Source of the DNA: Clostridia bacterium
GTDB taxonomy: Bacteria; Bacillota; Clostridia; Oscillospirales; Acutalibacteraceae
Direction of reading: 5' to 3'
Assembly (NCBI GenBank): GCA_017550105.1
Contig: JAFYLQ010000012.1
Location: 1 to 35,305 of the forward strand
Length of the DNA: 35,305 nucleotides
Under the pieces are notes generated by a model, which made no database searches, was not told the origin of the DNA, and saw only the letters and a program-made list of their open reading frames with translations. A program made the translations under genes and the position numbers. Positions 1-35,305 of this stretch are shown here, one piece after another; position 1 is the stretch's first letter, and every line of letters begins with the position of its first letter.

Positions 1-1
1 A

Positions 2-112
2 ACTCGAGTTTGTCCTCATTGTGGCGAAGAAAAACCTTTAAGTGCTTTTGGGTTTAGAAATATGGGTGATGATACAATTAGAAATCAGTCTTGGTGTAAG
101 GATTGTAGGTAA
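2..112 (+). CDS. C-terminal fragment of a zinc-ribbon protein (5' end outside window)
   Basis: An open frame enters from the left edge and stops at 110-112. The 36 visible residues contain two cysteine pairs, C-P-H-C followed about 25 residues later by C-K-D-C, and end on arginine right after the second pair. This is a treble-clef/zinc-ribbon-like tail (pattern CPxCGEEKPLSxF...CKDC) of the kind often found at the ends of phage and restriction-associated proteins. The stop lies 4 bp before the methyltransferase ATG at 117, so the two are probably co-transcribed. It could be the tail of a cognate endonuclease, but nothing catalytic is visible; function unknown. Confidence 0.6.
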   Translation, partial: TRVCPHCGEEKPLSAFGFRNMGDDTIRNQSWCKDCR

Positions 113-116
113 CATT

Positions 117-863
117 ATGGCTAAAAAAATAACCAAATGGGAACCCGATGATTTTGAGTTAGAAATGACTACCCATTGGTCGTTCCCGAAACGTGGCGAT
201 TGGGCTACTCATGATGCTAAATGGCGTGGTAATTGGTCTCCGTACATTCCTCGTAACATTCTACTCCGATATTCAAAAGAAAATGATTTAGTGCTTGATC
301 AGTTCGCCGGTGGTGGAACCACTCTTGTTGAAGCTAAGCTACTTAACAGAAATATAATCGGTGTAGATGTGAATGATGTTGCTCTTGCTCGTTGCAAAGA
401 GAAAACAGAATTTGAGCACGAAGGTGCAAATGGTAAGGTATATTTACATAAAGGAGATGCCCGAAATCTTGATTTTATTCCAGGTGGAAGTATTGATTTG
501 ATATGTACTCATCCACCATATGCAGATATCATTCAATATAGTGAAGATATACCCGAAGATTTGTCTTTGTTGAAAGTTAAAGATTTTCTCGAGGAAATGA
601 AAAAAGTGGCAGCAGAAAGCTATCGTGTTCTGAAAAAGGACAATTTCTGTGCTGTTCTTATGGGCGATACTCGTCAGAAGGGACACATGATTCCTATGTC
701 TTTCGAGGTTATGCGAATCTTTGAAGATGCAGGGTTTAAGTTAAAAGAACTTATAATTAAAGAACAACATAACTGTAAAGCAACAGGATATTGGAAAACA
801 AATAGTGTGAAATATAACTTTTTATTAATTGCACATGAGTATTTGTTTGTGTTTAGAAAATAA
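117..863 (+). CDS. Site-specific DNA methyltransferase, amino (N4-C/N6-A) type
   Basis: A 248-residue Rossmann-fold methyltransferase. The AdoMet-binding motif I reads DQFAGGGTTL, followed by the acidic GVDVND strand; the catalytic motif IV is THPPYADI, a variant of (D/N/S)PP(Y/F). Motif I precedes motif IV, the order of alpha/gamma-class enzymes and the reverse of beta-class ones; there is little room for a separate target-recognition domain. ATG 117 is chosen because an AGGT sits 7 bp upstream and the zinc-ribbon gene ends just before it; a longer frame from 42 overlaps that gene. It presumably modifies adenine or cytosine amino groups in DNA, either as half of a restriction-modification pair with the gene to the left or as an orphan. 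Its codon use is more A/T-ending than that of the genes at 1792-4356, which suggests transfer. Confidence 0.8.
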   Translation: MAKKITKWEPDDFELEMTTHWSFPKRGDWATHDAKWRGNWSPYIPRNILLRYSKENDLVLDQFAGGGTTLVEAKLLNRNIIGVDVNDVALARCKEKTEFEHEGANGKVYLHKGDARNLDFIPGGSIDLICTHPPYADIIQYSEDIPEDLSLLKVKDFLEEMKKVAAESYRVLKKDNFCAVLMGDTRQKGHMIPMSFEVMRIFEDAGFKLKELIIKEQHNCKATGYWKTNSVKYNFLLIAHEYLFVFRK

Positions 864-929
864 TATCGTTTGCTCTAACAAACTCAGAAAATGAACATCG
901 CATTTTAAAGTATTATAAAATATGCGTGA

Positions 930-964
930 AAAAAGCAGAAACGAAATTCGTTTCTGCTTTTTTT
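930..964. terminator. Bidirectional intrinsic terminator between convergent genes
   Basis: GCAGAAACG (935-943) pairs perfectly with CGTTTCTGC (949-957). The stem is flanked by an A-run on the left and a T-run (958-964) on the right, so it can stop transcripts from the methyltransferase and from the minus-strand gene ending at 964. Confidence 0.85.
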
Positions 965-1650
965 CAGTTAAAGTACTTTTCGATTTTTGTGAATTTATTT
1001 TTAAAGGTGAAGCGGCGTTCCAAAAATGCGGATATTCTGCCAATAAGAAAGCCGTTTATAATAGCGCAAATTATGGTTCCGATTCCCACGCCCTTGAAGG
1101 TGCCGAAGCCGAAAAAGGTAAAGGATAAAATTACCGAAAGGGCAGTGTTTATGCAATCGTAAGCCGTTTTGGTTTTGTTTATATTAATCGAAAATTTCTT
1201 GGAAATTTCTTTAACAATAAGCTCGTAAGCCTCGGGTGACAGATACGTGTGAAAGAAAAGTGAAACGGCTAAAGCACAGCAAAGAGTACCTACAACAAAC
1301 CAAAGAATTCTCAAGGGTAATATTTCGCAGGGCAGGTCGGCTATTACCCACATAGCACCGTCAAGAAGTGTGCCGTAAAGGAGGGCGGTTATGAAAGAAA
1401 AAAGGTAGAAAAGCCTGAACCTTCGTAATATTATTACCGTCAGTAGCACAAGAAAGCCCTGCACACAATATTCGGCAACTCCAAAAGAAAACCAAGGTAA
1501 AAATTCGGATATTTTAAGATGGAGTATGTAGGTTGGGGCAACGACCATGGACATTCCTAAATTTGCCTTTTCGGTAAATGCCGCACCGAAAGCCATTATT
1601 ACAAGCCCTAAAACGTAAGAAATTTCGGTGTAAAAAATTCTTTTTTTCAT
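964..1650 (-). CDS. YczE/YitT-like integral membrane protein (DUF6198-type)
   Basis: A 228-residue, strongly hydrophobic protein with about five to six transmembrane segments separated by short loops. The segments start near residues 8, 55, 75, 115, 170 and 190, and the tail is basic and cytoplasmic. The opening (an N-terminal helix, then a FTEKANLGMSMV stretch) resembles the YczE/YyaS/YitT family, whose transport or regulatory role is not established. It is a single gene: it converges on the methyltransferase at 930-964 and diverges from the peptidase at 1792. The family call is from pattern memory; no substrate can be inferred. Confidence 0.6.
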   Translation of the reverse strand: MKKRIFYTEISYVLGLVIMAFGAAFTEKANLGMSMVVAPTYILHLKISEFLPWFSFGVAEYCVQGFLVLLTVIILRRFRLFYLFSFITALLYGTLLDGAMWVIADLPCEILPLRILWFVVGTLCCALAVSLFFHTYLSPEAYELIVKEISKKFSININKTKTAYDCINTALSVILSFTFFGFGTFKGVGIGTIICAIINGFLIGRISAFLERRFTFKNKFTKIEKYFN

Positions 1651-1694
1651 AAATGAAGCCCTTTCGTAAAACCATAATCGGTTTTTGTGAACAC

Positions 1695-1714
1695 AAGGTG
1701 GATTGTACCACCTT
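1695..1714. promoter_or_regulatory. 7-bp inverted repeat between divergent genes
   Basis: AAGGTGG (1695-1701) and CCACCTT (1708-1714) form a perfect hairpin with a 6-nt spacer, followed on the plus strand by a T-rich run. No plus-strand gene ends here, so it is either an operator for the divergent pair or a hairpin in the 5' leader of the minus-strand membrane protein gene. Confidence 0.3.
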
Positions 1715-1732
1715 TTATTTTAAAAATCAACT

Positions 1733-1760
1733 TTGCTTTTACGTGTTATTGTGCTATAAT
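1733..1760 (+). promoter_or_regulatory. Sigma-A promoter of the M14/DUF2817 peptidase gene
   Basis: TTGCTT (1733-1738) and TATAAT (1755-1760) are separated by 16 bp. The -10 has a TGn extension (TGC), giving an extended -10 promoter about 30 bp upstream of the start codon. Confidence 0.6.
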
Positions 1761-1791
1761 ATAAATATAAAATTTGTATAGGAGAAAAGCT

Positions 1792-3048
1792 ATGAAAAAG
1801 AAAACAAAAAAAGTGCTGATTTCATTGCTCAGCACAGTAGTTGCGGTTGTTATTTTGCTTACGGTGGCGGGACCCCATTTCGTGCTTATGGGTGCACGTC
1901 AGCCCGAGGTTGAAGCTGAGTATGCCTATAGCGAATATTTTTATAACGACTACGACACAATACGTGCTCACCTTAAGGAGCGTGTGAGTGAGCTTGAGGG
2001 CAAGGGCGTTAAGGTCGAGGTTAGCGAATATGCCGTTGACGAAAAGGACGACCTTTATATTGATAATATTTATTTACCCAGTAACGACAAAAAGGATAAT
2101 CTTATTGTGCTTACTACGGGCGTTCACGGTATAGAGGGCTACATCGGTTCGGTTATGCTCGACGTGTTTTTTGAGGAAATTTATCCTACCTTGAATACGG
2201 ATACAACGGGTGTGCTTATTGTGGCAAACGTGAATCCCTACGGTATGAAGTATATGCGTCGTTATAACGAAAACAACGTTGACCTTAACCGCAACTTTAT
2301 TATTGATTGGGAAAATTTCAACCTTTCATCAAATAAGGATTACCCCGAGGTTAAAGAGTTTTTACAGCCCGAGGGTGAAATCGGCAATGCATTGTGGCAC
2401 GAGGTAGGCTTTTACGGAAATCTTGCCAAAGAGGCTCTGACAAAGGGCGCCGACAAGGTTTCGGATGCGCTTCTTACAGGTCAGTATGAATATCCTCAGG
2501 GTGTTTATTACGGCGGTAACGGTGACGAAATCTCAACCACGTATCTTAAGAGTGTGTTTAACGACTGTCTTGACGGTGAATACGCTAATATTATTCATAT
2601 CGACATTCACTCAGGCTACGGACCCCGATATAATATGGTAATTTTCAACTCAGTTTTCGACACGATGACCGAGGCAGAGACCAAAGCGGCTTTTGGCTAT
2701 GATTACGTAATTGCTCACGATTCCGAGTCCTTCTACGCTACAACGGGCGACACTACCGACTATTTCTACCGTCTTGCCGAAAGCAAAAAGACCGATAAGG
2801 AATTATACTCAACCTGCTTTGAATTCGGTACAATCGGCGACAGCTTTATGGAGTCAATTCTTTCGCTTAAATATACCGTTGACGAAAACAGAAACCATTG
2901 GTATCCTACGGATAACAAGGTTACAGAAGAGGTTGTAAACGAAAATTATAAGGAGCTTTTCTACCCCACCGAAACACAGTGGCGTGAAAAAACAGTAGCT
3001 GATTTTAAAATCGCTACCGAAGGTGTGCTCAAAGCTAAATTAAAGTAA
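1792..3048 (+). CDS. Membrane-anchored M14-family metallopeptidase (DUF2817-like)
   Basis: A 418-residue protein with a lysine-rich N terminus and one hydrophobic segment (about residues 9-28), so it is probably secreted or anchored outside the cell. Zinc-carboxypeptidase hallmarks follow in order: HGIE near residue 112 (HxxE zinc ligands), DLNRNF near 163 (substrate-binding N-R), DIHSG near 270 (third zinc ligand) and FEFGT near 343 (catalytic glutamate). The GVHGIEG form of the first motif is typical of DUF2817, a branch of M14. It likely trims peptides or amide-linked substrates at the cell surface. ATG 1792 is preferred over an upstream in-frame TTG at 1774 because AGGAG (1780-1784) lies 7 bp before it. 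Monocistronic, with its own promoter. Confidence 0.8.
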   Translation: MKKKTKKVLISLLSTVVAVVILLTVAGPHFVLMGARQPEVEAEYAYSEYFYNDYDTIRAHLKERVSELEGKGVKVEVSEYAVDEKDDLYIDNIYLPSNDKKDNLIVLTTGVHGIEGYIGSVMLDVFFEEIYPTLNTDTTGVLIVANVNPYGMKYMRRYNENNVDLNRNFIIDWENFNLSSNKDYPEVKEFLQPEGEIGNALWHEVGFYGNLAKEALTKGADKVSDALLTGQYEYPQGVYYGGNGDEISTTYLKSVFNDCLDGEYANIIHIDIHSGYGPRYNMVIFNSVFDTMTEAETKAAFGYDYVIAHDSESFYATTGDTTDYFYRLAESKKTDKELYSTCFEFGTIGDSFMESILSLKYTVDENRNHWYPTDNKVTEEVVNENYKELFYPTETQWREKTVADFKIATEGVLKAKLK

Positions 3049-3124
3049 TTTTATTTACTTTTTGTGGTTAATCTGAAAATTTCTGCTAACACTATGAATA
3101 CATTAATATTTAGGAGATGTTAGT

Positions 3125-3277
3125 ATGAGATACGAATGTCCTTGTGGCTATATTTATGATACTGCTAAGGGTGACCCCGAAAACGGTGTTGCACCTAACA
3201 CAAAGTGGGAGGACGTACCCTCTGATTGGGTTTGCCCCACCTGTGGCCTCGGTAAAGAGGCATTTGAAAAAATATAA
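3125..3277 (+). CDS. rub: Rubredoxin with shortened first cysteine motif
   Basis: A 50-residue electron carrier with the rubredoxin layout: a first cysteine knuckle followed by GYIYD, the central GDPENGV...W-D-VPSDW stretch, then CPTCG and KEAF. The four iron ligands would be C5, C7, C37 and C40. The first pair is C-P-C rather than the usual C-x-x-C, one residue short; the second pair is canonical. AGGAG at 3112-3116 supports ATG 3125. A strong terminator follows, then a flavin reductase gene; in some anaerobes these two modules are fused as the high-molecular-weight rubredoxin Hrb, so the pair probably moves electrons from NAD(P)H through flavin to rubredoxin for oxygen or nitric oxide detoxification. 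The coupling is inferred from context. Confidence 0.85.
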
Positions 3278-3284
3278 AGAAAAA

Positions 3285-3309
3285 GCCGATGGAATTCCAT
3301 CGGCTTTTT
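3285..3309 (+). terminator. Intrinsic terminator after rubredoxin
   Basis: GCCGATGGAA (3285-3294) pairs with TTCCATCGGC (3295-3304), with AATT as the effective loop, followed by five T (3305-3309). It separates rubredoxin from the flavin reductase transcript, unless read-through occurs. Confidence 0.85.
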
Positions 3310-3371
3310 CTTGTAAATTTACGGAGAATGTGGTATCATTAATTTAATTTATTGTTAAAGGAGAGCTATAT

Positions 3372-3872
3372 ATGGATAATACTGCTTTATTTAACCTTTC
3401 TTACGGTGTTTATGTTGTTACTACATGGGATGAGGGTAAGCCAACAGGCTGTACTGCAAACTCCGCTATGCAGGTAACCTCAACTCCTGCAACTGTTGCA
3501 GTTTCAATTAACCACGATAATCACACCAACAAATGCATAAAGGATACGGGTGTTTTTGCTGTTAATATCCTTGGTGAAAACGTTGACCCGATGATAATCG
3601 GCTCCTTCGGCTTCAGAAGCGGCAGGGACGTTAATAAGTTTGAGGGCATAGACCACCTTGTTAAGGGTTATCTTCCCGTGTTGCCCCAGGCTATTTCTTA
3701 TATAACCTGTAAGGTTATTAACACAATGGAAACCGAAACCCATACTATTTTCCTTGGTGAGGTTACGGATGCAGGTCACCTTAATAAGGACGTGCCCATG
3801 ACTTACTCATATTATCACAAGGTTATAAAGGGCTCTGCTCCTAAAAATGCACCCACCTATGCAGGTGACTGA
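3372..3872 (+). CDS. Flavin reductase-like FMN-binding protein (Hrb N-domain type)
   Basis: A 166-residue protein with the flavin reductase-like (split-barrel, FMN) fold. It opens with LSYGVYVVTT, followed by GCTANSAMQVTSTPATVAVSIN and KCIKDTGVFAVNIL, the usual flavin-contact region, and later FLGEVTDA. It matches the N-terminal half of Hrb-type NADH:rubredoxin reductases and the related stand-alone clostridial enzymes. ATG 3372 has AAAGGAG (3357-3363) in front. It lies between rubredoxin and shikimate kinase; its stop is 1 bp before the aroK ATG, so it is translationally coupled to an amino-acid biosynthesis gene. The likely reaction is flavin reduction by NAD(P)H with rubredoxin as acceptor, inferred from the neighbour. 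Confidence 0.8.
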   Translation: MDNTALFNLSYGVYVVTTWDEGKPTGCTANSAMQVTSTPATVAVSINHDNHTNKCIKDTGVFAVNILGENVDPMIIGSFGFRSGRDVNKFEGIDHLVKGYLPVLPQAISYITCKVINTMETETHTIFLGEVTDAGHLNKDVPMTYSYYHKVIKGSAPKNAPTYAGD

Positions 3873-3873
3873 T

Positions 3874-4356
3874 ATGAAAAACCTTGTATTAATCGGTATG
3901 CCCGGTGCGGGTAAAAGCACCGTGGGTGTTCTTCTTGCAAAATCAATGCTTATGAATTTTTGTGATACGGATTTGTTGATACAAAATTTCACGGGCGAGA
4001 GCCTTTCTGATACCATAAAAAGCAGGGGCATCGATGCCTTTATAAGGTTAGAGGACGAAATTATTTATAATACCGAATTTAAAAACAGCGTTATTGCTAC
4101 GGGCGGTAGTGCGGTTTACGGTGAAAGAGCAATGAATAAGCTCAGGGAAAACGGTAAAATTGTTTATCTTAGGGTTAGTCCCGTGGAGCTTAATAAGCGT
4201 GTTAATAATATACATACACGCGGTATTGCTATGAAAGAGGGGACGACTCTTGCGGAGCTTTACGAAGAAAGAGCACCCCTTTACGAAAAATATGCGGATA
4301 TAATAATTGAATGTGACGGCAAAACCCCCGAGGAATGTGTTGATTTGATTATGTAA
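3874..4356 (+). CDS. aroK: Shikimate kinase
   Basis: A 160-residue kinase phosphorylating shikimate at the 3-hydroxyl, a step of chorismate and aromatic amino acid synthesis in the cytoplasm. The Walker A motif GMPGAGKST is at residues 8-16, the shikimate-binding acidic motif DTD follows near 33-35, the ATGGSAV loop near 78 corresponds to the usual glycine-rich substrate loop, and the lid arginine lies in TRGIAM near 113. The lid reads TRGIAM instead of the more common TRPLL, a variant I associate with clostridial homologues. Start 3874 is used rather than 3847, because the latter overlaps the flavin reductase and AGGTG lies 6 bp before 3874. A terminator follows directly. No other shikimate genes are in the window. 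Confidence 0.85.
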   Translation: MKNLVLIGMPGAGKSTVGVLLAKSMLMNFCDTDLLIQNFTGESLSDTIKSRGIDAFIRLEDEIIYNTEFKNSVIATGGSAVYGERAMNKLRENGKIVYLRVSPVELNKRVNNIHTRGIAMKEGTTLAELYEERAPLYEKYADIIIECDGKTPEECVDLIM

Positions 4357-4361
4357 AAAAA

Positions 4362-4396
4362 CTTCCCGACTCGTGTGAGTCGGGAAGCTCTTTTTT
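4362..4396. terminator. Bidirectional terminator between aroK and the permease
   Basis: CTTCCCGACTC (4362-4372) pairs with GAGTCGGGAAG (4377-4387) around a GTGT loop, with A-run upstream and T-run 4391-4396 downstream. It serves both convergent genes; the permease stop codon overlaps the T-run. Confidence 0.9.
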
Positions 4397-5816
4397 AACC
4401 CCAGATAAACCAGAGCATTAAATAACCTGTTGTAACTGCTGCAAGGGTGAAGGGTACGCCGTATTTCATAAAGGTTGTACTCTTAACCTCGTGACCCTCC
4501 TTACGAAGGATACCGATACCTGCGATGTTTGCACTTGCACCGATGGGTGTAAGGTTACCGCCAAGGGTTGCACCGCAAAGAAGACCGTAGTAAAGAAGCT
4601 TCGGGTCCATACCGGGGAAGCCCTCTGCAATAACGGGTACAATTGCAAGCATTGTTGCGGTGTAGGGAATGTTATCAATAAATGCTGAAAGAATAACGGA
4701 AGCCCATACGATAATGGTGAATACAAGGAAGGGTGAGCCGCCGCCCAAATTCTTGATTACGTTACCGATTACGTCAACAACACCTGCAGATTCGATACCG
4801 CCGATAACTATGAAAAGGAAGGTAAGAAGTGCGATTGTGTAGTAGTCGATTTCCTTGAAGGCGTTTTTAACAACCGCCTTGTTCTTTTTGATAACAAGCT
4901 CTCTGAAAGCACCGATAAGGAAGATTGCAATACAAAGAATACCGTTTGTGATGTCAGGCTTATAAATCTTTAAGCCGTCAGCGGTCTGTTCAAAGAATCT
5001 GAAGTCACCCTCGCCCTGATAATAGGGAATGAACGATACGCCGATAAGGGCAACAACCGTGCCAACAAGAAGGATTGTGGGGAAATAATCCTCAACCTTT
5101 GTTTCGCCCTTGAATGAGATTTTGCCCTTTTCTTTTCTGAACATAAAGAGGATGATGAGGGCGGCAACAATTGCACCTGCTTCAACAACCCAGAACATAC
5201 CGGGCTTTGATGAGCCGTCAAGGGCTTTGTCAACAAAGAATGACGAGAAGTCAAGGTTTGCGGCTTTACCCAAAAGGATTGATGTAGTGTCACCAACAAG
5301 TGTGGCGGCACCCTGAAGGTTTGATGAAACCGCTATACATATAATAGAGGCTACAGGTGAAATGTTGAGCTTTTTGCAGAAAGCAAGGGCAACGGGGGCT
5401 ATCATAAGCACTGTTGCAACGTTGTCAACGAAAGCGGAAACAATACCTGCAAAAAGTGAAATTACAACCACAACCCACTTAACGTTGGGCATTTTGGATA
5501 TGAGCACGTCAGAAAGCAGCTGGGGCATTTTGGATTCAATAAATAAATAAACCGTACCCATAGTACCCGCAATCATCATAATTACGTTCCAGTCGATGTT
5601 CTTGAGCGCATCAAGAATACCGTAAGTGTAAACTCCGTCACCCACGTTGAAGAACTCGGCGCCGAATAAATCGGGCTTTAACGTGGCTATAACGCCTAAG
5701 CCTACAAAAAGTAATGCGGAAACACCTACGATATAGGGGCGTATTTTTTGAAAAATAAGCATAAGAACGTAGGTTATTGCAAAGATTACCAATGCAACAA
5801 TTGTGATTTGACTCAT
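4395..5816 (-). CDS. Ion/anion permease of the ArsB/NhaD (SLC13-like) superfamily
   Basis: A 473-residue protein with about 11-13 transmembrane helices, present as two homologous halves. Each half has a helix-break motif: FVDNVATVLMIAP with SNLQGAATLVGD in the first, FIDNIPYTATMLAIVP with GATLGGNLTPIGASAN in the second. These repeats are typical of the ion-transporter superfamily that includes NhaD-type Na+/H+ antiporters, ArsB and the P protein. The substrate cannot be fixed from sequence; sodium/proton exchange is a reasonable guess. Start ATG 5816 is chosen over an upstream frame to 5912 because GGAG lies about 7 nt before it and the extra 32 residues fall in a structured leader. It is monocistronic, with a consensus promoter and a terminator inside the leader, so regulation by transcription attenuation is likely. 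Confidence 0.85.
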   Translation of the reverse strand: MSQITIVALVIFAITYVLMLIFQKIRPYIVGVSALLFVGLGVIATLKPDLFGAEFFNVGDGVYTYGILDALKNIDWNVIMMIAGTMGTVYLFIESKMPQLLSDVLISKMPNVKWVVVVISLFAGIVSAFVDNVATVLMIAPVALAFCKKLNISPVASIICIAVSSNLQGAATLVGDTTSILLGKAANLDFSSFFVDKALDGSSKPGMFWVVEAGAIVAALIILFMFRKEKGKISFKGETKVEDYFPTILLVGTVVALIGVSFIPYYQGEGDFRFFEQTADGLKIYKPDITNGILCIAIFLIGAFRELVIKKNKAVVKNAFKEIDYYTIALLTFLFIVIGGIESAGVVDVIGNVIKNLGGGSPFLVFTIIVWASVILSAFIDNIPYTATMLAIVPVIAEGFPGMDPKLLYYGLLCGATLGGNLTPIGASANIAGIGILRKEGHEVKSTTFMKYGVPFTLAAVTTGYLMLWFIWG

Positions 5817-5851
5817 AAAAATCTCCATTCTCGGTGTAAAGTTGTCTGTAC

Positions 5852-5963
5852 AAAAAAACACCCATCTTGAGGATGGGTGGAAAAGGTAAGTATGACAAAC
5901 CTGCAACCTCAATAAATAACCTGCGAAAGCAAGCTATGACAGACTCCACCACTTACGGGTTGC
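5852..5963 (-). promoter_or_regulatory. Structured 5' leader with intrinsic terminator; riboswitch candidate
   Basis: The predicted transcript (start near 5963) opens with GCAACC, complementary to GGUUGC at 5908-5903. GUAAGU (5956-5951) is complementary to ACUUAC (5891-5886); the two pairings cross, so they could form a pseudoknot. Between them AUAGCUUGC/GCAGGUUAU (5937-5929 with 5924-5916) makes a 9-bp hairpin with a UUUC loop. A terminator follows: CACCCATC/GATGGGTG with seven T (5879-5852). GGUGGA (5950-5945) is complementary to UCCACC (5881-5876), which overlaps the first arm of the terminator, so an antiterminator is available. I do not recognise it as a known class. An ion-sensing function is suggested only by the downstream permease. 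Confidence 0.65.
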
Positions 5964-5969
5964 AATTTG

Positions 5970-5998
5970 ATTATATTATCCCGAGGGCTAATTGTCAA
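5970..5998 (-). promoter_or_regulatory. Consensus sigma-A promoter of the permease leader
   Basis: TTGACA (5998-5993) and TATAAT (5975-5970) match consensus exactly with a 17-bp spacer. The predicted start near 5963 falls on the first paired base of the leader RNA. Confidence 0.85.
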
Positions 5999-6109
5999 CA
6001 AAAGTTATTTTTTAAACGAAGTATGATTGTTTTTTAACAATTGACTTGTTTAAAAGTGGAAAATGTGATAACATACACTGCACAGAATAGTTATTTGTCA
6101 GGTGATTGA

Positions 6110-6592
6110 ATGAATTATAAAAACGTTCCGCAATGGATGCAGGATAGCAGGTCGGAAATACAAGGTCAGAATGACGTTGTAGGACTTATTATTGCAGAAT
6201 ACATAGGCACTTTTGTGAAAAGGGGCTTTACCCAGCAGGAAATGGGCTCCCTTATGGCGGGTGCATTTTTACTTCCCTTAGAAGAGGTTGAAAAAAGAAT
6301 TGATGCTCTTATGTCCCTGTGTGATGACAAAGAGCAAGGCAAAAAGCTTTGTGTTTTCTGTGTGCAGAAGGGTGAGCTTTTTTCGGTTGAGGATACCGAC
6401 CCTTGCGAAATCATAGAAATTTTAAAAGAAAAATACGGCACTGAAGCGGTAAAGGAAACCCTGCTTAATTACCCCGAGATATTATACGTATGGAAAAATT
6501 CCAGGTTTAGAAATTCACCCGAAAATGGAAAAAACAGGGAAAAAGCCGAGTTTATTCTTAGTGAATGTGCAAGTGTTTTTCCTGAAATTTAA
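6110..6592 (+). CDS. Conserved-looking cytoplasmic protein of unknown function
   Basis: A 160-residue soluble protein with no signal peptide or membrane segment. The first half looks helical (IIAEYIGTFVKRGFTQQEMGSLM), the middle has a CVFC cysteine pair near residue 83, and the end is charged. I do not recognise a family. AGGTGA about 6 nt before the ATG supports the start. A TTGACT at 6041 could be its -35, but the matching -10 is weak. It stands alone upstream of the rny promoter region with no clear terminator; the next signal is the palindrome at 6636. Codon use resembles the surrounding core genes, so I think it is real. Confidence 0.6.
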   Translation: MNYKNVPQWMQDSRSEIQGQNDVVGLIIAEYIGTFVKRGFTQQEMGSLMAGAFLLPLEEVEKRIDALMSLCDDKEQGKKLCVFCVQKGELFSVEDTDPCEIIEILKEKYGTEAVKETLLNYPEILYVWKNSRFRNSPENGKNREKAEFILSECASVFPEI

Positions 6593-6635
6593 GTAAAATA
6601 AAAAATAAAAATAAATGCAACAAAAATTTAAATTT

Positions 6636-6654
6636 GTCAAGTAATTTACTTGAC
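6636..6654. promoter_or_regulatory. 19-bp perfect palindrome overlapping the rny -35 (operator candidate)
   Basis: GTCAAGTAA, one T, then TTACTTGAC: a 9+9 perfect inverted repeat whose right arm covers most of the TTGACT -35 of the rny promoter. Size and symmetry resemble MarR-type operators. There is no T-run after it, so it is not a terminator. No MarR-family gene is in the window. Confidence 0.6.
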
Positions 6655-6678
6655 TAATATGGCAATATTTATTATAAT
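6650..6678 (+). promoter_or_regulatory. rny: Sigma-A promoter of the rny leader
   Basis: TTGACT (6650-6655) and TATAAT (6673-6678) with a 17-bp spacer. It gives a leader of about 300 nt before the rny start codon. Confidence 0.75.
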
Positions 6679-6684
6679 ATACGA

Positions 6685-6986
6685 GATGATGTATTATTTG
6701 TGGTAATAATGCACTATCCGTATTGTATGATAATGGTTTTGTTATTTATATATTTTTGTTATTTATAGATTTTTTTATTGTTTTTTTAATCAAATTTTTT
6801 GATAATAGCGTTATTTTATATAGATATGCACCGCACACGTGTGAACGTCTGCGACAAAACTTTTATTATATGCGAAAATTCCGTTTTTCGGGGTTTTCGC
6901 CCTGTGACGGAGAGTGTTTTCGCTTCCCGTCTTTTTTATTTTTAAAATTAACTTTAACTCACTACTCAGAAAGGAGAATAACGGTA
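6685..6986 (+). promoter_or_regulatory. Long AT-rich rny leader with internal hairpins
   Basis: This stretch has no convincing gene; an open frame runs through it in phase with rny but lacks a ribosome binding site and has atypical composition. It contains a CACACGTGTG palindrome (6834-6843), a 12-bp hairpin at 6872-6900 and a terminator-like hairpin at 6906-6937. The octamer GTTTTCGC occurs twice (6893-6900 and 6916-6923), so GCGAAAA at 6872-6878 can pair with either copy; pairing with the second would break the terminator. This is compatible with attenuation or with a short noncoding RNA made ahead of rny. Confidence 0.45.
6906..6937 (+). terminator. Terminator-like hairpin inside the rny leader
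   Basis: GACGG (6906-6910) pairs with CCGTC (6927-6931), and the stem continues inward with partial pairing to a TTTT loop. Six T follow (6932-6937). It lies about 50 nt before the rny start, so rny expression from the 6650 promoter must read through it. Confidence 0.6.
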
Positions 6987-8543
6987 ATGATAGCTATTGA
7001 TATTGCTGTTGCTATAGCTGTGGCAACTCTTGTTGTCGGCGGTGTTGTTGGTTTTGTTGCCGGTGGTGCACATCGTAAAAAGGTTGCTGAATCAGCTATC
7101 GGTTCTGCTACTCAGGAAGCGGCTCGTATTGTAAATAACGCTATGACCGAGGCAGAGCAGAAGAAAAAGGAATCAATCCTTGAAGCCAAGGATGAAATCC
7201 ACAAGCTCAGAAGTGAAACCGAGCGTGACCTCCGCGAAAGACGTGCCGAGGTTCAGCGTCAGGAAAGAAGAATTATCCAGAAGGAAGAAAGCCTTGATAA
7301 AAAGGTTGAGGCTCAGGAAAAGAAGGAGGAGCTTATTGCTCAGAAGCTCAAAGGTGTTGAGGCTAAGGAGCAGGAGGTTGAATCCCTTAAAAAGAGCCAG
7401 TTAGAAATTCTTGAAAGAATTTCAGGCTACACCAAGGAACAGGCTAAGGAGGTTATCCTTAAAACTCTTGAGGAGCAGCTCGTTCACGAAAAGGCTACTA
7501 AAATCTTCGACTATGAGCAGCAGCTCAAGGACGATATGGATAAGCTTGCAGGTGAAATTATTGCGGGTGCTGTTCAGCGTTGTGCTGCCGACCACGCGGC
7601 AGAGGCTACTGTTTCGGTAGTTACTATTCCCAGTGACGAAATGAAGGGTCGTATTATCGGCCGTGAGGGTAGAAATATCCGCACAATCGAAACAATTACA
7701 GGTGTTGACCTTATTATTGACGATACACCCGAGGCTATTACAGTTTCTTGCTTTGAGCCCGTTCGTCGTGAAATCGCAAGACTCACTCTTGAAAAACTTG
7801 TTTCCGACGGCAGAATTCACCCCGCACGTATTGAAGAAATGTATGAAAAATCAAAGCGTGAGGTTGAAAACACAATTCGCCAGACAGGTGAAAAGGCTAT
7901 TATTGATGCAGGTGTAAACGGTCTTCACGGTGAAATCGTAAAGCTTTTAGGTAAGCTTAAATACCGTACAAGTTACGGTCAGAACGTACTTAACCATTCA
8001 CTTGAGGTTTCTTACCTTGCAGGTCTTATGGCTGCTGAGCTTGGTGCAGACGTTAAGCTTGCTAAACGTGCAGGTCTTCTTCACGATATCGGTAAGGCTC
8101 TTGACCACGAAAAAGAGGGTACACACATCGAGCTCGGTGTTGAGGTTGCCCGTAAGAACAAAGAAAACGAACAGGTTATTCACGCTATTCAGGCTCACCA
8201 CGGCGACGTTGAGGCCAAAACTGTTATTGCGTGTCTTGTTCAGGCGGCTGACGCTATTTCTGCCGCAAGACCCGGTGCAAGACGTGAAAATATTGAATCA
8301 TATATTCAGCGTCTGCAGAAGCTTGAGGAAATTACAACCTCATTCCCCGGTGTTGACAATGCCTTTGCAATTCAGGCAGGTCGTGAGGTTCGTATTATGG
8401 TTAAGCCCGATGCGGTTTCCGATGACCAGATGGTATTACTTGCAAGAGATATTGTTAACAAAATCGAGGGCGAGCTTGAATATCCCGGTCAGATTAAGGT
8501 TAACGTAATCAGAGAAAGCCGAGCAATTGACTTTGCAAAATAA
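6987..8543 (+). CDS. rny: Ribonuclease Y
   Basis: A 518-residue membrane-anchored endoribonuclease that initiates mRNA decay in Gram-positive bacteria. An N-terminal hydrophobic anchor (residues about 2-25) is followed by a long charged coiled coil (about 30-190), a KH RNA-binding domain with [12 protein letters not shown] near residue 220, and the HD hydrolase domain with [10 protein letters not shown] near 365. Length is typical for the family. ATG 6987 has AAGGAG 10 nt upstream; the in-frame extension back to 6723 belongs to the leader. YmdB follows after a terminator, the usual Bacillota order. Control probably acts at the promoter palindrome and at the leader terminator. Confidence 0.95.
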
Positions 8544-8550
8544 AACAAAA

Positions 8551-8574
8551 GCGGAACCCAGGGTTCCGCTTTTT
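8551..8574 (+). terminator. Intrinsic terminator between rny and ymdB
   Basis: GCGGAACCC (8551-8559) and GGGTTCCGC (8561-8569) are a perfect inverted repeat followed by five T. It probably attenuates rather than abolishes read-through into ymdB, since no clear promoter is visible in the 20 nt left before that gene. Confidence 0.8.
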
Positions 8575-8594
8575 CAATAGAAAGATGATAATTT

Positions 8595-9365
8595 ATGCGT
8601 TTACTGTTTTTAGGTGATATAGTAGGCGAGGGCGGTTGTGATTTTATATTAAAAAAATTGCCCGAATTCAAAAGAAAAAATAATATAGACGTTTGTATTG
8701 CCAACGGCGAAAATTCCGCCAAGGGTAACGGTGTTACACCCAAATCATGTGGAATGATGTTCGATAGCGGCGTTGATATGATAACCCTTGGTAATCATAC
8801 CTTCAAGCGTCCCGAAATATCCGACTACCTTGACGGCTACGTAGACGTGGTAAGACCCTATAACTACCCCGAGGGTGCACCGGGTAAGGGCGTGGGCATA
8901 ATTGATAAGGGCAGAATAAGAATTGCCGTAATTAATATGCTCGGTACGGTTTATTCCGAGCCCTTGGGAAACCCCTTCAGGGAAATGGACAAAGCCCTTA
9001 AGGAAACGGACGACTGTAAAATAGTTATTGTGGATTTTCACGCCGAGGCTACTGCAGAAAAAAGGGCAATGGGCTTTTACCTTGACGGCAAGGTTACGGC
9101 GGTTTTGGGTACTCACACCCACGTGCAGACTGCCGATGAACAGCTTTTGCCAAAGGGCACGGCGTATATTACCGATGCAGGTATGACGGGTCCCGTTCAA
9201 TCTGTTTTGGGTATTGAGCCGTCACTTACAATACAGAAATTCAGAACCAATCTTCCCGTCAGGTTTGAGAATGCAACGGGTGAGTACGAAATGGACGGCT
9301 GTATTATTGATATTGACGAAAAAAACGGTAAGGCAACGGCAATAGAAAGGGTGAGGGTAAGATGA
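8595..9365 (+). CDS. ymdB: YmdB-family metallophosphodiesterase
   Basis: A 256-residue cytoplasmic phosphodiesterase; B. subtilis YmdB hydrolyses 2',3'-cyclic nucleotides and affects biofilm and motility decisions. The two-metal site is visible: GDIVGEGG near residue 7, NGEN near 38, LGNHTF near 65, FHAEATAEK near 148 and GTHTHVQTAD near 172. Length matches the family. The start follows an AAAGATG stretch and the gene overlaps the next by 4 bp (ATGA), so it is translationally coupled to the solute-binding lipoprotein. The rny-ymdB neighbourhood is conserved in Bacillota. Confidence 0.93.
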   Translation: MRLLFLGDIVGEGGCDFILKKLPEFKRKNNIDVCIANGENSAKGNGVTPKSCGMMFDSGVDMITLGNHTFKRPEISDYLDGYVDVVRPYNYPEGAPGKGVGIIDKGRIRIAVINMLGTVYSEPLGNPFREMDKALKETDDCKIVIVDFHAEATAEKRAMGFYLDGKVTAVLGTHTHVQTADEQLLPKGTAYITDAGMTGPVQSVLGIEPSLTIQKFRTNLPVRFENATGEYEMDGCIIDIDEKNGKATAIERVRVR

Positions 9366-10879
9366 ATAAAAAAATAATATCACTATTACTCGTGCTTTCT
9401 ACGTTGTTTGCGCTTGCTTCCTGTGGCGGTAAGGGTGACGACGAAACCACCGAGCCCGAAAGCTACGTTTTACCCACCAAAATTATTGAAGCGGATATTT
9501 CGCTTCCGTATACAAGCTCCGATTCCCTTGTGGCGTATACGGTAAAGGGTAGTCTTAACGGCGACCTGATACCAATTATGTACGAAAGTCTGTTCACCCC
9601 CACCGATGACGGTAAGGGAATGCCCCTTGTGGCTAAAAACGGTGAAATTAACGGAACGAAGGTTACCGTGAACCTTAAAACTAATGTTAAGTTCAGTAAC
9701 GGTACGGTGTTAACGGCAAAGCACGTTAAAGCCTCCTTCGATAAAGCTAAAAGCAACGCTTTCTATAATCATTCATTAAAAAATATTTCTTCCGTTTCGG
9801 TTAAGGGCAACAACACGCTGGTGTTTAATTTATATAATCCCGACCCCATGGCTCTTAATATACTTGACTTCCCGATTATATTAACCTCGGACAAGAATAC
9901 ATACGGCAGCGGTAAATACGTTCTTAAATACCTTGATGATACGGCGTATTTGCAGGTGAACTCCCACCACAGGGATTATAAAAAAAGTTGGCACAAGCAA
10001 ATAGCCCTTTATGATATGTCGGGTATTTCGGGCCCTATATATCCCTTTAAGGCTAACGAAATAAGCGTTTACAAGCAGGATTTGAGTGACGGTAATTACG
10101 TTAATCTTTCCGCATTTACGGTAGCCGAGAATACCAATAACCTTGTGTACGTTGGCATTAACTCCAATTGGGCGGGTTCGATTACGTCCATTGATTGGGT
10201 AAGACAGGCTATTAACATCGGCATAAGCCGTTCAAGTGTTACAGCCTCGTCATACTTGGGTCAGGGCAACACCGTAATAACACCCTTTAAAAGTGATTAT
10301 TACCAATTGAATACCGAAAACCTTGCGGGTGTGAACGGTGAGGTTGAAAAGGCAATTGGTATTATGGAAAGAAATGGGTATACTACGGTTAATGCAGATG
10401 GTGTAAGAACCAACGGCAGTAATTCGTTAAAGCTCAGCATTCTTGTTTGCTCTGAAAATCAGTACAAGGTTACTGTTGCCGAGGCGGTTAAAAAATCCCT
10501 TGAGGAGCTTGGCTTCGGTGTGACTATTACCGAGAAAAAGACCTCGGAGGAATTTATTAATGCCTTAAAGGAAGGGCATTTCGGCTTGTATATTGGTGAA
10601 GCACAGCTTACGTCCAACTGCGATTTATCCGAGTTTTTCTCAGAAAAGGGTAGCCTTAATTACGGCATATCACCCGAGTTTTATGCGGATTTTGATGCCT
10701 ATAAAAAAGGCACCGACTCCACAATGACCTTTGTGGAAGCCTTTTCGACCGAGGTTCCCTTTATTCCCCTGTATTACAGAAAAACCGTTATATCCGTAAA
10801 CCCCAATATTACGGGACCAAAAAACGGCAACAACGTTTATGCCGATATAGGCGAGTGGACGGTTCAGAAGGACAAATAA
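9362..10879 (+). CDS. ABC transporter solute-binding lipoprotein (family 5, peptide/nickel type)
   Basis: A 505-residue exported lipoprotein. Residues 1-20 form a signal peptide with lipobox LASC (lipidated C21), followed by a short acidic linker. The body resembles family 5 extracytoplasmic binding proteins: IPIMYESLFTP near 71, an NLKTNVKFSNGTVLTAKHVKASFDKA block near 105 (the family signature region) and a late PFIPLYYRKTVIS strand. It likely binds peptides or another small ligand at the membrane surface. There are no permease or ATPase genes nearby, so it is an orphan binding protein coupled by a 4-bp overlap to ymdB. Confidence 0.8.
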   Translation: MNKKIISLLLVLSTLFALASCGGKGDDETTEPESYVLPTKIIEADISLPYTSSDSLVAYTVKGSLNGDLIPIMYESLFTPTDDGKGMPLVAKNGEINGTKVTVNLKTNVKFSNGTVLTAKHVKASFDKAKSNAFYNHSLKNISSVSVKGNNTLVFNLYNPDPMALNILDFPIILTSDKNTYGSGKYVLKYLDDTAYLQVNSHHRDYKKSWHKQIALYDMSGISGPIYPFKANEISVYKQDLSDGNYVNLSAFTVAENTNNLVYVGINSNWAGSITSIDWVRQAINIGISRSSVTASSYLGQGNTVITPFKSDYYQLNTENLAGVNGEVEKAIGIMERNGYTTVNADGVRTNGSNSLKLSILVCSENQYKVTVAEAVKKSLEELGFGVTITEKKTSEEFINALKEGHFGLYIGEAQLTSNCDLSEFFSEKGSLNYGISPEFYADFDAYKKGTDSTMTFVEAFSTEVPFIPLYYRKTVISVNPNITGPKNGNNVYADIGEWTVQKDK

Positions 10880-10896
10880 TCGTTTAAAAAATATAC

Positions 10897-10925
10897 TTGT
10901 ATTTATATACGATATAGAGTATAAT
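10897..10925 (+). promoter_or_regulatory. Sigma-A promoter of the large membrane protein
   Basis: TTGTAT (10897-10902) and TATAAT (10920-10925) with a 17-bp spacer, about 30 bp before the ATG at 10956, which has AAGGAG upstream. Confidence 0.65.
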
Positions 10926-10955
10926 ATTTTTTATATTATTTAAGGAGTTGACACA

Positions 10956-12770
10956 ATGGACCCTATTAAAGTAGATTTTTCAGGCAAGGGCAAACCCAGA
11001 GAGGTTGTTATTCCCCCTGAGAAAAAGGTTCTTAAAATCATCATCAGCATTCTTGCAACAATAATCGGCGGTGGCATTACTTATTACTTTATGCTTCCCG
11101 CAATTAACCTTAAAGAGATTGAGTTTTACTACTTCATAGCTATCCTTATTGCTATTTACATCGGTATGAACTTCATTACCTCTAAGGCATTTGCAAAGCC
11201 CGAATACGTGCCTTACGTAAAAAGACAGGCGATTATACCATTAGCAATCGGTCTTGTTTTTGCACTTATTCTTGGTATCGGTTACCTTGTATCCGCACCT
11301 CTTTTCCGTGCAAAGGCATATAGCGAGATTATCTCCGTTACAGAAGAGGATTTCGGTGAGGGTGACAGTATTACAACAATTGACAGTCTTGAGGATTTCA
11401 AAACTGTTCCCATGATTGACAAGGACGTTGCATTCAACCTTGCTAACAAATCTCTTGGTGAGCTTTCAGATTGGGTTTCACAGTTCGTTATTGACGAGAA
11501 ATACTCAACACAGGTTAACTTTGACGGTCAGCCCTACAGAATTTTCCCCTTGAAATACGGCGACGTTTTCAAATGGATTAAGAACACCAAAGAGGGCTTC
11601 CCCGCATACGTTAAGGTTAATATGTACACCCAGAAGGCAGAGGTAGTTGTTCTTGAGGATATGGGTCTTGAGGATATTCACGTTTCAACAGGTGAGTACC
11701 TTAACGAAAGACTTGACCGTGTTCTCAGATTTAACTATCCAACATATATGTTCGGCACACCCTCATTGGAAATCGATGATAAGGGCCATCCCTATTGGGT
11801 TTGCGAATACTACGACAAGACTATCGGTCTTGTAGGCGGTAGAGACGTTAAGGGTGTTGTTCTTGTGGACGCTTGTGTTAAGGCGAGCGAGCTTATCAAG
11901 GGTCAGACACTTGTGGACTTTGAGAGCGTTGACGACCTTAAGAATAACGAAAAATTTAACTGGATTGACCAGATTTACTCCGACGACCTTCTTGTTGAGC
12001 AATATAACTACTACGGTAAATACCTTGGTGGTTTCATCAACGGCTACATCGGTCAGACAGGTGTTAAGACCACAACTGTTGGCTCAAGCTATATTGCAAG
12101 CGGCGACGACGTTTGGCTTTACACAGGTGTAACCTCAGTTACAAGTGACGACTCCATTATCGGTTTTGCTATTATTAACCAGCGTACAAAGGAAGCTGTG
12201 TTCCAGGAAATTTCAGGTACAACAGAAAGCGGTGCTCAGAACTCTGCTCAGAGTATCGTTTCCGACAAGGGTTGGCAAGCAACCTTCCCCCTTCTTCTTA
12301 ACATTGACGGCGAGGCAACCTACTTTATGGCACTTAAGGACAACAACGTTGTTAAGAGCTATGCAATGGTTAGTGTTGAGCGTGTTCAGGATGCGGTAAG
12401 AAGTAAGGACGACGCAAAGCCCGACCTTGAGGATTGTCTTAAATCCTACGTTGATGTGGTTAAGGCAAGTACGAAAACAGAGCTTAAGATTGATTACAAT
12501 CTTCCCGGTGGCTCTGCTGATAAGGACGAAACTGCAGATAAGAACGAAAGCAAATATTCAGAAATAACAGGTGTTATTACGGATATACGTACAGCGGTTG
12601 TAAACGGCAACAGTATTTATTACATTGCCCTTGACGGCAACCCCGTGTACTATGCAATGTCCACCGCAGAGGACGATAAGGTAGTAATCCTTAACAAGGG
12701 TGACACAATTAAAGTTACCTACGTTGCAGGTGAAGAATCAATCCTTACTGCAAAGGCAATCGGCAAATAA
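10956..12770 (+). CDS. Large membrane-anchored protein of unknown function
   Basis: A 604-residue protein with three hydrophobic segments in the first 115 residues (about 24-48, 56-75 and 92-114) and then an extracytoplasmic region of almost 490 residues rich in Asp, Tyr and Val. Near residue 220 a YVKVNMYTQKAEVVVL stretch resembles a PepSY-like strand pair, and the C terminus (after a short Lys/Asp/Glu-rich linker near 525) looks like a small beta-barrel. I do not recognise the function. It has its own promoter and terminator, so it is a single-gene unit. Codon use is that of a well-expressed core gene. Confidence 0.7.
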   Translation: MDPIKVDFSGKGKPREVVIPPEKKVLKIIISILATIIGGGITYYFMLPAINLKEIEFYYFIAILIAIYIGMNFITSKAFAKPEYVPYVKRQAIIPLAIGLVFALILGIGYLVSAPLFRAKAYSEIISVTEEDFGEGDSITTIDSLEDFKTVPMIDKDVAFNLANKSLGELSDWVSQFVIDEKYSTQVNFDGQPYRIFPLKYGDVFKWIKNTKEGFPAYVKVNMYTQKAEVVVLEDMGLEDIHVSTGEYLNERLDRVLRFNYPTYMFGTPSLEIDDKGHPYWVCEYYDKTIGLVGGRDVKGVVLVDACVKASELIKGQTLVDFESVDDLKNNEKFNWIDQIYSDDLLVEQYNYYGKYLGGFINGYIGQTGVKTTTVGSSYIASGDDVWLYTGVTSVTSDDSIIGFAIINQRTKEAVFQEISGTTESGAQNSAQSIVSDKGWQATFPLLLNIDGEATYFMALKDNNVVKSYAMVSVERVQDAVRSKDDAKPDLEDCLKSYVDVVKASTKTELKIDYNLPGGSADKDETADKNESKYSEITGVITDIRTAVVNGNSIYYIALDGNPVYYAMSTAEDDKVVILNKGDTIKVTYVAGEESILTAKAIGK

Positions 12771-12778
12771 AAAATTAA

Positions 12779-12811
12779 CGGCTTGAATCGTTTGATTCAA
12801 GCCGATTTTTT
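12779..12811. terminator. Bidirectional intrinsic terminator
   Basis: CGGCTTGAATC (12779-12789) pairs with GATTCAAGCCG (12794-12804) around GTTT, followed by T (12806-12811); an A-run precedes it. It lies between the convergent membrane protein and PPOX genes. Confidence 0.9.
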
Positions 12812-13304
12812 ATGCATTAATAGGTTTAGGTCTGTGCTTTGCGGTGAATTCCGTAACGTCAATTTTAATTAAGGTTACGGCACTTACAAGCCTTTCGTTA
12901 AATTCAAAATCAAGTCCTGTCTGGGTTTTCATAAATAATGAAAGAAAATTCATTTTGTCCTCTGCTTCCTCGTGTATGTAAGCAATGCCCTTACCCATTA
13001 CTGAGGAATAAGCGGTGCCGTACTGACAGGCAACCTGACCGCTGAAGGGTTCGATATCGCTTTCGATTGAAAAGAAAACCTTGGGGTTCTTTCGTATTAC
13101 GTCAAGCTTTTTGCCCTCGGTTGCACAATGAAGGTAGAAGGTGAGCCTTTCGTTTTCGTAGGTGTAGCCGTAATTCATAGGTACAACGTAGGGCTCGTCA
13201 CCGTCAACAAGACCGATGTGAATGATTTTTGATTTGTCGAGTATTTTAAGAATTTCTTGTATATCCGTTACTTCTCTTTCACGGCGTGTAAGTCCTGGGG
13301 TCAT
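12810..13304 (-). CDS. Pyridoxamine 5'-phosphate oxidase-family flavoprotein (NimA-like)
   Basis: A 164-residue split-barrel flavin-binding protein. It opens with a basic TRREREV segment; VPMNYGYTYENERLTFYLHCATEGKKLDVIRKNPKV carries the strand-helix pattern of the NimA/PPOX group, in which the histidine and following glycine-lysine contact flavin or heme. Members include nitroimidazole reductases and proteins of unknown substrate. AAAGGAG before ATG 13304 supports the start. It is last in the minus-strand run after rlmD, 19 bp downstream. The exact reaction is not predictable. Confidence 0.8.
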   Translation of the reverse strand: MTPGLTRREREVTDIQEILKILDKSKIIHIGLVDGDEPYVVPMNYGYTYENERLTFYLHCATEGKKLDVIRKNPKVFFSIESDIEPFSGQVACQYGTAYSSVMGKGIAYIHEEAEDKMNFLSLFMKTQTGLDFEFNERLVSAVTLIKIDVTEFTAKHRPKPINA

Positions 13305-13323
13305 AATTTTCGCTCCTTTATTT

Positions 13324-14670
13324 TTAACGTATTAAAAGTGCAACTGACTCAACGTGGCTTGTCCTCGGGAACATATCAACGGGAGTGACCTCAACTACGT
13401 TGTAGCCGAGCTTTCCGAGTCTTTCGCAGTCCCGGGCTAAGGTTGCTACGTCGCATGAAACGTAAACGATTTTTTCGGGATTGATTTCAGAGACAGTTTT
13501 CAAAAGCTCCTCTGCGCAGCCCTTGCGGGGTGGGTCAAGAATAACTGTTTTGGGTGTAATACCCTCGTTTTTCAAAAGCTCTGCGGCAGTTGATGCATCA
13601 CCGCATATAAATCGGGTGTTTTTGAAGTCATTAATTTCTGCATTTGCGTTGGCGTCCTCTATAGCCTCGGGGATAATCTCAACACCCGTAACAGATTTGG
13701 CTTTACTTGCCATTGAAAGACCGATTGTACCTGTTCCGCAGTAAAGGTCAAGAATATCGTCGTCGCTATTTATATCCGCATATTCTGCGGCCTTTTGGTA
13801 AAGCAGTTGTGCACCGTCACGGTTAACCTGATAAAATGAAAGGGGAGAGATTTTGACCCTTACGTCGCAAAGAATATCGGTAATATATCCATCACCGTAA
13901 AGGGCAACGCACTCGTCACCCAACACAACGTTTGTGTTTTTGCGGTTTATATTAAGCACCAGTGTTTTAAAGCCTTCGATTTTTTTAAGTTCGTCAAGTA
14001 AGGCTTCGTAACAGGGGAGTGCTTTGCCGTTAATAACAACACACACCATAATTTCGCCCGTTGCAAAGGCTTTTCTTAAGTAAATGTGTCGTACAAGCCC
14101 TAAGCTTGTGCCCTCGCTGTAAACGGTAATATTGTTATTATTTATCCATTTCCTGAAAATTTCAACAATCTCGGTAAATTCAACGGGTTGTAATAAACAG
14201 TCGCCGCCGTCAATGACACGGTGGCTTTTTTTTGCGTAAAAGCCGATGCTCAGAATACCGTTTTCACGTCTTACGGGGTACTGAGCCTTGTTGCGGTAGC
14301 GCCTTGTTTCGGGTGAGCCTACAATTTGGGCAAAGGGCGGGTTTAAACCGCCGATTCTTGCAAAGGCGTCCTTTACCTTTTGCTCCTTGGCTTTAAGCTC
14401 ATCCTCATATTTAATATGGGCAAAGGAGCAACCGCCACAGGATTTGAAGGCTTCACACTCGGGCTCAATACGGCTTTTTGAGGGCTTTATGATTTTCATT
14501 GCCTTGCCTATGGCATAGGTGCTTTTGGCTTTTATAACGTGGCATAAAATTTCGTCACCGATTGCGGTGTTTTCTACAAAAACAGCCTGTCCGTCAAGCT
14601 TACCCACACCGCCGCCTTCGGAGGTGTAGCCCGTTATTTTTAAATTGAATTCATCATTCTTTTTAAGCAT
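13324..14670 (-). CDS. rlmD: RlmD/RumA-type rRNA (uracil-C5) methyltransferase
   Basis: A 448-residue SAM-dependent methyltransferase of the TrmA/RlmD group, likely acting on 23S rRNA uridines (RlmCD-type in Bacillota). An N-terminal TRAM domain (about residues 5-60) is followed by iron-sulfur cysteines C-x6-C-x2-C (CEAFKSCGGC near 72), the substrate region, motif DLYCGTGTIGLS near 308, DPPRKGC near 385 and the catalytic cysteine in VYVSCDVATLARD near 410. The ATG at 14670 overlaps the upstream toprim gene by 8 bp, with GAGG just before it, indicating translational coupling. Confidence 0.92.
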   Translation of the reverse strand: MLKKNDEFNLKITGYTSEGGGVGKLDGQAVFVENTAIGDEILCHVIKAKSTYAIGKAMKIIKPSKSRIEPECEAFKSCGGCSFAHIKYEDELKAKEQKVKDAFARIGGLNPPFAQIVGSPETRRYRNKAQYPVRRENGILSIGFYAKKSHRVIDGGDCLLQPVEFTEIVEIFRKWINNNNITVYSEGTSLGLVRHIYLRKAFATGEIMVCVVINGKALPCYEALLDELKKIEGFKTLVLNINRKNTNVVLGDECVALYGDGYITDILCDVRVKISPLSFYQVNRDGAQLLYQKAAEYADINSDDDILDLYCGTGTIGLSMASKAKSVTGVEIIPEAIEDANANAEINDFKNTRFICGDASTAAELLKNEGITPKTVILDPPRKGCAEELLKTVSEINPEKIVYVSCDVATLARDCERLGKLGYNVVEVTPVDMFPRTSHVESVALLIR

Positions 14671-15256
14671 TTTTTATTTCCTCAATAGCCTTTTTGTATT
14701 CCTCGTAAGTAAGGAAGGTGTTTAAAATCTGCACTAAAGCATTTGAAGTAAGTCTTTCGGGCAAATCTAAATGTGAAAGAAGCTTTTTTCTTAATTCGTC
14801 ACTGTTTTCTCTGCCTGAAAGACCGTCCTCGTACAAGTCGAGCTTTGTGATTTCTCTTTTTTCTTCATTTTCGGTTTCTTCGCAGAAAACCCCCGCTTTT
14901 TCAAGGGCTTCAAGTATAAGCTCTTTTTTTACGCCCTCAACACCTAATTTACCCTCCTTTGAGGGTTCTGTTTTGCGCTTTTCCTTGCCGAAAATATCGG
15001 GAATGTAGGCGTGTTTTATTTTTTCTGCGGGAACAATGCCCTTAATGAATGAGCGTATCTTAAAGCCTGCGGAGTCACTGTCCGTAAGAATTAAAATACC
15101 CTTAGTGTCCGCAAGCCTGCGGATAAGCCTTTGCTTTTCTTTATTATTGAAAATACCGAAGCCCTCGGTTTCAATAATAACTGCATCAAGAATTGACGCT
15201 AATTTTATTTTATCGTACCGTCCTTCAACAATAACGGCTCTGTCAATTTTTATCAT
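14663..15256 (-). CDS. Toprim-domain protein, RNase M5-like
   Basis: A 197-residue protein whose first half is a toprim domain: VIVEGRYDKIKL near residue 8 (catalytic glutamate) and LILTDSDSAGFKIR near 56 (DxD metal site). This matches RNase M5, which matures 5S rRNA, and related DUF4093 clostridial proteins with a variable C-terminal helical region. It starts on the last base of holA (TAATG overlap) and overlaps rlmD by 8 bp. I call it M5-like rather than rnmV because the 5S-processing function cannot be confirmed from sequence. Confidence 0.75.
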   Translation of the reverse strand: MIKIDRAVIVEGRYDKIKLASILDAVIIETEGFGIFNNKEKQRLIRRLADTKGILILTDSDSAGFKIRSFIKGIVPAEKIKHAYIPDIFGKEKRKTEPSKEGKLGVEGVKKELILEALEKAGVFCEETENEEKREITKLDLYEDGLSGRENSDELRKKLLSHLDLPERLTSNALVQILNTFLTYEEYKKAIEEIKNA

Positions 15257-16293
15257 TACACTCTCAGCAACCTTAAAATAAGCTCTTCAAGAATTGTTTT
15301 GGGGTCTTCACCCGTGGACTTCATACGTCTGTCCGCATCGCTGAGCACCTCAAGTGCACCTTTTAACTGAGTTAAGGTGTATTTTGAAGCATCGTTTGCG
15401 GCGTTATCAAGAATAAAGCCCCTGCCCTTATATGCTGATGGGAAATCCTCGGAAAGCTTAGCGTATGAGGAGCCCTTTTCCTTTATGGCTTTAACACGGT
15501 ACATATCAACAAAAGCCTTTGAAAGAACGCTGAGTATTATAACGGGCTCTTCACGAAGCTTGAAAAGGTTTGTAAGGTTTTCAAAGGCGTTATCTGCCTC
15601 ACCACGGACTATCATTCGTGATAACTGAAAGACCTTGGCTTCAACGCTTACAATAACCGTTTTGTCAATGTGCTCACGGGTAATATCGCCCGAGCCAACG
15701 TAGGCACAGACCTTGTTAAGCTCGTTCTGTAAGGTGCTCATATCCTCACCCACAAGGTTCACCATATATGCGGCATTCTCACGGGAGAGGTTGCATTCCC
15801 TTTTGGATGCAGAGGCAATAATAAGCTTTTCTAACTGTGAGCGGGTACGCTTATCTATTTTTGCAGTAGCGCCTATGGACTCAATAAGCTTTAAAATTTT
15901 GCTCCATTTACTGTTTTTTTCGTCAACCTCGGTGGTGTCCATCCAGAAAACGAGAATTGAGCTTTCAGGAATGTCGGAAAGGACCGTCTCTAAATCTGTG
16001 TCGGGCTTGCCCTTGTCGTTAACGTGAGTGTTTAAGGGGAAATCTTTAACAAGGGTACAGGTGTATTCACTCATCATCGGGAAGGCGGAAATGCAGTCGT
16101 AAATTTCATTTAATGCGGTTTCCTTGCCGTCGAGCTTATGTAAATTGAAGTCTGCAAAATCCTTGCCTACGGCTTTGTCGCAAATCATATTCGCGTAGTG
16201 CTGCTTAAGGTAGCCCTCGTTACCGTAGATAATATACACACGTGAAAATTCACCGCTTTTTATATGCTTTTTAAAGGTTTCTTCGGTAAACAT
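15256..16293 (-). CDS. holA: DNA polymerase III subunit delta
   Basis: A 345-residue clamp-loader subunit. VYIIYGNEGYLKQHYANMI near residue 18 is the delta N-terminal signature, followed by the FNLHKLDG strand and SILVFWMDTTEVDEKNSKWSKILK, then the helical C domain with LNKVCAYVG and the LILRLLRV end. Delta opens the beta sliding clamp during replication. It sits downstream of comEC by 11 bp, a conserved Bacillota arrangement, and touches the toprim gene. Confidence 0.9.
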   Translation of the reverse strand: MFTEETFKKHIKSGEFSRVYIIYGNEGYLKQHYANMICDKAVGKDFADFNLHKLDGKETALNEIYDCISAFPMMSEYTCTLVKDFPLNTHVNDKGKPDTDLETVLSDIPESSILVFWMDTTEVDEKNSKWSKILKLIESIGATAKIDKRTRSQLEKLIIASASKRECNLSRENAAYMVNLVGEDMSTLQNELNKVCAYVGSGDITREHIDKTVIVSVEAKVFQLSRMIVRGEADNAFENLTNLFKLREEPVIILSVLSKAFVDMYRVKAIKEKGSSYAKLSEDFPSAYKGRGFILDNAANDASKYTLTQLKGALEVLSDADRRMKSTGEDPKTILEELILRLLRV

Positions 16294-16304
16294 AATAAGC
16301 TCCT

Positions 16305-18497
16305 TTAAACGTTAATTTGTACGTCACCCTCAAGGGCGGTTAACAGTATGTTTTTGTATTGCCTTGAAAGATTATTATAATCACTGTTTTTGATAAATTC
16401 CGCTCCGCCACTGATTATTACGGCTTCGGCAGAGGGGGAAATACTGTCGGGCAATCGGGAATTATAGATGAAAATATCGCCGTCACCTGTATCCACAGCC
16501 TCAGAAAAATCTGCCGAGCCGTGCAGGTGAATATATACTGTTTTTTCATTACCCCTTATTATAACATATTTAATACGGTATGTGTCAATTATTTCAAAAT
16601 TTATTTCATCGTTAAGGGTGTATTTGCCTTGGGTGTTAATAATGGTGTCTTGAGGAAGCTCAACGTTTTTCTGAATGCAAATATTTCGTATTTCGGGTGT
16701 TGTGTAGGTCTCTTTCGGCTTAACGACTGCGGGTAGTCTTTCAATGTCAGAACAGGAGCCGTAGGAAAGATAGGTTACAAGCCAATAATCAAGGCTTTCG
16801 CAGGTAGCCTTGGGAAGATAGTCGTAAACATCCGAGGGGTACTCGGTGTCAGAATTAATAATATAAGCGTAATGAGTGCCGCTTCGTATAATAACGTTAA
16901 GATTATCACCGCTTGAAACCACAGTGACAGTATCCCTGTAAGGGGTGGGCAGCAACGGAATGAAAATATTTACAAAAACTGCAATTATTGTCAAAACAGA
17001 GCTTATGGCTAAAGCCTTACTGCTTTTGATTTTATAAATCAGGTAACCGATTAACAGAATAATACCACCGAGGAAAAGTCCGTTTAATAACCACTCCTTG
17101 TGCACGGGTATTGTGGAGTAGGTAAATTCGGTTATTTTAAGTGAAGCGTTACATACAAAGGTGATAAGATATTCTGCTACGTCAAACAAAAACAGGGTTA
17201 ATTTTCTTATAACGGGTAGCTCAATATAGCTTGTGGCAGTGCCCAGAGTACCGCAAATCATAGCGTAAAAGGCGGGCTTAACGCAGAGAAGATTTGTAAC
17301 GGGGGATACGGTGCTGAAGGTGTTGAAGTTTAAAGCCGAAACGGGCATTGTGAAAATACCTGCTCCCATACTTATAAGAAACGAGCAGATTACATATCCG
17401 ACTGCTGCTCTTACGGGCTTGAATTTTAATTTGCGGTAAAGTAGCCTGTACACCGACATTTCGTAGCGTGACACAAGAAGAACACCAAGAGTAGCACAAA
17501 GGGATAACTGAAAGCTAAGGCTATAAACAAGGTATGGGTTACACATAAGAAGTGCCGACACCACAAGCCCGAGGGAATTTAGTGAGTCGGGTAAAGTTTT
17601 GGTGTAGGGTGAGGTCAGTAATACTAACGACATAAGTGACGAGCGTAAAACCGAGGGAGTGAAGCCCGTAACAATACAAAAGCCAAACAAAAATATTATG
17701 CAGAAAATATTGCGGATTTTACGGGGAATATGCAGCAGATTGAAAATAAGAATTATAAGACCGCACCACAAAGAGGTATGTAAGCCCGATACCGCCAAAA
17801 GGTGGGAAATACCGCCGTTACGAAAGCCGTTGGCTATATTTTTGGGTATGCCCTGACTTCCACCGAAAATTAGCCCCTTGATAATTGCCGACGTGGGCGA
17901 GGGGAGGAAATCATCAATTCTTTTACTTACCGTATCCTTAAAATGTAAGCAGTAGTAATAGGGTGTTTTTTCACATTGCCATAAAACCTCCGCTTCTGAA
18001 CCTGTGCCACTTAGCAGAACACCGTTCGAGGCACCCGTTAAATCAAACTGATTTTTTTCGTTTCTTGCTACGTATAATTCGGCATTTTCTATGCTTACGT
18101 AATCGTAGAGTACAGGGCATTCGCTATTGTTACAGGGAACGGCAAAATAAATTTTTATGTTTTCGTCAGTTTTCAAGGTGAAGGTCAAGCAACCGTCAAT
18201 ATTAACGGGTGTTGTAATAACCTTGCCCGACACGTAGGCGGTGGTGGAGTCAAGCTTGAGAATCGGCTCGATTTTAGTGCTGTTATACGTCAGTAACGAA
18301 GTACAGATTAAAATTGCCGACAGAGAAACTGCAGGGATTATTATGAAGCGTCTGAGCTTCAGGGGTTTTATTAAGAATAAAACAAAAGCCAATGCCCCAA
18401 TCAGTAGCGTAGCAATTGTGGCGGCTTTTGAAAAATTCATCAAAAAAGCGGCAACAATGAACATAGTTACGCCTGATACGAGCATTGGTCGTTTCAT
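16305..18497 (-). CDS. comEC: ComEC/Rec2 DNA-uptake channel with degenerate C-terminal domain
   Basis: A 730-residue membrane protein. The N-terminal two helices and OB-like DUF4131 region (about 1-190) lead into the competence domain: GISHLLAVSGLHTSLW near 230 is the diagnostic motif, with eight or more membrane helices to about 500. The final 220 residues occupy the place of the metallo-beta-lactamase-like nuclease domain, but the HxHxDH zinc motif is absent: where it is expected (about residue 575) the sequence reads VTYLSYGSCSDIERL. Transport of single-stranded DNA may remain while the nuclease activity is probably lost. Upstream of holA in one run. No comEA is in the window. Confidence 0.88.
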   Translation of the reverse strand: MKRPMLVSGVTMFIVAAFLMNFSKAATIATLLIGALAFVLFLIKPLKLRRFIIIPAVSLSAILICTSLLTYNSTKIEPILKLDSTTAYVSGKVITTPVNIDGCLTFTLKTDENIKIYFAVPCNNSECPVLYDYVSIENAELYVARNEKNQFDLTGASNGVLLSGTGSEAEVLWQCEKTPYYYCLHFKDTVSKRIDDFLPSPTSAIIKGLIFGGSQGIPKNIANGFRNGGISHLLAVSGLHTSLWCGLIILIFNLLHIPRKIRNIFCIIFLFGFCIVTGFTPSVLRSSLMSLVLLTSPYTKTLPDSLNSLGLVVSALLMCNPYLVYSLSFQLSLCATLGVLLVSRYEMSVYRLLYRKLKFKPVRAAVGYVICSFLISMGAGIFTMPVSALNFNTFSTVSPVTNLLCVKPAFYAMICGTLGTATSYIELPVIRKLTLFLFDVAEYLITFVCNASLKITEFTYSTIPVHKEWLLNGLFLGGIILLIGYLIYKIKSSKALAISSVLTIIAVFVNIFIPLLPTPYRDTVTVVSSGDNLNVIIRSGTHYAYIINSDTEYPSDVYDYLPKATCESLDYWLVTYLSYGSCSDIERLPAVVKPKETYTTPEIRNICIQKNVELPQDTIINTQGKYTLNDEINFEIIDTYRIKYVIIRGNEKTVYIHLHGSADFSEAVDTGDGDIFIYNSRLPDSISPSAEAVIISGGAEFIKNSDYNNLSRQYKNILLTALEGDVQINV

Positions 18498-18532
18498 TTT
18501 TATGAACCTCTTTGAACGTTAGTTTGCAGTAA

Positions 18533-18871
18533 TCAACCTGCGGGCCATGTGAAGCTTCTGCCTGACATAAGGTGGAAATGAACGTGCTTAACGGTCTGAC
18601 CCGCACTATCACCACAGTTGTTTACAACACGGAAGCCGTCGTCCATATTCTGTTCCTTGGCAATTTTTGCAATTACTTCAAAAATATGGGCAATTACGGC
18701 GCTGTTTTCTTCGGTAATATCCGCCGCAGAGGTAATGTGCATTTTGGGTATTACAAGAATATGTGTGGGTGCCTGAGGCTCAAGGTCGTTAAAAGCAATA
18801 ACAGTATCGTCCTCATAAACCTTTGTGGCAGGGATTTCGCCATTTGCGATTTTGCAGAAAATACAATCCAT
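18533..18871 (-). CDS. HIT-family nucleotide hydrolase/transferase
   Basis: A 112-residue HINT-type protein. It starts MDCIFCKIANGEIPATKVYED, with the zinc-associated C-x-x-C of the subgroup, and ends with the histidine triad HVHFHLM near residue 96. These enzymes act on nucleoside phosphoramidates or dinucleoside polyphosphates; the physiological substrate is unknown. It lies 35 bp upstream of comEC and downstream of the small spoVAD-linked ORF. Confidence 0.92.
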   Translation of the reverse strand: MDCIFCKIANGEIPATKVYEDDTVIAFNDLEPQAPTHILVIPKMHITSAADITEENSAVIAHIFEVIAKIAKEQNMDDGFRVVNNCGDSAGQTVKHVHFHLMSGRSFTWPAG

Positions 18872-18937
18872 AAAAACACTTCCTATTAAAATATAGTTAT
18901 ATAATAACCCTAAAGCCTCGGCATTTCAAGAGGATTT

Positions 18938-19093
18938 TTAGTTTTTAAATGCCTGAATGATTTTGATAACGGTGTAAATTCCTAAAAATACGGTCAAGGC
19001 GGTTTTGAGGCTTGAAATTCTTAAATAGGTTTTGGCAATGCCTGAAATATTTTCAAGGGCTTTAACGTAATTTTCTTTTTTTCTGAAATCCAT
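18938..19093 (-). CDS. Small 51-aa protein with one hydrophobic helix
   Basis: An open frame not long enough for usual cut-offs: ATG 19093, stop TAA at 18940-18938. The N-terminal half is basic and polar (MDFRKKENYVKALENISG), the second half hydrophobic (TALTVFLGIYTVIKIIQAF), suggesting a small membrane-associated protein. An AGGATAGG lies 8 nt before the ATG. It is 17 bp downstream of spoVAD on the same strand, in the slot where spoVAE often lies, but it is too short to be SpoVAE and does not resemble it. Function unknown. Confidence 0.5.
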   Translation of the reverse strand: MDFRKKENYVKALENISGIAKTYLRISSLKTALTVFLGIYTVIKIIQAFKN

Positions 19094-19110
19094 TTTGTTA
19101 TCCTATCCTT

Positions 19111-20133
19111 TCATTGGTTAATTAAAAGTACACCGTGGGCGATGCCCGGGATTGACTCTTTTTGTAGTGTTGAAGTAGGTGAAAGCAAGGCTCCTGTGCC
19201 TACAAAAAACACCTTTTTGAGCCTTCCTGCGGCCATATTGTCTAAAATATAGGAGCAAAGAACAGCCGCACTACAGCCACACCCCGAGCCACCCGAGTGT
19301 ACGTCCTGTGTCTCGGGCTCGAAAATCATAACGCCGCAGTCATTATGAACTCCCGAAATATCAATATTATTTTCGTCCTTTAAAAGCTCAATAAGAAGTC
19401 GGCTTCCCGTAGAGCCTAAATCACCCGTTAAAATTAAATCGTAGTCCTCGGGCTTTGTGTCGGTATCTGTTAAAAACTGCGCAATAGTCTGTGCGGCGGC
19501 AGGTGCCATGGCGGCACCCATATTGTTAGGGTCGGTAACGTTAAGGTCGCGAACCGAGCCGATAATTGCCCTGTCTATTACGGTGCGACTTGTGTGTTTT
19601 GGTTGATTGCTTAACACCACACAACCTGCACCAGTTACCGTCCATTGTGCGCTCTGCGGTCTTTGACCGCCGTATTCAAGGGGGTAGCGATACTGACGCT
19701 CTGCCGAGCAAAAGTGTGACGATGCGGCGGCAACGGTGTTTTGCGCTGCACCTGAATCCACGAAAACTCCGGATAATACGAGGGATAAAGCCATAGTTGA
19801 ACAAGCACCGTATAGCCCCGAAAAAGGGAACTTAAGGTCACGCATACCGAAGGACGAGCCGATGCATTGATTTAAAAGGTCACCTGCAAAGGCACACTGA
19901 ATATCATTTTTAGTGATTTTTGCCTTTTTCAAGGCGGTGGTGATTGCGGTTTTCTGCAAATGGGTTTCGGCTTTTTCAAAGGATTTTTCACCGCAGAGCT
20001 CGTCGGTAAAAGCCTTGTCAAAAAAACTGCCGAGAGGACCCTCGGACTCTTTTTTGCCAACTGCGGCGGCATAGCCGACAACTTGTGGCTTGTTTGTAAA
20101 GCTTATTGTGTAATTACCTTTTCTTTCGGGCAT
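19111..20133 (-). CDS. spoVAD: Stage V sporulation protein AD
   Basis: A 340-residue thiolase-fold protein that binds dipicolinic acid during spore formation and germination as part of the SpoVA channel. Typical stretches are GPLGSFFDKAF near 32, FAGDLLNQCIGSSF near 83, YGACSTMALSL near 108 (thiolase cysteine region), MGAAMAPAAAQTI near 205 and HSGGSGCGCSAAVL near 280. Length matches the family. AAGGAAG about 8 nt before ATG 20133. Normally adjacent to spoVAC, here separated from it by a plus-strand lipoprotein gene. Confidence 0.95.
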   Translation of the reverse strand: MPERKGNYTISFTNKPQVVGYAAAVGKKESEGPLGSFFDKAFTDELCGEKSFEKAETHLQKTAITTALKKAKITKNDIQCAFAGDLLNQCIGSSFGMRDLKFPFSGLYGACSTMALSLVLSGVFVDSGAAQNTVAAASSHFCSAERQYRYPLEYGGQRPQSAQWTVTGAGCVVLSNQPKHTSRTVIDRAIIGSVRDLNVTDPNNMGAAMAPAAAQTIAQFLTDTDTKPEDYDLILTGDLGSTGSRLLIELLKDENNIDISGVHNDCGVMIFEPETQDVHSGGSGCGCSAAVLCSYILDNMAAGRLKKVFFVGTGALLSPTSTLQKESIPGIAHGVLLINQ

Positions 20134-20211
20134 AAAAAACTTCCTTAATTCATAATAAAAATATTTTTTGTTATGGGTTATGTAATATACAACTTGTTGA
20201 ATTTGAAAATG

Positions 20212-20240
20212 TTTACAAAAGCGAAGTGATGTGATATATT
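20212..20240 (+). promoter_or_regulatory. Extended -10 promoter of the lipoprotein gene
   Basis: TTTACA (20212-20217) and TATATT (20235-20240) with a 17-bp spacer and a TGA extension before the -10. It lies in the upstream region of the divergent spoVAD. Confidence 0.55.
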
Positions 20241-20260
20241 GAAAATAAGGGGTGATATAT

Positions 20261-20947
20261 ATGAAAAAATTGTATTTAATTATACCTGTTTTAGTTGTTG
20301 CAATTATGTTTTTAGGGTGCTTTGGTGGTACTAAATCACCTGAGACGGATGCCCCTGAGCAACCGGAGACAGTTGCACAATCTACAGAATCAACGGCAGT
20401 AACCGGTTCAATTCAGGTCGAAAACAACAGTAAGCCTGTTGAGGCAACTGAGCTCAAGGAGGTTGAACGCAATCTTTACCTTCCTTTAGATGGCAGTTCA
20501 AGAGATTTTTATTTCAGCAGTGGTGCAGGTGGCTGGCGTACTTGTATAATCGTTCATGAAGATGGTTCTTTTACCGGTGATTACTACGATGGTGATATGG
20601 GCGATATGTCTGATGAATATCCTGGGGGTACGGCTTATACCTGTAAATTTTCAGGTCAGTTCGAAAACATAAAAAAGGTAAATGATTACACCTATTCAAT
20701 GACATTGTCGTATATTGATACCGAATCAACTCCCGATGAGTGGATTGAAGACGGTATCAGATATATTTCAAGTGGTCCCTACGGCATTGATACCGGCGAG
20801 GAATTTATGTTCTATCTTCCCGATGCTCCTTTAAGTGAACTTCCCATAGATGATATGAGAATGTGGAACTATTATAATGAGGGTACGCATACCCTTGATT
20901 CATATGCCATCAGAAATATGGAAACAGAGCAATTCTTTTTTGGATAA
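20261..20947 (+). CDS. Lipoprotein of unknown function inserted between spoVAD and spoVAC
   Basis: A 228-residue exported lipoprotein. The signal peptide runs to a lipobox ending FLGC (about C20), followed by a Pro/Glu/Thr/Ser-rich linker and a beta-rich domain with many Tyr, Asp and Gly. NLYLPLDGSSRDFYF and FTGDYYDGDMGDMSDEYPGGT resemble cell-surface domains common in clostridial lipoproteins. ATG 20261 is preferred because AAGGGGTG lies 7-14 nt upstream. It has its own promoter and terminator. Codon choices (GAT, GAA, GGT) differ from the GAC/GAG-rich neighbours, so it may be a later arrival. Confidence 0.75.
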   Translation: MKKLYLIIPVLVVAIMFLGCFGGTKSPETDAPEQPETVAQSTESTAVTGSIQVENNSKPVEATELKEVERNLYLPLDGSSRDFYFSSGAGGWRTCIIVHEDGSFTGDYYDGDMGDMSDEYPGGTAYTCKFSGQFENIKKVNDYTYSMTLSYIDTESTPDEWIEDGIRYISSGPYGIDTGEEFMFYLPDAPLSELPIDDMRMWNYYNEGTHTLDSYAIRNMETEQFFFG

Positions 20948-20955
20948 TAAAGCAC

Positions 20956-20984
20956 AAGGCTTGACCGATTTGGTCAAGCCTTTT
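20956..20984. terminator. Bidirectional terminator, lipoprotein versus spoVAC
   Basis: AAGGCTTGACC (20956-20966) pairs with GGTCAAGCCTT (20972-20982), loop GATTT, then T to 20984. It lies between the convergent ends of the lipoprotein gene and spoVAC. Confidence 0.85.
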
Positions 20985-20987
20985 ACA

Positions 20988-21398
20988 TTAGAACAAAGTT
21001 GTAATCCAATATATAATTCCATACACCACACTCGCTACCGTACCGTAGACGATAACGGGTCCTGCGATTTTGAACATATTGGCGGCGACCCCGAGGACGA
21101 GTCCCTCTGTCTTGAATTCTATGGCGGGTGAAACAACTGCATTTGCGAAGCCCGTAATAGGCACGGCTGTACCTGCACCTGCATGCTTTGCGATTTTGTC
21201 AAAAATGCCCGAGCCTGTAAGAATTGCGGTTATTACAATAAGGGTCGAGCAGACCGCAAGTTTTGTTTCGTCCGTGTTAAGTCCTGCCTTGGTAAAAAGA
21301 CACTTTAAAGCCTCACCAAAGCAGCATATTGCACCGCCAACCAAAAACGCCATAACACAGTCCTTAATAATGGGTGACTTTGGGGTTTCCTTGCCCAC
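20988..21398 (-). CDS. spoVAC: Stage V sporulation protein AC
   Basis: A SpoVAC/SpoVAE-superfamily membrane protein, assigned to SpoVAC by the lead PKSPIIKDCVMAFLVGGAIC and by FANAVVSPAIEFKTEGLVLGVAANMFKIAGPV later on. SpoVAC is the mechanosensitive channel part of the SpoVA complex for dipicolinate. Four to five membrane segments. The first conventional in-frame start is GTG 21398, but no ribosome binding site precedes it; homology-like sequence continues upstream, and AAAGGAAG (21440-21433) would place initiation at an ATT at 21428, adding 10 residues. The product is 136 or 146 residues. Confidence 0.88.
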   Translation of the reverse strand: MGKETPKSPIIKDCVMAFLVGGAICCFGEALKCLFTKAGLNTDETKLAVCSTLIVITAILTGSGIFDKIAKHAGAGTAVPITGFANAVVSPAIEFKTEGLVLGVAANMFKIAGPVIVYGTVASVVYGIIYWITTLF

Positions 21399-21450
21399 AA
21401 GGGTCTTGTATTGATTTTTGTCCGTAATAACACTTCCTTTGAATTTTTAA

Positions 21451-21480
21451 TATCTTGCCACTTGGATTTAGTTATATTCA
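21451..21480 (-). promoter_or_regulatory. Candidate sigma-G promoter of spoVAC
   Basis: TGAATA (21480-21475), 17-bp spacer, then CAAGATA (21457-21451), fitting the forespore sigma-G pattern TGnATA ... CAnnnTA. Known spoVA operons are sigma-G controlled. The -35 lies 5 bp from the -35 of the divergent hydrogenase-maturation promoter. Confidence 0.45.
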
Positions 21481-21484
21481 ATAC

Positions 21485-21513
21485 TTGATTAAATTATAAA
21501 AATATAGTATAAT
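21485..21513 (+). promoter_or_regulatory. Sigma-A promoter of the hydrogenase-maturation operon
   Basis: TTGATT (21485-21490) and TATAAT (21508-21513) with a 17-bp spacer; start predicted near 21520, giving a leader of about 137 nt. Confidence 0.7.
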
Positions 21514-21519
21514 AAATCT

Positions 21520-21621
21520 GTACCTGACATAAAGGTTTATTCCTGAGTGAAAGGTGCGGTAAAATACTTGATTTATATAAGTTTTTGTATTGCCGTACCT
21601 TGTATAGGTGCGGCATTTTTT
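21520..21621 (+). promoter_or_regulatory. Attenuator-type leader of the hyd maturation operon; riboswitch candidate
   Basis: The leader carries AGGTGCGG twice (21552-21559 and 21606-21613), with their common complement GCCGTACCT (21592-21600) between them. Pairing with the second copy gives a 9-bp terminator hairpin followed by six T (21616-21621). Pairing with the first copy, extended by AATAC with GTATT, gives a roughly 15-bp antiterminator. A GTACCT at 21520-21525 can in turn pair with the first AGGTGC, freeing the terminator. This three-way switch is the hallmark of transcription attenuation. The sensed signal is unknown and I recognise no known riboswitch class. Confidence 0.65.
21592..21621 (+). 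terminator. Leader terminator ahead of the hyd maturation operon
   Basis: GCCGTACCT (21592-21600) with AGGTGCGGC (21606-21614), loop TGTAT, then A and six T. One T-G wobble in the stem. About 36 nt before the first start codon. Confidence 0.75.
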
Positions 21622-21656
21622 GTTGGAATGTGTAGTATTACGGAGGAGGCGTTTTT

Positions 21657-21914
21657 ATGGCTTCAAGAGTCGGCGTTATCAGTATAATTGTTGAAAACGG
21701 TGATTCCGTTGAGGAACTCAACGCTATTTTACATAAATACGGCGAGTGTATCGTGGGCAGAATGGGTATCCCTTATCGGCAGAGGAATATCAGCATTATT
21801 TCTGTTGCGGTGGATGCACCACAGGACGTGATTTCCACCTTAAGCGGTAAAATCGGCAATCTTAAGGGTGTCAGTGCGAAAACCGTGCTGTCAAACGTAA
21901 TAAGTGATGAGTAA
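21657..21914 (+). CDS. TM1266-type iron-only hydrogenase system regulator
   Basis: An 85-residue ACT/ferredoxin-like alpha-beta protein. It opens ASRVGVISIIVENGDSVEEL, has HKYGECIVGRMGIPY in the middle and ISIISVAVDAPQDVISTLSGKIG afterwards, the pattern of the small putative regulator that accompanies [FeFe]-hydrogenase maturases (TM1266-like). A strong GGAGGAGG precedes the ATG. It overlaps hydE by 8 bp. The family's ligand and mode of action are not established as far as I know; the position behind an attenuator leader suggests a role in hydrogenase gene control or maturation. Confidence 0.85.
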   Translation: MASRVGVISIIVENGDSVEELNAILHKYGECIVGRMGIPYRQRNISIISVAVDAPQDVISTLSGKIGNLKGVSAKTVLSNVISDE

Positions 21915-22977
21915 GACTCTGCTTCTTGCCGAAAAGCTATATAAAAACCGTTCACTCAGTCTTGAGGAATACGAGGAATTAATATCCTGCAGAACTCCCG
22001 AAAGCGTACAATATATTACGAAAAAAGCTCTTGAGGAGCGTCATAAATATTACGGCAACTCCGTTTTTATAAGGGGGCTTATTGAAATAAGCAACATCTG
22101 TAAAAACAATTGTTATTACTGCGGTATCAGGGGCGCTAACAAGAATTGCGAGCGTTACAGACTGACTCCTGATGAAATACTTGACTGCTGTAAGGATGGT
22201 TATGACTCGGGCTTTCGCACCTTTGTTTTACAGGGGGGCGAGGATGCGTTTTTTACGGATGATATTCTTTGTGAGCTTATAAAAAGCATTAAGGCTCTTT
22301 ATCCCGACTGTGCCGTTACCCTTTCCCTCGGTGAAAGAAGTAAGGAAAGCTACAAGCGGCTTTATGACGCAGGGGCGGACAGATATCTTTTAAGGCACGA
22401 GACTGCGGATGAGGGTCTTTATAACAGGCTTCACCCCGAAAATATGCAGTTGAAAACACGTCTTGATTGTCTTAAAAATCTTAAGGAAATTGGCTTTCAG
22501 ACAGGCTGCGGCTTTATGGTGGGCGCACCCTTTCAAACCCCCTTACATCTTGCAAGGGATTTAAAATTTATTGAGGAATTTAAGCCCCATATGTGCGGAA
22601 TAGGACCTTTTATCCCTCATAAGGATACAATTTTTAAGGATGAAAAACAGGGCAGTGCCGAGCTTACCTGCTACCTTTTAAGCATCATAAGGCTTATTTG
22701 CCCCAATGTGCTTTTGCCCTCTACAACCGCACTTGATACCATTGACCCCAAGGGCTGTGAAAAGGGCATTCTTTCGGGTGCTAACGTGGTTATGCCAAAC
22801 CTTTCACCCGCAAACGTAAGGGCAAAATACACCCTTTATAACAACAAAAAAAGCACCGAGGTGCAAAGTGCCGAGGGCTTGAAAATATTAAAAAAACGTA
22901 TGGAAAATATCGGCTACAAGGTTACTTGTGACCGAGGTGACGTAATAAAAATATCTGACGGAAAGAGTAAAATCTGA
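21907..22977 (+). CDS. hydE: [FeFe]-hydrogenase H-cluster maturase HydE (radical SAM)
   Basis: A 356-residue radical-SAM enzyme helping to build the dithiomethylamine-bridged diiron part of the H-cluster. The [4Fe-4S] motif C-x3-C-x2-C is at C65, C69 and C72 (ICKNNCYYCGIRG). RTFVLQGGED near residue 110, YLLRHETAD near 160 and GFMVGAPFQT near 204 are family markers. ATG 21907 is preferred over GTG 21904; either overlaps the TM1266-like gene, so translation is probably coupled. Followed after 20 bp by hydG. It works with HydG and HydF, all present here in one operon. Confidence 0.95.
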   Translation: MSKTLLLAEKLYKNRSLSLEEYEELISCRTPESVQYITKKALEERHKYYGNSVFIRGLIEISNICKNNCYYCGIRGANKNCERYRLTPDEILDCCKDGYDSGFRTFVLQGGEDAFFTDDILCELIKSIKALYPDCAVTLSLGERSKESYKRLYDAGADRYLLRHETADEGLYNRLHPENMQLKTRLDCLKNLKEIGFQTGCGFMVGAPFQTPLHLARDLKFIEEFKPHMCGIGPFIPHKDTIFKDEKQGSAELTCYLLSIIRLICPNVLLPSTTALDTIDPKGCEKGILSGANVVMPNLSPANVRAKYTLYNNKKSTEVQSAEGLKILKKRMENIGYKVTCDRGDVIKISDGKSKI

Positions 22978-22997
22978 CCAAAAGAGAGGAGAAAACT

Positions 22998-24446
22998 ATG
23001 GCTATTTATAATCCAAAATCATTAAAAGCAGAAGAGTTTATTAACGACGGCGAAATTCTTGAAACAATAAAATATGCCGAAGAAAACAAAAATAATTTCG
23101 AGCTTATTGACTCTATTCTTGAAAAGGCAAAGCCCTTGAAGGAGGGCAACGGCTACCGTTGTACGGGGCTTACCCATAGGGATGCGGCGGTGCTTCTTGC
23201 CTGTGACGACCCGCAGAAAATTGAGGAAATGTACGCTCTTGCCAATGACATTAAACAGAAATTCTACGGCAACAGAATCGTTATGTTTGCACCCCTTTAC
23301 CTTTCAAACTACTGTGTGAACGGTTGCGTTTACTGTCCCTATCACCTTAAAAACAAGCACATTGCCCGTAAAAAGCTTACTCAGGAGGAGGTTAAAAACG
23401 AGGTAATTGCCTTGCAGGATATGGGTCACAAGCGACTTGCTATTGAAGCGGGTGAGGACCCCAAGAATAATCCTATCGAGTACATTCTTGAATGTATCAA
23501 AACCATTTACAGCGTTAACCACAAAAACGGTGCTATCCGCCGTGTTAATGTGAATATTGCCGCAACAACCGTTGAAAATTACCGTAAGCTCAAGGATGCG
23601 GGTATCGGCACCTATATTCTTTTTCAGGAAACATACCACAAGCAGAGCTATCTTGAGCTTCACCCCACAGGTCCCAAGCACGATTACGATTACCATACCG
23701 AGGCTATGGACAGAGCTATGGAAGGTGGTATTGACGACGTAGGTCTTGGTGTGCTTTTCGGTCTTGAAAGATATATGTACGAGTTCGTAGGACTTCTTAT
23801 GCACGCCGAACACCTTGAAGCGGTTCACGGCGTAGGACCCCATACCATAAGCGTTCCCAGACTTAAACGTGCGGACGATATCGACCCCGATGCATTCGAT
23901 AACGGCATCAGTGACGAAATGTTCAAAAAGATTATTGCCTGCATACGTATTGCGGTTCCCTATACAGGTATGATTATTTCAACCCGTGAAAGCGAAAAGG
24001 TGCGTGGTGAGGCACTTCACCTTGGTATTTCGCAGATAAGCGGTGCTTCACGTACCTCTGTTGGCGGTTATACTGAGGAGGAAAGACCCCACGATTCCGA
24101 GCAGTTTGACGTTTCAGACCAGCGTACCCTTGATGAGGTTGTTCATTGGCTTATGAAAAACGGTCATATTCCCTCATTCTGTACCGCTTGCTACCGTGAG
24201 GGCAGAACGGGTGACAGATTTATGAGCCTTTGCAAAAGCGGTCAGATTCTTAACTGCTGCCATCCCAATGCACTTATGACCCTGAGTGAATATCTTGAGG
24301 ATTATGCTTCACCCGAAACCAAGAAAACGGGCTACGAGATGGTAGCAAAGGAGCTTGAAAACGTTCCCCTTGAAAAGGTTCGCAATATTGCTAAGCAGAA
24401 TATTGAGGATATTAAAAACTCAAACAGACGTGATTTCAGATTCTAA
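22998..24446 (+). CDS. hydG: [FeFe]-hydrogenase maturase HydG (tyrosine lyase, radical SAM)
   Basis: A 482-residue enzyme that cleaves tyrosine to deliver CO and cyanide on iron for the H-cluster. The radical-SAM triad C106, C110, C113 lies in NYCVNGCVYC. The C-terminal auxiliary-cluster region, unique to HydG relative to ThiH, is present: C-T-A-C-Y-R near residue 395 and a later cysteine in SLCKSGQILNCC. QETYHKQSYLELHPTG near 215 is a further family block. AGAGGAG sits 9 nt before the ATG. Ten bp separate it from hydF. Confidence 0.96.
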   Translation: MAIYNPKSLKAEEFINDGEILETIKYAEENKNNFELIDSILEKAKPLKEGNGYRCTGLTHRDAAVLLACDDPQKIEEMYALANDIKQKFYGNRIVMFAPLYLSNYCVNGCVYCPYHLKNKHIARKKLTQEEVKNEVIALQDMGHKRLAIEAGEDPKNNPIEYILECIKTIYSVNHKNGAIRRVNVNIAATTVENYRKLKDAGIGTYILFQETYHKQSYLELHPTGPKHDYDYHTEAMDRAMEGGIDDVGLGVLFGLERYMYEFVGLLMHAEHLEAVHGVGPHTISVPRLKRADDIDPDAFDNGISDEMFKKIIACIRIAVPYTGMIISTRESEKVRGEALHLGISQISGASRTSVGGYTEEERPHDSEQFDVSDQRTLDEVVHWLMKNGHIPSFCTACYREGRTGDRFMSLCKSGQILNCCHPNALMTLSEYLEDYASPETKKTGYEMVAKELENVPLEKVRNIAKQNIEDIKNSNRRDFRF

Positions 24447-24455
24447 GGTGATTTT

Positions 24456-25655
24456 ATGGGATTAAATGAAGTTGTATCGGCTGAAAGAATACATATAGGT
24501 TTTTTCGGTTTGCGTAATGCGGGAAAATCCAGCCTTGTTAATGCGGTTACAGGGCAGTCCCTTTCGGTGGTGTCGGACGTTAAGGGCACTACCACGGACC
24601 CTGTTAAAAAGGCTATGGAGCTTTTACCTCTGGGCCCCGTTGTGATTATTGATACCCCGGGCTTTGATGACGAGGGGCTTCTCGGTGAAAAGCGAGTTGA
24701 AAAAACCAACGAAATACTTTCTAAAATCCATATTGCCGTGCTTGTAAGTGACGCCTCCGCAGATTTTACCGAAAAGGAAGCGGAGCTAGTTGCACTTTTC
24801 AAAAAACGTGAAATTCCTTATATTGTGGCTTACAATAAAAGCGATATTATTGAAAATCATATTGATTTGAAGGATAACGAAATTCTTGTAAGTGCATTAA
24901 AGGGAGAGAATATTGATTTACTTAAAGAGAAAATAGGCACACTTTCAAAGAGCCTTTCAAAGCCCCGTTATATTATCAGTGATAAAATAGACGAGGGTGA
25001 CACGGTTATTATGGTGACGCCCATTGATGAATCCGCCCCTAAGGGCAGACTTATACTTCCCCAACAGTTGACCTTAAGGGAAATTCTTGATAAAAAATGC
25101 ACCGCTATTGTGTGTCAGCCCGAGCAATTAAAGGGCACTATTGAAAATCTTAAAGCTGAGCCCCGACTTGTTATTACTGATTCGCAGGTGTTCGGGAAAG
25201 TGGCAGAAATTTTACCCGTCGATGTGCCTCTTACGTCCTTTTCGATACTTATGGCACGTTACAAGGGTGACCTTGAAGCACTTGTTGAGGGTGCTTCAAA
25301 GCTTAGAACTATTAAAGACGGTGATAAAATCCTCATTAGTGAGGGTTGCACCCATCACCGCCAATGTAACGATATAGGCACGGTTAAAATGCCTAACTGG
25401 ATAAGGAATTTTACAGGGAGTGAGCCTGAGTTTTCCTTTACCTCAGGCGGTGAATTCCCCGAGGATTTAAGCGGTTATTCCCTTGTGGTTCATTGCGGTG
25501 GCTGTATGCTTAACGAAAAGGAAATGAAGTACCGTCAGGTTAAGGCTCAGGAGCAGGGGATACCAATGGTGAATTACGGTGTCGCAATTGCTATGATGCA
25601 CGGCATTTTGAAAAGAAGTCTTGAGATTTTCCCCGACGTTGCCGAAAGGATATAA
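24456..25655 (+). CDS. hydF: [FeFe]-hydrogenase maturation GTPase/scaffold HydF
   Basis: A 399-residue GTPase carrying the assembled diiron precursor to the hydrogenase. The P-loop GLRNAGKSSL is at 18-27, the G2/G3 region GTTTDPVK and DTPGFDDEG follow, and NKSD is near 128. The C-terminal cluster domain has C-T-H near 297 and HCGGC near 347-351, the conserved C-x-H ... H-C-x-x-C ligands. Third in the order E-G-F. The next gene begins 2 bp after its stop. Confidence 0.96.
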   Translation: MGLNEVVSAERIHIGFFGLRNAGKSSLVNAVTGQSLSVVSDVKGTTTDPVKKAMELLPLGPVVIIDTPGFDDEGLLGEKRVEKTNEILSKIHIAVLVSDASADFTEKEAELVALFKKREIPYIVAYNKSDIIENHIDLKDNEILVSALKGENIDLLKEKIGTLSKSLSKPRYIISDKIDEGDTVIMVTPIDESAPKGRLILPQQLTLREILDKKCTAIVCQPEQLKGTIENLKAEPRLVITDSQVFGKVAEILPVDVPLTSFSILMARYKGDLEALVEGASKLRTIKDGDKILISEGCTHHRQCNDIGTVKMPNWIRNFTGSEPEFSFTSGGEFPEDLSGYSLVVHCGGCMLNEKEMKYRQVKAQEQGIPMVNYGVAIAMMHGILKRSLEIFPDVAERI

Positions 25656-25657
25656 AT

Positions 25658-26059
25658 ATGAAGGTTATAATTTGCCTTGACGACAATGGCGGTATGCTTT
25701 TTAACAACCGCCGTCAAAGTCGTGATAAAGAGGTTCTTAAGGATGTTTTTAATAATCTTGAGGGTGAAAAGCTTTATATATCGCCATTTTCTCAAAAGCT
25801 TTTTGAGGAGTTTAGCGACCGTCTTATAATTGACGATGCATTATTGCTTAAAGCACAGAAAAAAGACACTTGTTTTATTGAAAACAAATGCCTTAAGGGT
25901 GTTTTGGATATCAATGAAATTATCGTTTATAAGTGGAACAGGATTTATCCATCGGATTTTAAATGTGACGTAGATTTTTCGAATTATACTTTAACCGAAA
26001 CGGTTGATTTCAAAGGCTTTTCACACGAAAAAATCACAAAAGAAACCTATAAAAGGTGA
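25658..26059 (+). CDS. Conserved clostridial protein of unknown function
   Basis: A 133-residue soluble protein starting MKVIICLDDNGGMLFNNRRQSRD. I recall this opening (ICxDDxxGMxFNxRRQSxD) from a clostridial family sometimes labelled ribonuclease Z; no metallo-beta-lactamase motif is visible, so that label looks wrong. The rest is alpha-beta, with a KWNRIYPSD segment near 93. It begins 2 bp after hydF and ends 5 bp before the nuclease gene, so it is co-transcribed with both. The partner in similar genomes is, from memory, the same nuclease; the pair rather than hydF is probably its functional unit. Confidence 0.65.
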   Translation: MKVIICLDDNGGMLFNNRRQSRDKEVLKDVFNNLEGEKLYISPFSQKLFEEFSDRLIIDDALLLKAQKKDTCFIENKCLKGVLDINEIIVYKWNRIYPSDFKCDVDFSNYTLTETVDFKGFSHEKITKETYKR

Positions 26060-26064
26060 GGTCT

Positions 26065-26988
26065 ATGAAGAATAAAAGAATTTTAACGCCCCTTATTATA
26101 GTGGTTGTAATATTCATTCTTATGATGGGCGGTTGTATGGGGTCGGATTCGGCGGTTGTTGAAACCGAGCCTACGGAAAACACAAGCGTTTCCTCAGCGG
26201 TAAGTGTTGCCGAGGTGCCCGAGTTTAAGGGGGAGCCTTACTACGTTATAAATAACAATATCCCCGATTTATCAACCGAGGATGCGGATAAGACCTATTT
26301 TGAAAACTACGCGCCCCTTGATAATTTAGGCAGGTGCGGTGTGGCATTTGCCTGTCTTGGTACGGAAACTATGCCCACAGAAGAACGTGGCGAGATTGGT
26401 CAGGTTAAACCAAGCGGATGGAAAACCGCAAAGTATGACTGCGTTGACGGTAAATATTTATATAATCGTTGTCACCTTATCGGTTTTCAGTTATCGGGTG
26501 AAAACGCTAACGAAAGAAACCTAATTACAGGTACAAGGTATATGAACGTTCAGGGTATGCTGCCCTTTGAAAATATGGTTGCGGACTACATAAAGGAAAA
26601 GGGCAACCACGTTCTGTACAGAATTACCCCCGTTTTTGAGGGTAACGAGCTTGTGGCACGTGGTGTGCAGATGGAAGCATTTTCCGTAGAGGATGAGGGT
26701 GAGGGAATTTGCTTTAACGTGTATTGCTACAACAATCAGCCCGGTGTTAAAATTTATTATGCAACGGGTGATAACGAGGCTTATGACGACGACCCCGCCC
26801 TTGATTACGGCAAAGAGAGTACGGGTGAAAAGTGCGATTACGTGCTTAACACCAACTCTAAAAAAATACATCTTCCCGATTGCTCGTCTGCAAAATCTAT
26901 GAGCGACAAAAACAGGGAAGAATACTGTGGTACAAAGGATGAACTTTTAAATAAGGGCTATACTGAGTGTGGTCAGTGTAATCCGTAA
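26065..26988 (+). CDS. Secreted DNA/RNA non-specific endonuclease lipoprotein
   Basis: A 307-residue exported nuclease of the EndA/NucA beta-beta-alpha-metal group. An N-terminal hydrophobic stretch ends in MMGGC (lipobox-like), then a Ser/Thr/Glu linker. The catalytic block is YNRCHLIGFQLSGENANERN near residues 135-155, corresponding to the DRGH region with the general-base histidine and the metal-binding asparagine. The C-terminal 55 residues form a small cysteine motif domain (KIHLPDCSSAKSM ... ECGQCNP) like the Ada-type metal-binding module. ATG 26065 has AGGTGAGG upstream. It may degrade DNA for nutrients or uptake; ComEC is in the same window. Followed by a terminator. Confidence 0.85.
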   Translation: MKNKRILTPLIIVVVIFILMMGGCMGSDSAVVETEPTENTSVSSAVSVAEVPEFKGEPYYVINNNIPDLSTEDADKTYFENYAPLDNLGRCGVAFACLGTETMPTEERGEIGQVKPSGWKTAKYDCVDGKYLYNRCHLIGFQLSGENANERNLITGTRYMNVQGMLPFENMVADYIKEKGNHVLYRITPVFEGNELVARGVQMEAFSVEDEGEGICFNVYCYNNQPGVKIYYATGDNEAYDDDPALDYGKESTGEKCDYVLNTNSKKIHLPDCSSAKSMSDKNREEYCGTKDELLNKGYTECGQCNP

Positions 26989-26998
26989 AAAGAATTAA

Positions 26999-27034
26999 CC
27001 TTGTTCTCCGTATAGGGGAACAAGGCTCTTTTTT
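26999..27034. terminator. Bidirectional intrinsic terminator
   Basis: CCTTGTTCTCC (26999-27009) pairs with GGGGAACAAGG (27015-27025) with one wobble, loop GTATA, then T (27029-27034). It lies between the nuclease and the convergent HAD gene. Confidence 0.85.
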
Positions 27035-27674
27035 AATATAATAAATCCTCGGGCTTATGGAGTATGTAGGTAGCACCTGCGTTGGTTAGTTCTTCTTCGG
27101 TGCCGAAGCCGTAAACCGCACCTGCACTGTCAACCCCCGTGGCTTTTGCACCGTCAATATCATAAAAACGGTCACCAACCATTATAACATCTTCTTTTGC
27201 AGGGTTTCCGAAATACTCGAAGCAGGCGTTAATAAGGTCCTTTTTGCTTGAGTGATTGTTTTTGAAATCTTCGGCAGAGATAAAGTCGTAGTAGATATCA
27301 ATGCCGTGGTATTTTGAAATTTCTTCTACAAAAACACGGGGCTTGGATGATGCTATTGCAATTTTTTTACCCCTTGCTTTAAGCTCCTTGAGTAAAGCTA
27401 CAATGCCATTGTAAATGGCGGATTCTTCGGCGGCTTTGGTCTTGTAGCGTTCGCGGTATTTGGCTATAAGCCAATTAGCGTCCTCGTCACTTACGTTGTA
27501 TATGGTTTTGTAGGACTCAAAAAGGGGAGGGCCCACAAAGTAATTAAGCTTTTTACGGTCGGTTTCGTTTATTCCGTAGCATTCGAGAGAGTAAATTATG
27601 GAGTTAAAAATACCCTCGGTGGTGTCACACAACGTGCCGTCAAAATCAAAAAAGTAATAATTATATTCCTTCAT
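27033..27674 (-). CDS. HAD-family phosphatase (phosphoglycolate phosphatase-like)
   Basis: A 213-residue HAD hydrolase. Motif I DFDGTLCD (residues 10-17) gives the nucleophile and acid aspartates, with a helical cap (about 18-85), motif II IASSKP near 108, the motif III lysine in SSKKDLI near 144 and motif IV MVGDRFYDIDGA near 166. It resembles Gph/PpaX-type enzymes, but substrate specificity cannot be assigned. A single gene, immediately left of the restriction-modification island. Confidence 0.85.
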   Translation of the reverse strand: MKEYNYYFFDFDGTLCDTTEGIFNSIIYSLECYGINETDRKKLNYFVGPPLFESYKTIYNVSDEDANWLIAKYRERYKTKAAEESAIYNGIVALLKELKARGKKIAIASSKPRVFVEEISKYHGIDIYYDFISAEDFKNNHSSKKDLINACFEYFGNPAKEDVIMVGDRFYDIDGAKATGVDSAGAVYGFGTEEELTNAGATYILHKPEDLLY

Positions 27675-27752
27675 AAAATCACCGATTTTATTTTATAATG
27701 ATTTGCTTTAAAAGTAAATAGTGTTTTAATTGAAAAACTGCGGTTGTTACAA

Positions 27753-27780
27753 TTGACTTTTTCGCGCTATGCGCTATAAT
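27753..27780 (+). promoter_or_regulatory. Promoter of the first C5-methyltransferase, with tandem GCGCTAT in the spacer
   Basis: TTGACT (27753-27758) and TATAAT (27775-27780) with a 16-bp spacer. The heptamer GCGCTAT occurs twice in tandem (27764-27770 and 27771-27777), filling most of the spacer and entering the -10. Such placement suggests protein binding or methylation-sensitive control. Confidence 0.6.
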
Positions 27781-27803
27781 TTGAGTTGGTAAGGGGGATT
27801 GTT

Positions 27804-28781
27804 ATGATTTCTATAGATAAGCCATATTTCAATAATTGGAAATTTATTGATTTATTTGCAGGGCTTGGCGGTTTTAGGATTGCGTTAGAGTCATTGGGTG
27901 CAGAGTGTGTATATTCTAATGAATGGGATATACCGGCTCAAAAGGTTTATTTTGATAATTTCGGTGATGTGCCCGAGGGAGATATTACAAAAGTAAATGA
28001 AAAAACAATCCCGGATCACGATATATTATGTGCAGGATTTCCCTGTCAGGCATTTTCTATAAGCGGAAAACAACGTGGATTTGAAGATAGTAGGGGTACT
28101 TTGTTTTTTGATGTTGCACGTATCGTAAAAGAGAAAAAGCCAAAAATTGTGTTTATGGAAAATGTAAAGAATTTTGCAACTCACGACGGTGGAAAAACTC
28201 TTGGTGTTGTAAAGGCAACTATGGAAGAGTTGGGTTACACATTTAATCAACGTGTTCTTAACTCAGTTGATTACGGTATACCCCAAAAACGAGAAAGAAT
28301 TTATATGGTTTGCTTTAGAAATGATATAGCTCCCGAAGAATTTGTCTTTCCTAAAGGGGTTAAATTAACAAAGCATGTGGAAGATTTTTTGCTGGATGAT
28401 GAAGCTTCTACAGAACATCTTTATGTAAATAGGCAGGACACTTACTATAACGATATTACGGATGATGTTTACAGCAATAAGCCCATACGGTTGGGGATTG
28501 TTAACAAAGGCGGACAGGGAGAAAGAATTTACAGCACAAAAGGAATTGCGATTACTTTTTCTGCTTATGGTGGCGGTGTTTTTGCTAAAACAGGTGGATA
28601 TTTGGTTAAAGGAAGACCTCGCAGACTTCATCCCAGAGAATGTGCAAGATTAATGGGTTATCCTGATAGCTATAAGATAAATTCAAAAATGAATCAGGCC
28701 TACCAACAGTTTGGTAATTCTGTAGTGATAGATGTTCTTCAATACATAGGAATAGAGATGGGAAAGGCTTTGTATGAATGA
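27804..28781 (+). CDS. DNA (cytosine-5-)-methyltransferase, first of two
   Basis: A 325-residue C5-cytosine methyltransferase. Motif I FIDLFAGLGGFRIAL begins near residue 14, catalytic motif IV GFPCQAFS has nucleophile C81, motif VI MENVKNF carries the glutamate near 124, and motif VIII QKRERIYMVCF, the target-recognition region, RRLHPRECARLMGYP and QQFGNSVV complete the fold. All motifs are intact. ATG 27804 (AGGGGG at 27792-27797) is chosen rather than TTG 27786, which lies too close to the -10. It overlaps the small downstream gene by 8 bp. It faces a second methyltransferase and an endonuclease on the opposite strand; it presumably protects the same or the complementary strand site. Confidence 0.93.
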   Translation: MISIDKPYFNNWKFIDLFAGLGGFRIALESLGAECVYSNEWDIPAQKVYFDNFGDVPEGDITKVNEKTIPDHDILCAGFPCQAFSISGKQRGFEDSRGTLFFDVARIVKEKKPKIVFMENVKNFATHDGGKTLGVVKATMEELGYTFNQRVLNSVDYGIPQKRERIYMVCFRNDIAPEEFVFPKGVKLTKHVEDFLLDDEASTEHLYVNRQDTYYNDITDDVYSNKPIRLGIVNKGGQGERIYSTKGIAITFSAYGGGVFAKTGGYLVKGRPRRLHPRECARLMGYPDSYKINSKMNQAYQQFGNSVVIDVLQYIGIEMGKALYE

Positions 28782-29085
28782 GGTTGAATTCATAAATTGG
28801 ATGTCAAGAAATAACGTAAATCGAAAGGTGCAAAGTGATGTTGTTTCAAGATTAAAAAAAATAGAAAGAGAAATTGAAAACTGCGATATTGATGAGCAAT
28901 ATCGCAGTGATAAGTGTGATGGTTTAATGGCACTTTTTTTGAATATGGGCTTAAATGATGCAATGAAACAATATCCCGATGCCAATTTTCCTATTGGTAA
29001 ATATTATATGAGCACGTTCAGGCACGCCATTAAGTATTATGTTAAGTTTTGTGAGGATAGTGGTTTATTAAGAGTTAATTTCTGA
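28774..29085 (+). CDS. Small protein of the restriction-modification island, function unknown
   Basis: A 103-residue, probably all-helical protein (EFINWMSRNNVNRKVQSDV at the start, YYMSTFRHAIKYYVKFCEDS near the end). The pattern of a helix-rich domain ending in an F-x-x-A-I-x-x-Y helix resembles the SAM-like core-binding fold found at the N termini of some restriction enzymes, but I do not recognise it as a known family. It starts inside the methyltransferase gene (8-bp overlap) and ends inside the endonuclease gene on the other strand (18-bp convergent overlap). An internal perfect hairpin lies at 28880-28908. It could be an endonuclease accessory subunit. Confidence 0.6.
   Translation: MNEVEFINWMSRNNVNRKVQSDVVSRLKKIEREIENCDIDEQYRSDKCDGLMALFLNMGLNDAMKQYPDANFPIGKYYMSTFRHAIKYYVKFCEDSGLLRVNF
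28880..28908. repeat. Perfect 12-bp inverted repeat inside the small ORF
   Basis: ACTGCGATATTG (28880-28891) and CAATATCGCAGT (28897-28908) with a 5-nt loop. No T-run follows on either strand, so it is not a simple terminator. It lies in codons 36-45. Confidence 0.8.
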
Positions 29086-29865
29086 TATGAATTCATCTAA
29101 ATCTTCCGAGGCCTGAGATTTTTTTAAATCTATTTCAAAAATAACATTCATATTGTAGGTGTTGGATAATTTTCTGATTTCATATGTATTAGGATTTCGC
29201 TCAGCCAGGAAATAAGTATAGTTTCCTAAAACGAATTTATCGTTTGTAAGAGTTTCATGTATTTCAACAAATAATTTATTTCCACTTTGAGTTAAGCAAG
29301 GTTCGTTGTAATGATTCTTTATAAGTTGTTTGATTGTGAGTATATCTCTCTTTGGCGGTTCTCCGGAACCGCTTTTCTTTATTCTGTAATTTGCTCTTAT
29401 GTTGAAATATTGTTGAAATTTGCGGATTGGAAATATAATAAAATCATTTTTGCGGCTTATTACGTATCTGACATTTTTACTTCTGTAATGCTCTACTATC
29501 CAATTTGCAAAAACATCTTCATTTATGTTGAGATACTTACCGGTTGTTCCGGCGTTATTAAAACGTTCAAAATAACTGTTCATATAGTTGATGATTATGG
29601 TGGTAAGCTCATTGGGATTGCTTTTGTTGCGTGGCGAAAAAACGAATTGTTTGTTTTCATTGTCCGGTATCAAAACAAACTGACCGGATTGTGCAGATGA
29701 ATCCTTTGCTTCGATGAAAAAACATATGTTACCTTTTTTTATGACGGCTATATCAGACTTGGTTGAATCCATACCTCCTTCGTGATGAAATTTAATATCT
29801 TGTGTTTGATAGTTATTGGTTAAGAATTCATAACATTCTGTTTCAAATATTTCACCGGGTCTCAT
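29068..29865 (-). CDS. Type II restriction endonuclease candidate, PD-(D/E)XK fold
   Basis: A 265-residue protein. The catalytic core is visible early: E8 or E10 in a first helix, D38 in KSDIAVI, then E52 and K54 in FIEAKDS, giving D-x13-E-x-K. A glutamine in QSGQF follows. The remaining 200 residues, rich in Asn, Tyr and Lys, would hold dimerisation and DNA recognition. The ATG overlaps the stop of the methyltransferase gene by 4 bp (ATGA) with GGAGG within that gene's end, so expression is coupled to it. I cannot name the specificity; the endonuclease call rests on the motif and on the two adjoining C5-methyltransferases. Confidence 0.75.
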   Translation of the reverse strand: MRPGEIFETECYEFLTNNYQTQDIKFHHEGGMDSTKSDIAVIKKGNICFFIEAKDSSAQSGQFVLIPDNENKQFVFSPRNKSNPNELTTIIINYMNSYFERFNNAGTTGKYLNINEDVFANWIVEHYRSKNVRYVISRKNDFIIFPIRKFQQYFNIRANYRIKKSGSGEPPKRDILTIKQLIKNHYNEPCLTQSGNKLFVEIHETLTNDKFVLGNYTYFLAERNPNTYEIRKLSNTYNMNVIFEIDLKKSQASEDLDEFISEINS

Positions 29866-30842
29866 ATCTTTTCCTCCTGCGAATTCAAAAAATTAATTAT
29901 GCAATCACATAGAACTTTGATTACATTTACTGTCATTGCATTTCCGGCTTGCATCAGAAGATGCCTGTCCGTAACTTGTTTATTCACTTTTTGTGCATAT
30001 TCTTTTGGGAAACCTTGAAGTAAAAGGGCTTCATATCCTGTTAATTGATAGAGATTGCCGTTTCGTACATATAAAATGCCGTCACGTTGGGCTCTTAGAG
30101 TTGGGCATCTTCCTGTATAAATACGCAGGTCATTCATTCGTGTATCTATTATTTTTCCTTCCCAAGTAAGTATGTCGTCAATAGAATATTTACCTGCGTT
30201 TTGAGGATTGTTTAAATAGTGTTTAAAAATATTTAATCTTTCTTCATCTGCGAGTTTGTTATCAATTAAATAATCCGATAACTGCGGTGTTGGTAGGGGC
30301 TTAGGCCAACTGAATTTAGAATAGTCCAAGCAAAGAGCTGTCTTAAATCCAATGAAATAAACTCGTTGTCGCATTTGCGGAACGCCGTAATCAAGACTAG
30401 TCAGCACGCGATAAGATACTGTATAGCCAGATTTGGTTAATTCATCTAAAATAACTTTTATTGTTTTTCCATTGTCGTGTGTTACCAGTCCTTTTACATT
30501 TTCTAATATGAAACATATGGGCTGTGTTTCTCGTAAAATTCTGGCAAGTTGAAAAATTATTTGTCCACGATCATCAGAAAAACCGTCTTGTCTACCAATA
30601 ACCGAAAAGGTTTGACAAGGAAAACCGGCAATCAGCAAATCAAAAGCAGGGATTTTATCCCCGGTAATTCTTTTTAAGTTACCATAGTTTATATCGTTTT
30701 CTGTATTATGTAACAAACGGTATGTGATATCTGCAAGTCTGCTCGTTTCTGAACGTCCGACGCATTGTAAACCCGATTGTTCTAAACCTAATCTTCCACC
30801 ACCGATACCGGAGCAGAAGTCAAAAAAGGTCTTAATTATCAT
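29862..30842 (-). CDS. DNA (cytosine-5-)-methyltransferase, second of two
   Basis: A 326-residue C5-cytosine methyltransferase unlike its partner at 27804 outside the shared motifs. Motif I is FFDFCSGIGGGRLGL, motif IV GFPCQTFS with nucleophile C76, motif VI ENVKGL, motif VIII QMRQRVYFIGF; the recognition region includes CPTLRAQRDGI, and the last motifs are ALLLQGFP and MQAGNAMTV. ATG 30842 is preferred because GGAGG lies 9 nt upstream and a longer frame to 30890 would sit fully inside the regulator. It overlaps the HTH gene by 11 bp and the endonuclease gene by 4 bp: a tight C-M-R operon. Confidence 0.93.
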   Translation of the reverse strand: MIIKTFFDFCSGIGGGRLGLEQSGLQCVGRSETSRLADITYRLLHNTENDINYGNLKRITGDKIPAFDLLIAGFPCQTFSVIGRQDGFSDDRGQIIFQLARILRETQPICFILENVKGLVTHDNGKTIKVILDELTKSGYTVSYRVLTSLDYGVPQMRQRVYFIGFKTALCLDYSKFSWPKPLPTPQLSDYLIDNKLADEERLNIFKHYLNNPQNAGKYSIDDILTWEGKIIDTRMNDLRIYTGRCPTLRAQRDGILYVRNGNLYQLTGYEALLLQGFPKEYAQKVNKQVTDRHLLMQAGNAMTVNVIKVLCDCIINFLNSQEEKI

Positions 30843-31056
30843 TTGGAGTGTCCTCCATGAGTAATTTATATGAGTCAATATCGAGTGCATCGGCGATACG
30901 CTGAATATTTTCTAAAGAAATACTTCTGCGATAGCATTCGATGGCACTGATATATGTGCGATGCATTCCGCACTTATTCGCGAAAGCTTCTTGGGATATA
31001 CCCATAGTTGTGCGGTATTTTTTTAAGTTGTTTCCGAAAACTTTTACGATATCCAT
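30832..31056 (-). CDS. XRE-family controller (C) protein of the restriction-modification system
   Basis: A 74-residue DNA-binding protein consisting almost only of a Cro/XRE helix-turn-helix: MGISQEAFANKCGMHRTYISAIE (about residues 18-40) contains the recognition helix, followed by RRSISLENIQRIADALDID, typical of C proteins. AAAGGAG precedes the ATG. It heads the operon with a methyltransferase and an endonuclease. C proteins activate their own operon and delay endonuclease production; the palindrome over its -10 fits autoregulation. A general XRE regulator cannot be excluded, but position and size favour a C protein. Confidence 0.85.
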   Translation of the reverse strand: MDIVKVFGNNLKKYRTTMGISQEAFANKCGMHRTYISAIECYRRSISLENIQRIADALDIDSYKLLMEDTPNDN

Positions 31057-31095
31057 AGTTTTATTCTCCTTTTAAACTATCATACAGGAAATGAA

Positions 31096-31106
31096 CACTA
31101 TAAGTC
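31096..31106 (-). promoter_or_regulatory. C-box-like operator over the -10 of the C-M-R operon
   Basis: On the minus strand GACTTATAGTG has the symmetric core ACT-TAT-AGT, close to the published C-box half-site consensus GACTnnnAGTC. It covers the -10 (TATAGT). A second, weaker site (GATAGT around 31080) lies downstream. Confidence 0.5.
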
Positions 31107-31125
31107 TACATACAAAAAGTATCAA
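31097..31125 (-). promoter_or_regulatory. Promoter of the C-M-R operon
   Basis: TTGATA (31125-31120) and TATAGT (31102-31097) with a 17-bp spacer; start predicted near 31090, about 35 nt before the ATG of the controller. Confidence 0.6.
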
Positions 31126-31156
31126 TGGGTGAGTATGAATATATTTTTAGGTTTTG

Positions 31157-31168
31157 AAAGTATACTTT
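31157..31168. repeat. 12-bp palindrome in the hydCBA upstream region
   Basis: AAAGTATACTTT is a perfect palindrome about 80 bp upstream of hydC and 32 bp beyond the -35 of the divergent C-M-R operon. It could be an operator for either side; nothing else identifies it. Confidence 0.45.
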
Positions 31169-31183
31169 TAGGAGGATTTACTA

Positions 31184-31212
31184 TTGCAGAAATATGAATA
31201 GTGATGTAAAAT
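31184..31212 (+). promoter_or_regulatory. Candidate promoter of hydCBA
   Basis: TTGCAG (31184-31189) and TAAAAT (31207-31212) with a 17-bp spacer, 33 bp before the GTG start. An AGGAGG at 31170-31175, followed by TTG at 31184 and a stop after five codons, is also present and may be a remnant. Confidence 0.4.
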
Positions 31213-31245
31213 TTAAAGTGACTAATTTTGAAAGAAGGCGGCTTT

Positions 31246-31722
31246 GTGGCTGGAAAATTTAAAATTAAAATTGACGAAATATTAAAAAAGTATTCTGCAC
31301 CTGAGGAAAGTCTTATTGCAATTCTTCAACAGGTGCAGGAGCTTTGCGGTTATATATCAAGGGATGCGGTCGAATGCCTTACAGAAAAAACAGGCATTCC
31401 CTCAAGCCGTATTATGGGCGTTGCGTCCTTTTACGCAGGGTTCAGATTAAAGCCCGTTGGTAAATACAGAATTATGGTGTGTATGGGCACTGCTTGTCAC
31501 GTTAACGGAAGTGAGCGTATTGGTGACACCATCAAGCGTGTGCTCGGTATTGAAGCAGGTGACGTTACCGAGGACGGTCTTTTCTCTTGGGAAGAGGTTG
31601 CATGTCTCGGCTGCTGCAGTATTTCACCCGCTATGATGATTAACGACACCGTTTACGGCACACTTACACAACAAAAGGTTATTGATATTATAGAGAATAT
31701 CAGAAAGGGGGAGGGCAAATGA
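31246..31722 (+). CDS. hydC: Hydrogenase NuoE-like subunit (HydC type)
   Basis: A 158-residue thioredoxin-fold [2Fe-2S] subunit of NADH-linked [FeFe] hydrogenases. Ligands are C-M-G-T-A-C near residue 85 and C-L-G-C-C near 125, matching C-x4-C ... C-x3-C. LLAILQQVQELCGYIS-like sequence and IPSSRIMGVASFYAGF are typical NuoE blocks. GTG 31246 is chosen because AAGGCGG lies 7 nt upstream; an in-frame TTG at 31228 has no ribosome binding site. It overlaps hydB by 4 bp. It relays electrons between the FMN subunit and the hydrogenase core. Confidence 0.88.
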   Translation: MAGKFKIKIDEILKKYSAPEESLIAILQQVQELCGYISRDAVECLTEKTGIPSSRIMGVASFYAGFRLKPVGKYRIMVCMGTACHVNGSERIGDTIKRVLGIEAGDVTEDGLFSWEEVACLGCCSISPAMMINDTVYGTLTQQKVIDIIENIRKGEGK

Positions 31723-33476
31723 GATTTCTTTTAGGTTACGGCTCCTGCGGTATAGCCTCGGGTGCTAACGACGTTCTTGCTTCTCTTAACGAGGCTTTTG
31801 CGGGTACTGAGCTTAAGGTTGAAAAGGTCGGTTGTAACGGTCTTTGTTTTGCCGAACCCATTGTTGAGGTTATTACCGATTCGGGTGAAAGCATTTTATA
31901 CGGCAGACTTAATAAGGAAAGTGCGCTTGAATTTGCCGAAGCGGTAAAGCAGGGTGAATTACCCCTTGAAAACAGACTTACTGAGGACGAGCTTAAATTC
32001 TTGCAGGGTCAGAAGAGAATCGTTCTTTCAGGCTGCGGTAAAATTGACCCCGAAAGCATTGATGCTTATATAGAAAACGGCGGTTACTCCGCCCTTAAAA
32101 AGGCACTCGAGATGGGTGCGGATAAAATTATTGAAGAAATTAAAATATCCGGCTTACGCGGTCGTGGCGGTGCGGGCTTCCCCACTCATTTTAAATGGCA
32201 GGCGGCTAAAAATGCACAGTCGGATGAAAAATATATCGTTTGTAATGCGGACGAGGGTGACCCCGGTGCATTTATGGACAGAGCCGTTTTAGAGGGTGAC
32301 CCCCACAGAGTCCTTGAGGGTATGATGATTGCGGGTATTGCCATCGGTGCTGAGAATGGTGTTATCTACGTAAGAGCCGAATACCCCCTTGCAGTTAAAA
32401 GATTAAAAAACGCAATTGCTCAGATGCACGAAAAGGGCTACCTTGGTGAAAATATTCTCGGTAGTGGCTTTAATTTTGACTTCCACATTATGATGGGTGC
32501 GGGTGCATTTGTATGCGGTGAGGAAACGGCACTTCTTGCCTCCTTAAGCGGTAACAGAGGTATGCCCGTTACAAAGCCTCCATTCCCTGCACAAAAGGGC
32601 TTCAGAAAACAGCCTACAAATATCAATAACGTTGAAACCTTCGCCAACGTATCATGGATTATTGATAACGGTGGTGAGGCGTTTGCTTCAATGGGTACCG
32701 AGGGCAGTAAGGGTACAAAGGTTTTTGCCCTTGCGGGTCGTGTTAAGCGTGGCGGTCTTGTTGAGGTTCCTATGGGACTTACAATTAACGATATTGTTTT
32801 CGGTATCTGTGGCGGAATTAAGGACAACGCTAAGGTAAAAGCCGTTCAGATGGGCGGTCCCTCGGGCGGTTGCATACCTGAAAATATGCTCGATACTGTT
32901 ATTGACTACGAAAATATCGCTAAAACAGGGGCTATTATGGGCTCGGGCGGTATGATTGTTATGGACGAAAAGACCTGTATGGTTGATATGGCAAAATTCT
33001 TTATGGATTTCACCAGCAAGGAAAGCTGCGGCAAATGTGTACCCTGCCGTATAGGTACCACACGTATGCTTGAAATTCTTAAAAGAATTGCCGATGGTGA
33101 GGGTGTAAGCGAGGATATTGATACCCTTATTGAATTAGGTGAAAGCATTAAAACGGGTGCTTTATGCGGTCTTGGTAACTCCGCACCCAATCCTGTGCTT
33201 ACAACCATAAAATACTTCAGAAACGAATATGAGGAGCACATTAATAACAAATGTTGTCCTGCAAAGAAGTGTACTGCACTTATTGAGTACAGTATTGACC
33301 CCGAGCTTTGTCGAGGTTGCTCACTTTGTAGCAGAAAATGTCCCGTTGAGGCAATAAGCGGTGTGGTTAAATCACCCTACGTAATTGATGGTGAAAAATG
33401 TGTTCGTTGCGGTCAGTGTATTGACACCTGTAAATTTAATGCAATTAAAGTTTTAAGCGGGGAGGGTAATAAATGA
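31719..33476 (+). CDS. hydB: Hydrogenase NuoF-like FMN subunit (HydB type)
   Basis: A 585-residue NADH-oxidising/reducing subunit. An N-terminal thioredoxin-like domain (about 1-80, C10, C39, C43) is followed by the NuoF core: GRGGAGFPTHFKW near 147 and NADEGDPGAFMDR near 172 bind FMN and NADH, and ESCGKCVPCRIGT near 440 with a later cysteine in TGALCGLGN binds the N3 [4Fe-4S] cluster. The C terminus adds two [4Fe-4S] ferredoxin motifs (CRGCSLCSRKCP and CVRCGQCIDTCK). This architecture is that of electron-bifurcating HydB. The N-terminal domain shows three rather than four cysteines. Overlaps hydA by 4 bp (ATGA). Confidence 0.93.
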   Translation: MRFLLGYGSCGIASGANDVLASLNEAFAGTELKVEKVGCNGLCFAEPIVEVITDSGESILYGRLNKESALEFAEAVKQGELPLENRLTEDELKFLQGQKRIVLSGCGKIDPESIDAYIENGGYSALKKALEMGADKIIEEIKISGLRGRGGAGFPTHFKWQAAKNAQSDEKYIVCNADEGDPGAFMDRAVLEGDPHRVLEGMMIAGIAIGAENGVIYVRAEYPLAVKRLKNAIAQMHEKGYLGENILGSGFNFDFHIMMGAGAFVCGEETALLASLSGNRGMPVTKPPFPAQKGFRKQPTNINNVETFANVSWIIDNGGEAFASMGTEGSKGTKVFALAGRVKRGGLVEVPMGLTINDIVFGICGGIKDNAKVKAVQMGGPSGGCIPENMLDTVIDYENIAKTGAIMGSGGMIVMDEKTCMVDMAKFFMDFTSKESCGKCVPCRIGTTRMLEILKRIADGEGVSEDIDTLIELGESIKTGALCGLGNSAPNPVLTTIKYFRNEYEEHINNKCCPAKKCTALIEYSIDPELCRGCSLCSRKCPVEAISGVVKSPYVIDGEKCVRCGQCIDTCKFNAIKVLSGEGNK

Positions 33477-35305
33477 GCACCGTTAATATAGTTATAAACG
33501 GCAAGGAATACTCTGCCGATACCAACAAAACGCTTCTTGATAATATTCTTGATAACGGCATATATTTACCCCACCTTTGTCATAATAAGGAGCTTGAAAG
33601 CTACGGCGGTTGCGGTTTATGTCTTGTGGAGGTTGAGGGCATCAGAAAGCCCCTTCGTGCCTGTTCAACAACCGTCAGCGAGGGTATGAGGGTTACTACA
33701 AGCACACCTGAGCTTGAAAAAAGCCGTAAAATCACCCTTTCGCTTATAATGTCCGACCATAGCGGTGACTGTAAGGCACCCTGCTTTATGGCTTGTCCCA
33801 CACATCAGGATATTCAGGGCTACGTGGGTCTTATTGCCAACGGTAAAGAGCGTGAGGCTCTTGAGCTTATAAAACAGGATAATCCCTTGCCTGCATCCAT
33901 AGGCAGAGTTTGTCCCCACCCCTGTGAGGAAAAATGCAGAAGAAAGCATCTTGAGGGTGCGGTATCTATTTGTGCACTCAAGCGTTTTGCCGCAGATTCA
34001 TATATGGATTTTGTGCCTGAATGTAAGGCATTTAATGGTAAAAGGGTTGCAGTTGTGGGCGGTGGACCCGCAGGTCTTTCCTGTGCATATTTCTTAGCGT
34101 TAGAAGGCTATAAGGTTAAGATTTTTGAGGCTCAGGAGCACTGTGGCGGTATGCTCAGATACGGCATTCCCGCTTACAGATTGCCTAAAAATATACTTGA
34201 TGAGGAAATTGAAATCATCAAGAAAATGGGCGTTGAAATTGCTTGTAATACAACTTTAGGCAAGGACTTTACGGTAGAAAGCCTTAAAAACGAATATGAC
34301 GCCGTGTTCCTCGGAACAGGTGCCTGGCGTTCAACTAAAATCGGTTGCGACGGTGACGATAGTGACGGTGTTGTGGGCGGTATTGATATGCTTTACCGTG
34401 TTGCCAAGGGTGAAAAGGTTGACCTTGGCAAAAGTGTAGCCGTTGTGGGCGGTGGTAATACTGCCATTGACGCTGTCAGAACTGCAGTTCGTCTTGGTGC
34501 CGAAAAGGTAACCCTTATTTACAGACGTACCGAAAAGGAAATGCCCGCAGAGCCCGATGAAATAAGGGATGCAAGGGCAGAGGGTGTGGAATTCAAGTTC
34601 CTTGTATCACCCCTTGAGGTTGTGTCTGAAAGCGGTAAGGTTAAGGGTCTTAAGCTTCAGAAAATGGAACTTGGTGAGCCCGATGCATCGGGCAGAAGAA
34701 GCCCCGTTGCCATTGAGGGTGAAACCGAAATTATTGAGTGCGATACAGTGATTTCCGCCATAGGTCAAAGAGTTAAGTCTGAAGAAATTGACAGTATTGA
34801 ATTAACAAGAAAATCAACCATTGCCGTTGATGAAGTAACGTTTATGACCTCTGTTGTAGGTGTTTTTGCCGCAGGTGACGTTATAAACAAGGGTCCTGAT
34901 ATTGCGGTAAAGGCAATTGCAGGTGGTAAATATGCCGCCCGTTCAATTGACTGCTACCTTAAGGGCGTTGAGGTTCCTCCCGAGCTTCCCGCATACTCGG
35001 TTAACAAGAGCTTTGATACAAGTGTTCTTCAGGGAATGCCCGAAATTGCAAGAGGTGAGGTAAGGCTTACCGAAGCTACTGAAAGAAGAAATGATTTCAG
35101 CGAGGTTGCATTCACCTTTACTAAGGAGGAAGCAATAAAAGAGGCGAGCCGTTGCCTTGAATGTGGTTGCTCGGCGGTTTATTCCTGCGAATTATTGCCC
35201 TTGATGAGGGATTACGATGCACTTTCACTTACCCTTAAGGGTAAAAGCCGTCAGTATCCCAAGGATAAGAGCCACCCCTTTATTGTAAGGGATAATAATA
35301 AGTGT
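33473..35305 (+). CDS. hydA: Hydrogenase large subunit with GltD/NfnB-like flavin module (partial, runs off the window)
   Basis: 611 residues are visible without a stop. Domains in order: a [2Fe-2S] ferredoxin (about 1-78; cysteines C-x11-C-x2-C-x12-C); a GltD-type N-terminal iron-sulfur region with CKAPCFMACP near 102 and CPHPCEEKC near 148; a FAD-binding GGGPAGLSCAYFLA near 195; an NAD(P)-binding GGGNTAIDAVRTA near 325; IGQRVKSEE and GVFAAGDV; then a CLECGC pair near 561 and HPFIVRDNNKC as the apparent start of further ferredoxin domains. The H-cluster domain is not in view. It is called HydA because it follows hydC and hydB by overlap and the maturases are near; a formate dehydrogenase-linked or other NAD(P)H oxidoreductase with the same front end remains possible. 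Confidence 0.75.
   Translation, partial: MSTVNIVINGKEYSADTNKTLLDNILDNGIYLPHLCHNKELESYGGCGLCLVEVEGIRKPLRACSTTVSEGMRVTTSTPELEKSRKITLSLIMSDHSGDCKAPCFMACPTHQDIQGYVGLIANGKEREALELIKQDNPLPASIGRVCPHPCEEKCRRKHLEGAVSICALKRFAADSYMDFVPECKAFNGKRVAVVGGGPAGLSCAYFLALEGYKVKIFEAQEHCGGMLRYGIPAYRLPKNILDEEIEIIKKMGVEIACNTTLGKDFTVESLKNEYDAVFLGTGAWRSTKIGCDGDDSDGVVGGIDMLYRVAKGEKVDLGKSVAVVGGGNTAIDAVRTAVRLGAEKVTLIYRRTEKEMPAEPDEIRDARAEGVEFKFLVSPLEVVSESGKVKGLKLQKMELGEPDASGRRSPVAIEGETEIIECDTVISAIGQRVKSEEIDSIELTRKSTIAVDEVTFMTSVVGVFAAGDVINKGPDIAVKAIAGGKYAARSIDCYLKGVEVPPELPAYSVNKSFDTSVLQGMPEIARGEVRLTEATERRNDFSEVAFTFTKEEAIKEASRCLECGCSAVYSCELLPLMRDYDALSLTLKGKSRQYPKDKSHPFIVRDNNKC

Follow-up and report, generated by a model that had tools for sequence, protein, structure and literature searches.

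A conserved and apparently undescribed riboswitch-like leader RNA upstream of permease and Na+/K+-handling genes in Clostridia

The window, a 35,305-nucleotide stretch of a Clostridia bacterium assembly (contig JAFYLQ010000012.1), carries on its minus strand a permease gene behind a leader in which a promoter, a stem (P1), a one-sided bulge, a hairpin (P2) and a terminator follow one another. The promoter (TTGACA at 5998-5993, TATAAT at 5975-5970, spacer 17 nt) sets the RNA start at about 5963, at P1, and the permease ATG lies at 5816, 35 nt past the terminator. The features of the locus are as follows.

5998-5970, minus strand: promoter TTGACA-17-TATAAT, 12 of 12 consensus matches
5903..5963, minus strand: conserved RNA element P1-bulge-P2 (model R1 match 5903-5963)
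5958..5963, minus strand: P1 outer 5' strand GCAACC, pairing with 5908-5903 and covarying in alignment A3
5903..5908, minus strand: P1 outer 3' strand GGUUGC, covarying in A3
5953..5955, minus strand: P1 inner 5' strand UAA, pairing with UUA 5915-5913 (columns 10-12 and 58-60 of alignment A5)
5938..5952, minus strand: 15-nt one-sided bulge, the core, GUGGUGGAGUCUGUC, near-invariant in 26 aligned sequences
5916..5937, minus strand: P2 hairpin of 9 bp, with double-sided changes in 5 of 7 P2 pairs in A5
5876..5881, minus strand: UCCACC in the terminator 5' arm region, complement of core GGUGGA 5950-5945 (putative antiterminator)
5852..5879, minus strand: intrinsic terminator, stem 5879-5859 followed by seven U
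5844..5848, minus strand: CAGAC past the terminator, complementary to core GUCUG
4395..5816, minus strand: permease gene P0001, 473 residues (PF03600 E 1.5e-57, PF02040 E 2.3e-10)

By family match, P0001 is a CitMHS/ArsB-like permease; the MamN, DASS, ArsB and NhaD models all score it below their cut-offs, and a comparison with solved structures gave no sequence match. Upstream of the leader lies a divergent frame of 160 residues (6110-6592, plus strand) with no Pfam or NCBIfam match, and a similar-looking frame is also found upstream of the leader at another locus (L003).

A sequence-only reading had described most of this anatomy: the perfect promoter and the RNA start it implies, a GCAACC/GGUUGC helix, an inner 9-bp hairpin (5937-5916, here P2), a terminator ahead of the start codon, and complementarity between GGUGGA and UCCACC. 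All of these are present, and the helix, as outer P1, covaries. A second helix, GUAAGU with ACUUAC, had been proposed to cross the first and form a pseudoknot; a perfect counterpart of this pairing occurs in 2 of 57 copies of the RNA, against 1.64 expected from shuffles, and we dropped it. The 57 copies are distinct by sequence and were found with the core pattern; being mutually related, they yield counts and z-scores that are not independent. In 54 of them a match to a less stringent promoter pattern is found no more than 60 nt upstream.

The 126-nt leader shows a modest folding gain over shuffled sequence (z -2.46, with 4 of 200 shuffles equal or better), and since this gain is modest, comparison with relatives had to decide whether the structure is real. 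In A3, an alignment of 12 permease leaders, double-sided changes are seen in 8 of 20 pairs, and pairing holds in 98.3% of cells; in the broader, hand-picked A5 (26 relatives), the figures are 11 of 14 pairs and 94.2%. The covariation score of A5 is 0.507; shuffling lowers it to 0.198 and sliding the partners to 0.159 or less, and RNAalifold, run on A5 with no structure supplied, predicted the identical 14 pairs. One copy (L103) replaces the P1 letters that flank the bulge, usually AAUAA/UUAUU, by GGCAA/UUGCC and the second P2 pair U-A by C-G, with the bulge unaltered. It is this covariation, not folding energy, that is decisive for the leader structure. From the aligned sequences, the conserved fold is P1, a one-sided bulge and P2, a covarying, aptamer-like fold in a 5' leader, and we regard the architecture described here as highly probable. 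The bulge is near-fixed, not wholly fixed, reading GCGGCGGAGUCAGAC in L052 and GCGAUGGAGUCUGUC in L104. At one locus (L023:2309-2356), the alignment gap comprises exactly the 15 bulge positions, so that P1 and P2 join as one perfect hairpin; this bulge-less leader keeps its terminator and permease gene, and either the core was lost in nature or the gap is an artefact of the assembly.

Conservation upstream of homologous permeases, which the sequence-only reading had put forward as the way to check its structure, is seen in P1 and P2, which are kept and covary there, and in how often the RNA occurs. Searching with the permease yielded 56 loci, 32 at 71% or more best-segment identity and 24 below. 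Leaving out two of the closer loci that lack the gene 5' end (L056, L058) and one with 69 nt upstream (L038), the RNA is present in 27 of the 29 assessable loci, the two exceptions being L042, which has no RNA, and L023, which has the remnant just described. Below 71% identity, 1 of 23 loci (L052) carries the RNA, one further locus without its 5' end (L071) being left out; in other genomes the RNA precedes permeases down to 53% identity (L113). These relatives come from assemblies of Clostridia, Oscillospiraceae and Ruminococcaceae, of which many derive from the guts of herbivores.

The taxonomic range of the RNA is narrow. Model R2, which matches the window at 5902-5964 (52.5 bits, E 2.3e-11, 187 kb searched), matched 31 of 398 genomes in the window's family at E 0.001; among 398 from across the phylum the one match was the window's own genome, and in the family of genome G382, 1 of 4 genomes matched, namely G382 itself. 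With R1, 5 of 22 genomes matched in the genus, 25 of 300 passed E 0.1 in the family and 9 of 391 did so in the class. The strict filters of the large searches can lose weak matches. Three family matches (L096-L098) are weak and lack the full core, and five class matches (L105-L109) also lack it and were taken as chance; none of the eight is among the 57 copies. Of these, L096, at 29.2 bits, may be a decayed copy.

We next consider how the fold relates to the terminator. A terminator-like hairpin follows the RNA in 57 of 57 copies, as judged by a permissive detector that takes the best hairpin with a U-tract. The terminator 5' arm contains exact GRCAGAAUCC in 13 copies, with close variants in many others, and UCCACC in three (L001, L003, L034); in the bulge, their complementary stretches are GGAGUCUGUC and GGUGGA. 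Measured for the arm only, as z against single-base shuffles of the core, complementarity between 5' arm and core has a mean z of -2.05 (50 of 57 below -1, 38 of 57 below -1.64), compared with -0.75 for the 3' arm (23 of 57 below -1). When duplexes were sought along the entire downstream stretch, the signal was weaker (mean z -1.20, 15 of 57 below -1.64), with the best duplex covering the terminator 5' arm in 26 of 57 copies. When transcripts were cut before the terminator 3' arm, folding predicted core-arm pairing in 44 of 57 copies, taking 4 expected pairs as the minimum, as against 3 of 57 for full transcripts; of six cut transcripts examined as folded examples, five have the core paired and P1 open, the exception being L034. 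The tendency of the terminator 5' arm to be complementary to the bulge argues that P1 and the antiterminator compete, and this expression platform is predicted to be mutually exclusive with the aptamer-like fold. The competition between terminator and antiterminator suggested for the window thus appears, from arm complementarity and cut-transcript folding, to be general among the copies.

Two details of the pairing recur. Among 34 arms with GRCAGR, 26 place an A opposite a core G when paired by hand, a conserved mismatch that may either adjust the antiterminator or form part of a ligand site. In the whole-stretch search, the best partner of the core in many permease copies is CAGAC past the terminator, and CAGRC follows the U-tract in 17 of 37 permease copies, including the window's, and in 0 of the 20 others; its pairing with core GUCUG is a possible second layer of control.

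The RNA may act by binding a ligand, of whatever kind; this is a proposal from sequence. Comparison supports a P1-bulge-P2 fold whose bulge doubles as the upstream half of an antiterminator, the other half being the terminator 5' arm. P1 and the antiterminator would exclude each other, and a signal would pick one of them before the terminator is complete. A ligand that stabilised P1-bulge-P2 would turn the gene OFF; one that stabilised the helix between bulge and arm would turn it ON.

Attenuation by a leader peptide, or a structure arisen by chance, would also place these elements before a gene, and a frame open from a GUG in the core does run through window positions 5952-5638. Over the 57 copies, the distance from the core to the end of P2 falls in all three phases (25, 16 and 16 copies) and the first stop in the core frame comes after 7 to at least 100 codons, so the reading frame is not conserved and the leader peptide was rejected; covariation speaks against chance structure. 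We consider either explanation extremely improbable. It is rather unlikely, though much less far-fetched, that the bulge is bound by a protein or by an RNA acting in trans, with no direct ligand. All strong sequence conservation sits in a single stretch beside a hairpin, like a protein site, and the narrow range (31/398 in the family, 1/398 in the phylum) is as for a lineage-specific regulator; against this, antiterminator pairing partly explains the identity of the core. Pairing of UGGUGGAG with tRNA 3' ends was considered as well.

Known RNA classes did not account for the element. Rfam 15 gave no family at gathering score anywhere in the window and six low-scoring, sub-threshold matches touching the leader (E <= 10). 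The best of these, SAM-II (RF01726), reached 23.8 bits against a gathering score of 44 (E 0.011) on the plus strand, which would be the opposite transcript, and was rejected. Five copies searched against Rfam at E <= 5 gave nothing at P1-bulge-P2, and in ten longer regions only 6S RNA reached gathering. The core sequence was not found in the text of the literature searched, and the leader was not described in the portions of that literature available, although large supplementary candidate lists (e.g. PMC8040213) may include it; the available portions of four RNA-discovery papers (PMC11109978, PMC8632094, PMC8040213, PMC6429828) hold other motifs or none. The RNA is apparently an undescribed riboswitch-like attenuator absent from Rfam 15, in agreement with the sequence-only reading, which had recognized no known class in it.

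The genes that follow the RNA bear on its signal. First genes were assigned by tblastn with reference proteins drawn from these same loci, and gene names come from HMM matches, several of them, including PiT and TrkH, below the curated cut-off. On this basis the 57 copies precede a permease (37), PiT (7), a sodium-type pyrophosphatase (5), pyruvate kinase (2), a flippase-like gene (2) and, once each, TrkH, an ABC exporter, a Na+-decarboxylase beta subunit and a GltD-like gene. We read 19 longer regions, three of which end at contig ends; DUF47, TrkH, TrkA-N, DUF368 and the decarboxylase (OAD) beta subunit were identified by HMM on one protein each, and the rest by eye. The gene orders found after the RNA include the following.

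L160 and L171: PiT-DUF47-flippase-TrkH-TrkA-N
L161: PiT-DUF47-TrkH-TrkA-N
L158: flippase-TrkH-TrkA-N
L163: TrkH
L169: PiT-DUF47-flippase
L157: PiT-DUF47-DUF368
L160: two ABC genes with their own RNA copy, just ahead of the PiT copy
L168: GltD-like gene, then Na+-decarboxylase beta (PF03977 E 6.7e-154)

TrkH/TrkA-N genes thus occur in 5 of 19 regions, and Na+-decarboxylase beta directly after the RNA in L103 and as second gene in L168. One genome (G198) has three copies, before PiT, flippase-TrkH-TrkA-N and the pyrophosphatase. The occurrence of copies before Na+/K+-handling genes strengthens the cation-related interpretation first suggested from the window. The PiT, pyruvate kinase, flippase, ABC exporter and GltD-like genes have no obvious link to Na+.

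The closest functional parallel is the Na+-I riboswitch (DUF1646 motif, RF03071), likewise a leader RNA with transcription-terminator control but with another conserved sequence and another fold; the one-bulge architecture seen here is unlike it. The RF03071 model matched neither the window nor genome G000, and R2, run on 16 of 18 Na+-I-type loci, found nothing beyond one 12.7-bit stretch (L175). In the available text, Na+-I is an ON switch for Na+ whose aptamer stem P2 is in competition with the terminator (PMC9337991), and its genes include nhaD and oadG (PMC9646797). In the window's family, we found Na+-I above cut-off in 6 of the 230 genomes searched, and in 10 at E 0.01. Of the seven places above cut-off, four lie before Na+-decarboxylase beta (identified by HMM in L174 and L177, by eye in L175 and L182), two before CPA2 antiporters (by HMM in L173, by eye in L176) and one, L172, before a Ca/Na antiporter identified by HMM. 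Matches below cut-off precede decarboxylase beta in L178 and pyrophosphatase in L183, both identified by HMM, and, as judged by eye, pyrophosphatase in L185 and V-ATPase-like genes in L179 and L184; in L180 and L181 no clear Na+ gene follows. No genome combines the RNA with an above-cut-off Na+-I, but chance alone predicts fewer than one such overlap, and we draw nothing from this.

The OAD beta and Na+-pyrophosphatase families are therefore common to Na+-I and the RNA, which is the strongest argument for Na+ as the signal; for the pyrophosphatase the argument draws on sub-threshold Na+-I matches (35.0 and 31.7 bits against a cut-off of 40.5). With roughly even confidence, we propose that the RNA is a cis-acting, riboswitch-type transcription switch that ties Na+/K+-handling genes to monovalent-cation status, with direct sensing of Na+ the most likely signal. 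A sensor of Na+ that serves Na+ extrusion would be expected to work as an ON switch, through a stabilised bulge-arm helix. Read most simply, the anatomy is that of a ligand-OFF switch, a poor fit to Na+ extrusion that suits K+ better.

The same switch could thus be turned OFF by K+, or by c-di-AMP as its proxy: enough K+ would stabilise P1-bulge-P2 and let the terminator form, shutting K+ uptake and the Na+ pumps that support it. This is an unlikely reading. The aptamer-like fold competes with the antiterminator, the usual layout of an OFF switch; TrkH/TrkA-N genes occur in the five regions listed above; and pyruvate kinase, which needs K+, follows the RNA in 2 genomes. The c-di-AMP riboswitch (RF00379) controls K+ uptake genes and has a much larger fold (134 positions) than the RNA. 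It matched 1 of 66 chosen genomes, nothing in the window and 0 of 33 RNA-bearing genomes, which leaves room for another sensor. The Na+-decarboxylase and Na+-pyrophosphatase genes, both of which follow Na+-I matches in the same family, point instead to Na+. We think it doubtful that the RNA senses K+ directly, folding as P1-bulge-P2 when K+ is normal and freeing the bulge as antiterminator when K+ is low, with K+ uptake and Na+ pumps then switched on, though this would fit both the ligand-OFF anatomy and the Ktr operons. Among the papers retrieved in a search for K+ or phosphate riboswitches, titles and abstracts name no K+-sensing riboswitch.

Other leaders of cation-related genes differ from the RNA. 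Rfam gave no match of the nhaA-I or nhaA-II kind to the leader at E <= 10, and we take models of both to be in Rfam 15. According to the available text, these Li+ classes, with nhaA-I variants proposed as Na+-II, likewise control cation transporter genes (PMC9646797, PMC9337991), and nhaA-I is described as resembling Na+-I (PMC9646797). The nqrA-II and TIGR03647 motifs are also candidate leaders before sodium-linked genes in the parts of the sources at hand (PMC11109978, PMC6429828), but there nqrA-II has four stem-loops and precedes nqrA in Pasteurellaceae, and TIGR03647 precedes a gene for a solute/sodium symporter subunit; neither gene was seen downstream of the RNA copies.

If the proposal is true, a small RNA class (about 61 nt in the window) joins the few linked to alkali ions, and offers a lead on the coordination of Na+ pumps with K+ uptake and phosphate import in gut Clostridia, where both the Na+-I and the c-di-AMP riboswitch are rare.

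Within about 230 nt upstream of the gene, three distant relatives of the permease (L050, L060, L061) carry a terminator and the common sequence GGGAGUAG...AAGACYUUUA, in leaders that we take to resemble yybP-ykoY. These leaders gave no Rfam match at E <= 1, and RF00080 gave only weak matches (E 0.05 or worse, in one genome), not tied to them; for this reason we make no argument for Mn2+. An IS200/IS605-like TnpA frame, recognized by eye, lies between terminator and PiT in L122, and also in L090 and L169. At L006, the copy is preceded on its own strand, at a distance of a few hundred bases, by a tmRNA gene (RF00023, 159.9 bits; 1739-2085, minus strand).
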